A stretch of DNA of 46,289 bases, from contig CANNVE010000020.1 of NCBI GenBank assembly GCA_947525975.1, positions 1 to 46,289 of the forward strand, written 5' to 3'. This DNA is from an uncultured Muribaculaceae bacterium. Lineage in GTDB: Bacteria; Bacteroidota; Bacteroidia; Bacteroidales; Muribaculaceae. Both the position numbers and the translations under genes were made by a program. The notes below the pieces were generated by a model that worked only from the letters and a program-made list of their open reading frames with translations, had not been told where the DNA came from and did no database searches. Positions 1 through 46,289 of the stretch are shown in pieces (position 1 is the first letter of the stretch; each line of letters starts with the position of its first letter).

Positions 1-55
1 CGAGAAGGCTGCCTTGATGGTGTTCACGGCTATTTCAGAGGCCACTTCGCCGGCG
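1..55. repeat. 55-bp exact direct repeat, copy 1 (window edge)
   Basis: Bases 1-55 are identical to 591-645 and diverge at the next base (56 C, 646 T). The copy sits at the extreme window edge and destroys the 3' end of the PP2C gene. The length equals a common assembler k-mer size, so it is probably a contig-end artefact. Confidence 0.95.
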
Positions 56-830
56 CGCCGGCCTTGTATACGGCCTCCTTTATGCTTGCCATAAGGCTGT
101 CGAGATCGTCGGGACTCGATCCGATCACATCCTGCAGCTCATTGTCGCGAAGCATGCCGCAGACCCCGTCGGTGCAGAGGATTATGGTGTCGCCGTTGGC
201 CAGAGGATAGGGCTGTGCGAGCGATTGCGGCTCTGCGGCTGAAGTGCTGTCGCACAGAGAGCGTGTGATCACATTGCTCTGCGGATAGTCGAAAGCCTGC
301 TCGCGGGTGATCTGGCCTTCGTCGACGAGTTGCTGCACATAGCTGTGGTCCTTGGTTATCTGGTGGAGGCCTGCGCTGTTGAATACGTAAGCCCTGCTGT
401 CGCCGCACCATGACACGTACAGTTTGCCGCCGAGTATCCAGGCTACCACAATTGTGGTGCCCATGCCTTGCGATTCGGGGTTGCGCATGGCCGCGGCCTT
501 GATCTTTGAGTCAGCCGCCACGATGGCATCGTTCATGAATCTCTCTATCGACTGCCGGCTTTTCGTCACCTCCGGGGTGATGCGCACAGGCGAGAAGGCT
601 GCCTTGATGGTGTTCACGGCTATTTCAGAGGCCACTTCGCCGGCGTTCATGCCTCCCATGCCGTCAGCCACTACCATAAGGGCTCCGTTGGCGCCCAGGT
701 CGTAGACGCGGCCGGTGTCGCTTCCGACTCCCGTGATTGTGAGGTCGGGTATTGTGAGGAAATTGTCTTCGTTGTTGGTGCGCGATAGGCCGAGGTCGGT
801 CAGCGCGCCTATTTTTAGCTTAAGAGACAT
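30..830 (-). CDS. PP2C-family protein serine/threonine phosphatase, 3' end missing
   Basis: This encodes a soluble metal-dependent phosphatase (PPM/PP2C family) that removes phosphate from Ser/Thr residues. Visible family motifs, in order, are TNNEDNF near the N terminus (metal ligand), VADGMGG, WCGDSRAYV, the TKDHSYVQQLVDEGQI segment, NVITRSL and ILCTDGV. The final DN motif expected after KAGAP is absent: the frame instead runs through a 55-bp copy of the gene's own interior (1-55 equals 591-645) and stops after APAKWPLK. The last eight residues are therefore probably not real and the true 3' end lies outside the window. I choose the start at 830 (MSLKLKIG) rather than 890, because a good promoter at 860-891 would place the transcript start near 853. 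The substrate is unknown. Confidence 0.9.
   Translation of the reverse strand: MSLKLKIGALTDLGLSRTNNEDNFLTIPDLTITGVGSDTGRVYDLGANGALMVVADGMGGMNAGEVASEIAVNTIKAAFSPVRITPEVTKSRQSIERFMNDAIVAADSKIKAAAMRNPESQGMGTTIVVAWILGGKLYVSWCGDSRAYVFNSAGLHQITKDHSYVQQLVDEGQITREQAFDYPQSNVITRSLCDSTSAAEPQSLAQPYPLANGDTIILCTDGVCGMLRDNELQDVIGSSPDDLDSLMASIKEAVYKAGAPAKWPLK
591..645. repeat. 55-bp exact direct repeat, copy 2 (native position)
   Basis: This is the native copy inside the PP2C gene, encoding AGEVASEIAVNTIKAAFS on the minus strand just after the DGMGG motif, where PP2C proteins normally have such a helix. Confidence 0.95.
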
Positions 831-859
831 GGCTGATTGTGTGAGCGATTTGTGATTTG

Positions 860-891
860 CAAAGATATGAAAAAGACTTTGCGGAGACAAA
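860..891 (-). promoter_or_regulatory. Bacteroidota-type promoter of the PP2C gene
   Basis: On the minus strand TTTG (891-888) is followed after 20 bp by TATCTTTG (867-860), matching the -33/-7 consensus. The predicted transcript start near 853 supports translation from 830. Confidence 0.6.
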
Positions 892-896
892 ATAAA

Positions 897-922
897 GGGG
901 GTGTTTTTTTGCGAACACCCCC
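897..922 (-). terminator. Hairpin terminator downstream of the 746-aa exported protein gene
   Basis: A perfect 9-bp stem (897-905 with 914-922) and an 8-base loop lie 31 bp past the stop codon of the minus-strand gene ending at 954. The bases that follow on the minus strand are moderately T-rich. Confidence 0.6.
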
Positions 923-953
923 AAATATTTTGCGAGAACGCGAATTGAAACGC

Positions 954-3194
954 CTATTTCATTTGAGGCTTTTCCTTCACGGCCCTGACGGACTGCCCGT
1001 AGTACAGGCTTGTCTCATTAACATCGTGCACTATCGGTGAGCCGTATTCTTCGGTGAAATAGTCATCGTATACGATGTAAAGGTAATAGTATCGGTATCC
1101 GTTGCCGTTGTTGTCTCGCGCCTTTGTGGCCGATGGATATCCGCATTCGTAACCATAGCCTGAAATATCCGTGCCAACCATCTGGCCTGCGAACGGCATG
1201 AATATTGTATTGCCGTTGGGACCCGTGAGCAGGAAGCCCGGGAAGCCGTCTTTTGATGTGTGGCTGAATTTGCATTTGCTGACGAGTTCCTTGAATTCCT
1301 TTTGGGTGGCCATGCGGCATTCCTGCCCCCATGAAGCGAATGCAGCATCGTATTCGGTGGTCAAGTTTGAGTCAGCGTCAGTCTCAACCTTGCGTTTGAT
1401 CCAATCGTAGTAGTCGTAGTCTGTCTTTGTGCCGGTCTCTCCCCATGCATAGTAATCTCCGGCTTTCTGTGGAAAGCGAGCTCCAACATTGCATTTAGCC
1501 CATAGCACGCTCAATCCAAGGTCAACGAAGCGTATGTCGCATTCAGGAGCGGCTATCAGTCTCACGCCTCCGGGCAATGTGGCCGTTGGGCGAAGTATGC
1601 CGATGCCGTTCACGGCTTCATCGTATGCGGCGGTGAATGATTTATGTGAATTGTCAGGCCATATTTTGTCGGAAGTGAAGTTCTTGCCGTCGGGAAGAGT
1701 CAGCCCCATTGCCGAATGGCTGAATTTCATCGGAAGCCCCTCAATCTGATATGTGATCAATCCATCGGTCTCATTGTAGGCCGGATTCGAAAATTTGGGT
1801 ACGGCATAGTATGTATTTATCGTTGGAGATTCAAGTGTCAGCGAGTCTTTGATGGTGATTTTCTCGTATTTGGCCGAAGCCGACAGTTTCTCCACGGGGA
1901 TTGCCTTCACGCCCGTGCGTGTGAGCCTGCAATAAAGCGACGTGTCGTTGGCGGCGGAAGCTAGTTCTGATGTCTTGAAGAGAGCGTTGCCTTTCAGGGC
2001 GGTTCCGTATGTGAGAGTGTTGGTTATCGATTTCATCGAATCGCCTTGTTGGGCAAGCGTGAGGCTCAACGAGCCGGTGAGGGATAATTCTCCGTCAAAT
2101 GACGCACTCATCGATTCTTCAGGCTGACCTTTCACTGATTGAGTGCCTTTGGTCTCGATTTTGGCGTATCCGTCAGAGGTGAAATCAACGGCTGTAGTCA
2201 TTTCAGACACATATCCTTTTCGGCTTTCGTAATCAAGCCCCATGGTGCCTTTCAGCGACATCGTGCCTACGTATGTGCCGCTGACGCTTTGCCCGAGGCC
2301 TACAGGAAGCGTGAAGGAATATTTCCGGTCTTTTCCTATCGTGTGCTTTTCATCGCAGATCTGCCTGCCGGCCACTGACATCTTCACGTTTGAATTTACC
2401 CGTGTATAGAGTTTTCTCTGATTGATGACAGTGCCGGCGTTGTCTTGCAGTATGTATGCTCCTGCCACGCAGGTGATCAATGGCTGTATGCCGATCTCCG
2501 CTTCGATGCGGGCTTTTTCGGGGCCTGCCGGTATATCCTTTAGTTCATCAGTCATTATTTCCGCACCTTCGTTGTAGTCAGGATATTCGAGTTTGGATAC
2601 AAGCCAAGGCATACTCTCTGATTCAGCTGAGCGGGCCGAGGCGACCAATTCACCGGTTCCTGTCCAAACTATCTGATCAAAAGCTTCCTGCAACTGTATA
2701 TTTTCGCATTTTATCTCTATGATTGACTCTGCCAAAGTTATATCTGTCACCCTTCCGATGAAGCCGCTTGGGAGTGCTGCCGTCGGGGCAGTCTGGTAGA
2801 GTATGCTCCCGGCTGCCGGCCTCAGATGTGCAGGGGTTTCATTTGAAAGCATGAGCGACAAGCCGTTGGCATATCCAGTCTCAATTATGTAGGGAGCATG
2901 ATTCACAGAAAGGTCAATCGTTCCGTCCTTGGCTATGGTGGGCGGTGTCTGGAAAGTCACGCTGTCGATTTCCGACAGGAGATATTGATGAAGCCTTCCG
3001 TTGGCCCATACTTCCTGCGAGGCTGAATCATCGCCTTCGAGCGTGCCGTCGGAATACAGTATGCTGTCGATTTCTGAATAAAGGAATGCATCGATGCCGC
3101 CTTTGTGGTGCACAAACATGGTGCGGTTTTCCTCCGCTTGGAGAGCCAATGCCGCAACGAGCATTGACAGTGAGGCTATCTTGACCTTATTCAT
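954..3194 (-). CDS. Exported protein with a C-terminal Lcl_C/DUF1566-like domain
   Basis: A 746-residue protein of unknown role. The N terminus (MNKVKIASLSMLVAALALQA) is a signal peptide. Two related segments follow, FLYSEIDSILYSDG and YLLSEIDSVTFQT, of the 'seID.i.F' kind common in exported Bacteroidales proteins. The middle is a long beta-rich region without a family I recognise. From about residue 560, VDLGLSVLWAKCNVGA and GDYYAWGET, followed by a region ending in a GQSVRAV-type motif, match the C-terminal module related to Lcl_C/DUF1566 in Bacteroidales surface proteins. The start codon overlaps the stop of the upstream 152-aa gene by 4 bp (3191-3194), so the two are translationally coupled. 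No lipobox cysteine is visible, so it is secreted or periplasmic rather than an obvious lipoprotein. Confidence 0.8.
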   Translation of the reverse strand: MNKVKIASLSMLVAALALQAEENRTMFVHHKGGIDAFLYSEIDSILYSDGTLEGDDSASQEVWANGRLHQYLLSEIDSVTFQTPPTIAKDGTIDLSVNHAPYIIETGYANGLSLMLSNETPAHLRPAAGSILYQTAPTAALPSGFIGRVTDITLAESIIEIKCENIQLQEAFDQIVWTGTGELVASARSAESESMPWLVSKLEYPDYNEGAEIMTDELKDIPAGPEKARIEAEIGIQPLITCVAGAYILQDNAGTVINQRKLYTRVNSNVKMSVAGRQICDEKHTIGKDRKYSFTLPVGLGQSVSGTYVGTMSLKGTMGLDYESRKGYVSEMTTAVDFTSDGYAKIETKGTQSVKGQPEESMSASFDGELSLTGSLSLTLAQQGDSMKSITNTLTYGTALKGNALFKTSELASAANDTSLYCRLTRTGVKAIPVEKLSASAKYEKITIKDSLTLESPTINTYYAVPKFSNPAYNETDGLITYQIEGLPMKFSHSAMGLTLPDGKNFTSDKIWPDNSHKSFTAAYDEAVNGIGILRPTATLPGGVRLIAAPECDIRFVDLGLSVLWAKCNVGARFPQKAGDYYAWGETGTKTDYDYYDWIKRKVETDADSNLTTEYDAAFASWGQECRMATQKEFKELVSKCKFSHTSKDGFPGFLLTGPNGNTIFMPFAGQMVGTDISGYGYECGYPSATKARDNNGNGYRYYYLYIVYDDYFTEEYGSPIVHDVNETSLYYGQSVRAVKEKPQMK

Positions 3195-3649
3195 CTCTTT
3201 ATGATTTTAAATGCCTGCTGTGGGGTGCTGATGATGTATACGCCTTTTTCAAGGTCGGAGATTGACATAGTATCGGTGTGACCGCTTTCCACGGATTTGG
3301 ATTTGAAGATTATGCCGTTTAGATTGATTATATCAACACGAATGTCGTTGCCTTCGGGTGAGATGGTGACGATGTCGCCGTCGATCGAGATTCCATTGCT
3401 TGCAGCGGGGGCATCTATGCCCGCCGAGTCGATGAACTTGAAGTCCTTTACCTTTTGCAGATCGAATTCGATAGTGGTGGCAGGGGTTGTGACCGATAGT
3501 TTGTCTGCCTCGATAGTCACTTTAGGCTTATCACTTAAAGAGATTATCTGTGAACTGCCATCAATGCCGCTGATGATCAAGTTGGTACCGGCATGGCACT
3601 CTGATGCCAGCGCCCACATGGCCGCTAACATCAATAACGTTTTTTTCAT
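3191..3649 (-). CDS. Small exported protein with a C-terminal sorting-domain-like segment
   Basis: A 152-residue protein with signal peptide MKKTLLMLAAMWALASECHA. The middle has a TIEFDLQKVKDFKFID motif resembling the 'SEIDS' segments of its partner gene. The C-terminal 70 residues (INLNGIIFKS..., GVYIISTPQQAFKIIKR) look like the immunoglobulin-like type A sorting domain of type IX secretion cargo: a '(N)G' turn, a 'GVYI' strand and a basic end. This is similarity by eye; no secretion component is encoded in the window. It is the first gene of a two-gene unit, overlapping the next by 4 bp. I see no clear promoter in the 70 bp upstream. Its function is unknown. Confidence 0.75.
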   Translation of the reverse strand: MKKTLLMLAAMWALASECHAGTNLIISGIDGSSQIISLSDKPKVTIEADKLSVTTPATTIEFDLQKVKDFKFIDSAGIDAPAASNGISIDGDIVTISPEGNDIRVDIINLNGIIFKSKSVESGHTDTMSISDLEKGVYIISTPQQAFKIIKR

Positions 3650-3720
3650 AGGAATGGTCTGGTGAATGGTAGGTGATGGTCTATTTAATTTATCGTCTTT
3701 TTTTAAGGGCAGGGGGATGT

Positions 3721-4500
3721 TTACGCCACTTGCACGGGGATGGCGGTGGCTGCGGTGATGCGGTCGGCTATGGATTGGAGCTCTTCGCGGGGCACTTTCT
3801 GCATGGATTGCTCGGGAGTCTGCCTGTCGATTGAGTATACCATGATTTCACGGGGGCGGATGCGGGCGTAGGCCTTGATCAGGGCTGTGATTTCCGCATC
3901 TGTGGTGTTGTCGATCTCGGCGCCGTCGTGAGAGCCTCGGGTGAACATTGTCTGTATGATGCCTGTGCCGGCGAATCTCGTCAGGGCTTCAACCACTTTC
4001 TCTACAGTGAACTGTTTCGACCCGGGGCGGTCGAGTGCGCGCATCGTGGCCTCGATGGCGCTGTCGAGCTTAAGGATGTTGTTGTCGGCTTTTTCAAGGG
4101 CTGCCGCCACATCGGGCTTGTGGATCATGGTGGAGTTTGTGAGCACGCTCACCTTGGCCTGCGGGAAGTATTGGTCGCGCAGGGAGATCACGTCGTCGAT
4201 TATGCCCGGAAAGTCGGGATGGAGCGTCGGCTCGCCGTTGCCGGAGAATGTGATGACGTCGAGGCTCTGCCCGTCGGAGGCCATCTGCGTGAGTTTGTCG
4301 TGGAGCAGTCGCTTGACCTCAGCGCGCGAGGGAATCCCGGCTTTTCCGGGGCCTTGGGCATTGTATCCGGCCTCGCAGTAGAGGCAGTCGAATGAGCACG
4401 TCTTGCCGTCGACCGGCGAGAGGTTTACGCCGAGCGATGTGCCGAGCCTGCGCGAATGGATCGGCCCGAAAATGGTATCGTGGAATAGTACGGTCTGCAT
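3721..4500 (-). CDS. Radical SAM protein, COG0731-like
   Basis: A 259-residue radical SAM enzyme. The [4Fe-4S] cluster motif CxxxCxxC is at C35, C39 and C42 (CSFDCLYC), preceded by GPIHSRRLGTSLGVNL, which is typical of the COG0731 group. VITFSGNGEPTLHP is the SAM-binding 'GGE'-like strand. The group is related to wybutosine-type tRNA enzymes, but the reaction of these short bacterial members is not settled, so I assign none. It starts 37 bp after the tamL stop and is probably the last gene of the parC-to-tamL run. The protein looks complete, with no auxiliary cluster motif near the C terminus. Confidence 0.88.
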   Translation of the reverse strand: MQTVLFHDTIFGPIHSRRLGTSLGVNLSPVDGKTCSFDCLYCEAGYNAQGPGKAGIPSRAEVKRLLHDKLTQMASDGQSLDVITFSGNGEPTLHPDFPGIIDDVISLRDQYFPQAKVSVLTNSTMIHKPDVAAALEKADNNILKLDSAIEATMRALDRPGSKQFTVEKVVEALTRFAGTGIIQTMFTRGSHDGAEIDNTTDAEITALIKAYARIRPREIMVYSIDRQTPEQSMQKVPREELQSIADRITAATAIPVQVA

Positions 4501-4537
4501 CAGTATCTTTATTTTGATTGAAGGTTAGAGGTTGGGG

Positions 4538-6814
4538 TCAGAACGGGTAGCCGATGGCGAGGTGGAAAGCCAGGCTGTTGCCGAACGACGTCATGTTATA
4601 GTATCCTTTCTTGCCGGTGTCGTAGGGAGCGTGGATGCCTATGCCGAGGTCGCCGCGCACCACGAGCATGCCGATGTCGAACCTCAGGCCTACGCCTGTG
4701 CCGGTGGCCAGGTCTTTGAAGAATGTGCTGCCCTTGAGTTGTCCGCCGGGACGCATGGGGTCATCCTTAAGCAGCCACACGTTGCCGGCATCGATGAACA
4801 GGGCGCCGTGGAGCGGGCCGAATATAGGAAATCGGTATTCGACATTGGCCTCGAACTTGAATGTGCCCGTCTGGTCAAAAAAATCACCCTTGTTAGTGGG
4901 CACGTGGTAGCTGCCGGGGCCTATGCTGCGCACGGTGAACGCGCGCACCGAGTTGGCGCCGCCACAATAGAATTGCTCGGAATATGGCACCTGCGATGAG
5001 TTGCCGTAGGCGTGCTCGGCGCCGACAGCCATGCGGCTCACGAGCCAATGCTCGCCAAGCCCGAGGCGATGGCCCCACACTATCTGGGTCTGGCCCTTGA
5101 TAAACTGCGAGAAGGGGGTGCCGAAGAGCGTCTTTTCGCCCTTCTTGCCGCAGAGCTCATATATGCCCCAGAATATGTTGCCGGCTTCGGAAAGCGTAGT
5201 GGTCCATGAGATGTAGTTGTCAGGGTCGATCTGGCGGTCGTAGCTCAGGGTGTATGACAGCTGGGGCACAAACTGGCTCTGGAAGCTCAGGGCCACAGCA
5301 GGGTTGGCGGCCATGATCGAGTCGAAATCGTGGGTTGTCTTCAAGAGTTTGTTGTATGTGAGCTTGAAGAGATTGAGGGTATTGTGGGTGTATCGGCCTG
5401 ATTGCCAGTCGTAGGCCAAGCCGGCGTTGAACTGCGCGAGCTTGAAGTAGTGGGGGCGGTTGAGCAGCTCGGCGCCGAGATTGATGGTAGTCCAGTTGAG
5501 CTGCTTGTGCCTGCGGGGTATGAATTTAGGCGCGAGCAGGCGCGGGAATGCGAGCGAGCTGTTGAGTCCGAATTCGTAGGAGTTGAAAGCAGACCGTGCG
5601 CCTCGGCCTGTCTGCCATTCGTAGGCGCCGGTCAGGGCCACGCTCAACTGCTCACCCCCTCCGAACACGTTGTGGTTCGTCACCTTCACGGTGGCTCCGG
5701 GGCCGATGTAGCTGTTTGATTTCGACGATGCGTTGACCTCGAGCTGCACTTCGAGGGGCATGTCGTATGTGGCTTCGATGAGCATGTCGAGGGTAGGGGT
5801 GGATGCCGTGGTGTCGGGGATGGCCTCCACGTTGATGCCGTTGAATATGCCGAGGCGGGCCAGGCGGCTCTGGGTGTTGTTGACGGCGCGGGTCGACACG
5901 TATCTGCCCGGACGGAGCAGTACATTGTCTGTCACCACAGATTTCCTCAGGCGCGATGGCATCATCTTCACGAGCGTCACCCCGGGGAGCTGTGTGGTGT
6001 CGGGGTATCCGTCGCCTTCGTGGCGGAATGCCTGCATGGTCACCTTTCCTATCTTATAGCGGTCGAGGCCAGCTTTGGGGGCATTTGACGCAAGAGTCAT
6101 CTTCAAGGCTATGTTTCCGCGGTTGATGGTGCTGTCGGCGAGGTATTCGATGTATTCGGGGCGGAAAAAATAGTATCCCTTGTTGCGCAGGGCCTCGGTG
6201 ATGCGGGTGCGCGCGCGGCTGAGCGAGTCGAGGCTGAATCTCATGCCGGTGCGCAGGTACGGATCCCTGAGCGATAGGGAATCGATAGTGGCCGCCAGCG
6301 CAGTCGTGTCGGGGAGCAATATTATAGAGTCGATGTTGTAGACCGGGCCGGGAGTGACGCTGTAGCGAATGCCGGCCTTTTTCTCGTTGCCTTTGGGATG
6401 CACGAGTTCGTAGGTGGCGTGGCCTCGGAAATATCCGTTGTTGTCAAGAATCTTGTCGAGCATCTGCACCCGCAGCGCAGGGCGCACGTCGCTGACGAGG
6501 ACGGGCTCTTTGGCGAATTTATTGTAGAACCATTTCTTTATGCCGCCCGTGGAGTCGTTGACGCTGCAGTTGTTCCACACCCACAGGCCCAGTGGCAATA
6601 CCCACAAGGTCTTCTTTGTGGGAGCCACGTCCACGGCAGAGTGCAGGGCATCCTCCACCGGCTCGGGAAAATCCGCATCGGTCACTTCAAGGCCTTTGAG
6701 GCCTGTGTATAGGATTTCGCCTTCGGGTATGCGCTTGGTAGTGGAGCACGAGGATATGGCCATCAGCAGCGCGGCGGAAGCGAAGATGAGAATATGTCGT
6801 AGGTTGCGTGTCAT
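4538..6814 (-). CDS. tamL: TamL: lipoprotein TamA/BamA-family outer-membrane assembly protein
   Basis: An outer-membrane Omp85-superfamily protein of about 758 residues. The start at 6814 (MTRNLRHILIF) gives a lipoprotein signal peptide with lipobox AISSC; starting at 6868 would add 18 residues ahead of the signal and overlap tamB. POTRA-like repeats occupy about the first 350 residues (RYSVTPGPVYNIDSI, ITEALRNKGYYFF). A C-terminal beta barrel follows, with YCGGANSVRAFTVRSIGPG as the conserved barrel loop and a terminal aromatic residue (LAIGYPF), the usual outer-membrane targeting signature. Lipidated TamA relatives encoded beside TamB are known in Bacteroidota as TamL. It lies 35 bp downstream of tamB, so the two should be co-transcribed and work together in moving or inserting envelope components. 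Confidence 0.9.
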   Translation of the reverse strand: MTRNLRHILIFASAALLMAISSCSTTKRIPEGEILYTGLKGLEVTDADFPEPVEDALHSAVDVAPTKKTLWVLPLGLWVWNNCSVNDSTGGIKKWFYNKFAKEPVLVSDVRPALRVQMLDKILDNNGYFRGHATYELVHPKGNEKKAGIRYSVTPGPVYNIDSIILLPDTTALAATIDSLSLRDPYLRTGMRFSLDSLSRARTRITEALRNKGYYFFRPEYIEYLADSTINRGNIALKMTLASNAPKAGLDRYKIGKVTMQAFRHEGDGYPDTTQLPGVTLVKMMPSRLRKSVVTDNVLLRPGRYVSTRAVNNTQSRLARLGIFNGINVEAIPDTTASTPTLDMLIEATYDMPLEVQLEVNASSKSNSYIGPGATVKVTNHNVFGGGEQLSVALTGAYEWQTGRGARSAFNSYEFGLNSSLAFPRLLAPKFIPRRHKQLNWTTINLGAELLNRPHYFKLAQFNAGLAYDWQSGRYTHNTLNLFKLTYNKLLKTTHDFDSIMAANPAVALSFQSQFVPQLSYTLSYDRQIDPDNYISWTTTLSEAGNIFWGIYELCGKKGEKTLFGTPFSQFIKGQTQIVWGHRLGLGEHWLVSRMAVGAEHAYGNSSQVPYSEQFYCGGANSVRAFTVRSIGPGSYHVPTNKGDFFDQTGTFKFEANVEYRFPIFGPLHGALFIDAGNVWLLKDDPMRPGGQLKGSTFFKDLATGTGVGLRFDIGMLVVRGDLGIGIHAPYDTGKKGYYNMTSFGNSLAFHLAIGYPF

Positions 6815-6849
6815 AGAATCCTGACGTATTGAAAAGGTGGGGTTAGTGC

Positions 6850-9800
6850 TTATCTGATTTTCTTCCATTTGGCCGGACGCATGAAGCGGGGCAGTATCTG
6901 CACGAGCTTGTTGACCTTGCGCTTGTAGACGAAGCCGACGCCCGTCTGCGTGATTTCGCCCTCAAGTATGCTCTCATATCCGGTGTGGCGGAATATGCGC
7001 ACGAGCATCGTCTGGTTGGCGTTGAGGTAATACTCGATCGAGATGTCATTGACCAGGTTTTGCTCCAGATTCTGGTTGGCGCCGTCGTCGGTGCTGTAGT
7101 TGCCGCCCACCACTATCTTGAATCGGTCGTTGAAGAGCGATTTCGACACCTGATAGCTGTAGGTCATCGTCGATTGGGTGTATCCGTTGGTGGTCTGGTT
7201 GTATTGGTCTATGCCGAAGTTCAGGTCCACGCCCTTGATGTTGTTTGCCGCCCAGTTGTTGATCTGAGATTCGAGGAATGAATACAGCGGGCCGTATGAC
7301 AGTCCGGTAGATGCCTGTGTGGCGCCGGGGCCGGTGTACATGCCGTAGAGCAGCAGGTTCATGGCCTGGTTGGCTCTCTGCTCGGCAGTCATGCCCTGCA
7401 GCTGGTTGGCGATGGTGATGTCATCGTTGGTTGTGAGATCAAACTTCACGTCCATCTGCTCGAGGGTGCCTGTGACGCCGAGGAGCACGTTGAAGTTGAC
7501 GATGCACGAGTTCTGTCCTTCGAGTGTCACGTTGGTCTTGATCTTGTCAGTGGCGTGCACGTTCAGCACCGGGTTCATCATGTCGCCGTTGAATGATATG
7601 TATGATCCCTGTTCGAAGTCGAAGAGCTTCTCGCCCACCACGGGTATCGAATACCTTGCAAAGCCGCTGTTGATGTTTATGCGCCCGGTGAGGCGTCCGT
7701 CATTGGCGGCCGGCATCAGTATGTAGTTGACCGAGCCGGTGGCCTGCACCTCTATCTTGTCGCGGGCGGTGCCCGGATCGACTATGATGGTGTTTCCGCT
7801 TTCGAGATTGAGGGTGGCGTCTACGGCCAGCATCATCGAAGAGTCGCTGATAGAGTCAGCCGCCGCTACGGCGAGGGTGTCGTTGAAGTTGACGAATTTC
7901 ACCATGTCAGTCTCCTGGGGCGTCTGCAGCGATGCCGCGCCCGAGGTCATGACGTAGGTGATGTTTGTGCCGGGAAGCACCGATAGGTCGGCCTTAACGC
8001 TCATCAGGCGCATGTTGCCCTGCACCTTGGCGTTGAGGTCGATGTAGCCTCGCCCGTAGATGTTGGCTCCGTGCAGCGCACGGTTTGAGTTGACTATCAT
8101 CATGTTGTCGGCATTCAGGTCAAGCTTTATTTTCGGGTCTGAGATCGCCGACATGTCTACGGTGCCGTTGACGAGCAGCGGGTTTTCGTTGGTGCCGGTG
8201 ATGCCGAAGTCTGAGAATGTGACCACGTTGTCGACCACCGGTATCTCCACGGGCGAGATGGTATATGACGTGTTGGTCATCTTCAGTTTGACGGCTGATT
8301 CGTCGAAGTGTATGTTGCCGTTGACTATGGGGCGCGCTGCGTCGCCCTTGATATCCATGGTGCCGCTGAGTGTGCCGCTGAGCGTGGCCATGTTGTCGGG
8401 CAGGAATGGATTGGCCACCGACAGAGGGAAGTGGATCACGCCGAAGTCAAGGTTGAATGGCGATGTCGAAGTGGAGTCGTTGAGCGCGCCGCTGATAGTC
8501 ACGGCCTTTGCGCCGTTGACCAGCAGGTCTATGTCAGCCCTCACCATTCCCGAGGTGTTGGTGCTCACCTTCAGGTCAGTGTTGAAGTCGCCCACTTTCT
8601 GCTTGTTGTAGTAGAATCCGTCGAGGCTTGCCGAGCCCAGGCCGTTGATCGATGTGCCGCCGTCCCATGACAGCTTCAGGTCAGCCGAGAGATTGCCTTC
8701 CATCGGAGGTGCCCAGGGATTGATGGCCATCCAGTCCTGGATGCGTATGTCGGAGAGCTTGAGCACAATGTCGTCATTCTCGTCGATGTCATGCCGCTCG
8801 GCGTGGTTGCCGTCGTGCTCGGTGTATATGGCTATCGACGATTTGTCGCCTTTCATGTGCAGATTGGCGTCGATATGCTTGTGCGGGAAATTGTATTTTA
8901 TGTAGTTGTCTTCGTTCACGGTCCAGTCCTTGTAGGCGATCACCGGAGAGTAGGGCTTGATGTTGGCCGTGATTGTCGAGTCGGCGAAGCTTGCCTGCAG
9001 CCCGAGGTCGTATCCCACGATGCTGTCAATGTTGCGCTGGCGGGCATGGAGCGAGATCACGCCGTCGTCGAGCACTCCATCAAGGTTGACGTGAGCGAAC
9101 TGGTCCATGGTGCCGGGTTTGTTGTCGAGATTTGTGGCGAAAAGCACCCGGTTGCCGTTCTGGGTGAGGCGCACTCCCACCGAATCGAGGGTCATCGACT
9201 TGGTGCGTATGTCGGTGACGTACCCGTTCATCGAGAGGCAGCTGTCATTGTCAGCGTCAAACTTCAGGCGCCCTACGCTGAGGTCGCTCTGCGAAAGTAT
9301 GTCGTTGACAAGGTTGTTGCGACCTCCGCGGGCGCGCACGGTGAAGGGCGGCAGGCTCTTCTGCAGGCTGTCGGCGTATAGGTGACGGTTGGCCATCTCA
9401 TGGTCGAAAATGGTCATGAAGCGGTCGAATCTGCCGGTCAGGGAATCGAGCGGACAAGGCGACTCGGCGTTGAGCGAGAAGTCGCGGTTCACTACTTTCA
9501 GGGCGGTCAGGGAGTCTGAGGCCGCGAAGTTGGCCTTGATGTCTGAAAGCCGGTATTGCGCCACGCCCATAGTGAAGTCTGCGTTATTGACGTTGACTTC
9601 CGCGTTGATGGCGCCGGTATTCGGAGTGTATGATGCGTTGGCCGTGGTCTTCAGCGAGAGCATCGAAGGCTCCTGCATCAGATGCAGGGCGTGGAGGTTG
9701 ACATCGTCGGCCTCTATAGTGGCGTCCCATACATATTCATCGCCGGCGACGTTGCCCGAAGCCTCGATGTCGAGGTCTATGTCATGCTCGTGGATCGAGG

Positions 9801-11610
9801 CGTCGATAGCGGCGTGGCCATCGGCCAGATGCGCTTCGGCGTCTATGTCATTGTATTCATAATCAAGATATTCTATAGAGGCTATCCTTGCGGAGGCGTC
9901 AAGCGAGGTGGCCGGGCTGAAGAGGTCAAACCCTCTGCCCTTGGCCGAAATGTCGGCGGTGACGTCGCCCACGCCGAGATCTTTCATGAAAGCCTTCACC
10001 GGGAATTTGTTGGCTTTTAGCCCCAGTGCATAGCCTTCTGAATTGCGGTCGAGCCGGGCATCAAGGGCTATGCGTCCGCCCAGGGTGGCAGCCTGCAGAT
10101 TGCCTGCCATCACGCCCCGGTGCATGGCCACATCTCCGTCGAGCGTCATCGGGGGTACAGTGAGGCCTGTGCCTTTGAGCAAGTCTCCGGCTATGGAGGC
10201 TACGTCTATGATGCTGCCGCTCAGGGCAAGGTTGCCTTCGGGTCCCGAAGCTGAGAATGCTCCGCTCACGCTTCCGGTAGCCGACAGTCGGGCCACGCGG
10301 TTGACCGAGATTCCGAGTTCGTCTATGTCGAGATTGCCGCTTGTGCCTGCGACATCGACGTCGATGCGCACGGGCGTGGCATCGGGCATCGATGCCAGAT
10401 ACGCCTTGAATGCCGGGAACATCAGCCTGATGTCGGGCACTCCGATGAAGCCGCTCGCGTCGAGCGACAGGGGCACGGTGGGATCGCCCATGAGGTCGCC
10501 CATGCCCATGTATCCGTCGGCATTGAGCTCGGTGTAGTCAGTCATCACCCTGAAATCATCGAAGGTCATGCGCTCGTCCTTCATGGCGAATGTGCCTGTG
10601 GCTTTCAGCGTCACGCCGCAGCGTTCGGTGGCTTTCAGGTTGAGGGGGAGCACTATGGTGGTGGCCTGGTTGTAGAAGCTGTCTATCTCCAGGTCCATGT
10701 CGCTCGCCTGGATATAGGCGAAGTCGAGACCAGGCTGCGGGGTGAGTCCGTGGGTGGTGTAAAGGGCCTGCGAGCCGGTGAATTTGAGTTTGGCGAGCTT
10801 CACCGTCCATGGCTTTGACTCCGTGGTGTCGGCGGGCGAAACCGGCACGGAGGCTATCTGCGCTGAGTCGGGAGCGATGTAGGCCGCGTTGAGGCCTGCT
10901 CCGGTGAATGCCTTTATGTCTATGAGTTGGCTGCCCATGTCGATGACGCCGCCCTGAAGCTTGGCGCGGTCGATGTGCAGGCCGAGGGAGTCGATAGTGG
11001 GGAGCATATCCATGCGGTATGCGAAATCTTCGAGGAGCACCTGCCCGATGCGTATCTTCATAGCCGCCGCGGAGTCAGCCGGCTCGGCGGTTTTTTCCGC
11101 TGTCGGCGCAAAGGGATTGGTGATCATGGTCACGGTGCCGTGGGCTATGCGTCCGGCCTCGACGTTGATCTCCATGGGGGAGAATTTCACCATCGCAGGC
11201 TTCAGGTGAAGGGTGTCGGCCTCGATCACCAGCATCATCGCAGAGTCAGGAGTGCCCATCTGATATCGGGCATCGGCCAGGAACGCGTCGCGCACGGTAG
11301 CCTCGCCTGCGAAAAGGGGCAGCAGCGCCACATCGGCCTGCAGTTTGCGGGCGCGCACCAGTGTGTCGCCGTCCTGCACCATATTCACGCCGTCGATGTC
11401 GAGCCGAAGCGGAAATCTCAGGCGCAATGCGTCGACGGTGACTTCAGTGCCGGGGGTGGAATTTAGTTTGGTCAGGACGGCCTTGCGTATGGCGTCCTGT
11501 CCCCAGCCTGAATACAGTAGGAGCAACAGGCCGAGGACGAGAAGCGCGATCGCAAATACAAACCATAATAATGCTCGCGCTGTGCGTGATGCGATTTTAA
11601 TAGGTCTCAA
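6850..11610 (-). CDS. tamB: TamB: translocation and assembly module inner-membrane protein (AsmA-like)
   Basis: A 1586-residue protein with one N-terminal membrane helix (about residues 14-35, LLWFVFAIALLVLGLLLLLY) followed by a very long periplasmic beta-rich region built from AsmA-like repeats. The conserved DUF490/TamB domain occupies the last 400 residues, including a LLLYGMYTGPG segment and the strands before the C terminus. Proteins of this kind form a hydrophobic groove spanning the periplasm and are linked to outer-membrane protein assembly and lipid transport. The length is normal for Bacteroidota. The gene is 90 bp downstream of the S41 peptidase gene and directly upstream of tamL, its presumed outer-membrane partner. 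I see no convincing promoter of its own. Confidence 0.93.
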   Translation of the reverse strand: MRPIKIASRTARALLWFVFAIALLVLGLLLLLYSGWGQDAIRKAVLTKLNSTPGTEVTVDALRLRFPLRLDIDGVNMVQDGDTLVRARKLQADVALLPLFAGEATVRDAFLADARYQMGTPDSAMMLVIEADTLHLKPAMVKFSPMEINVEAGRIAHGTVTMITNPFAPTAEKTAEPADSAAAMKIRIGQVLLEDFAYRMDMLPTIDSLGLHIDRAKLQGGVIDMGSQLIDIKAFTGAGLNAAYIAPDSAQIASVPVSPADTTESKPWTVKLAKLKFTGSQALYTTHGLTPQPGLDFAYIQASDMDLEIDSFYNQATTIVLPLNLKATERCGVTLKATGTFAMKDERMTFDDFRVMTDYTELNADGYMGMGDLMGDPTVPLSLDASGFIGVPDIRLMFPAFKAYLASMPDATPVRIDVDVAGTSGNLDIDELGISVNRVARLSATGSVSGAFSASGPEGNLALSGSIIDVASIAGDLLKGTGLTVPPMTLDGDVAMHRGVMAGNLQAATLGGRIALDARLDRNSEGYALGLKANKFPVKAFMKDLGVGDVTADISAKGRGFDLFSPATSLDASARIASIEYLDYEYNDIDAEAHLADGHAAIDASIHEHDIDLDIEASGNVAGDEYVWDATIEADDVNLHALHLMQEPSMLSLKTTANASYTPNTGAINAEVNVNNADFTMGVAQYRLSDIKANFAASDSLTALKVVNRDFSLNAESPCPLDSLTGRFDRFMTIFDHEMANRHLYADSLQKSLPPFTVRARGGRNNLVNDILSQSDLSVGRLKFDADNDSCLSMNGYVTDIRTKSMTLDSVGVRLTQNGNRVLFATNLDNKPGTMDQFAHVNLDGVLDDGVISLHARQRNIDSIVGYDLGLQASFADSTITANIKPYSPVIAYKDWTVNEDNYIKYNFPHKHIDANLHMKGDKSSIAIYTEHDGNHAERHDIDENDDIVLKLSDIRIQDWMAINPWAPPMEGNLSADLKLSWDGGTSINGLGSASLDGFYYNKQKVGDFNTDLKVSTNTSGMVRADIDLLVNGAKAVTISGALNDSTSTSPFNLDFGVIHFPLSVANPFLPDNMATLSGTLSGTMDIKGDAARPIVNGNIHFDESAVKLKMTNTSYTISPVEIPVVDNVVTFSDFGITGTNENPLLVNGTVDMSAISDPKIKLDLNADNMMIVNSNRALHGANIYGRGYIDLNAKVQGNMRLMSVKADLSVLPGTNITYVMTSGAASLQTPQETDMVKFVNFNDTLAVAAADSISDSSMMLAVDATLNLESGNTIIVDPGTARDKIEVQATGSVNYILMPAANDGRLTGRININSGFARYSIPVVGEKLFDFEQGSYISFNGDMMNPVLNVHATDKIKTNVTLEGQNSCIVNFNVLLGVTGTLEQMDVKFDLTTNDDITIANQLQGMTAEQRANQAMNLLLYGMYTGPGATQASTGLSYGPLYSFLESQINNWAANNIKGVDLNFGIDQYNQTTNGYTQSTMTYSYQVSKSLFNDRFKIVVGGNYSTDDGANQNLEQNLVNDISIEYYLNANQTMLVRIFRHTGYESILEGEITQTGVGFVYKRKVNKLVQILPRFMRPAKWKKIR

Positions 11611-11700
11611 AACAAAAATAGTTGAATATATACCTTTAAACGCCGCGCGCGGCCCTTATGTTCGGAGCGTCAGGGCTGTTTTTTCGGGCCCGGACGCCGT

Positions 11701-12720
11701 TCAGAGGCTGTTGAGCTTGTCGATGGCGAAATCGATCATCGTGTCGCGGCCCAGCAGGGCCTGCTGCGGATCGAGATCCACCTCGCATCCCTCGGTGGGG
11801 TCGATGCCTCCCTCGGTGACGCACCCCCTGGAGTCGAGGAGCGACAGGGCCGACATGCGCATGTTCCAGCCGCATGGAAGCTCCATGTTTATTGGCATGC
11901 CGCTTCCGCCCCCGGTGCGCGCTCCTACTATGATGGCATTGGGCAGATAGCGCATCACAGCCACGAAGTTGTTGGCTGCCGAGAAGGTGCTGCGGTTGGT
12001 GAGCACGGCCACTGGCTTGGTCCACACCAGGTGTGGGGCCGCCGGCGGCGCATAGTAATACGGATCGGGCTTGGCGAAGTCGTCATGCCCGGGCCCGGTC
12101 TTGGTCACGAAGTATCCGGCGAGGGTACGCTCGGTCAAGAATCGGCTTGCGAGATTCTCGCTGTATGTGAGATTGCCTCCGCCATTGTCCCGCACATCGA
12201 TTATGATGCCCGTGCAGGTCTTGAATGCCGAGAGGATGGCGTCGAGATTGCTCTCACCGAGGCCATATTGGAATGACGGATAACTGATGTAGCCGATGTT
12301 CTGGGGCAGGATGGCGTATTTCACGCCGCCGAGTTTCTGGCAGTCAAAGCCCAGGTAATACTGCTCCACCAGGCGCTCGTTGTAGTTCTGCGGATAGTCG
12401 CTCCACCAGTTGGTGTAATAATATGTGTCAAACCAAGCCGAGAGGTTGACGTGCCCGTCCTTCAGCTCTGACAGCATGTCGCTGCACACCTGGAACAGCA
12501 CCTTTGAGCTCATGTCGGGGTAAAGCCTCGCCTTGTATCGGTCATGCACTTCGTCCCAGTCCACGTCTTTTTCGGCGAAGAAGCAATAGTGCTCGTCGAC
12601 CAGTTTCCAGCAGGCCTCAAAGTTGCCTTCGGCTGTGTTGTCCCACTCCTCGATGCTGTGGCATCCACCCAGGGCTATCGAGATCAGGAAGGCGGTGATG
12701 TATCGGTAGTATGTCTTCAT
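11701..12720 (-). CDS. S41-family peptidase lipoprotein (tail-specific protease type)
   Basis: A 339-residue serine peptidase. The signal peptide ends in lipobox ALGGC with Cys20 as the lipidation site. KDGHVNL near residue 90 is the conserved tail-protease segment. GIIIDVRDNGGGNL (about 171-184) is the characteristic strand-turn, and TNRSTFSAANNF carries the likely nucleophile Ser247. A PDZ domain is not obvious. It probably acts in the periplasm or on an outer-membrane leaflet. The gene starts 4 bp after the DUF3316-like gene ends and so belongs to the parC run. The substrate is unknown; its position just ahead of tamB suggests, but does not prove, a role in envelope protein quality control. 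Confidence 0.88.
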   Translation of the reverse strand: MKTYYRYITAFLISIALGGCHSIEEWDNTAEGNFEACWKLVDEHYCFFAEKDVDWDEVHDRYKARLYPDMSSKVLFQVCSDMLSELKDGHVNLSAWFDTYYYTNWWSDYPQNYNERLVEQYYLGFDCQKLGGVKYAILPQNIGYISYPSFQYGLGESNLDAILSAFKTCTGIIIDVRDNGGGNLTYSENLASRFLTERTLAGYFVTKTGPGHDDFAKPDPYYYAPPAAPHLVWTKPVAVLTNRSTFSAANNFVAVMRYLPNAIIVGARTGGGSGMPINMELPCGWNMRMSALSLLDSRGCVTEGGIDPTEGCEVDLDPQQALLGRDTMIDFAIDKLNSL

Positions 12721-12724
12721 TTTG

Positions 12725-13570
12725 TCAATAACTTGTGGCTATGCGGTCGGCGTCGGAGCCATGGCTGTTGCGGTAGGGGAGGGAGAGCCACTCTGTGGCC
12801 ACGCCCACCACCAGTGAGTGTGAAATGTCGCGTGTCACCAGATGGTTCACCTTCGATGAGAATATGTCGCAGCGATAGCCCAGGCGCAGGGTGGTGGAGC
12901 CGAAATGCAGGTCGGCTGTGAGCAGATTGTCAAGCCGGAAATAATTTCCCCACCATGATGCGTGGGCCAGGCCCGAGCGGTCGCCCATGTAGATCTGGTA
13001 GTAGAGCTCGCCGTAGTCAGGCGAGAAGAAGCATCCGGCCACTGGCAGGTGCGCCTGATAGCGGAGGGTGAATGGCACTCTCCACAGTTTGTGGCTCCAG
13101 GCCGCGTATCCAAGGGCGCCTATGTTGGCGGCAGCCTTGGCCGAGGCCGGGTTGTTGCCGTTGCGGTTGAGGTAGAGGCATCCGCCGCTTATGGCTATGG
13201 CGGGGCCTATGCCCGCAGTGATGCCGTAAGGCACTCTCCATCGGCGCATCATGCCCCAACGGGCGCTCAGGTCGATGCTCGCCATCTTGGCGTTCTTGGC
13301 CGGGTTCTCGTCGAGATTGAATCCAAGCCCCAGGCTGAGCTGCATGATCCAGCGCGAGGGGTCGAATTTCATGGCCTGCGTGCGCTCGTAGGCGAAGCCC
13401 AGGTGCATTCCGCTGTAGTGCAGCGGGGTCAGGTAGGTGTCGGCCAGGTGGCTTGAGCCGGCCTCAAGCATATAAGCCGAATATACGGGGCGCACGGTTG
13501 TGCTGTCGGCGCCGTGGCAGGCCAAGGCTATCGCTATGGCCGCGAGCAGGGTTGATAGGAAGCGTCTCAT
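12725..13570 (-). CDS. DUF3316-like exported protein
   Basis: A protein of about 281 residues, starting at MRRFLSTLLAAIAIALACHG with a signal peptide. A longer start at 13585 would overlap the parC stop; 13570 leaves a short gap. The segments YLTPLHYSGMHLGFAYER and WIMQLSLGLGFNLDENPAKN and the alternating aromatic/glycine strands resemble the DUF3316 family, probably a small beta-barrel or periplasmic beta protein. There is no clear terminal aromatic residue (it ends RIATSY). The function of the family is not known. It is tightly packed between parC and the S41 peptidase gene, implying one transcript. Confidence 0.75.
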   Translation of the reverse strand: MRRFLSTLLAAIAIALACHGADSTTVRPVYSAYMLEAGSSHLADTYLTPLHYSGMHLGFAYERTQAMKFDPSRWIMQLSLGLGFNLDENPAKNAKMASIDLSARWGMMRRWRVPYGITAGIGPAIAISGGCLYLNRNGNNPASAKAAANIGALGYAAWSHKLWRVPFTLRYQAHLPVAGCFFSPDYGELYYQIYMGDRSGLAHASWWGNYFRLDNLLTADLHFGSTTLRLGYRCDIFSSKVNHLVTRDISHSLVVGVATEWLSLPYRNSHGSDADRIATSY

Positions 13571-13581
13571 GTCGGTGGGGG

Positions 13582-16353
13582 TCATTCCTCGTCAGAGGGA
13601 AGCTCTATCCTTTGCTGGCCGTTGATCTCATCGCGTATCACCTCGTCGCTGCGCTCCTCGAATGTCTCTTCCGCGTCGGTGGTGTCAGCCTCGGGGGCTT
13701 CCGGAGCCTCTGCCTCCACGCCTTCGCGCGGCTCTATCTCCTCCACCTCTTGCAGGGTGTAGGTGGTCAGGCGTTTGCCCCTTGCCTTTGATGACTTCAC
13801 GCCGATGAATTCCGCGGCGTCCACTATCAGCGGCATGCGCACAGAGTCGTGGCCTCCGAATGTCAGCCTGAATCTCGCTCCGGCGGTGTCAGACAGCAAT
13901 ATGAGGGTCGATTTCTCGTTGTCGCCGAGGTATCGCTGCGGCTTGGCCGCAGGCTCAAACGCGAATCGCTTGATGTAGGGGTAACCCTGGTCAGCGTCGT
14001 TGAGTATCGCTGTCCAGATGTGGCCCGGGCGGAATTTCTCTATGCGCATGATGTTTTCCTCATAGTGGTTGGTGGCGTCGAATGTCGAGGTGTAGTATTC
14101 GCCGTTGTCGAGTATCACCAGCACCTTGTCGTCGCCCTGGAATTCGCCAAGGTAGTTGCCTCGGCCATCGTAGTTGATGCGCAGCACGTCGGGGTCAAAC
14201 CACACCTCGCGGCCTCCGAGCGTAGACGATCCCTTCTCTTTGAGCGAGAAGCGGTACACTTCATGCTTGGTCACGAGATTGCCCATGGCCTGCTTGCCCT
14301 TGATGGCGAGCGACGCGAAATCGATGTCGATCTGCAGATTCTTGATTTTCTGCTTGGGCTTGAGCGTCACCCTCACCACCTCGGCCTCGCCGTTGGGGTT
14401 GGCGGTGAACCACACCACCTTCGATCCGGGCTCGCCCTGGGTCAGGTTGTATTCTCGGTCGCGGGTGATGCCTGTCACGGCGAATCGCTTCATGTAGTAG
14501 TATCCGCCCTTGCCGTTCTGGTAGATGGCATTGTAGATGGTGCGCGTGTCATTGCGCTTGAATACGTTGACGTATAGCACGTTTTTGCCCACAAACAGTT
14601 TCTCCTGCACCTTCACCACCTTGTAGCGGCCATCTTTGTAGAAAATGATGATGTCGTCGAGGCTTGAGCAGTTGCATACGAATTCGTCTTTCTTCAGAGC
14701 GGTGCCCAGGAAGCCCTCCTCGCGGTTGAAGTATAGCTTTTCGTTCACCTCGGCCACATTCGCGGCCTCGATGCTGTCGAATCCGCGTATCACGGTCTGG
14801 CGCTCGTGGCCTTCGCCGTATTTCTTCTTCAGCGCCTCGTACCATTCGATGGTATATTCCACCAGATGCTCGAGTTTGTCTACGGTGTAGGCTATGTCGG
14901 CGTTTATGCGGGCTATGAGCGAGTCGCTTTCATCGGCGCTGTAGCGGATGATGCGCTTCATCTTGATTTCGAGGAGGCGTAGTTCGTCATCGCGGGTGAT
15001 CTCGCGCACGAAAGAGTCCTTGTAAGGCTCGAGCCGGCGGTCGATGTGGTCGATGGCGGCATCCACGTCGCGCGCCTCTTCATATTCCTTGTCCTTGTAT
15101 ATGCGCTCTTCGATGAAGATCTTCTCGAGCGAAGCGAAGAAAAGCTGCTCGCGCAGTTCTGACAGTCTGATCTGCAGCTCACTGCGCAGTATCTCCTGAG
15201 TGGTGGCCACGCTGTGGCGGAGCACATCGCTCACGCCCAGGAAGAGGGGCTTCTCGTCCTTTATCACGCAGCAGTTGGGCGACACCGACACCTCGCAGGC
15301 CGTGAAGGCGTAGAGGGCGTCGATGGTCTTGTCGCTTGATGTGCCGGCGTTGAGATTCACCACCACGCGGGCCTTTTCGGCGGTGAGGTTGGTGACGCTG
15401 CGTATCTTGATCTTTCCCTTGTCCTGGGCCTTGATGATCGAGTCGATGAGCGTGACTGTGGTCTGGCCGTAAGGGATTTCGGTGATGGCGAGAGTCTTGC
15501 TGTCCACTTTCTCGATCTTGGCGCGAATCTTCACGCTTCCGCCGCGCTGTCCGTCATTGTATCGGCTCACGTCGACGAATCCGCCCGTCACGAAGTCAGG
15601 ATAGAGGGCAAATTCCTCGCCCCGCAGGCTTGCGATGGCGGCATCGATGATCTCCACGAAATTGTGGGGCAATATCTTGGAAGACAGGCCCACGGCTATG
15701 CCCTCGGCGCCCTGCGCCAGCAGCAGAGGAAATTTCGCCGGCAGTGTCACCGGCTCCTTGCTGCGTCCGTCGTAGCTCGGGGTCCATTGGGTCACCTTGG
15801 GGTTGAAAAGCACGTCGAGGGCGAAGTGCGAGAGCTTGGCCTCGATGTATCGGCCTGCCGCAGCCGAAGCGCCGGTGAGCACATTTCCCCAGTTTCCCTG
15901 CGTGTCTACGAGCAATTCCTTCTGGCCCAGCTGCACGAGGGCGTCGTTGATCGACGCGTCGCCGTGGGGGTGGTACTGCATCGTGTGGCCCACGATGTTG
16001 GCCACTTTGTTGAAGCGTCCGTCATCGAGCACCTTCATTGAGTGCAGTATGCGGCGCTGCACCGGCTTCAGGCCATCGTCGATGTGAGGAACAGCGCGCT
16101 CGAGGATCACGTAAGACGCATATTCCAGAAACCAACTCTGGTACATGCCCCGCAGCTGATTGCGCACGGCATCGAGATTGTCGGTGTAGGGCTTGAATCC
16201 GTCGCCGCTTGGGCGCGCAGGCACAGTCTCTTCAGGCTCCTGGTCATCGATTGAATCAGCATCCTCGACCGCCTCCTGTGAGGCCTCGGCATCGGCGTTG
16301 AAATCATCAGGCACGTAGTCTTCGGGTATTATATCTTCAGGGAAATCGCTCAT
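13582..16353 (-). CDS. parC: DNA topoisomerase IV subunit A (ParC)
   Basis: A 923-residue type IIA topoisomerase breakage-reunion subunit, which decatenates and relaxes DNA together with ParE (not in this window). The catalytic tyrosine is Y169 in AAGRYIEAKLSHFAL. HPHGDASINDALVQLGQ precedes it; the residue after D132, equivalent to E. coli ParC Ser80, is Ala, which I believe is usual for this phylum and not a resistance mutation. The C-terminal domain lacks an evident GyrA box (QRRGG[RK]G), favouring ParC over GyrA. Both ends carry acidic extensions: the first 45 residues and the last 70 are rich in D and E. It leads the minus-strand run towards tamL. A possible -7 element TAATTTTG lies at 16381-16388, but no TTG sits at the right distance. 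Confidence 0.93.
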   Translation of the reverse strand: MSDFPEDIIPEDYVPDDFNADAEASQEAVEDADSIDDQEPEETVPARPSGDGFKPYTDNLDAVRNQLRGMYQSWFLEYASYVILERAVPHIDDGLKPVQRRILHSMKVLDDGRFNKVANIVGHTMQYHPHGDASINDALVQLGQKELLVDTQGNWGNVLTGASAAAGRYIEAKLSHFALDVLFNPKVTQWTPSYDGRSKEPVTLPAKFPLLLAQGAEGIAVGLSSKILPHNFVEIIDAAIASLRGEEFALYPDFVTGGFVDVSRYNDGQRGGSVKIRAKIEKVDSKTLAITEIPYGQTTVTLIDSIIKAQDKGKIKIRSVTNLTAEKARVVVNLNAGTSSDKTIDALYAFTACEVSVSPNCCVIKDEKPLFLGVSDVLRHSVATTQEILRSELQIRLSELREQLFFASLEKIFIEERIYKDKEYEEARDVDAAIDHIDRRLEPYKDSFVREITRDDELRLLEIKMKRIIRYSADESDSLIARINADIAYTVDKLEHLVEYTIEWYEALKKKYGEGHERQTVIRGFDSIEAANVAEVNEKLYFNREEGFLGTALKKDEFVCNCSSLDDIIIFYKDGRYKVVKVQEKLFVGKNVLYVNVFKRNDTRTIYNAIYQNGKGGYYYMKRFAVTGITRDREYNLTQGEPGSKVVWFTANPNGEAEVVRVTLKPKQKIKNLQIDIDFASLAIKGKQAMGNLVTKHEVYRFSLKEKGSSTLGGREVWFDPDVLRINYDGRGNYLGEFQGDDKVLVILDNGEYYTSTFDATNHYEENIMRIEKFRPGHIWTAILNDADQGYPYIKRFAFEPAAKPQRYLGDNEKSTLILLSDTAGARFRLTFGGHDSVRMPLIVDAAEFIGVKSSKARGKRLTTYTLQEVEEIEPREGVEAEAPEAPEADTTDAEETFEERSDEVIRDEINGQQRIELPSDEE

Positions 16354-16380
16354 CTGGGATTAGAATAATGTTTTAATCTA

Positions 16381-16388
16381 CAAAATTA
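16381..16388 (-). promoter_or_regulatory. Possible -7 element upstream of parC
   Basis: TAATTTTG on the minus strand lies 28 bp upstream of the parC start and fits TAnnTTTG. No TTG is found 19-23 bp further upstream, so this is a weak call. Confidence 0.3.
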
Positions 16389-16580
16389 CGAAAAAAAATC
16401 GACAAGCGCATAATCCACTTTGTGAAATTAAAGAAATACCATCTTAAAGACGACTGCAAGACAGGAGCGGCAGCGGTGGGTGGAGGTGCGTCTCTCCGAG
16501 GCGCACGGGCGGTGGAGGTGTTATAGTAGGCGTGCGGGCCCGCCTCCATCGGCATTGATTGAGGGCGGATAAAACGAAAA

Positions 16581-16610
16581 AGAGCCGCGCCAAAAACGTA
16601 GCGCGGCTCT
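16581..16610 (-). terminator. Intrinsic terminator of the PD40 lipoprotein gene
   Basis: A perfect 10-bp GC-rich stem (16581-16590 with 16601-16610, arms AGAGCCGCGC and GCGCGGCTCT) with a 10-base loop. On the minus strand it is followed by TTTTTCGTTTT, a typical U tract. It lies 22 bp past the stop codon at 16633. The rest of the parC-PD40 gap (16354-16580) holds nothing else I can support. Confidence 0.88.
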
Positions 16611-16632
16611 ATGTCGTTAAGGCCGAGGGAAA

Positions 16633-17550
16633 TCAATCGTCGTAGAGGAATCTCCAGATGTTGAAGTTTCCTCTTGACGCGCCTCGGTCAGAACTGATAT
16701 AAATGTATCCGTCCTTTGACCAGAATGGGGTCAAGTCTTCAGATTCGTTAGTGGTGAGCTGCACCAGGCCTGTACCGTTCGCGTTCATTACGAATATGTC
16801 GAAATTGCCCTTTTTCTTGTTTGATTGGAACACGATCTTGCGTCCGGAAGGGCTCCATTTCGGGAATCCGGCAAATTCTTCTTTTGATACAGTGAGCTGC
16901 TGGGCGTTGCTGCCGTCAATATCCATCACCCATATATTGCGGGAATTGTTTGACTCCACTTTGGCGTATGCGATTTTCTTTCCGTCAGGCGAGATCGAAG
17001 GAGTCGAGCCTTTGCCAAGCAGCATATTTTCGCCAGTGGTAGTGTTCTTGAGCCATATTTCGGCGTCGATTGAGTTCAGGTTACCCTTTTGGTAAGCCAG
17101 GAATGTGCCGTCAGGTGAAAGTGAGGGGGCAAGTTCGTTGTCGCGCGCTGTCTCTGTCACAGGAATCAGGGCATTGCCTTTCCCGGCCGGCATCATGTAG
17201 ATGTCGTAATATCCATTTACGAGACGAGAGAACGCAACTCTGTCGGAAGCAACGCAGTATGTGGGATAGAGGCAGTTGTTGCCGCTTGTGATCTGCACCT
17301 GCGTGGGAGCCACGGGGTTGTCTTTCTTGTAGATGCTTGTTTCGTAGTCAACAGTCATCGTGAAGAACAGCGTGTTTGACTCTACGCTTCCGCCGGGGTT
17401 TTGGCATGAGTTTTTGCCTTCAGTGATTTTGGTCAATGACCTTAGGTTCTCGCTGCCTGAAGTGATCAGGTAGGTCTTAGAACCGAAGCATGAAGTCATG
17501 GCCACGAGCAGGGCTCCTCCGATGACAATGCCGAGATTCTTGGTTTTCAT
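16633..17550 (-). CDS. PD40/TolB-like beta-propeller lipoprotein
   Basis: A 305-residue protein with signal peptide MKTKNLGIVIGGALLVAMTSC; the lipobox AMTSC predicts lipidation. At least four repeated blades carry PD40-type motifs: LSPDGTFLAYQ, ISPDGKKIAYAKV, WSPSGRKIVFQS and FWSKDGYIYISSDRG. This is the arrangement of TolB-like propellers, which bind protein partners in the periplasm, but there is no TolB N-terminal domain, and no tol-pal genes are nearby, so it should not be called TolB. It stands alone with its own strong terminator and diverges from the gene at 17996, sharing an intergenic region that carries inverted palindromes. Confidence 0.85.
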   Translation of the reverse strand: MKTKNLGIVIGGALLVAMTSCFGSKTYLITSGSENLRSLTKITEGKNSCQNPGGSVESNTLFFTMTVDYETSIYKKDNPVAPTQVQITSGNNCLYPTYCVASDRVAFSRLVNGYYDIYMMPAGKGNALIPVTETARDNELAPSLSPDGTFLAYQKGNLNSIDAEIWLKNTTTGENMLLGKGSTPSISPDGKKIAYAKVESNNSRNIWVMDIDGSNAQQLTVSKEEFAGFPKWSPSGRKIVFQSNKKKGNFDIFVMNANGTGLVQLTTNESEDLTPFWSKDGYIYISSDRGASRGNFNIWRFLYDD

Positions 17551-17647
17551 TTTGTTGTATTTGTATGACTTAATTGGTTGTTAGATTTTGTAATTGAAAT
17601 ATATGGATTCAGCAGGTGAACGTGAGTGAAGAACATTGTTATATGCG

Positions 17648-17666
17648 TATCTCTAAATAAGAGATA
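17648..17666. promoter_or_regulatory. Palindromic operator-like site, copy A
   Basis: TATCTCT-AAATA-AGAGATA is a hyphenated palindrome with 7-bp arms. It is found again in reverse orientation at 17834-17852 with 18 of 19 bases conserved. A half-site (ATAAGAGAT) lies at 17677-17685. All sit between two divergent genes. Confidence 0.6.
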
Positions 17667-17789
17667 TTGATGCGGCATAAGAGATTAAGGAACAGCGTTT
17701 TGGCGCCTGTCGCAATGCCGGTTTGCAAAACAGTGCGCCCAAAACACACAATATGATGCTGTCGGTTAATGGTTTTTGTAAGTTTTTAT

Positions 17790-17820
17790 TTGTTTTGTTA
17801 AAATATTTTACCTAATTTTG
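17790..17820 (+). promoter_or_regulatory. Distal Bacteroidota-type promoter of the 17996 gene
   Basis: TTG (17790-17792), 20 bp, TAATTTTG (17813-17820). The predicted start near 17827 would give a leader of about 170 bases that includes palindrome copy B. Confidence 0.5.
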
Positions 17821-17833
17821 TCGAAAACTAAAG

Positions 17834-17852
17834 TATCTCTTATTTAGAGATT
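17834..17852. promoter_or_regulatory. Palindromic operator-like site, copy B (inverted)
   Basis: TATCTCT-TATTT-AGAGATT is the reverse complement of copy A except for one end base. It starts about 14 bp downstream of the TAATTTTG element at 17813-17820, where a repressor could block early transcription or the transcript could form a hairpin. Confidence 0.6.
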
Positions 17853-17918
17853 TACGGTGGAAATCCGCCTTAATCCGTGTTCTCTTGTACGTACTTGGGG
17901 TTTTTCATGGTGGGGATG

Positions 17919-17949
17919 TTGTCTATGACGATAAAAATCCGTAACTTTG
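17919..17949 (+). promoter_or_regulatory. Proximal Bacteroidota-type promoter of the 17996 gene
   Basis: TTG (17919-17921), 20 bp, TAACTTTG (17942-17949), about 45 bp upstream of the start codon. Together with the distal promoter and the palindromes it fills most of the 445-bp intergenic region; the remainder shows nothing I can identify. Confidence 0.6.
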
Positions 17950-17995
17950 TGGTTGTTAATTTACACCGCGGTTATCGCGTAAATCTGAAAATTCA

Positions 17996-18886
17996 ATGGA
18001 CAATATATCTCCCCGGCCAGAAGTTGAGCGCGACCGGGGCACTGTGGTTAGAGGAGGCGGTTACGCCTCCGACCCGAAGACATCAATGTTGGCCCCGAAA
18101 AAAAAGAAAAATAAATGGTCGGGCTACTTTATGGCCGCAATAGGCATAGTGGCGGCGTTTGCCGCTGCTGTGGCCGCTCTGTATGCGTTTGCGCCTTCAG
18201 AAGCACTGTCGGCGCAGGCGCTGACCGATGGCCCGGCGGCGGCCGGCGGCGGCAAGGTAGCGCCCAAAATGGCACCCCCGCCGGGAGTGAGGATCGCGGC
18301 ATTCACCGAATATGGTGAGTACCGCGCATTTCCGGTCTCCGAGTGGGAGGCATTGCCATCTGACCAATGCGCAGGTATGCGTCCCGTGGGCGTGGAGCTC
18401 TCGGCGGCCGGACGCCAATTTATCATAGCCTTGGCCGACGCCGCCGATGGCGAGAAGTTGAAGTGGGCCGAAGGCGACGATGTTCCCGATATCTCGGCGC
18501 TCGACAATATGAGTTGGGATGGCGGCAAGGACGGCGCCAAGTCTGATTTCAGCGGGAAGACAAACACCAAGGCCATTCTCGCACACGGAGGCAAAAAAGG
18601 CATAGTCTACCCGGCAGCCCTCGCCGCTGACTCCTATTACATCGACGGCACCGATCTCGACTGGTATCTGCCTGCGAGCGGTCAGCTGTGGGCCATATGC
18701 GAGAGCAGGCAGGACATTGACCGCGCCTTAAGGGCTATCGGCGGAGGAAAATTGTCATATTATTGGTCATCAACCGAGGAGAGCGCCTCTGGAGCATGGT
18801 ATGCCAACGTAGCCTACGGCAATCTGCTCGGGCTGAAGAAAGACGGCTCCAACCGCGTGCGCGCAGTGGCCGATGTGCCAAAATAG
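17996..18886 (+). CDS. Single-pass membrane protein with Lcl_C/DUF1566-like ectodomain
   Basis: A 296-residue protein of unknown function. About 40 basic, polar N-terminal residues (including KKKKNK) are followed by one membrane helix (about residues 46-65, AAIGIVAAFAAAVAALYAF), giving a short cytoplasmic tail and a large exported domain. The low-complexity linker GPAAAGGGK follows. The C-terminal half (DLDWYLPASGQLWAICE, YYWSSTEESASGAWYANV, NRVRAVADV) matches the DUF1566/Lcl_C-type fold, whose role in Bacteroidales is not established; the protein at 954-3194 ends in a related module. Two promoter-like sequences lie upstream and support the start used. It looks complete and is followed by gltA on the same strand after 111 bp with a separate possible promoter. 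Confidence 0.75.
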   Translation: MDNISPRPEVERDRGTVVRGGGYASDPKTSMLAPKKKKNKWSGYFMAAIGIVAAFAAAVAALYAFAPSEALSAQALTDGPAAAGGGKVAPKMAPPPGVRIAAFTEYGEYRAFPVSEWEALPSDQCAGMRPVGVELSAAGRQFIIALADAADGEKLKWAEGDDVPDISALDNMSWDGGKDGAKSDFSGKTNTKAILAHGGKKGIVYPAALAADSYYIDGTDLDWYLPASGQLWAICESRQDIDRALRAIGGGKLSYYWSSTEESASGAWYANVAYGNLLGLKKDGSNRVRAVADVPK

Positions 18887-18932
18887 GCGGAATTGATACC
18901 AGATAATCTTCTGAAACCTTTTTGGGGCGTTT

Positions 18933-18967
18933 TTGCGTGGCTGTGACAGCCTTTATGCTTAACTTTG
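18933..18967 (+). promoter_or_regulatory. Possible promoter of gltA
   Basis: TAACTTTG (18960-18967) with TTG at 18933-18935. The 24-bp spacing is longer than usual, so the call is tentative. Confidence 0.4.
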
Positions 18968-18997
18968 TGGCGAATTTCTTATTATTGAACTCTGATT

Positions 18998-20317
18998 ATG
19001 GAAAGTTTCAAGGAAGTATCTGAAAACTATACATTGGCCGAAGCTGTGCACGAGGCCCAGCGCTGCCTCCATTGCAAGGTGCCGGCATGCAAGAAAGGAT
19101 GTCCTATCAGCAATGACATACCCGACTGGATAGGAGAGGTGGCAAAAGGCAACTTCGGCAATGCCATGCGCATCATAAACAACCGCAGCAATCTGCCCGC
19201 CGTGTGCGGACGCGTATGCGCCCACGAGCGTCAATGCGAAGGCAACTGCGTGCTCGGAAAGAAGGGGCAGCCCGTCAACATAGGCAAGCTTGAACGCTTT
19301 GTGGCCGACTTTGACTGCGACGCGGGTCTCAGCCACGAGGCCATACCCGAAAAGACACGCGGACGCATCGCCGTGATCGGAAGCGGCCCGGCAGGCCTCA
19401 CTATTGCCGGTGATCTTTCGCGCCAGGGATTCGCCGTGGAGATTTTCGAGATGGGATCTGAAGCCGGCGGTGTGCTGAAATACGGCATTCCCGAATACCG
19501 CCTGCCCAAGGAGGTGGTGAGCCGCGAAATCAGGAAGATCGAGCAGCTTGGCGTCACATTCCACCTCAACACCGCCATCGGCCTCGACCTCACCATCGAC
19601 GACCTCTTCGCGCAGAATTTCGACGCCATCTTCATGGGCACGGGCGCCGGAAAGCCTAAGCGACTCGCCATCCCGGGCATCAACCATCTGGGCGTAAGGC
19701 AGGCTATCTGGTTTTTGCGCCGCGTGAGCCTCTACCAGAGCGGCAGCGTGAGCCGCGATGAGGTGGTGGTGTCGGAGGGCGACACCATCGTGGTGATCGG
19801 ATGCGGCAACACCGGCATGGATGCTGCCCGCACGGCCCTGCGCATGGGTGCAGCCGAGGTGTATGTGATCTATCACCGCGACATCGACCATATGTCGGCG
19901 CTCAGGGCCGAATATGACGATGCTGTCAAGGAAGGCGTGAAATTTCTGTGGAATTCTTCGGTCACCAACATTGAGGGCGGCGAGGGCAACAGGCTTAAGT
20001 CGATCACCATCGAGACAAAGGATGATGGAGCCGTTTCTGAAACGACCATGAAGGTGGATCGCCTGATGCTTGCCATCGGCTCGGTGCCTGCATCGCGCAT
20101 CGTGTCCACCACCGAGGGCATCGAGGTAGACGAAAAGGGCTATGTGCTCACGCGCGAGATGCCCTACGGCATGACCACACGCCGAGGCGTATTCGCCGGA
20201 GGCGACGTCACCAACCGCCCCGCCACTGTGGTCCACGCCATGCAGGACGCCAAGAAAGTGGTCGAAGGCATAGCCCGCTACGTCGACGCCGTCAAGCTGA
20301 TGGAGTCGATCGAATGA
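18998..20317 (+). CDS. gltA: NADPH-dependent glutamate synthase small-subunit-like protein (GltA/GltD type)
   Basis: A 439-residue FAD- and NAD(P)-binding oxidoreductase of the glutamate synthase beta-subunit family. The N-terminal cysteines (CLHCKVPACKKGCP and CGRVCAHERQCEGNC) bind the two Fe-S clusters that pass electrons. The FAD-binding GxGxxG motif is in VIGSGPAGLTIAGDL and the NADPH-binding one in VVIGCGNTGMDAART. AGGDVTNRPATVVHAMQDAK near the C terminus is the second FAD contact. No large glutamine-amidotransferase subunit gene is adjacent. It could therefore be the stand-alone 'homotetrameric' type or an electron-transfer subunit (NfnB-like) for another partner; I favour the former on length. 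The protein is complete and GC-rich like the backbone. Confidence 0.9.
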   Translation: MESFKEVSENYTLAEAVHEAQRCLHCKVPACKKGCPISNDIPDWIGEVAKGNFGNAMRIINNRSNLPAVCGRVCAHERQCEGNCVLGKKGQPVNIGKLERFVADFDCDAGLSHEAIPEKTRGRIAVIGSGPAGLTIAGDLSRQGFAVEIFEMGSEAGGVLKYGIPEYRLPKEVVSREIRKIEQLGVTFHLNTAIGLDLTIDDLFAQNFDAIFMGTGAGKPKRLAIPGINHLGVRQAIWFLRRVSLYQSGSVSRDEVVVSEGDTIVVIGCGNTGMDAARTALRMGAAEVYVIYHRDIDHMSALRAEYDDAVKEGVKFLWNSSVTNIEGGEGNRLKSITIETKDDGAVSETTMKVDRLMLAIGSVPASRIVSTTEGIEVDEKGYVLTREMPYGMTTRRGVFAGGDVTNRPATVVHAMQDAKKVVEGIARYVDAVKLMESIE

Positions 20318-20347
20318 AATAATCGAAAACGCAAACCCTCGCCCAAT

Positions 20348-20440
20348 AACACGGATTACACTGAAAAACACGGATTATCACGGATTAAAAGAAAAAAATC
20401 CGTGTAATCCGTGCATTCCGTGGCAATCCGTGTTCCTGTG
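20348..20440. repeat. Intergenic inverted repeat cluster built on CACGGATT / AATCCGTG
   Basis: Three copies of CACGGATT on the left and several of AATCCGTG on the right form an extended imperfect inverted repeat between the convergent gltA and C10 peptidase genes. Such 'AATCCGTG' clusters resemble dispersed intergenic repeats of Bacteroidales genomes; the copy number here cannot be judged from one locus. Confidence 0.75.
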
Positions 20441-20460
20441 TCAAAGGGGGCGCTAATATT

Positions 20461-20497
20461 ATCAGGGGGTGCGTTTCTCTGAAACGCACCTCCTGAT
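20461..20497 (-). terminator. Strong hairpin downstream of the C10 peptidase gene
   Basis: A 17-bp stem with one mismatch and a 3-base loop begins 4 bp past the peptidase stop codon at 20501. There is no strong T run on either side. It lies between convergent genes and may serve both. Confidence 0.7.
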
Positions 20498-20500
20498 TGT

Positions 20501-23191
20501 CTATCTGATGATGATTTTTTCGGCTATGCTGCCCGAGCGGCGTATGTAGACGCCGGGGGACGATGGCGAGGCCACCTTTATGCCTTGGAGGGTGTACCAC
20601 TCCACGGGGGCGTCAGGGCTGTCAGCCTCGATCGATCCTATGCCAAGAGTCTCGCCGATGGCGATTTCCTTATAATATGTGTCGTGTCCGCCGGCCGGCA
20701 CGGATGTACTCATCCCGAGCTCCTTGAACTCTACGATTGTCATGTACTTTCCGTCGGCCAAATCAGAGCCGGGGCGATAACTGAAGTTGATGACCTGATC
20801 CTCCCCGGCGGTGACGCTAAGGCCGGACTTCATGCTGACGATCTCTCCGCTGGTGTTGGTGAATTGGCGCACTCTTATGTAGAGCGTGCCACTCACTGTC
20901 GCAAGGCCTCTGATGGTGATGGAGCAATTCACTTTCTCGCCCTTCTTGATGGCCGAAGGCATGTCAAGTGCTATGACCTCAAAAGGCGTCATGTCACTCT
21001 CTGTGACCTCGATGGTCTGCTCGTCGGCGGCGATGGGCATTTCCAGGCCATTTGCGCCGATATAGCTGAAAGCCATGGTGTATGTGCCGGGATCGGCGGT
21101 CACGTAGGTGGAAATGGCCAGTGTGCGCTGCTCGCCCTTGGCCCATGTGCGGGCGTCGGCGCGGAGCACTGCCGATTTGCCCTCTGCGCTGACCAGGCGG
21201 CATATCACCATAGTCTCGCCGGCTGCGGCGTAGTTCTTCGCCTGCGCGGCTATGTAGATGATCTGTCCGCGCTCGAATGATGTCGCGGCTCCGGTTGAGC
21301 CATTTTGCCAGACAGGGGCGGAAGTGAAGCGTATCACCGGATTCTCCAATGCCGGGAGCACCTCCACGATGGTCTCTTTCGAATCGAAGGTTGCAAATGG
21401 CTTGTCGGCGTGGTTCTTGTGCGCCAGGGTCACTCTGTATTTGCCGGGCACGATGTTGTCAGGCAGGTCAATCGCCATGGTCAGATAGTCAGAACTCAGG
21501 TCGTAGACATTGACGTAATACTCCTTTGAGCAGGCTATCGCGGGGTCGCTGACATTTTCAAGCGACAGCACTACGGTCGACAAGCGGAAATCTTCGCTGT
21601 CATTGCGCACATTGACGCCGAATCGGGCGCTGCCCCCTGCGTAGATCTCGCCGTCGGGCGAGAGAGGGGTGGTCATCGTCACATTTGGGTATGGCTCATG
21701 TTTGGCGGTGAGCAATATCTCGCCGTTGATAACGGTGCACTCCCGGTATGAGGGCAAGCCGACGGGGTGGCGCAGAAGCTTTGGAGCCTCCATGCCGTCA
21801 GCGAAGTATGCGAGCCTCAGGCGGTAGTTGCCGGCGGGCAGTTCGGAGCCGACTTTGAGCGGGATATCGCGCATAGTCAGATATTGAGTGCCCGATACGC
21901 CCTTTTTGAATGGAGCCACGGTGAAGCCTTCGGTCTTGAGTGTCCGGAATATGCGTCCGTCGGCGTCGGTGACAACGGCCATGATCTCGCCGTCGAATGC
22001 GTCAGTGTCGAGATTGCCGACATAGCACATTATGGTCATGCCCGAAGAGAAGGAATCGCACGAGAATCGGGTGTCGGCGTATATGGCCGGGTCGGTCTTG
22101 TCCCCTGCCACAGCCGGCATGAAATTGGTGAGGATTTCCTGGCTGATGTTGTAGGCTCCGCCGCCGCCTCCCGTGCCGAGTTCGCCGGGATTGAGGTGGT
22201 TGATGTAGAAATACCCGTTGGATGAGCCGTACCAGCCCCAATTCATGTGCACATAACCTTCCGAGTCATATCCGTCGCACACGAATGCGTGGCCTCCCTG
22301 TCCGTCTTCGCTCGATGCCGAGTAGTAGACGGGGCGGCCTGCGTCGAGTTCGGTGCGTATCATATCCATCCACTCGTCGGTGTTGTAGTATGTGCGCAGG
22401 TGCATTCGCAGCGATGATGTGTATCCGAAATGATCGCGCAGTGCGCCGGGCACCATCATAGTGTATGCTCCCGAGCCGGAGGCGGCGTATGTCATTTCGG
22501 TGGCCACGCCCAGGTGATAGCAAAGGGTGGAGTAGGCTGCTGTCTGGGCTTCGGTGGGCGAGTCGGGGATCACGTTGGGCATATTGGCCCAGTCATAGGC
22601 CGTAGAGCCGAAGTCAGCCGAAAGCGTCTGTCCGCCGTCGGTATAGCTGTGCGAGCCTTTGCCTTGGGCAGGATAGCCGTAATATCGCATGATCTGGGCC
22701 ATGGCCGTGGCCACGCAGCCCACGTATCCGCGCTTGCCGCTGACCATTGGGCACAACGAATTGAACGGCTCGCTCTGCCCCCATTTTATGTCGCCGAGCA
22801 GCGGCTCAACCACCGGGGCGCCTGTGGAGACGCTGACTGAGCCCTCGGCCTGCCCTTCGATTGAAGCGGTGCTCATTTCGAGCAGGAATTTCAGCGCGTC
22901 GGGCATATCATCGGGGTCTATGCTTCCTTCGAGAGAATATCCGAGCACGGCGGGCAGGCGGTCGTCGCCGGCCACTATCACATAGCCGCCCGATGAGCGG
23001 GCGTTGAAGAGGTAGTATGGGCTCGGCTCGTCATCTTTAAGGCCGGGAGCACGGCGCGGAGCAGTGCCCTCGGATATAGATGGAATCACTGACGCCGCTA
23101 TCTCACGAGCACGAACCGCCGACACCTCACGGGCATCGGCGGCAGTGGCGGCCGCCAGCGCGGCGGCCGCAATGATGATCTTTCTTTTCAT
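20501..23191 (-). CDS. C10-family cysteine peptidase (streptopain-like) with C-terminal sorting-like domain
   Basis: An 896-residue secreted papain-fold protease. Signal peptide: residues 1-20 (MKRKIIIAAAALAAATAADA). A Spi-type inhibitory propeptide spans about 22-110 (YYLFNARSSGGYVIVAGDDR is diagnostic). The catalytic domain spans about 130-360, with Cys159 in GYVGCVATAMAQIMRYYGYP, His301 in GGHAFVCDGY and Trp318 in HMNWGWYG. About 450 residues of beta-sandwich modules follow, then a C-terminal EWYTLQGIKVASPSSPGVYIRR segment like Bacteroidales sorting domains. Family members are secreted as zymogens and cleave host or dietary proteins. The ATG lies immediately after the stop of the fibronectin-III-like gene (23192), so the two form one transcript with the peptidase second. 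Confidence 0.92.
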   Translation of the reverse strand: MKRKIIIAAAALAAATAADAREVSAVRAREIAASVIPSISEGTAPRRAPGLKDDEPSPYYLFNARSSGGYVIVAGDDRLPAVLGYSLEGSIDPDDMPDALKFLLEMSTASIEGQAEGSVSVSTGAPVVEPLLGDIKWGQSEPFNSLCPMVSGKRGYVGCVATAMAQIMRYYGYPAQGKGSHSYTDGGQTLSADFGSTAYDWANMPNVIPDSPTEAQTAAYSTLCYHLGVATEMTYAASGSGAYTMMVPGALRDHFGYTSSLRMHLRTYYNTDEWMDMIRTELDAGRPVYYSASSEDGQGGHAFVCDGYDSEGYVHMNWGWYGSSNGYFYINHLNPGELGTGGGGGAYNISQEILTNFMPAVAGDKTDPAIYADTRFSCDSFSSGMTIMCYVGNLDTDAFDGEIMAVVTDADGRIFRTLKTEGFTVAPFKKGVSGTQYLTMRDIPLKVGSELPAGNYRLRLAYFADGMEAPKLLRHPVGLPSYRECTVINGEILLTAKHEPYPNVTMTTPLSPDGEIYAGGSARFGVNVRNDSEDFRLSTVVLSLENVSDPAIACSKEYYVNVYDLSSDYLTMAIDLPDNIVPGKYRVTLAHKNHADKPFATFDSKETIVEVLPALENPVIRFTSAPVWQNGSTGAATSFERGQIIYIAAQAKNYAAAGETMVICRLVSAEGKSAVLRADARTWAKGEQRTLAISTYVTADPGTYTMAFSYIGANGLEMPIAADEQTIEVTESDMTPFEVIALDMPSAIKKGEKVNCSITIRGLATVSGTLYIRVRQFTNTSGEIVSMKSGLSVTAGEDQVINFSYRPGSDLADGKYMTIVEFKELGMSTSVPAGGHDTYYKEIAIGETLGIGSIEADSPDAPVEWYTLQGIKVASPSSPGVYIRRSGSIAEKIIIR

Positions 23192-25060
23192 TTAGAGAGC
23201 AATCTTGTAGGTAGATCCGTCTACGGTGACAATCACCACGCCGCGCTTGCCGAGGCTGATGATGCGATTGCCGGCAGGCAGCATCTCGCGGTGGATGGTG
23301 CGACCCATCATGTCGTACATGGCCACGTTGCAGCCATTGACTCCGATAGCGCCGTCAGCTGCTTTCCAAGCCTTGGGAGCGAGCTCGGTGGCGATGTCAT
23401 CGATGCCGAGCGAAGAGAAGTCTACGTCGACAAGGTTTGACACGGCCGACATGATTTCGCCGACCGATGCATTGGATCCGTAGCCTGACACGGTCAGGCC
23501 AACGGCTATTACGCCATAGCTGTATTCCTTTCCTTCGGTGGGAGTCAGCTTGACTTCGGTTGAAGTGCCGGTGACTGACTGATTGTCGATGATGTTTGAA
23601 ACGACGGTGCCGGCAGGCATGAGCTGGTTCACCTTTATTTCGTCGATATAGAGTTTGTTGGCGTCATTTTCAGCCTGGGTGTAAACGAAGCGGATACGTG
23701 ATGCGGCTGTGCCCTTGGTGAAGTTGAAAATGAAGTCAGAAGTTCCCGTCTTATCGCACTTGAGCGTGGCTGAGGTTTCCGTCACCTGGTCGCCTTCGAG
23801 CAGTTCTGCGCCGATTGTATTCTCTGTGGCTTTGATATTGCCGAACGCACCGGTGAATCCGGTGAGCACGACTGAAAATTTTCCGCCGTTGGCCGAAAGG
23901 TCGATTTCGGGAGTGGTCAGATTGCCGGGACCTGTTGACGGATACATCACGTAGTATCCGGCGGCGAAAGCCTTTGAAAAATCAGTGATCCAGCCTTGGA
24001 CTTTGGTGTAGTCGTTTAGATTCCCGTCATAGGCGATGGTAGAAATTGATCCGAAGTTCACGCCGGAGAAATCCTCTGCGAATACGGCAGCCTCTGCGTC
24101 TTCGGTGAGTGTCTGCTTCTCGTAGGTGTTGACGATGTAGTATTTTGCGTCGGCTACGGCGCTCCAGCTGGCTGTGAATCCGCCTTCGTTAATGCCGCTG
24201 GCGGCATAAGCCTCAGGTGCGGCGATCGAGGTGATTTTCTTGATAACCTCTACCGGCTCTGAATCCTCTGACTTCTTGCCGTTTGCGTTGACGGCGCGGG
24301 CCACATAGTAGTATGTGGTGGCGGGGTCGAGGCCTGTGATCTTGGCGCTCGGGTCAGAGTAAGCGGAGAGTGCCTTAAGCTCAACGTCCTGGGCGAAGTA
24401 CACGGGCTTGTCGTCGCTGCCGATTGAGAATACGTCAGCCTCATACTTTGAGGCTCCGCTCACACGGCTGCATGATGCGGTGAACTGTGTGCCGTCGGCA
24501 TCGCCGGGCAGATAAGCCTCAGGCGCAGAGATGAAATCAGGGCTGTATTCCACTTTGATCCTCTTCACATACATTCCGTTCACCGAGAGGAAGGGCTGCA
24601 CCTTAAGGCGTGAAGATGATGTGTTGGTAAATCCGCCGGCGTAGACGGTGACTGTGGTCCAGTCATCAGATTCTACTAAGGCGTTGACTATGTCTGATGA
24701 GGAGTAGCCACGGATGAATTGAATCGCGCCACCGTAAGAATCGAGCATCTTCACGTCCATGGTCACGCGGATTGTGCCTCCCGCTGTGGGAAGGTCAGTG
24801 AAAGGCTTCAGTGTGAGGTAGCCGCTTGGGCCTACAAGGATTTTGCCTCCGGCGGCTGATATGCCTGAAATCTGGTAGTAGCCTTCGGCCTTTGAATTGA
24901 ATGAGATCGAAGTCAGAGTTTTGGGAGATGCTTCAGAGCCTTCTGTGAACACTGTGAAATCGGTGTCGATCAGCACTTGCACATTTTCGGCAGCCTCCTG
25001 GGCCTTGATGAAGCCCAGCGAGCATACCACAGTGAGGATAGAGAGTAGAAGTTTTTTCAT
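23192..25060 (-). CDS. Exported fibronectin-III-like multidomain protein
   Basis: A protein of about 622 residues starting at MKKLLLSILTVVCSLGFIKA (signal peptide). The frame extends upstream to 25141, but that would place the start ahead of the likely transcript start. It contains an N-terminal beta-sandwich region, two fibronectin-III-like repeats (ITGLDPATTYYYVARAVNANG is the clearest; EGGFTASWSAVADAKYYIV begins the next), a choice-of-anchor-like region (TPEIDLSANGGKFSVVLTGF...) and a C-terminal sorting-like end (AMYDMMGRTIHREMLPAGNRII). I see no catalytic motif. It may bind carbohydrate or protein at the cell surface. It is transcribed just ahead of the C10 peptidase with no spacer, suggesting a joint role outside the cell. 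Confidence 0.8.
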   Translation of the reverse strand: MKKLLLSILTVVCSLGFIKAQEAAENVQVLIDTDFTVFTEGSEASPKTLTSISFNSKAEGYYQISGISAAGGKILVGPSGYLTLKPFTDLPTAGGTIRVTMDVKMLDSYGGAIQFIRGYSSSDIVNALVESDDWTTVTVYAGGFTNTSSSRLKVQPFLSVNGMYVKRIKVEYSPDFISAPEAYLPGDADGTQFTASCSRVSGASKYEADVFSIGSDDKPVYFAQDVELKALSAYSDPSAKITGLDPATTYYYVARAVNANGKKSEDSEPVEVIKKITSIAAPEAYAASGINEGGFTASWSAVADAKYYIVNTYEKQTLTEDAEAAVFAEDFSGVNFGSISTIAYDGNLNDYTKVQGWITDFSKAFAAGYYVMYPSTGPGNLTTPEIDLSANGGKFSVVLTGFTGAFGNIKATENTIGAELLEGDQVTETSATLKCDKTGTSDFIFNFTKGTAASRIRFVYTQAENDANKLYIDEIKVNQLMPAGTVVSNIIDNQSVTGTSTEVKLTPTEGKEYSYGVIAVGLTVSGYGSNASVGEIMSAVSNLVDVDFSSLGIDDIATELAPKAWKAADGAIGVNGCNVAMYDMMGRTIHREMLPAGNRIISLGKRGVVIVTVDGSTYKIAL

Positions 25061-25103
25061 TAAATGGTAGTTGTTAGGTGTAAGTGTCTCAATGTTGAGT
25101 TCG

Positions 25104-25111
25104 CAAATATA
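25104..25111 (-). promoter_or_regulatory. -7 element upstream of the fibronectin-III-like gene
   Basis: TATATTTG on the minus strand fits the -7 consensus; no exact TTG is found 19-23 bp further up. It supports translation from 25060. It lies only 9 bp from the terminator hairpin of the upstream gene. Confidence 0.4.
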
Positions 25112-25119
25112 CGAAAAAA

Positions 25120-25145
25120 AGAGGTGAATCGCATAATTCACCTCT
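25120..25145 (-). terminator. Intrinsic terminator of the SEL1-repeat gene
   Basis: A perfect 10-bp stem (AGAGGTGAAT, 25120-25129, with 25136-25145) and a 6-base loop, followed on the minus strand by TTTTTTT. It lies 64 bp downstream of the stop codon at 25209. Confidence 0.85.
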
Positions 25146-25208
25146 AATTCTTTCCGTAAAAAACTGCGTATTGATGTCTTTTGCCGACGGTTCGGGGCAT
25201 TTTTACGG

Positions 25209-26411
25209 TCAATACGGGGCTTCGAGGCTTTCGAGCAGTTGCCGCATTATCTCTTCGTTGCTCTGGTCTACGTCGTTCACCAGTTCGCAGCCACGGTCGC
25301 GGGCTTCGTTGAGCATGGCGTCGGCGGTCTCGATGTTCTGCTCCACTCCGTATCCGTTGCGGAAGCATTTGTAGAGCTGGAATGCGGCGAATGCGGCGAT
25401 GCGTCCGCTGTTGTTGGCGCGCGCCTTCTGCAGATAGTCGACGGCGCGGTCAAATTGTCCACGCTGATACATGATGGTACCCAGCAGCAGGCCCGAGTAG
25501 GGGTCGGTGTCGGCGTATCCGGCCAGCAGGGCGTGAGCCTTGTCTGTGTCGGGAGCCATGCCTGCGCGGGCCACTCCCATGGCGTAGATGGCGGCGGCTT
25601 TCTGGCGGCATTCGAGATTGTTGTATTTGTCGATGCCTATCTGGTAATATTCGAGCGCCTTCACCGAGTCGGCCTCCACGCCTCGGCCCGAGGCGTAGCA
25701 GTTGCCCATGTCTACGAATGCCGTCTCATATCCGAGGTCGTATGACTGCTTGAAGTATTGGAATGCCTGCTCCGGGTCTTTGAGGCCGTCGGCCTTGCCT
25801 GACCAGGCGTATTCGCCGAGCTTGTGCATGCACAGGCCGTAGTATTGCGGATTTCGCGTGCGGTTGGCCTCGTTTTCGGCGTATTGCACGAAGAAGTCCT
25901 TTGCCAGGGCTTTCTGGTTGAGATTGTCGTGGCAGATGCCTATCATCATGAGGGCGTCGGCGGTGTTCACGTTTTGGCTGCGTGCTTTCTCAAACCATCG
26001 CATCGCCTCGAAGTCATCGCGGAATGGCGAGCGCTGGTCCTGGTAGACCACGCCGAGATTCCATGCCGCGATCTCCACGTGGCACGAATCGGCTTTGAGC
26101 AGCCATTTGCGGGCTTCTACGTAGTCGCGTCCATCGTTCATGTAATAGTCGCTGAGGTTCATGTAGGCGGCCACGCTTCCTTCGTCGGCGGCTTTCCCGA
26201 GCCATTCGAGGCCGAGATTGCGGTCGGGGGCTACGCCCTGGCCCAGGAGGTACCAGAATCCGACGTCGTTCATCGCGTCGGGGTTGCCCTTGACAGCCTC
26301 GTCGTAGATCGACTGGTTGAAGGTGGGGCTGCCCAATTGGTAGAAATAGGCCGGGGCGTGCGATGATCCGGCCAAAATCGCTGCAACAAGTGAATATATC
26401 AGCTTTCGCAT
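25209..26411 (-). CDS. SEL1-repeat (tetratricopeptide-like) exported protein
   Basis: A 400-residue protein with signal peptide MRKLIYSLVAAILAGSSHAPA followed by about nine SEL1-like repeats: AMNDVGFWYLLGQGVAPDRN, AAYMNLSDYYMNDGRDYVEA, AFVDMGNCYASGRGVEADSV, AAFQLYKCFRNGYGVEQNIE and others. SEL1 repeats form curved helical scaffolds for protein-protein contacts, usually in the periplasm or at the surface; no enzymatic motif is present. It begins 36 bp after the cyuA stop and is probably the last gene of a trxA-yraN-cyuA-SEL1 transcript, ending at the terminator at 25120-25145. The partner is unknown. Confidence 0.87.
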   Translation of the reverse strand: MRKLIYSLVAAILAGSSHAPAYFYQLGSPTFNQSIYDEAVKGNPDAMNDVGFWYLLGQGVAPDRNLGLEWLGKAADEGSVAAYMNLSDYYMNDGRDYVEARKWLLKADSCHVEIAAWNLGVVYQDQRSPFRDDFEAMRWFEKARSQNVNTADALMMIGICHDNLNQKALAKDFFVQYAENEANRTRNPQYYGLCMHKLGEYAWSGKADGLKDPEQAFQYFKQSYDLGYETAFVDMGNCYASGRGVEADSVKALEYYQIGIDKYNNLECRQKAAAIYAMGVARAGMAPDTDKAHALLAGYADTDPYSGLLLGTIMYQRGQFDRAVDYLQKARANNSGRIAAFAAFQLYKCFRNGYGVEQNIETADAMLNEARDRGCELVNDVDQSNEEIMRQLLESLEAPY

Positions 26412-26447
26412 AGGTTTCGATCGTAATGTTTAGAGTTTGAGTGATGT

Positions 26448-27737
26448 TTATTTGTCGGTCATGATGTTGAGCACGATGCGTTCGGTCTCGTTCATGCCGT
26501 CGCGGCCTATGGCTGCGAAGTTGCGTATTGACTGGTCTACATCATCGTCGATGATGCCTTCCACCGACGATGCGTAGTGGCCTTCCATGGCCATGATGGC
26601 CGATATTACCGCCGTGGAGACTCCGCTGGTGAGCTTCATGGCGCAGCTGGGCTTGGCTCCGTCGCAGATCATGCCTGTGAGGTTGGCGATCATGTTCTTT
26701 ACGGTGGCTGCTATGTGGTCATAGTCGCCGCCCATGAGGTAGGCTATGCCGCATCCCGATCCGGTGGCTGCGACCACGCATCCGCAGAGCGCCGACAGGC
26801 GTCCTAGGCTCTGCTTGATGTATATGGCCGTGAGATGGCTCAGCGTCAGGGCGCGTATGGTCTTCTCTTCTGAAGCGAATGACTCCTCGGCGTATATCAC
26901 CACGGGCAGGGTGGCGGCTATGCCCTGGTTGCCCGATCCGGAATTGCTCATCACGGGGATGCAGGCTCCGGCCATGCGGGCATCGCAAGCCGCCGATGTG
27001 TATGAAAGGATGCGCGAGAAGATGCTGTCGCCCATCACATAGCGCTGGCGCTCGCAGTGGAGGGTGCGCCCCACGGAGTGGCCGTATCGGCCTGTGAATG
27101 ACTGCTCGGCTGCGGCCTTGTTGACGCGCCGGGTCTCGAGCATGAAGCGTATTTCGTCGAGCGGGGCCGTGGTGGCGAAGTCCCACACTTTCGCCAGGGT
27201 CAGATGCGGCACGTCGCATTCGCAGTCTGATGCCGATTCGCCGGCCGACATCTTGTCAAGCAGTGTGTTCTCGCCTTTTTCAAGCAGTACGAAGTCGGTG
27301 TGGCTGCGGGCTATGACGGCTCGGGCCGAGGCTTGCCCTGCCTGCATCCTCACCTCCACATAGAGCTTTTCGGAGATGCCTTCTTTCAGGCGTATGTCGA
27401 TGCGCCCCTCGTCGATCATCTTCTTGCCTTGCTCCACGTCGGTCTCTGTCACATCGCGGAGCACCTCAAGCTCAAGGTCGGCTTTTCCGGCTATGGCTCC
27501 GAGGGCGATGGCTATCGGCAGGCCAATCATGGTGGTGCCGGGAATGCCTACGCCCATGGCGTTTTTGAGGATGTTCGCGCTCAGGAGCGCCTCTATTTTC
27601 TCGGGCTTGCATCCGAGCAGTTCGGTGCATTTGGCTGTGCACAGGGCCACGGCTATCGGTTCGGTGCAGCCGATGGCGGGCACCACTTCTTTCTTGATGA
27701 GCCTTACGATTTTCTGGCGTTCGTTGTTGTCGATCAT
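26448..27737 (-). CDS. cyuA: L-cysteine desulfidase / serine dehydratase alpha-like protein (CyuA/YhaM, UPF0597)
   Basis: A 429-residue cytoplasmic protein of the UPF0597 family, related to the alpha subunit of iron-sulfur L-serine dehydratases; characterised relatives degrade L-cysteine to pyruvate, ammonia and sulfide. The conserved VVPAIGCTEPIAVAL near the N terminus carries the first cluster cysteine. Further cysteines lie in CGCVVAATGSGCGIAYLMGG and MICDGAKPSCAMKLTSG, consistent with a [4Fe-4S] cluster. SNSGSGNQGIAATLPVV is the conserved glycine-rich substrate loop. It lies 58 bp downstream of yraN and 36 bp upstream of the SEL1 gene. A serine rather than cysteine substrate cannot be excluded from sequence. 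Confidence 0.88.
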   Translation of the reverse strand: MIDNNERQKIVRLIKKEVVPAIGCTEPIAVALCTAKCTELLGCKPEKIEALLSANILKNAMGVGIPGTTMIGLPIAIALGAIAGKADLELEVLRDVTETDVEQGKKMIDEGRIDIRLKEGISEKLYVEVRMQAGQASARAVIARSHTDFVLLEKGENTLLDKMSAGESASDCECDVPHLTLAKVWDFATTAPLDEIRFMLETRRVNKAAAEQSFTGRYGHSVGRTLHCERQRYVMGDSIFSRILSYTSAACDARMAGACIPVMSNSGSGNQGIAATLPVVIYAEESFASEEKTIRALTLSHLTAIYIKQSLGRLSALCGCVVAATGSGCGIAYLMGGDYDHIAATVKNMIANLTGMICDGAKPSCAMKLTSGVSTAVISAIMAMEGHYASSVEGIIDDDVDQSIRNFAAIGRDGMNETERIVLNIMTDK

Positions 27738-27795
27738 CGCAAAAAAAAGATTACGGGAGTTTGACTGGAGTATTGGGGTTGCAGTTATAAGGAGG

Positions 27796-28191
27796 TCAGC
27801 GTATTCGCTTCAGCCCGGGCATGAAAGCGTCGGGTATGTGCTCTACGATGTGGGATTGAGGCGTGCCGGTGACAGTGATGATGTCGAATCGGTATTCAAA
27901 TGGCAGGCTGTATCGGCGCAGATACACGTCAGCAGCCGTGATGATCCGGGCGCGTTTGCGCTTATTCACGGCTGCTACGGGGTCTGCGTCGAGGCTTTGC
28001 CGGGTCTTGACCTCGACAAAGGCTATTGTCGCGCCTTTCCGGGCCACGATGTCGAGCTCGAGGTGCCCCATGCGCCAATTGCGCTCGAGTATGGCATAGC
28101 CTTGTGCGGTCAGATGGTCAGTGGCGACATCTTCGCCCCACTTTCCGGCCTTTTCCGAGCGCAGGCCCTGGGTGCACCGGTCGTCGTCCAT
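27796..28191 (-). CDS. YraN-family protein (UPF0102, endonuclease-like fold)
   Basis: A 131-residue protein starting at MDDDRCTQGLRSEKAGKWGE; the open frame runs further upstream through trxA, but that part is a shadow. GEDVATDHLTAQGYAILERN, LELDIVAR and FVEVKTR form the PD-(D/E)XK-like core (E..D...EVK) typical of UPF0102. The family is nearly universal, its function is unsettled, and it has been proposed to act on nucleic acids. It starts 5 bp after the trxA stop, so it is co-transcribed. The length is normal for the family. Confidence 0.9.
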   Translation of the reverse strand: MDDDRCTQGLRSEKAGKWGEDVATDHLTAQGYAILERNWRMGHLELDIVARKGATIAFVEVKTRQSLDADPVAAVNKRKRARIITAADVYLRRYSLPFEYRFDIITVTGTPQSHIVEHIPDAFMPGLKRIR

Positions 28192-28196
28192 CGCAA

Positions 28197-28526
28197 TCAG
28201 AGGGCGAGCAGCTCTTCGAGCTTGGCCACAAGAGTCTCGCGGGTCTGCGATCCGGCCAGGCGTATGTCGGCCTGCTTTCCGTCTTTGAAGAAGAGGAATG
28301 TGGGCAGCGAGCGTATGGGCTTGGGCAGGCTGCTGGCGAAGTCGTCTTCCTCCTCGCAGTTGTATTTTCCGATCACCACGCGTCCCTCGTATTCCTGGGC
28401 GAGTTCGTCGATCATGGGAGCCATTGCCTTGCAGGGGCCGCACCATGTGGCCCAGAAGTCGATCATTACAGGCTTGCCGCTTGCTATAGTCTCGGCAGTG
28501 TTGCTGTCAGTGAATTGAAATGCCAT
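28197..28526 (-). CDS. trxA: Thioredoxin
   Basis: A 109-residue cytoplasmic thioredoxin without a signal peptide. The redox motif WCGPCK is at residues 28-33, after VMIDFWAT. The cis-proline is in RSLPTFLFF. It reduces protein disulfides using electrons from thioredoxin reductase (not in the window). It lies 59 bp downstream of dnaE and 5 bp upstream of yraN, so it may be read from the dnaE promoter. No promoter is evident in the short gap. Confidence 0.95.
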   Translation of the reverse strand: MAFQFTDSNTAETIASGKPVMIDFWATWCGPCKAMAPMIDELAQEYEGRVVIGKYNCEEEDDFASSLPKPIRSLPTFLFFKDGKQADIRLAGSQTRETLVAKLEELLAL

Positions 28527-28585
28527 TTCTTTGATTGGATATTCTGAGTTAGTGATTATAGATGTTTCGATTTATATTCAGGCCT

Positions 28586-31500
28586 TTATCGTGCTTTCTC
28601 GACGGTGAAGTCAATGTCGAGCTTCTCGAGCATCCTCACCAGATCGCGGTTCACGGGGATGAGGGTGCCTGAGCGCAGATTGACCGATCTGTTGATTGCG
28701 GGGTCAAAGATACGCAAATTTAGCGAACCGAGTGACTTTTTTGTAGAATTTTTGTGGTCGATCAGCAAATTTTTGAGCGAGTCGTTCACCTGGTCGATGC
28801 GGGCGTTGAGGGTGATTCCGGTCACAAGGCGGTCTTTGTAGTCGTCGAGGAGGGTGATTTCCTTGATATTGAGCGAAATTTCCTCGCTGTTGTATCGCTT
28901 TTGGTATTGGGCGAGCACCATCACGGCGGTGCCGGGCACCCCAAACTGGCCGAATTGCAGCAGCTGCTTGCCGAAGAGGCGCATCTCGATGCTGTCGGTG
29001 TAGTCTTCAAATTTTATGACGCCGTAGTTCGAGCCGTTGCGCGACTGCTTCACCTGATAGTCGGTGACCATGGCTCCGAAGCGGAACGACACGCCGTCGG
29101 CCACCCTCATGGTGTCGATGTCGCCTATAGTGCAGTCGGTGCCGTATTTTATCTCCATGTAGTAAGGGTCGAGCGGGTGCCCTGACAGGTACATGCCCAC
29201 GAGATCACGCTCTTTCGAGTATTTCACCTCTGGCACCCAGGGGGTGGCGTGGCGCAGCTCGGGGCGGGCAGAGTCGTCGCTGGTGAGGTCGTCGAAGCTG
29301 AAGAGCGATGCCTCCTGGCGTATCTGCGCCTGGCGGTACTGCTGGCCGTAGCGCAGCAGTTGCTCCGACATGGTCTCGCCTTTGGCATTAGGCTCGAGAT
29401 AGTCCTCGCGCTGCAGCTCGCTGAAGCAGTCGAATGCCCCCGACACGGCGAGGTTGTCCATGACGCGGCGGTTGATGGCTGTGGGCGGCACTCGCTCCAC
29501 GAAGTCGAATATATCTTTGAATTTGCCGTTGCCGTCATTGCGGGCCTTTATGATCTCATCTACCACATTTGGGCCGATGCCCTTGATGGCCGAGAGGCCG
29601 AATCGGATGTCGCCCTTGCTGTTGACGCCGAATTTGCTGAACGACTCGTTGACGTCGGGGCCCTTCACGGCAATCTTCATCGACTTGCACTCGTCCATGT
29701 ATTCGGTGAGCTTGGTGATGTCGGTGAGGTTTCGGCTCAGCACGGCGGCCATGTATTCCGACGGGTAGTTGGCCTTGAGGTAGGCAGTCTGGAATGCCAC
29801 CCAGCTGTAGCAGGTGGCGTGGCTCTTGTTGAAGGCGTAGGAGGCGAATTTCTCCCAGTCGGCCCATATCTTCTCGAGCACGGCGGGGTCGTGGCCGTTG
29901 GCCTGGCCTCCCTCCATGAATTTGCCTTTGAGGTGGTTCATCTTGTCGATGAGCTTCTTGCCCATGGCCTTGCGCAGGGTGTCGCTCTCGCCTCGGGTGA
30001 AGTTGGCGAGCAGGCGGCTCAGGAGCATGACTTGCTCCTGGTAGACGGTGACGCCGTAGGTGTCCTTGAGATACATCTCCATGGCGGGGATGTCGTAGAC
30101 GATGGGGCTGCGTCCGTGCTTTCGGGCGATGAAGTCGGGTATGTAGTCCATGGGGCCCGGGCGGTAGAGGGCGTTCATGGCTATGAGGTCCTCGAATGTG
30201 GTGGGCTGCAGCTCGCGCAGGTATTTCTGCATGCCGGGCGACTCAAACTGGAACGTGGCCTTTGTGCGCCCTTCGCAATATAGCTTGTAGGTCTTGGGAT
30301 CGTCGATTGGCACGGTATCGATGTCGAGGTCTATGCCGTGGGTCATCTTGATGTTTTCGATTGCGTCCTTTATGATCGAGAGGGTCTTGAGGCCCAGGAA
30401 GTCCATCTTGATGAGGCCTGTCTCCTCGATCACGCGGCCTTCGTATTGTGTCACGAGCAGCTTGCCCTCCTCCTTGTCGTTGGCGGTGGATACGGGCACC
30501 CAGTCGGTGATGTCGTCGCGGCAGATGATCACGCCGCAGGCGTGCACGCCGATGTTGCGCACATTGCCCTCGAGGGCCTTTGCGTATTTCAGCGTGTCGG
30601 TGATCAGCGGGTTGGGGTTGTGGAGCTCGGTCTTGAAGTCGTCGAGGTATTCGTAGCAGTTCTTCAGAGTGCATTTCAGCTCCTTGCCGTTGACTTCGGG
30701 CATGCGCTTGGGTATGAGCTTGGCCAGGCGGTTGCTCTCGGGCAGGGGGAGGTCGATCACGCGGGCCACGTCCTTTATGGCCGATTTCGCGGCCATGGTG
30801 CCGTATGTGATGATGTGGGCCACCTTCTCCTCGCCGTATTTCTCGGTGACGTAGCGCAGCACGTCGGCGCGTCCGTCGTCGTCGAAGTCGACGTCGATAT
30901 CAGGCAGCGATATGCGGTCAGGGTTGAGGAATCGCTCGAAAAGGAGGTCGTATTTGATGGGGTCGATCTGCGTGATGCCCAGGCAATAGGCCACGGCCGA
31001 TCCGGCTGCCGATCCGCGTCCCGGTCCCACGCTCACGCCCAGGCGGGTGCGGGCCACGTTGATGAAGTCCTGCACTATGAGGAAGTATCCCGGGAAGCCC
31101 ATCGTCTTCATGATGTGGAGCTCGAATTGTATGCGCTCGATCACATCCTCGGGCAGAGGGTCGCCGTATCGTCTTTTGGCGCCTTCGTAGGCGAGTTCCT
31201 TTAGATAGTCGGCCTCGAACTTTATGCGGTAGAGCTTGTCGTATCCGCCGAGTTTCTTGATTTTCTTCTCTGCCTCCTCCTGGCTGAGCACCACGTTGCC
31301 CTTCTCGTCGCGCGTGAATTCGTCGAAAAGGTCCTGCTCCGTCAGCCTTTGGCGGTATTCCTCCTCGGTGCCGAATTCGGCGGGAATCTCGTAGTTGGGC
31401 ATGATGGGCGCGTGGTCAATGTTGTATGTCTCCACCTTGTCGATGATCTCCAGGGTGTTGGATATGGCTTCGGGCAGGTCGGAGAATACTTCGCTCATCT

Positions 31501-32290
31501 CGGCGGTGGTCTTCAGCCATTCCTGCTTGGTGTAGAGCATGCGGGTGGGGTCGGAGAGCAGCTTGCCGGTGCTCAGGCAGATGAGCCGGTCGTGGGCCTC
31601 GGCATCCTCTTCGTTGACGAAGTGGGAGTCGTTGCTGGCTATGATCTTCACGCCGTTCTCGCGGGCCAGCTTCAGCAGCATCGGCTCTATGCGCATCTGC
31701 TCTTCGTAGACCTCGTGGTTGGCGCGCGGCACGGTGGCCTTGTGGCGCTGCAGCTCTATGTAGTAGTCGTCGCCGAATACGCTCTTCCACCATTTCACCT
31801 GCTTGTCAGCCTCCTCGTAGTCTCCGGCCATCAGCAGCTGTGGAATCTCGCCGCCGAGGCAGGCCGAGCACACGATGATGCCCTCGCTGTGGGCGGCTAT
31901 CTCCTTCTTGTCGGTGCGGGGGTGGGAATAGAAGCCCTCGGTCCAGGCCTTTGACACTATCTTGATCAGATTCTTGTATCCGGTCTGGTTCTTGGCCAGC
32001 ATGATGAGGTGGCGTCCGGTGTCGCGCTTGTCTACGTGCTCATGGAGGTCCTGCTTGGCCACATACACCTCGCAGCCGAAGATGGGCTTGAAGGGCAGGT
32101 CAGGATTCTTGCCCTTGAGTTTGTTGACATAGTTGAAGTATTCCTTGATGCCGAACATATTGCCGTGGTCGGTGATGGCCAGGCCGGGCATGCCGTCGGC
32201 TATGGCCTTGTCGACAAGCGCCGTGATGGCCGCCTGCCCGTCAAGGAGCGAATATTGTGAGTGGACGTGGAGGTGTACGAAAGATGACAT
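28586..32290 (-). CDS. dnaE: DNA polymerase III alpha subunit (DnaE)
   Basis: A 1234-residue replicative polymerase catalytic subunit. The N-terminal PHP domain starts with FVHLHVHSQYSLLDGQ. The polymerase active-site aspartates are in SLPDIDVDFDDDGR, with GPGRGSAAGSAVAYCLGIT just before. SHATCYSWVAFQTAYLKANYP is the conserved fingers segment. KFDDIFDF-like and AINRRVMDNLAVSGAFD sequences form the helix-hairpin-helix part, and the C-terminal OB fold is at about 990-1090. The length and architecture are those of DnaE1 in Bacteroidota. The promoter at 32338-32368 gives a short leader. Confidence 0.97.
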   Translation of the reverse strand: MSSFVHLHVHSQYSLLDGQAAITALVDKAIADGMPGLAITDHGNMFGIKEYFNYVNKLKGKNPDLPFKPIFGCEVYVAKQDLHEHVDKRDTGRHLIMLAKNQTGYKNLIKIVSKAWTEGFYSHPRTDKKEIAAHSEGIIVCSACLGGEIPQLLMAGDYEEADKQVKWWKSVFGDDYYIELQRHKATVPRANHEVYEEQMRIEPMLLKLARENGVKIIASNDSHFVNEEDAEAHDRLICLSTGKLLSDPTRMLYTKQEWLKTTAEMSEVFSDLPEAISNTLEIIDKVETYNIDHAPIMPNYEIPAEFGTEEEYRQRLTEQDLFDEFTRDEKGNVVLSQEEAEKKIKKLGGYDKLYRIKFEADYLKELAYEGAKRRYGDPLPEDVIERIQFELHIMKTMGFPGYFLIVQDFINVARTRLGVSVGPGRGSAAGSAVAYCLGITQIDPIKYDLLFERFLNPDRISLPDIDVDFDDDGRADVLRYVTEKYGEEKVAHIITYGTMAAKSAIKDVARVIDLPLPESNRLAKLIPKRMPEVNGKELKCTLKNCYEYLDDFKTELHNPNPLITDTLKYAKALEGNVRNIGVHACGVIICRDDITDWVPVSTANDKEEGKLLVTQYEGRVIEETGLIKMDFLGLKTLSIIKDAIENIKMTHGIDLDIDTVPIDDPKTYKLYCEGRTKATFQFESPGMQKYLRELQPTTFEDLIAMNALYRPGPMDYIPDFIARKHGRSPIVYDIPAMEMYLKDTYGVTVYQEQVMLLSRLLANFTRGESDTLRKAMGKKLIDKMNHLKGKFMEGGQANGHDPAVLEKIWADWEKFASYAFNKSHATCYSWVAFQTAYLKANYPSEYMAAVLSRNLTDITKLTEYMDECKSMKIAVKGPDVNESFSKFGVNSKGDIRFGLSAIKGIGPNVVDEIIKARNDGNGKFKDIFDFVERVPPTAINRRVMDNLAVSGAFDCFSELQREDYLEPNAKGETMSEQLLRYGQQYRQAQIRQEASLFSFDDLTSDDSARPELRHATPWVPEVKYSKERDLVGMYLSGHPLDPYYMEIKYGTDCTIGDIDTMRVADGVSFRFGAMVTDYQVKQSRNGSNYGVIKFEDYTDSIEMRLFGKQLLQFGQFGVPGTAVMVLAQYQKRYNSEEISLNIKEITLLDDYKDRLVTGITLNARIDQVNDSLKNLLIDHKNSTKKSLGSLNLRIFDPAINRSVNLRSGTLIPVNRDLVRMLEKLDIDFTVEKAR

Positions 32291-32337
32291 TTCGGTGGTG
32301 TGCGTATCAATGTGAAATAATCGGCCTCGGCCACCAC

Positions 32338-32368
32338 AAAGTTACGAATAATCCGCCACCCGCACAAC
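32338..32368 (-). promoter_or_regulatory. Bacteroidota-type promoter of dnaE
   Basis: On the minus strand TTG (32368-32366), 20 bp, TAACTTTG (32345-32338). The predicted transcript start is about 40 bp upstream of the dnaE ATG. Confidence 0.65.
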
Positions 32369-32426
32369 ACCAAGTTATCGACACGCCCGCAACTTTAACT
32401 TATGTTAAGAGGCATTTTGCCCGGAA

Positions 32427-32556
32427 TTCGCTTGGTGGTGCGGTGGCCATGGAGCGCAGCGAGAGATACGGAGCCTTTTCGTCGCTCGGCCTCACCATCA
32501 ACGGTCTCCTAACGGCCCTGCTCACCCCCTTTGTGCTTCAGGCCATGGGCGTGTGA
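32427..32556 (+). pseudogene. LrgB (CidB/LrgB family) C-terminal remnant
   Basis: About 42 codons on the plus strand read SLGGAVAMERSERYGAFSSL followed by GLTINGLLTALLTPFVLQAM and a stop at 32554-32556. This matches the end of LrgB membrane proteins, where a 'HxxGTA.A...SE..GAFS.L.M.LNG..TA...P' motif is conserved. The remaining about 180 residues and any lrgA partner are absent; the upstream sequence instead holds the divergent dnaE promoter. It is best read as the scar of a deleted lrgB gene. The rest of the 383-bp gap (32291-32673) holds the dnaE and blaI promoters. Confidence 0.65.
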
Positions 32557-32612
32557 CCCGGCCGCTTGCGCAAAAAAACATGATGCTGTATCTAAACAAA
32601 CGTATGAATACG

Positions 32613-32643
32613 TTGTGTAATTCGTAAATAAAGCGTATATTTG
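32613..32643 (+). promoter_or_regulatory. Promoter and operator region of the BlaI-type regulator gene
   Basis: TTG (32613-32615), 20 bp, TATATTTG (32636-32643). The surrounding 41 bp (32603-32643) match the promoter at 34459-34499 at 33 positions. A CGTA-TGAA-TACG dyad overlaps the -33 side (32601-32612). Confidence 0.7.
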
Positions 32644-32673
32644 CGCATAAACGCATAAAATCAGTAAATAAAG

Positions 32674-33057
32674 ATGAAAGCCGGACGCAAGAAGCAACTT
32701 TTGACGGAGAAAGAGGCGGAGATCATGAATATGCTCTGGGACAATGGGCCTCTGTTCATAAGGGAGATTGTGGCGCTTTATCCAGATCCCAAGCCTCTGT
32801 TCAATACCGTGGCCACTAATGTCCGCACGCTTGAAGGCAAAGGGTATGTCGGACATGAGGTTTTCGGTCCTACTCACAGGTTCTATCCCGTGGTGAAAAG
32901 AGAGTATTTCCGTGAAAAATCATTTGCCGAGTTGGTAAAAAATTACTTTAGCAATTCATACAAGAATGCGGTGTCTGCCTTGGCCGAGGAAAACAAGATT
33001 ACGCTTGAGGAGCTTCAGGAAATAATGAAACAGCTCCAATCAAAGAAAAAAGATTGA
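32674..33057 (+). CDS. BlaI/MecI/CopY-family transcriptional repressor
   Basis: A 127-residue winged-helix DNA-binding protein. LTEKEAEIMNMLWDNGPLFI and KPLFNTVATNVRTLEGKGYV are the helix-turn-helix region of the Penicillinase_R family. The C-terminal half (FAELVKNYFSNSYKNAVSAL, ITLEELQEIMKQL) is the dimerisation region that is cleaved or destabilised on induction. It sits 4 bp upstream of an M56 peptidase gene, the usual sensor partner that inactivates the repressor. The similar promoters of its own gene and of the GLPGLI gene suggest that it regulates both. There is no beta-lactamase gene in the window. Confidence 0.93.
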   Translation: MKAGRKKQLLTEKEAEIMNMLWDNGPLFIREIVALYPDPKPLFNTVATNVRTLEGKGYVGHEVFGPTHRFYPVVKREYFREKSFAELVKNYFSNSYKNAVSALAEENKITLEELQEIMKQLQSKKKD

Positions 33058-33061
33058 CGGC

Positions 33062-34393
33062 ATGGGCGCTCTGCTTTCATATTCGATCATATCCGGCATT
33101 GTCTTGTTTTTCTGTTATCTGCCGTATAGGTGGTTTATGGCCGGGCGGAAACAGCTGGCTCTTAACCGGGCGGTTTTGCTGCTGATATGCGGCCTTTCGC
33201 TTATGTCGCCAATCATAGTTTCCCGCCTTTTCGCGCATGATGGAAATGTTGAAGGTCTGGTGGAGCTGGGCGATGCGTATTCGCGCCCGATTTCATCCGA
33301 AGGTGGAATGGAGGATGTTGCCATCCATAAAATCATTTTAATCAAAATCATTTTAATCGCATACGCTGCGGGGGTGGCATGTGTCGCGCTCATATATTTG
33401 GTCTCCATAGGCAGGATCGCGTCGATAGCCGCAAGGTCGCGGCGAGAGAAAGTGGGTGTCGGGGATGTCATGGTGTATGATGATGGTAATATGGAGGCAT
33501 TCAATTTCGGAAACACCATATTCATCAGCAGGAGTCTGTATGCCACTGATAAAAGGCGTATGGTCTTGGCTCACGAATCGGCTCATGTCAGGCTGCGTCA
33601 TTGGGTCGATCTGCTTCTGTCTCAGATAGTGATAGGCCTGCAATGGTACAATCCTGTGGCATGGATGCTGAAAGATTCATTAAAGGAGATTCATGAATAC
33701 CAGGCTGACGAGAGCGTAATAAAGCAGGGTGTGGATCCGCTCGATTATCAGTTGTTTCTTGTTTCTGCGGCGTTCTCGTCGAAGTTTAATCTACCGGCGA
33801 ATTTTCTTAATGCCGGAAATATGAGGAAGCGGATCTGTATGATGAATGATAATGGAGAGGTTGGATTAAGGCGTCTTGTAGCGGTGTCCGTGATCCCGTT
33901 CTTGGCATTGGGTCTCTTCGCGTGTGATTTGGCTCCTGTGAAAGCTTTGATAAGGCAGTTCAATGATTATTCCTTCTATGAAAAATCCAGCGATGACGAA
34001 GGCGCTGAAGATTGGGTTGAATATGAAGGCCCAAATGAAGAACTGTCCATAGTCAAGGATGCGATGGTGTCAGATCCTTCTTCCGGAAATTTTATTGGAG
34101 CTGAATATGCTGATGGGAGAATGGCTTTGATGCAGTTCATTAATGCTAATATAAAGTATCCTGAAATAGCGGAAGCTAACAAAAAGCAAGGGAAGGTCAT
34201 AATATCTTTTCAAATAGCGGCTGATGGCGAGGTGATGTCAGTTGGTGTAAATGCCTCTGCCGACAGATGGCTCGACGAAGAGGCTTTGAGAGTGTGCGGC
34301 ATGGTATCGAAGTTCACCCCCGCCACTTTAGATGGGCGTCCGGTAGAAAGCATATATAATCTGCCCATTACATTTAAGTTGCCTCAGGAATGA
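33062..34393 (+). CDS. M56 (BlaR1-like) metallopeptidase with C-terminal TonB domain
   Basis: A 443-residue inner-membrane protein. Predicted helices lie at about 5-22, 34-54, 90-114 and 273-290. The zinc-peptidase motif is HESAH at 171-175, with HEYQADE near 211-217 providing the third ligand. BlaR1-type peptidases cut the BlaI repressor after sensing a signal. In place of a penicillin-binding sensor, the exported C terminus (about 355-443: FINANIKYPEIAEANKKQGK, PITFKLPQE) is a TonB C-terminal domain, which normally touches TonB-dependent receptors. This suggests that the signal is read from an outer-membrane receptor. Residues 90-99 (KIILIKIILI) arise from a 15-bp tandem duplication inside a membrane helix. 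Confidence 0.9.
   Translation: MGALLSYSIISGIVLFFCYLPYRWFMAGRKQLALNRAVLLLICGLSLMSPIIVSRLFAHDGNVEGLVELGDAYSRPISSEGGMEDVAIHKIILIKIILIAYAAGVACVALIYLVSIGRIASIAARSRREKVGVGDVMVYDDGNMEAFNFGNTIFISRSLYATDKRRMVLAHESAHVRLRHWVDLLLSQIVIGLQWYNPVAWMLKDSLKEIHEYQADESVIKQGVDPLDYQLFLVSAAFSSKFNLPANFLNAGNMRKRICMMNDNGEVGLRRLVAVSVIPFLALGLFACDLAPVKALIRQFNDYSFYEKSSDDEGAEDWVEYEGPNEELSIVKDAMVSDPSSGNFIGAEYADGRMALMQFINANIKYPEIAEANKKQGKVIISFQIAADGEVMSVGVNASADRWLDEEALRVCGMVSKFTPATLDGRPVESIYNLPITFKLPQE
33329..33358 (+). repeat. Perfect 15-bp tandem duplication inside the M56 gene
   Basis: AAAATCATTTTAATC occurs twice in a row (33329-33343 and 33344-33358), adding five in-frame residues (KIILI twice) at the start of a membrane helix. 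Confidence 0.95.
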
Positions 34394-34468
34394 TGTGACC
34401 GGGCGAACGTCATTTCTTTAGGTGTTGGATAGGGGTGGAGACTTTTTTTGTAGTAATGTATAAATAAG

Positions 34469-34499
34469 TTGTGTAATTTATAAATAAGTTATATATTTG
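34469..34499 (+). promoter_or_regulatory. Promoter and operator region of the GLPGLI/receptor genes
   Basis: TTG (34469-34471), 20 bp, TATATTTG (34492-34499). Two perfect 12-bp direct repeats TATAAATAAGTT (34459-34470 and 34479-34490), spaced by exactly 20 bp, overlay the -33 site and spacer. The arrangement matches the BlaI-gene promoter. Confidence 0.7.
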
Positions 34500-34542
34500 C
34501 CGTATGAAGTTGCAACAATCATGAATTTTAATTTCAAACGGC

Positions 34543-35424
34543 ATGAAAAAACTTATCAAACTCTTGTTTATAACCATTGTGGCAATCAGCGGCATTGATT
34601 GCCATGCTCAGAGAAAAGACACTGACGCCAAAATCTCACACTACAACATAAGCAGGTGCCGGGATAGAAAAAGCATAGGAGACGCGTCAATACGTATTCT
34701 CTACGCTTTCAATGCGGAAAATATCCGGGACAAGAGCACTTGGATCGATGAAGGGCAATTGAAGATAGGCAGGGGAATCACTCAGTACAGCAGTCATTTT
34801 GAGGAAGTGAATGAAGACTCCGTGGCGATTTGGCTGAACACCCATTCCAAATCAAGCGCGTGGCCGCCGGCGAGATGGCTGCGCGGACACAGACCGGATC
34901 ATTGGATAGAATACCAGTATTCTAACATCCATATAATAGACAATACTCTTGAGGAATATGCCACAATGCCAAGAGCTATTGAGACGGACAATCTCAAATA
35001 TTCCGAAACGCTTCCGCTTCAAGAATGGAGCATAAGCGATGAAACTGAAGAGATATGCGGCTATTCATGCCAAAAGGCCATATGCCATTGGCGGGGGCGT
35101 GACTATGTCGCGTGGTTTGCCGCAGACATACCCGTAAGCGCGGGCCCATGGAAATTCGGGGGGCTGCCGGGCCTGATAATGAAGATAGCGGATTCTACAA
35201 ACACCTATTCATGGGAGGCTACTGAAGTTAAAAACGGCACATTTCCTATTTATAAGCCTCGAGGAGACAAGTATAAGGAGTCTACCAGGGAGAAAGTTCA
35301 AGAGTTGCAACGCAAACTCAACGAAAACTATTTCAAGACCACCGGAACTGAAGTAATTCAATACAAGACCGGGCAACTCTTAACGTCAAGGAAACATCCC
35401 TACTCACAATTAGAACTTGAATAG
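34543..35424 (+). CDS. GLPGLI-family exported protein
   Basis: A 293-residue protein with signal peptide MKKLIKLLFITIVAISGIDC (cleavage near CHAQ). The family-naming motif GPWKFGGLPGLIMKI is at about residue 204, preceded by YVAWFAADIPVSAGP. Members occur only in Bacteroidota, usually next to TonB-dependent receptor-like proteins; their biochemical role is unknown. The stop precedes the next ATG by 4 bp, so the pair is co-transcribed from the promoter at 34469-34499. The length is normal. Codon and base composition are more AT-rich than in the backbone genes, like the whole 32.6-38.1 kb cluster. Confidence 0.92.
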   Translation: MKKLIKLLFITIVAISGIDCHAQRKDTDAKISHYNISRCRDRKSIGDASIRILYAFNAENIRDKSTWIDEGQLKIGRGITQYSSHFEEVNEDSVAIWLNTHSKSSAWPPARWLRGHRPDHWIEYQYSNIHIIDNTLEEYATMPRAIETDNLKYSETLPLQEWSISDETEEICGYSCQKAICHWRGRDYVAWFAADIPVSAGPWKFGGLPGLIMKIADSTNTYSWEATEVKNGTFPIYKPRGDKYKESTREKVQELQRKLNENYFKTTGTEVIQYKTGQLLTSRKHPYSQLELE

Positions 35425-35428
35425 AGCC

Positions 35429-38065
35429 ATGCGTGGATTCCATCTCATTCAGTTAATCATAATGCTGCTCTTGGGTAGTCAGACGCTCTTTGCCCGGATA
35501 GTAATTTCAGGAACCGTAACCGATAAATCGGGCGAGCCGTTGCCGGCCATTGTCTCTGTGCTTGTCGGGAGAAGCGTGAAAGGGTTTGGCAACGCTGATG
35601 AAAACGGCAAATATTCCATTTCGTTTTCAACGGATGCCGATTCCGTGACTGTCAAGGCCTCCATTATGGGTTTCTCATCTTCGCTTAAGACTGTTCCATC
35701 CCAAACCCGGCAGTTGGATTTCATTATGGAAGAGTCTGATATATTGCTGAAAGAGGTAAGCGTCGTCGCAGAGAAGATTACCCAAAAGGGAGACACATTG
35801 AATTTCAGAGTGGGAGCCTATAAGGATGAAAACGACCGGGTCATCGGCGATGTCATTAAGAAAATGCCCGGGCTGGAAGTTTCAGACAACGGCAGCATTT
35901 CGTTCAACGGAAAGACAATCAAAAATTTCTATGTGGAAGACATGGATCTTCTGCAAGGAAGATATGGCATTGCCACAAACAATATTTCAGCCAATGACGT
36001 GGCCTCCATTCAAGTCTACCAGAACCATCAGCCGGTGAGGGCGCTCAAGGATTGGAGCCCGAGCGAAGATGTGACCATCAATCTCAAGCTTAAGTCATCG
36101 GCCAAGGGCGTGTTCACCATGACCGGAATGGGCGGCATCGGATATAAGCCAATGCTATGGGCCGGCGAGGCGACAGGCATGTATTTCGGGAAAAAGGGGC
36201 AGTCGATCACAACCTACAAAGGGAATAACAGCGGCGATAACGTAGCGGCTGAACAGGAGAATCTGACGGGCGACGGCGGATTGCAGTTCTTCAATCAGGC
36301 TCCGTTGGGCGTCGTTTCTCCAGGCACTCCGGGTGTCAAGCAAAAGCGCTATATGCGCAACAGGTCAAACGCTGTCAGCACGAGCAATATACTTAAGCTG
36401 GATTCGCTTTCGACTTTGTCGGTGTCGCTGTCGTATATCGACGACATATTGAGCAATGAAGGCTCATCAGTCACCGAACAGTATTTGCCTGATGGCGCGT
36501 ACCGCACAATGTCGCAAACCGTTGAGACAAAAAGCTATGTGCATAAATTAAGCGGCGGCGCTGTATACAAGAAGAACACTGACCGGATATATGCTGTAAA
36601 CAGGCTCGATGTGAATGCCTCATGGAATAAGTGCGACGGCATCAACAGCCTCACTACAGATTTCTCAAGCATAAATCAGGTCGTGAACCAGCATCTCGAC
36701 AATCCGTCTTTTTCAATTTCTGACAAAGCAGATCTGATCTTCAATTCGGGAGCCAATGCTTGGAATCTTTCTTTCGGAGCAGGGTGGAATCACCGTCCGC
36801 AGAAACTCAGCGTCAGCCCGGCATCGATTTTATCCGATAAGCCTGAAAATGATGTCGTGTCCCAAAACTACACTTCAGATGATTTTCGCGGACAAGCCGA
36901 GATAGGTTACTTCATGAAATTCGGGCAATTGACAATCAAAACATTCATATTCGGTAATGTCGACATTGAATCCGTAAAGTCTGATCTCGATGGCCTTGAC
37001 CTATCTGATTTCAATGCAGTCAACAGATACTCATTCGGGAAAGCGGAAGGCGGCGGTGAAGCGCGGATTGGCTATCCGATAAAGAATTCCTATTTTGAGG
37101 TGACATTGCCCATTTCGTACAACGGGCAATGGCTTCGCGATAAAAAGGCCGCCGGCAGAAACAGAGAGTGGAATTATCTTTGCTTCAATCCCGCTGTAAA
37201 ATACACATACCGGCTCGGGAAAAGCTGGTGCGGATTGAATGCCTCGTATTACAAAATCAGGGATAATTCTGACCGCGCGCAGTCAGGCGTAGTCATGACT
37301 GACTATCTTACTTTCCGGGAGTCATTTGTGGATCACACATTGGTTGACAAGTCTCTGTATGTGACCGCAGAGTACCATTATTCCAACGCCATGGCTCAAC
37401 TTTTCGCCAATGCCTCCGCATCTTGGCGGCGGTCTAGCTGCAATACAATGGTCGGGTATGAATACGATGGCATAGCGACGGTGAAATACGCATTAGAGCA
37501 TCCATACGTTTCCAACCGCTATGGGGCGAGCGTCAATGTGAGCAAGGGAATGGACTTCTGGGAGTCAACGCTGAAGCTTACGGGCAACTGCAGCCTCTAC
37601 AAGAGTATGCAATTGATCAACAGCCAGCCCGTTGATTACAAGTCGCAATACTGGAGCGCTAATTTAGTGTACTCCGCGATGCCGGCAACGTGGATGGGGA
37701 TGGCTCTTGGAGCGGCATACGGAGAGAACAAGAGTTTTACTGAGGTGAATAAGGATGCCGCCATGTCAGGAAGGCAATGCACAGGCCGACTCGACCTGAA
37801 TTTCTTCCCGGTGAAGAGACTAATCCTCAATGTGGCCTTTGAAGAGAATTACACAAACCTGACGGAAGCGGGGCGCCACACGTGGTTTGGCGATGCCAGG
37901 ATCACCTATAAAGCCGGACGCTTCGACTGGGAGCTGGAGGCAAACAACATTTTCAACCGCAAAGTGTTCTCGCGGGTAAATTACACGGATATGAACATCT
38001 ACCGTAGCACCTACCGCCTTCGTCCGTTCAATGTGATGCTTAAAGTCAGATTCAATGTGTTCTGA
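35429..38065 (+). CDS. TonB-dependent receptor-like outer-membrane protein with carboxypeptidase-regulatory-like N-terminal domain
   Basis: A protein of about 878 residues. I use the ATG at 35429 (MRGFHLIQLIIMLLLGSQ, signal peptide) rather than the TTG at 35417. ISGTVTDKSGEPLPAIVSVL starts a carboxypeptidase-D-regulatory-like domain (about 25-105) common in Bacteroidota receptors. A plug-like region follows (IGDVIKKMPGLEVSDNGSIS, IQVYQNHQPVRAL), then a long beta barrel ending RPFNVMLKVRFNVF with a terminal aromatic residue. A classical TonB box is not evident. It belongs to the group encoded beside GLPGLI proteins, whose substrate is unknown. The TonB domain on the nearby M56 protein is an obvious candidate partner. 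Confidence 0.9.
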   Translation: MRGFHLIQLIIMLLLGSQTLFARIVISGTVTDKSGEPLPAIVSVLVGRSVKGFGNADENGKYSISFSTDADSVTVKASIMGFSSSLKTVPSQTRQLDFIMEESDILLKEVSVVAEKITQKGDTLNFRVGAYKDENDRVIGDVIKKMPGLEVSDNGSISFNGKTIKNFYVEDMDLLQGRYGIATNNISANDVASIQVYQNHQPVRALKDWSPSEDVTINLKLKSSAKGVFTMTGMGGIGYKPMLWAGEATGMYFGKKGQSITTYKGNNSGDNVAAEQENLTGDGGLQFFNQAPLGVVSPGTPGVKQKRYMRNRSNAVSTSNILKLDSLSTLSVSLSYIDDILSNEGSSVTEQYLPDGAYRTMSQTVETKSYVHKLSGGAVYKKNTDRIYAVNRLDVNASWNKCDGINSLTTDFSSINQVVNQHLDNPSFSISDKADLIFNSGANAWNLSFGAGWNHRPQKLSVSPASILSDKPENDVVSQNYTSDDFRGQAEIGYFMKFGQLTIKTFIFGNVDIESVKSDLDGLDLSDFNAVNRYSFGKAEGGGEARIGYPIKNSYFEVTLPISYNGQWLRDKKAAGRNREWNYLCFNPAVKYTYRLGKSWCGLNASYYKIRDNSDRAQSGVVMTDYLTFRESFVDHTLVDKSLYVTAEYHYSNAMAQLFANASASWRRSSCNTMVGYEYDGIATVKYALEHPYVSNRYGASVNVSKGMDFWESTLKLTGNCSLYKSMQLINSQPVDYKSQYWSANLVYSAMPATWMGMALGAAYGENKSFTEVNKDAAMSGRQCTGRLDLNFFPVKRLILNVAFEENYTNLTEAGRHTWFGDARITYKAGRFDWELEANNIFNRKVFSRVNYTDMNIYRSTYRLRPFNVMLKVRFNVF

Positions 38066-38177
38066 CAGAGGCGGCAGCCGTTGGCTCTGTAGAGCATAAA
38101 CCCTTTGTATTCACTTCTCTGCGGCGCTCCGTGCAAGGTGGCCGCGGTGGTCGTGGCGTGAAGTCGGAGAGGGCTTG

Positions 38178-38210
38178 TTGCTGATATGTCGGAAAAAATG
38201 ACTACATTTG
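38178..38210 (+). promoter_or_regulatory. Bacteroidota-type promoter upstream of the acyl-CoA ligase leader
   Basis: TTG (38178-38180), 22 bp, TACATTTG (38203-38210). The predicted transcript start near 38217 leaves a leader of about 115 bases before the ATG at 38333. Confidence 0.55.
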
Positions 38211-38216
38211 CGCATA

Positions 38217-38332
38217 TTTTTCAATAATAACGCGGCGTTTTCGCCATTGTGGCGGATGGGTACAAACTATGCCCCCTCTGCGCGCGTTATTCAAAAAAAC
38301 GCGTTTTCTAACTATATAAGGAGACTCATGAT
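38217..38332 (+). promoter_or_regulatory. Structured 5' leader of the acyl-CoA ligase gene
   Basis: A 9-bp closing stem (AATAACGCG, 38226-38234, with CGCGTTATT, 38283-38291) encloses about 48 bases that contain a further hairpin CGCCA-TTG-TGGCG (38242-38254) and a possible GGGTA/TGCCC pairing. AAGGAG, an unusually good ribosome-binding site for this phylum, lies about 10 bases before the ATG. I recognise no known riboswitch. Confidence 0.4.
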
Positions 38333-40147
38333 ATGAAAGATCTGTGCATCTTGCCCAATATAATACAGCGACAGGCGCGAAAATACGGAGACGAAACGGT
38401 GATAACCTACGTCAACGAAAATCGCGAGACGCTCGACTCCTACTCCTGGCTCAGGCTCGACAGCGAGATCGGCCTTTGCGCCTGCGCCCTTGAGATGCTT
38501 GATGTGGAGAAGGCTGACAAGCTGATTATATTCAGCCCCAACAGGCCTGAAATGCTGATCACTGACTTCGCGGCCTACCGCAGCGGAGCCGTGCCCATCT
38601 CGATCTATTCCACTTCGAGCGTGGAGCAGGCTGCATACACCATCACCGACTGCTCGGCAAAGATGGCCTTTGTAGGCGGCCCCGATCAGGCACGCTCTAT
38701 GGTGGAGGCCCTGCGCGTGGCCGGCAGAGAGGATATGCTCATAGTGGCCTACGACAAGGAGGCCTACGATGCCCTGCAATGCGAGAGACGCATGCTGTGG
38801 GCCGACCTGCTGAAGCTGGGCGAAAGCGCTTCGGAGATGTGCGTGAAGGCCGTTGAAGGCCGCCGCGAAGGCGTTTCGCCCGAAGATACAGCCACATTCA
38901 TCTACACTTCGGGCACCACCGGCGAGCCAAAGGGCGCAGTGCTGACCCACGATTGCTTCGACGCGGTTTTCGCCATGCACGATGAGCGCCTCACCATGCT
39001 CAGCGACAAGGACACCTCACTCTGCTTCCTGCCATTGAGCCACATTTTCGAGAAGGCATGGAGCTATTACTGTCTCACCCGTGGCATTTCCATCACCATC
39101 AACCAAAATCCGAAGGAGATAGCTAAGACTCTGGCGTGGATCCACCCCACGTGCATGTGCAGCGTGCCCCGCTTCTGGGAAAAGGCCTATCAGACCATCA
39201 ACGAGAAGATGGCCAAGATGCCCCTGCCCAAGCGCATGATGATGAAGGCCGCGTTGAAAGTGGGCAAAAAGCGCAATCTGCGATATGCCCGCCTCGGGCT
39301 CAAGGCCCCCTGGCTCACCGAGAGGGCGTATCAGTTCTTCGACAAGGCTGTGTTCGGCCCCGTGCGCAGGCTGATGGGAGTGGACAAGGCCAACATTATG
39401 CCCACTGCCGGAGCACCGATCTCGGCTGAAATAGTGGAGTTCTTCCGCGCCATCGGCATTCCCGTGTTTGTGGGTTACGGACTGTCGGAGACCACGGCCA
39501 CCGTCACCTGCTATCCCGAGGAAGGATACGTCATAGGCAGCGTGGGCACTGTGATGCCCCATCTGCAGGTGCGCATCGGCCTGAAGGGCGAGATACAGGT
39601 GAAGGGGCGCACCGTGATGAAAGGATACCACAACAAGCCGCAGGCCACGGCCGACGCATTCACCGATGACGGATGGTTCCGCACGGGCGATGCCGGATAT
39701 TTCGACGACAACGGCGCCCTCGTGCTCACCGAGCGCCTCAAAGACCTCTTCAAGACCAGCAACGGAAAATACATCGCGCCGCAGGCTCTTGAGTCGATGC
39801 TCGGAGCCGACCGCTATATAGAGCAGGTGGCCGTGGTGGGCGAAAGCCGCAAATACGTCACCGCCATCATCATCCCGGCTTTCGAGGCGCTGAAGGAGTA
39901 CGCCCAGAAGAAGAAAATCGAATTCCGAAGCATCGATGACCTCATACACAATTCGGAAATCATACAGATGCTGCAGGCCCGAATCGAAAAGATGCAGAAA
40001 GCCCTGCCCAACTTCGAGCGCATCAAGAAGTTCACGCTTCTGCCCAAGGCCTTCACAATCGAATCGGGCGAGCTGACCAACACCCTGAAGATACGCCGCC
40101 CCGTAATCGCCGCTCACTATGCCAAGGAAATCGATGCGATGTATTAG
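38333..40147 (+). CDS. fadD: Long-chain fatty acid-CoA ligase (AMP-forming)
   Basis: A 604-residue adenylate-forming enzyme that activates a fatty acid with ATP and transfers it to CoA. The P-loop-like motif is TFIYTSGTTGEPKGAVLTH. VGYGLSETTATVTCYPEEGY is the adenine-binding segment, DGWFRTGDAGYFDDNGAL holds the conserved Asp, and RLKDLFKTSNGKYIAPQALE is the hinge and lid. The C-terminal catalytic lysine region (ESGELTNTLKIRRPVI) is intact. The length is typical of the long-chain ligase group widespread in Bacteroidota. The 3' end overlaps the alpha/beta hydrolase gene, implying coupled translation. Confidence 0.93.
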   Translation: MKDLCILPNIIQRQARKYGDETVITYVNENRETLDSYSWLRLDSEIGLCACALEMLDVEKADKLIIFSPNRPEMLITDFAAYRSGAVPISIYSTSSVEQAAYTITDCSAKMAFVGGPDQARSMVEALRVAGREDMLIVAYDKEAYDALQCERRMLWADLLKLGESASEMCVKAVEGRREGVSPEDTATFIYTSGTTGEPKGAVLTHDCFDAVFAMHDERLTMLSDKDTSLCFLPLSHIFEKAWSYYCLTRGISITINQNPKEIAKTLAWIHPTCMCSVPRFWEKAYQTINEKMAKMPLPKRMMMKAALKVGKKRNLRYARLGLKAPWLTERAYQFFDKAVFGPVRRLMGVDKANIMPTAGAPISAEIVEFFRAIGIPVFVGYGLSETTATVTCYPEEGYVIGSVGTVMPHLQVRIGLKGEIQVKGRTVMKGYHNKPQATADAFTDDGWFRTGDAGYFDDNGALVLTERLKDLFKTSNGKYIAPQALESMLGADRYIEQVAVVGESRKYVTAIIIPAFEALKEYAQKKKIEFRSIDDLIHNSEIIQMLQARIEKMQKALPNFERIKKFTLLPKAFTIESGELTNTLKIRRPVIAAHYAKEIDAMY

Positions 40148-41144
40148 CGCGCTGATTGCGGCGCTGCTGGCTGCTGTGTCGGCTCTCGCGTCCGATGCCG
40201 TGATCTTCAACCCCTCTTCGGGATTGAGGCTGGCAGCCATCGTGACCATGCCGCCAAAGGGCGAGCCTCGGGCCGGAGTGGTGCTGATAAGCGGAAGCGG
40301 ACAGCAAGACCGCGATGAGACCGTGTTCGGACACAAGCCTTTCCGGGCCATAGCCGACAGCCTCGCAGCAGCCGGATACGCCGTGCTCCGATATGACGAC
40401 CGCGGGGTGGGGGGCTCTGATCCCGACCCCAACCTGCCGGCTGCTACCACCGACCACCTCGCCACTGATGCCGTCGCTTGCCTGCATCATCTCGACTCCC
40501 TGCTTGGAGGGCGGACGCCGGTGGGATGCATCGGGCATTCCGAGGGCGGATCGATAGCCATCAAGATTGCGGCAAACCGCCTGGCTCCGGTGGATTTCAT
40601 CGTCACGCTCGCCGCTCCGGCATTCCGCGGAGACTCGATAATACTCGACCAAGTGCGCTCATCGCTCGAATATGCCGGCCAGCAAGCCGCCTGGAAGACT
40701 GTATATCCGACACTCCGCGCAAGATACGACATGCTCATGAGCCCCGTGCCCGACTTCACGGCCAAGGCCAGTCTCTACGCTGAGCTTTCGTCGCAGCCCG
40801 AAGCCGCCCTGGCCGACAAAGCCAGGCTGAAGGCGGAGGTGGACGTCGCTGCCTCGCCATGGTTCCGGCAGCTGCTGCGCTATGACCCTGCCGCCGACAT
40901 AAAAGCCGTAGGCATGCCATGGCTCGCCATCAACGGAGATCGAGACACGCAGGTGGCACCGTCCAACCTGCAGCGCATAGCCGAGCTCAACGATAAGGCC
41001 GACACAAAGCTAATGCCCGGCATAAACCACATACTGCTCCAGGCGCCGACAGGCCAGATGAGCGAATACCCGCGCCTGCAGGGCGACGCCGATCCTATCG
41101 TAATAACCGAAATAATTAACTTCCTCAACAACCTCACTTTCTGA
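40134..41144 (+). CDS. Exported alpha/beta hydrolase
   Basis: A protein of about 336 residues. I use the internal ATG at 40134 (MRCISALIAALLAAVSALA), which gives a clean signal peptide and a 14-bp overlap with the ligase gene; the longer frame starts at 40119. The nucleophile motif is CIGHSEGGSIA (GxSxG). VLISGSGQQDRDE carries the oxyanion region, INGDRDTQV the acid and MPGINHILL the histidine, so the catalytic triad is complete. It is probably an esterase or peptidase acting in the periplasm; the substrate cannot be told from sequence. The gene is followed after 2 bp by the cobalamin adenosyltransferase gene. Confidence 0.9.
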   Translation: MRCISALIAALLAAVSALASDAVIFNPSSGLRLAAIVTMPPKGEPRAGVVLISGSGQQDRDETVFGHKPFRAIADSLAAAGYAVLRYDDRGVGGSDPDPNLPAATTDHLATDAVACLHHLDSLLGGRTPVGCIGHSEGGSIAIKIAANRLAPVDFIVTLAAPAFRGDSIILDQVRSSLEYAGQQAAWKTVYPTLRARYDMLMSPVPDFTAKASLYAELSSQPEAALADKARLKAEVDVAASPWFRQLLRYDPAADIKAVGMPWLAINGDRDTQVAPSNLQRIAELNDKADTKLMPGINHILLQAPTGQMSEYPRLQGDADPIVITEIINFLNNLTF

Positions 41145-41146
41145 TT

Positions 41147-41698
41147 ATGAAAATCTACACACGCACAGGCGATGCAGGCCTCACATCGCTCGTCGGCGGG
41201 AAGCGCGTGCCAAAGACATCGGCGCGCCTCGAAGCTTACGGCACAGTCGACGAGCTCAACTCCCACATAGGCCTCCTGCTCGCATACGAATGCCTTCCCC
41301 CCGAAGCCTACGTCACGCTCCGGAGGGTGCAGCACCGCCTCTTCAACCTCAGCAGCCAACTCGCCACAGAGCCCGAATCGGCCTATCAGCCGCAGGGCAT
41401 CGCGCAATCCGACGTGGAAGAGCTCGAAGCTGCAATAGACAAAGCCGACGCCGCCCTGCCACGCCATGACCGATTCATCCTGCCCGGAGGATCGATCCCC
41501 GCTGCCCAGGCCCACGTGTGCCGCACAGTGGCCCGACGCGCCGAGCGCCGCATGCTGCAGATGAATGAGCAAGGACATCCCGTAGACCCCGTGGCCCTGA
41601 GCTACATCAACCGCCTGAGCGACTACCTCTTCGTCCTCGCCCGCCAAATCAACGTTTTTATGAGCGCCCCCGAGATTTTTTGGGAAAAACAATTGTAA
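41147..41698 (+). CDS. pduO: Cob(I)alamin adenosyltransferase, PduO type
   Basis: A 183-residue enzyme that transfers the adenosyl group of ATP to cob(I)alamin, making coenzyme B12. TRTGDAGLTSLVGGKRVPK is the N-terminal ATP-binding motif, RLEAYGTVDELNSHIG follows, and AQAHVCRTVARRAERRM is the conserved helix with the ATP-contacting arginines. The length fits the trimeric PduO/MMAB type, not CobA/BtuR. No B12-dependent enzyme or propanediol genes are nearby, so it serves general coenzyme supply. It is the third gene of a tight unit with the acyl-CoA ligase and hydrolase. Confidence 0.95.
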   Translation: MKIYTRTGDAGLTSLVGGKRVPKTSARLEAYGTVDELNSHIGLLLAYECLPPEAYVTLRRVQHRLFNLSSQLATEPESAYQPQGIAQSDVEELEAAIDKADAALPRHDRFILPGGSIPAAQAHVCRTVARRAERRMLQMNEQGHPVDPVALSYINRLSDYLFVLARQINVFMSAPEIFWEKQL

Positions 41699-41723
41699 AT
41701 AGCGAAAAAATTGCATACCTTTG
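41693..41723 (+). promoter_or_regulatory. Bacteroidota-type promoter of the DUF2795 gene
   Basis: TTG (41693-41695) overlaps the end of the adenosyltransferase gene; 20 bp later is TACCTTTG (41716-41723). The predicted start near 41730 supports translation from 41808 and rules out the longer frame starting at 41721. Confidence 0.65.
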
Positions 41724-41807
41724 TGCGCTTTTTCCGTCAGGGCCTCCATAGGCTGCGGAAACACAAGCAAAAGAAAGTTCAACACATTTAAAACCATAAA
41801 GTTTGCT

Positions 41808-42050
41808 ATGTACAACAAGCAATCAAACGTATACTGGACCCTTGAGCTCGCCTCAAAGCTCGAGGACGCTCCCTGGCCCGCCACCAAAGACGAGCTCATC
41901 GACTACGCTCAGCGAAGCGGCGCCCCCCTCGAAGTGATCGAAAACCTCCAGGAAATGGAAGACGAAGGCGAGACCTACGAATCAATCGAAGACATCTGGC
42001 CCGACTACCCCTCCAAAGAAGACTTCTTCTTCAACGAGGAGGAATACTGA
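41808..42050 (+). CDS. DUF2795 domain-containing small protein
   Basis: An 80-residue acidic protein starting MYNKQSNVYWTLELASKLED. WPATKDELIDYAQRSGAPLEVIENLQEM is the DUF2795 core, a short helical domain; the C terminus (IEDIWPDYPSKEDFFFNEEE) is strongly acidic. Its function is unknown, but it is widespread and well conserved in Bacteroidales. It is monocistronic, with its own promoter and terminator. The last codons and stop (42030-42055) form one copy of the direct repeat that flanks the accessory segment, so an element may have integrated into the 3' end of this gene while keeping it intact. Confidence 0.9.
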   Translation: MYNKQSNVYWTLELASKLEDAPWPATKDELIDYAQRSGAPLEVIENLQEMEDEGETYESIEDIWPDYPSKEDFFFNEEEY

Positions 42051-42055
42051 TCGCC
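42030..42055. repeat. Direct repeat flanking the accessory segment, left copy
   Basis: TTCAACGA, 5 bp, AATACTGATCGCC, covering the last codons and stop of the DUF2795 gene. The right copy at 45639-45661 has the same two blocks with 2 bp between them. This is a candidate attachment-site remnant. Confidence 0.6.
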
Positions 42056-42080
42056 CCAAGCTCCATAATCAAAAGACAAC

Positions 42081-42119
42081 CAATCGGACAAACAACCCCA
42101 GTGCTTGCTTGTCCGATTG
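42081..42119 (+). terminator. Intrinsic terminator of the DUF2795 gene
   Basis: A perfect 11-bp stem (CAATCGGACAA, 42081-42091, with 42109-42119) and a 17-base loop, followed by TTTTTTG. It lies 30 bp past the stop codon. Confidence 0.88.
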
Positions 42120-42268
42120 TTTTTTGTGTTTTGGCCAAACAAAAAACAGATATTACAACTTTTTTCAGGGCGAGACAAATCATCATCGTTTCTTATGTTA
42201 TACAGCATGTTCCCATCCTCAATTCAAATATTACAGCCATATTTGCGTTCAAATTCTATAAATCAATC

Positions 42269-42410
42269 ATGGAGACAAAAACAGAACGACTAAAGTTGAA
42301 TCGAATAAAAGCAGTATTAGCCGAGACAGGACAAGAATGAGATTAAAGCCAAAGAATATAAAGCGAAAGCTATTAAACTTGGTTTTAAGACGACCGATTT
42401 TGATTTCTAA
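42269..42410 (+). pseudogene. Broken small gene, HTH-like N terminus, frameshifted
   Basis: The frame from 42269 reads METKTERLKLNRIKAVLAET then GQE and stop at 42338-42340. The 'LNRIKAVLAE' start resembles small XRE-type HTH regulators of Bacteroidota. Shifting one base near 42333 opens a second frame, KNEIKAKEYKAKAIKLGFKT then TDFDF and stop at 42408-42410, just ahead of the ATP-binding protein gene. A 1-bp frameshift plus loss of the HTH core would explain this. The assignment to XRE is by eye only. The rest of the 365-bp gap holds the terminator and AT-rich sequence. Confidence 0.35.
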
Positions 42411-42415
42411 AAGAT

Positions 42416-44110
42416 ATGACAAACCAAGAATACATTGAACTATTTCATTCTCTCATTGAGCATGCTGAGAATGAGGTGGTGGAGTTCAAGAAGGCGGAGC
42501 GCAATTTTGACACTGATGACCTCGGTAAGTATTTCTCTGCGTTGAGCAACGAGGCCAATCTACGTGGTGTTGACTTCGCATGGTTGGTTATGGGGTATCA
42601 CGAACCGACTCATACCATTGTCGGCACTTCTTTCAAGAATAGCGAGGAAGGCATCAATAAATTGAAACATGATATTGCTCTCAATTCAACTTATAAATTG
42701 ACATTTAGAGAGGTTACGCCCATTATCATTGAGGGAAAGAGAGTCTTGATGTTCAAGATTCCCTCTGCCCCCAGGAATATTGTTATAAAGTGGAAAGGGA
42801 TTGCCTATGGTCGTGATGGTGAAAGTTTAGTGCCTTTGAACCAAGCAAAGAGTGATGAAATAAGACATCAGACCCCAATTCCTGACTGGTCGGGTGAACT
42901 TGTCGAATCAGCGACTATTGAGGATATTGATGAATTGGCTCTTGCGACAGCCCGCATCATGTATAAGAAGGTACATGGTTCTACTATTCCGGCAAATGAG
43001 GTTGATGAATGGTCGACTGAAGAATTCCTGTGTCATAGTGAGATGATGCGTGAGGGTAAACTTACAAGAGCTGCGATACTGCTATTAGGCAAGCCGTTGG
43101 CGCTCCAAAAGATTCACCCGGCCAATGCTCAGATTACTTGGGTCTGGAAGGATAAAGATGGAGAAGTGGTCGATTATGAGCATTTTTCAATTCCTTACAT
43201 TCTCACGGTAGACAAGATTTTCAACAAGATTCGCAATAAAACAATGCGCGAGTTGCCGGGAGGAACCCTATTCCCCGACACAATGAAACAGTATGAGGAT
43301 TATTCCATCCGCGAGGCTCTGCATAATTGCATAGCACATCAGGATTATTCTCTTGGTGGAAGAATTACTTTGGTAGAGAACGAAGGGTTCTTGTTTTACA
43401 GTAACAAGGGTACGTTCATTCCTACGTCAATAGAAAAGGTACTGAAAGAGAAGGGGCCTCAATCGGAATATCGCAACACATGCCTTGCGCATGGTATGGT
43501 TCATTTCAATATGATTGATACCGTTGGACGTGGAATTCCGAAAATGTTCAAGGAGCAACGTCGTCGCTTCTTTCCCATGCCGGAATATGATATTGATGAA
43601 AAGGAACGGACTGTAAGTGTCACGATATATGGCATATCAAGTGATGATGCCTATACTGATCTATTGAAGAGTGATTCCTCGTTGAGCCTTATGGAATGCC
43701 TGTGGCTTGATTCCGTAAGACGACACAAGCCGATTACAAAAGAAGCTGCAAAGCATTTGAGAGAGCGGAATCTCATTGAGGGCAAGGCTCCGAGATATAA
43801 CATCGCATTGTCTGTGGCGCAAAAGACTCAACAAGTAGGCCATTATACAAAAGAAACCGGATTGAACAAGATGGCGATGGTAAAGCTTGTCTTACAATTA
43901 GCGGACAACGCAGGAATAAAAGGATTTAAACGTGCTATGGCATTTGAAATCCTTGAACAAAGTCTTCCGGTAAGCCTGACAAGATCACAGAAACTCAACT
44001 TCCTGACACATTTGTTGATGGAGATAAACGAACGGGGCTTTATTGTAAAATCTGAGAGTGGGAAATCTTGGACAATAACGGAAGCAGGAAAGAAATACTT
44101 GAATTCTTAA
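42416..44110 (+). CDS. AlbA_2/Schlafen-type ATP-binding protein (RecG-like regulator family)
   Basis: A 564-residue protein. The N-terminal AlbA_2 (Schlafen AlbA_2, formerly AAA_4) domain spans about 1-130, with ENEVVEFKKAE and VDFAWLVMGYHEPTHTIVGT. The middle contains YEDYSIREALHNCIAHQDYS, a HATPase_c_4-type motif, with SNKGTFIPTSIEKVLKEKGP after it. The C terminus has winged-helix-like segments (RSQKLNFLTHLLMEINERGF, WTITEAGKKYLNS). Such proteins are often annotated as 'RecG-like' or transcriptional regulators, but helicase motifs are absent; AlbA_2 domains bind or cut nucleic acids in some families. The gene is clearly more AT-rich than the flanking backbone, consistent with horizontal transfer. 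Its role is unknown; defence is possible but unproven. Confidence 0.85.
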   Translation: MTNQEYIELFHSLIEHAENEVVEFKKAERNFDTDDLGKYFSALSNEANLRGVDFAWLVMGYHEPTHTIVGTSFKNSEEGINKLKHDIALNSTYKLTFREVTPIIIEGKRVLMFKIPSAPRNIVIKWKGIAYGRDGESLVPLNQAKSDEIRHQTPIPDWSGELVESATIEDIDELALATARIMYKKVHGSTIPANEVDEWSTEEFLCHSEMMREGKLTRAAILLLGKPLALQKIHPANAQITWVWKDKDGEVVDYEHFSIPYILTVDKIFNKIRNKTMRELPGGTLFPDTMKQYEDYSIREALHNCIAHQDYSLGGRITLVENEGFLFYSNKGTFIPTSIEKVLKEKGPQSEYRNTCLAHGMVHFNMIDTVGRGIPKMFKEQRRRFFPMPEYDIDEKERTVSVTIYGISSDDAYTDLLKSDSSLSLMECLWLDSVRRHKPITKEAAKHLRERNLIEGKAPRYNIALSVAQKTQQVGHYTKETGLNKMAMVKLVLQLADNAGIKGFKRAMAFEILEQSLPVSLTRSQKLNFLTHLLMEINERGFIVKSESGKSWTITEAGKKYLNS

Positions 44111-44130
44111 CCATGCCAAGAACGTTTTGA

Positions 44131-44163
44131 GCGTTTTCTGCGCGTTTTCTGCGCGTTTTCTGA
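44131..44163 (+). repeat. 11-bp tandem repeat ahead of the nucleotidyltransferase gene
   Basis: Three units of GCGTTTTCTGC (44131-44141, 44142-44152, 44153-44163, the last ending in A), with degenerate flanking units on both sides (ACGTTTTGA before, GTGTTTTTACT after). The array lies between the two accessory genes. Confidence 0.85.
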
Positions 44164-44219
44164 GTGTTTTTACTCCTTTTTACCCGTTTTATACGTGTCT
44201 TCCCTTAAAACATCGATAT

Positions 44220-45569
44220 ATGGAATATTCTGAGAAAGATTTGATTGATGTTGACCCGACGACCCGGATCAACGCGCTAATGCATGTGTTCGCCGATTAT
44301 AAGCCCGTGCTAATGCGAAAGTCTGATGATGGCTATGATTGGCTTGAGGATAACGAGTGCGCTTGCATCATTATCCCTAATCCGTTGTCCGAGGCACTTG
44401 ACATTGAAATCGAGTTGGCTGGGGAATTTACTCTTTATTTCGGCGGTACACATTGTCATTACTGGGCCTATGAAAGTGGATATGAAGATTTGATTACGGA
44501 TGTCCACGACATTCTTAAAGGAAAGATGTGCTCTTATGCTCTTTCATACGATGGCTGGGATTGGTGTTCTGGTTTTTGGAACGGCGATATGATCGATAAA
44601 TCCAAATGCGCTCAATACTTGCGGAATAATTCTGCGAAATATATCTATGCAATGAAGAAAAGCTATGGCAAAAAACTAAAACCAAATTCTGAATTCTCTG
44701 CACGGCTAATCTCGTATATATATTCTGACGAGTTCATTCATAACTGGAGACTTGGCGATTTGATAGATGTCAATCTATCGGACCAGAAGAAACAGCACCG
44801 GAAAATAGGGGAGGAGTTACGCCGGATTGAAGACGAATATGACGTAAAGATTTTGCTGGCAGTGGAATCTGGAAGTCGGGCATGGGGCTTCGCTTCACCC
44901 GACAGCGATTATGATGTCCGCTTCATATACGTCCATAAGCCACAATGGTATTTCTCAATAGGCAAACAGCCTGACACTATAGAATACATGTCTGGCGACC
45001 GTCTTCTTGACTTCTCCGGTTGGGAGCTCCGTAAGACTCTCCAACTTCTTTCCAAGACCAATCCGAATCTCTCTGATTGGCTACTGACTGATAAGATATA
45101 TCTCTGCGATGATGAATTCCTACATATAATTCGCAACGAACAGTCTAAATTCTACAACCCCATACATGCGATGTACCATTTCTTCAACATTGCAAAGCGT
45201 CACGATGAAGGTTACCTCCGAAGGAATGGTTGTATGCTCAAGAAGTTTCTATATTTTCTCCGAGGATTGCTGGCATGTGAATATATCGAGCAACATCAAC
45301 AGCACCCTCCTGTCGACTTCCGCGAACTTGTGGAGTCGACCATATCGGATAGGAATATTAAAAGTGCGATTAACTCACTTTTGGAGCTCAAGACAAAGAG
45401 CAAGGAGCATGATTCGGTCATTGTTAAGGAAGCACTGCAAAATTTCGCATACGGTCTATACAATGAGCGGGAAAAGAAACTCGCAGATTTTCGTTCCACA
45501 TTAAGCGACCGGTCATTATCAGATCTGGATGCTATCCTTTACCGATATGTATCCCGCATAGCCTTTTAG
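44220..45569 (+). CDS. Fusion of an unrecognised domain with an RlaP-like nucleotidyltransferase
   Basis: A 449-residue protein starting MEYSEKDLIDVDPTTRINAL. The frame extends upstream to 44127, but through repeat sequence coding for a hydrophobic, unlikely N terminus. The first about 190 residues form an aromatic-rich domain I do not recognise (FTLYFGGTHCHYWAYESGYE, SYDGWDWCSGFWNGDM). From about 225, AVESGSRAWGFASPDSDYDV followed by RFIYVH is the Pol-beta-type nucleotidyltransferase core (GSR...DSDYD) of the RlaP/YcgL-like family (PF10127), with its helical C-terminal part. The metal-binding aspartates are present, so it should be active. RlaP proteins are linked to RNA repair in some genomes. 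It follows the AlbA_2 gene by 109 bp and shares its AT-rich composition. Confidence 0.82.
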   Translation: MEYSEKDLIDVDPTTRINALMHVFADYKPVLMRKSDDGYDWLEDNECACIIIPNPLSEALDIEIELAGEFTLYFGGTHCHYWAYESGYEDLITDVHDILKGKMCSYALSYDGWDWCSGFWNGDMIDKSKCAQYLRNNSAKYIYAMKKSYGKKLKPNSEFSARLISYIYSDEFIHNWRLGDLIDVNLSDQKKQHRKIGEELRRIEDEYDVKILLAVESGSRAWGFASPDSDYDVRFIYVHKPQWYFSIGKQPDTIEYMSGDRLLDFSGWELRKTLQLLSKTNPNLSDWLLTDKIYLCDDEFLHIIRNEQSKFYNPIHAMYHFFNIAKRHDEGYLRRNGCMLKKFLYFLRGLLACEYIEQHQQHPPVDFRELVESTISDRNIKSAINSLLELKTKSKEHDSVIVKEALQNFAYGLYNEREKKLADFRSTLSDRSLSDLDAILYRYVSRIAF

Positions 45570-45638
45570 AGTCAAATTCACTTACCCATTAAAAATTGAT
45601 TAATCGCAATCATCCGACCCACAAGTCTTTTGAATTTA

Positions 45639-45661
45639 TTCAACGAAAAATACTGATCGCC
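45639..45661. repeat. Direct repeat flanking the accessory segment, right copy
   Basis: TTCAACGA, 2 bp, AATACTGATCGCC, matching 42030-42055. In frame it reads LFNEKY-stop, close to the FFNEEEY-stop end of the DUF2795 protein, and is also followed by a hairpin terminator. It looks like a displaced 3' end of that gene. Confidence 0.6.
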
Positions 45662-45689
45662 GTCAAAGCGTTTAATTCCAAGGACATCA

Positions 45690-45727
45690 AAGGGTTGAGC
45701 ATTGCACATTGCAATCGCTCAACCCTT
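45690..45727 (+). terminator. Hairpin terminator at the right edge of the accessory segment
   Basis: An 11-bp outer stem (AAGGGTTGAGC with GCTCAACCCTT) encloses a small inner stem ATTGC-ACATT-GCAAT. It is followed by TCTACTT rather than a clean T run. It could end the nucleotidyltransferase transcript or be the original terminator of the DUF2795 gene. Confidence 0.6.
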
Positions 45728-46183
45728 TCTACTTGCCTATTTCGCATTTTACAGCGTATAAAACTGTCTAAGACTCACATATTAAACCTAAAATATCCCC
45801 GGAACTTTTAACTATCGAAAAAGTTTCAAGACCTTTGCCGACTGACGTGATCCAAAAAAAATGTATAGGTTAAACATTATCCCGTTATATAAAGAGTTAG
45901 GGATTGCACCGGATCTTTACATAATCGTCATTCAGATTTATTACAACTATATCGAAATTGAGTGTTAGATGGCAAAAATTGATTAACTGCCAACAAAAAT
46001 ATCAACAAAAAGGCACAATAGTTTCATAACGTGAGGGGAGCCTCTTGTAATAGCAATCTTACACCTGAGACATAAGCACAACACGGCACATTTACTTTAA
46101 TTATTTCTATTCCATAAATATACGATAGTAATATTATAAGCGTTGACTTAGCAACTTAGGTGTTATAAAACATATTTATAAAC
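45728..46183. other. AT-rich non-coding stretch
   Basis: I see no convincing gene here. A 71-codon open frame beginning at 45596 runs through the repeat and terminator and looks spurious. The base composition is clearly more AT-rich than in the coding backbone. Confidence 0.6.
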
Positions 46184-46214
46184 TTGCAAATTCTTTTTTA
46201 AAGCAGTAAATTTG
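46184..46214 (+). promoter_or_regulatory. Bacteroidota-type promoter at the right end of the window
   Basis: TTG (46184-46186), 20 bp, TAAATTTG (46207-46214). The predicted transcript start at about 46219-46221 coincides with the base of the first hairpin described below. Confidence 0.65.
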
Positions 46215-46218
46215 TAAA

Positions 46219-46289
46219 GACATTGGACAATGTCTGGCAGGCGGATGCTTGTCATTGTGGCTGGATAGCCACGCGGTCTCTACACCTGG
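46219..46289 (+). ncRNA. Candidate structured RNA with three GGA-loop hairpins, incomplete
   Basis: Three hairpins follow one another directly after a promoter. Hairpin 1 is 46219-46234 (6-bp stem, loop GGAC). Hairpin 2 is 46235-46254 (8-bp stem with two G-U pairs, loop GGAT). Hairpin 3 is 46257-46272 (6-bp stem GTGGCT/AGCCAC, loop GGAT). No start codon or open frame is visible before the window ends. I recognise no known RNA family. It could be a small RNA or the leader of a gene beyond the window. Confidence 0.45.

Follow-up and report, generated by a model that had tools for sequence, protein, structure and literature searches.

The hairpins that close the window (the whole stretch of DNA that was analysed, 46,289 bases) are, judged from comparison with related sequences, a real RNA element, and they most likely belong to a leader or antitoxin-like RNA, the loops of which would bind a protein, probably an AIPR-like one. 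On balance, and with modest confidence, the window is considered to hold the 5' portion of a regulatory transcript that belongs to an AIPR-like mobile defence module, with the AIPR-like protein as the likely binder of the loops. The conserved structure, the linkage to a gene in relatives, the recurrence of the loop, and the alternative helices that the RNA may form are each supported by the comparisons described below.

The window corresponds to one whole contig (C20) of a 2.9-Mb assembly of 56 contigs (G000), and it stops at position 46289 because the contig itself ends there. The forward strand carries a Bacteroidota-type promoter (46184..46214) that comprises TTG at 46184-46186, a spacer of 20 nt, and TAAATTTG at 46207-46214; the consensus behind this label is the one we take to be typical of the phylum. 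In a three-way alignment with the relatives L065 and L094 both TTG and TAAATT.G are invariant, which bears out the promoter that a first-pass annotation of this DNA had placed before the first hairpin, and transcription is expected, from the sequence, to start at approximately 46218-46221. A scan with an E. coli-type consensus did not detect the promoter at 46184..46214. Immediately downstream, folding of the same strand gives three tandem hairpins that together span 46218-46273, as had been annotated: hairpin 1 (46218..46235, loop GGAC), hairpin 2 (46236..46253, loop GGAU), and hairpin 3 (46256..46273, loop GGAU). The stem lengths originally given as 6, 8, and 6 bp did not hold, since each stem measures 7 bp in the minimum free energy (MFE) structure and strict extension yields 7, 8, and 7 bp. 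The region 46215-46289 has an MFE of -26.7 kcal/mol (z -2.49), and 4 of 200 shuffled sequences were equally stable. In 237 Mb of simulated window sequence (second-order Markov, one strand, stems of at least 5 bp) no GGAY triple was encountered, next to 9 adjacent pairs and 13,004 single GGAY hairpins, numbers that serve as a guide only, as the motif was picked post hoc.

Behind hairpin 3 follows a conserved tail, CGGTCTCTACACCTGG (46274..46289, forward strand), which is cut by the contig end and of which 15 of the 16 bases are common to L065 and L094 in the alignments; beyond the point of truncation these relatives contain more AGGAU-bearing sequence up to the start of an AIPR-like gene. The list of open reading frames contains no frame of at least 60 amino acids over the hairpin stretch, and the alignment shows a one-base insertion or deletion on the way from hairpin 2 to hairpin 3, which makes a conserved reading frame through the hairpins, named at first as grounds for discarding the RNA, unlikely. 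A search of the Rfam collection with positions 45560-46289 (E<=5) returned zero family matches, the abiF motif (RF03085) included. The hairpin RNA is present in one copy in the 2.9-Mb assembly, in which only chance-level matches of 17-19 bases were found otherwise.

A covariance model built on the window only was used to search 397 genomes of the same family, and it retrieved, apart from the window's own match, a single strong match in G120 (locus L065; 52.9 bits, E 2e-9), a genome from a genus other than that of the window, whereas every other match scored 22.3 bits or less. As far as assembled sequence goes, these counts do not support the proposal that the window had ended in a multicopy, repeated RNA. 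A third copy, L094, resides in a Bacteroides metagenome-assembled genome and was reached via its AIPR-like protein. Promoter, three hairpins, and tail are common to the three copies, which score 88-98 bits in a later covariance model of which all three are members. Compensatory stem changes, which the first-pass annotation had proposed to look for by covariance analysis, were found: 7 of the 21 pairs changed on both sides across the three copies (2 of 7 in hairpin 1, 2 of 7 in hairpin 2 with 2 further pairs changed on one side, and 3 of 7 in hairpin 3), while the GGAY loops were retained. In the alignment 96.8% of the cells are paired, a value reached by 1 of 500 shuffles, and the both-side and covariation measures were matched by 2 of 500 shuffles; structures slid along the alignment as a control gave just 0-1 pairs changed on both sides. 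The number of further pair types was unremarkable (77 of 500 shuffles), and hairpin 3 of L094 has lost its innermost pair. The covariation is therefore regarded as good and not as final, since it rests on three sequences and since G120, unlike L094, was retrieved with a model that rewards structure.

Broader searches yielded little else. A second covariance model (R2), run on 295 genomes of the order, gave beyond the window's own match just three matches of 20.7-24.3 bits, of which the 3-kb loci lacked a GGAY array (a single hairpin occurs at the match in L248) and, by tblastn, an AIPR-like gene; such a gene was likewise absent from the 3-kb loci of the weak matches (22.3 bits or less) of the 397-genome search. 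A search by sequence alone in phages, plasmids, and 99 genomes (the window's own included) produced just short, chance-type matches, for example to a promoter-like sequence in G056.

In both L065 and L094 an open reading frame of 443 amino acids (446 as first called in L094) starts 168-174 nt after the first hairpin. The only Pfam match of the L065 protein is AIPR (PF10592), at 20.4 bits over residues 54-120 and thus below the cut-off of 25; this applies to all three proteins that were scanned, as the homologues L097 and L098 reach 15.5 and 17.4 bits, respectively, also with AIPR as their only Pfam match and with no match to a ToxN-like endoribonuclease. The AIPR-like proteins contain an EGI.DGGHN motif, which we take to be reminiscent of DGQHR-type motifs. 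A sequence search against the PDB produced a lone match (E 0.44) that was of no use, and an AlphaFold model of the protein was too poor for use (mean pLDDT 57.6). The AIPR-like gene is followed by a gene for a HARE-HTH protein (Pfam) in L095 and L094, which by eye we presume to be GIY-YIG-like, and a type IIG-like fragment lies near the AIPR-like gene in L097. The ORF directly after the AIPR-like gene varies between loci, being the HARE-HTH ORF (Pfam) at 6427-7260 in L095, a helicase-like ORF of 1048 amino acids (by eye) at 6383-9529 in L102, and a methylase/type IIG-like ORF of 1346 amino acids (by eye) at 6434-10474 in L103.

The protein is sparsely distributed, occurring in 1 of 397 genomes of the family and in 2 of 395 genomes of the phylum, the latter two being remote AIPR proteins (L113 and L114) that were excluded from the leader comparison, since the stretch that was looked at falls inside their ORFs. 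Neither the AIPR-like protein nor its partner protein was encountered elsewhere in G000 and the contig ends before any gene, so that for the window the link between RNA and gene runs via orthology of the RNA, from which we infer an AIPR-like gene behind the window itself. The conserved tail and the AIPR-like gene behind it in relatives indicate that the RNA is linked to a gene, and they were overlooked initially because the contig ends. The reading offered at that time, a different protein-binding RNA or a new class of leader, remains the best one, with the RNA tied to a gene in place of a free-standing decoy.

Upstream of the RNA, the forward-strand genes at 41147..42050, identified from ORF translations and presumably encoding a cobalamin adenosyltransferase-like and a DUF2795-like protein, also precede the RNA and its AIPR-like module in G120 (L065/L095), such that the RNAs of the window and of G120 both lie behind the same anchor genes. 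Between anchor and RNA the window carries, on the same strand (42416..45569), an SLFN_AlbA_2 gene followed by a gene for RlaP (RNA-repair polymerase-beta-like), a protein matched in 4 of 99 genomes (own included); in G042 the SLFN_AlbA_2/RlaP pair adjoins efflux-pump-like genes. This pair is probably a separate mobile, RNA-related two-gene module, and because it lies between anchor and RNA in the window and elsewhere in G042, two mobile modules appear to be stacked in the window. Behind the RlaP gene, a long inverted repeat, AAAGGGTTGAGC...GCTCAACCCTTT (45689-45728), looks terminator-like by eye and failed the terminator scan.

Relatives of the L065 protein were found on Roseomonas and Subdoligranulum plasmids (32-34% identity) and in the viral contigs L101-L104 (32-35%), and one further protein, L105, was reached via an alignment of eight rows and is 43% identical to the Subdoligranulum protein. 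Hairpins with the same loops recur upstream of these plasmid and viral-contig homologues. When the 250 nt upstream of each of nine AIPR-like genes were pooled, GGAU was the commonest of the 256 possible tetraloops, with 19 hairpins (stems of at least 4 bp) as compared to 3 for the runner-up loop. GGAU hairpins occurred at all nine loci with stems of at least 4 bp and at eight of them with stems of 5 or 6 bp, and GGAY hairpins with stems of at least 6 bp numbered 15 in the 2,250 nt of leader versus 43 in 1,655,668 nt of background loci (both strands). At least one GGAY hairpin was present upstream of 9/9 AIPR-like genes and two or more upstream of 8/9, whereas among 140 control starts from the same loci one such hairpin preceded three and two or more preceded none. 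The nine leaders represent about six lineages, because L065 and L094, as well as L097, L103, and L104, are close relatives. Moreover, with the window counted in, 22 of 24 hairpins close the GGAY loop by a pyrimidine-purine pair, versus 160 of 255 in the background, and both exceptions are 4-bp hairpins that overlap an arm of the long-range helix described below.

Deviating loops occur in L097 (hairpin 1, GAGA), L101 (hairpin 1, GAGAU; hairpin 3, GGCA), and L103 (hairpin 3, a GGA triloop), and the loop of hairpin 2 is variable in the leaders from outside the Bacteroidota. GGAY hairpins were absent from the approximately 390 nt before the ORF in L110-L112, three phage contigs of a single lineage in which the homologue is 35% identical, and from the sense strand upstream of the annotated, remoter AIPR genes L099 and L100; the RNA therefore marks one branch of the AIPR family. 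The AIPR-like protein of L110-L112 (ORF 3938-5239 in L111) could be a phage-borne variant or a counter-defence form. DNA patterns of hairpin 2 matched at least 128 stretches of viral contigs, and among the matches listed the protein was found in two, L238 (identical to L105) and L239 (identical to L101). Rfam searches of L065, L094, L097, and L098 (E<=1) and of L101-L105 (E<=0.5) did not detect RF03085 or any family within the leaders, and outside the leaders they gave a tRNA in L098 and a sub-threshold miRNA match in L103. Also outside the leader, the Subdoligranulum plasmid locus L098 has an STnc490 match (8139-8245, 46.4 bits, gathering score 56) that adjoins an IS200-like transposase ORF recognised by eye.

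The sequence between hairpins and gene suggests that the RNA may adopt alternative structures. In all seven leaders from outside the Bacteroidota GGUUCUGG is invariant; it contains the 3' arm of hairpin 2, in which its GGUUC lies opposite GAACC (GCACC in L098, where 4 of 5 pairs can form). An 8-11-mer of GGUUCUGG has an alternative partner in each of the seven leaders, at a site that ends 22-28 nt before the start codon, and in every one of them a free search for partners placed the best one at this site. The resulting long-range helix was clearly better than shuffled sequence in four leaders (0, 2, 6, and 8 of 500 shuffles) and was not clearly better in L101, L097, and L102 (90, 108, and 181 of 500, respectively). 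Both-side changes were observed at helix positions 9-11, which are present in up to four leaders; positions 1-8 show one-side changes only, with one mismatch in L097. L098, L101, and L105 have the long-range helix in their MFE structure, and L097, L102, L103, and L104 have hairpin 2, a split that near-equal alternatives would be expected to give. A Shine-Dalgarno-like tract falls in a local MFE hairpin in five of the seven leaders (L097 and L101-L104; not L098 and L105), and close to this tract L101 and L103 can form a hairpin with a GGAU loop. Of two leaders subjected to the terminator scan, L098 has an intrinsic terminator between hairpins and gene and L094 has none. In the same region of L065 and L094 a GCUGU..ACAGC stem followed by a U-run can be recognised by eye, around which the MFE structure of L065 forms a 14-bp helix that is lacking from the different MFE structure of L094.

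These observations can be brought together in a model in which the hairpin stretch would constitute the 5' end of the regulatory RNA of a small, mobile, defence-type module, the protein of which would be distant kin of AbiU1/AIPR. The module's own promoter would start an RNA that displays three, probably four, YGGAYR hairpins as putative protein-binding sites, and the tail of the RNA may control the gene that starts approximately 170 nt further on, through premature termination and/or through the long-range helix together with the Shine-Dalgarno hairpin. A loop that is kept while stems change, is repeated within a leader, and tracks one gene family in Bacteroidota, Bacillota, and Pseudomonadota points to recognition of YGGAYR hairpins by a protein, and the AIPR-like protein is the simplest common factor across these three phyla and the likeliest binder. 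If it is the binder, RNA and protein would form a self-limiting pair: free AIPR-like protein on the loops would lower its own expression and/or be held inactive until infection disturbs the balance.

The published layout nearest to that of the module appears, by analogy, to be AbiF-RCd22. According to its published description, this system consists of a promoter, a 132-nt RNA with two hairpin motifs, a terminator, and an ATG at 168 nt from the transcript start, and the RCd22 RNA binds and neutralises the AbiF protein in cis and in trans; AbiF was linked by its authors to the origin of Cas13 (PMC12373285). The AIPR-like module shares with AbiF-RCd22 (abiF motif, RF03085) an own promoter, a short RNA of repeated hairpins, a terminator as called in L098, and then an abortive-infection-type gene, and the first hairpin of L065 and L094 lies at a distance from the ORF (168-174 nt) similar to that of the RCd22 start. 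It differs from AbiF-RCd22 in that RF03085 did not match the scanned stretches of window and leaders, in the three or more GGAY hairpins of the Bacteroidota copies, in encoding an AIPR-like instead of an Abi_2 protein, and in the candidate long-range helix to the start region. The likeness raises the possibility, less probable than the preferred leader yet the foremost of its competitors, that the transcript is a short, terminated RNA acting in trans as antitoxin or cofactor, with GGAY hairpins that neutralise the AIPR-like protein and with little role as a leader. This agrees with the spacing just mentioned, with the succession of promoter, hairpins, terminator, and gene in L098, and with the stem and U-run of L065 and L094; however, each of the seven leaders from outside the Bacteroidota can pair its tail up to 22-28 nt before the start codon, which fits control in cis, and of the two leaders scanned for a terminator only L098 was positive.

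In type III toxin-antitoxin systems (ToxIN, CptIN, TenpIN) an RNA array likewise lies upstream of a single protein gene with a terminator between them. L065 and L094 resemble these systems in having a hairpin array and a gene, with a terminator called by the scan in L098 and not in L094, but the AIPR-like protein is 443-465 amino acids long and, in L065, L097, and L098, is by Pfam not a ToxN-like endoribonuclease. Features in common with AbiU1/AIPR and DndB proteins are the weak AIPR profile match at residues 54-120, the EGI.DGGHN motif, and the restriction-type neighbours; as differences, the three scanned proteins remain under the Pfam cut-off, and the annotated AIPR genes L099 and L100 have no sense-strand hairpins. 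AIPR proteins are described in print as common companions of restriction systems (RM operons) and as relatives of the N-terminal portion of DndB. Among the open-licence PMC articles listed, there was neither a structured RNA upstream of AIPR genes nor a GGAY-hairpin RNA, and the articles consulted gave no explanation of how AIPR proteins are controlled. With respect to the proposed family of GGAY-hairpin leaders of AIPR-like genes, the window has the hairpins and the covariation, and the gene would lie past the contig end.

The sponge RNAs of the Csr/Rsm system (RsmY/RsmZ, CsrB) expose GGA in the loops of tandem hairpins, a signature of CsrA binding that is matched by the GGA loops of all three window hairpins. 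A leader that is read by a host factor, such as a CsrA-like or other RNA-binding protein, a ribosomal protein, or a small molecule, in place of the module's own protein would also agree with the GGAU hairpins that can form near the Shine-Dalgarno sequence in L101 and L103. We nonetheless regard such a leader as improbable. Among 61 genomes of the order to which the window belongs, its own included, none matched CsrA (PF02599), as compared to 3 of 14 control genomes, in line with the first-pass remark that Bacteroidota generally lack this protein. Furthermore, the loop accompanies the AIPR-like gene in three phyla, which would need the factor in common; unlike the sponge RNAs, the RNA is tied in relatives to one gene; and the GGAY tetraloop has a paired pyrimidine before GGA (22 of 24 hairpins), unlike the A.GGA of CsrA sites.

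Very little weight is given to the leader of an rRNA operon or another repeat at which the assembly was broken, although G000 has no 16S rRNA match and assembly breaks are frequent at such sites: eight rRNA leaders (six from the family, two from the order, none from the window's own genus; 8 of 21 tried) were all unlike the window, and the occurrence of the RNA homologues before an AIPR-like gene contradicts this candidate. The absence of 16S rRNA from an assembly that is 99.9% complete is an observation in itself, and its rRNA operons seem to be unassembled or unbinned. Five of the six family rRNA leaders (L036, L037, L039, L056, and L058) have a AAGTAGTACAAGAG-like motif before the 16S gene, which is possibly an antitermination signal. 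Finally, chance hairpins at a contig end have a negligible probability, since the merely modest MFE z-score of the window is outweighed by the covariation, the conservation of promoter and tail, and the enrichment of the loop before AIPR-like genes, which contradict them.

The preferred reading, a leader or antitoxin-like RNA bound by the AIPR-like protein, can be extended tentatively, and with less assurance than its core, to an RNA-protein anti-phage pair of Bacteroidota, Bacillota, and Pseudomonadota, in which an AIPR/DndB-like protein would read the YGGAYR hairpins of its own RNA, the RNA may serve as switchable leader and antitoxin, and the effectors (HARE-HTH/GIY-YIG-like, helicase-like, or type IIG-like) would be interchangeable. 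The finding also reveals arrays of GGA loops in a lineage whose searched genomes gave no CsrA match. Moreover, a recurring hairpin RNA with a single type of loop before a distinct branch of AIPR-like genes provides a testable handle on the control of AIPR proteins: from the loop one would expect an activity that binds RNA, from the alternative helices a switch, and from the layout an AbiF-like defence protein kept in check by RNA.
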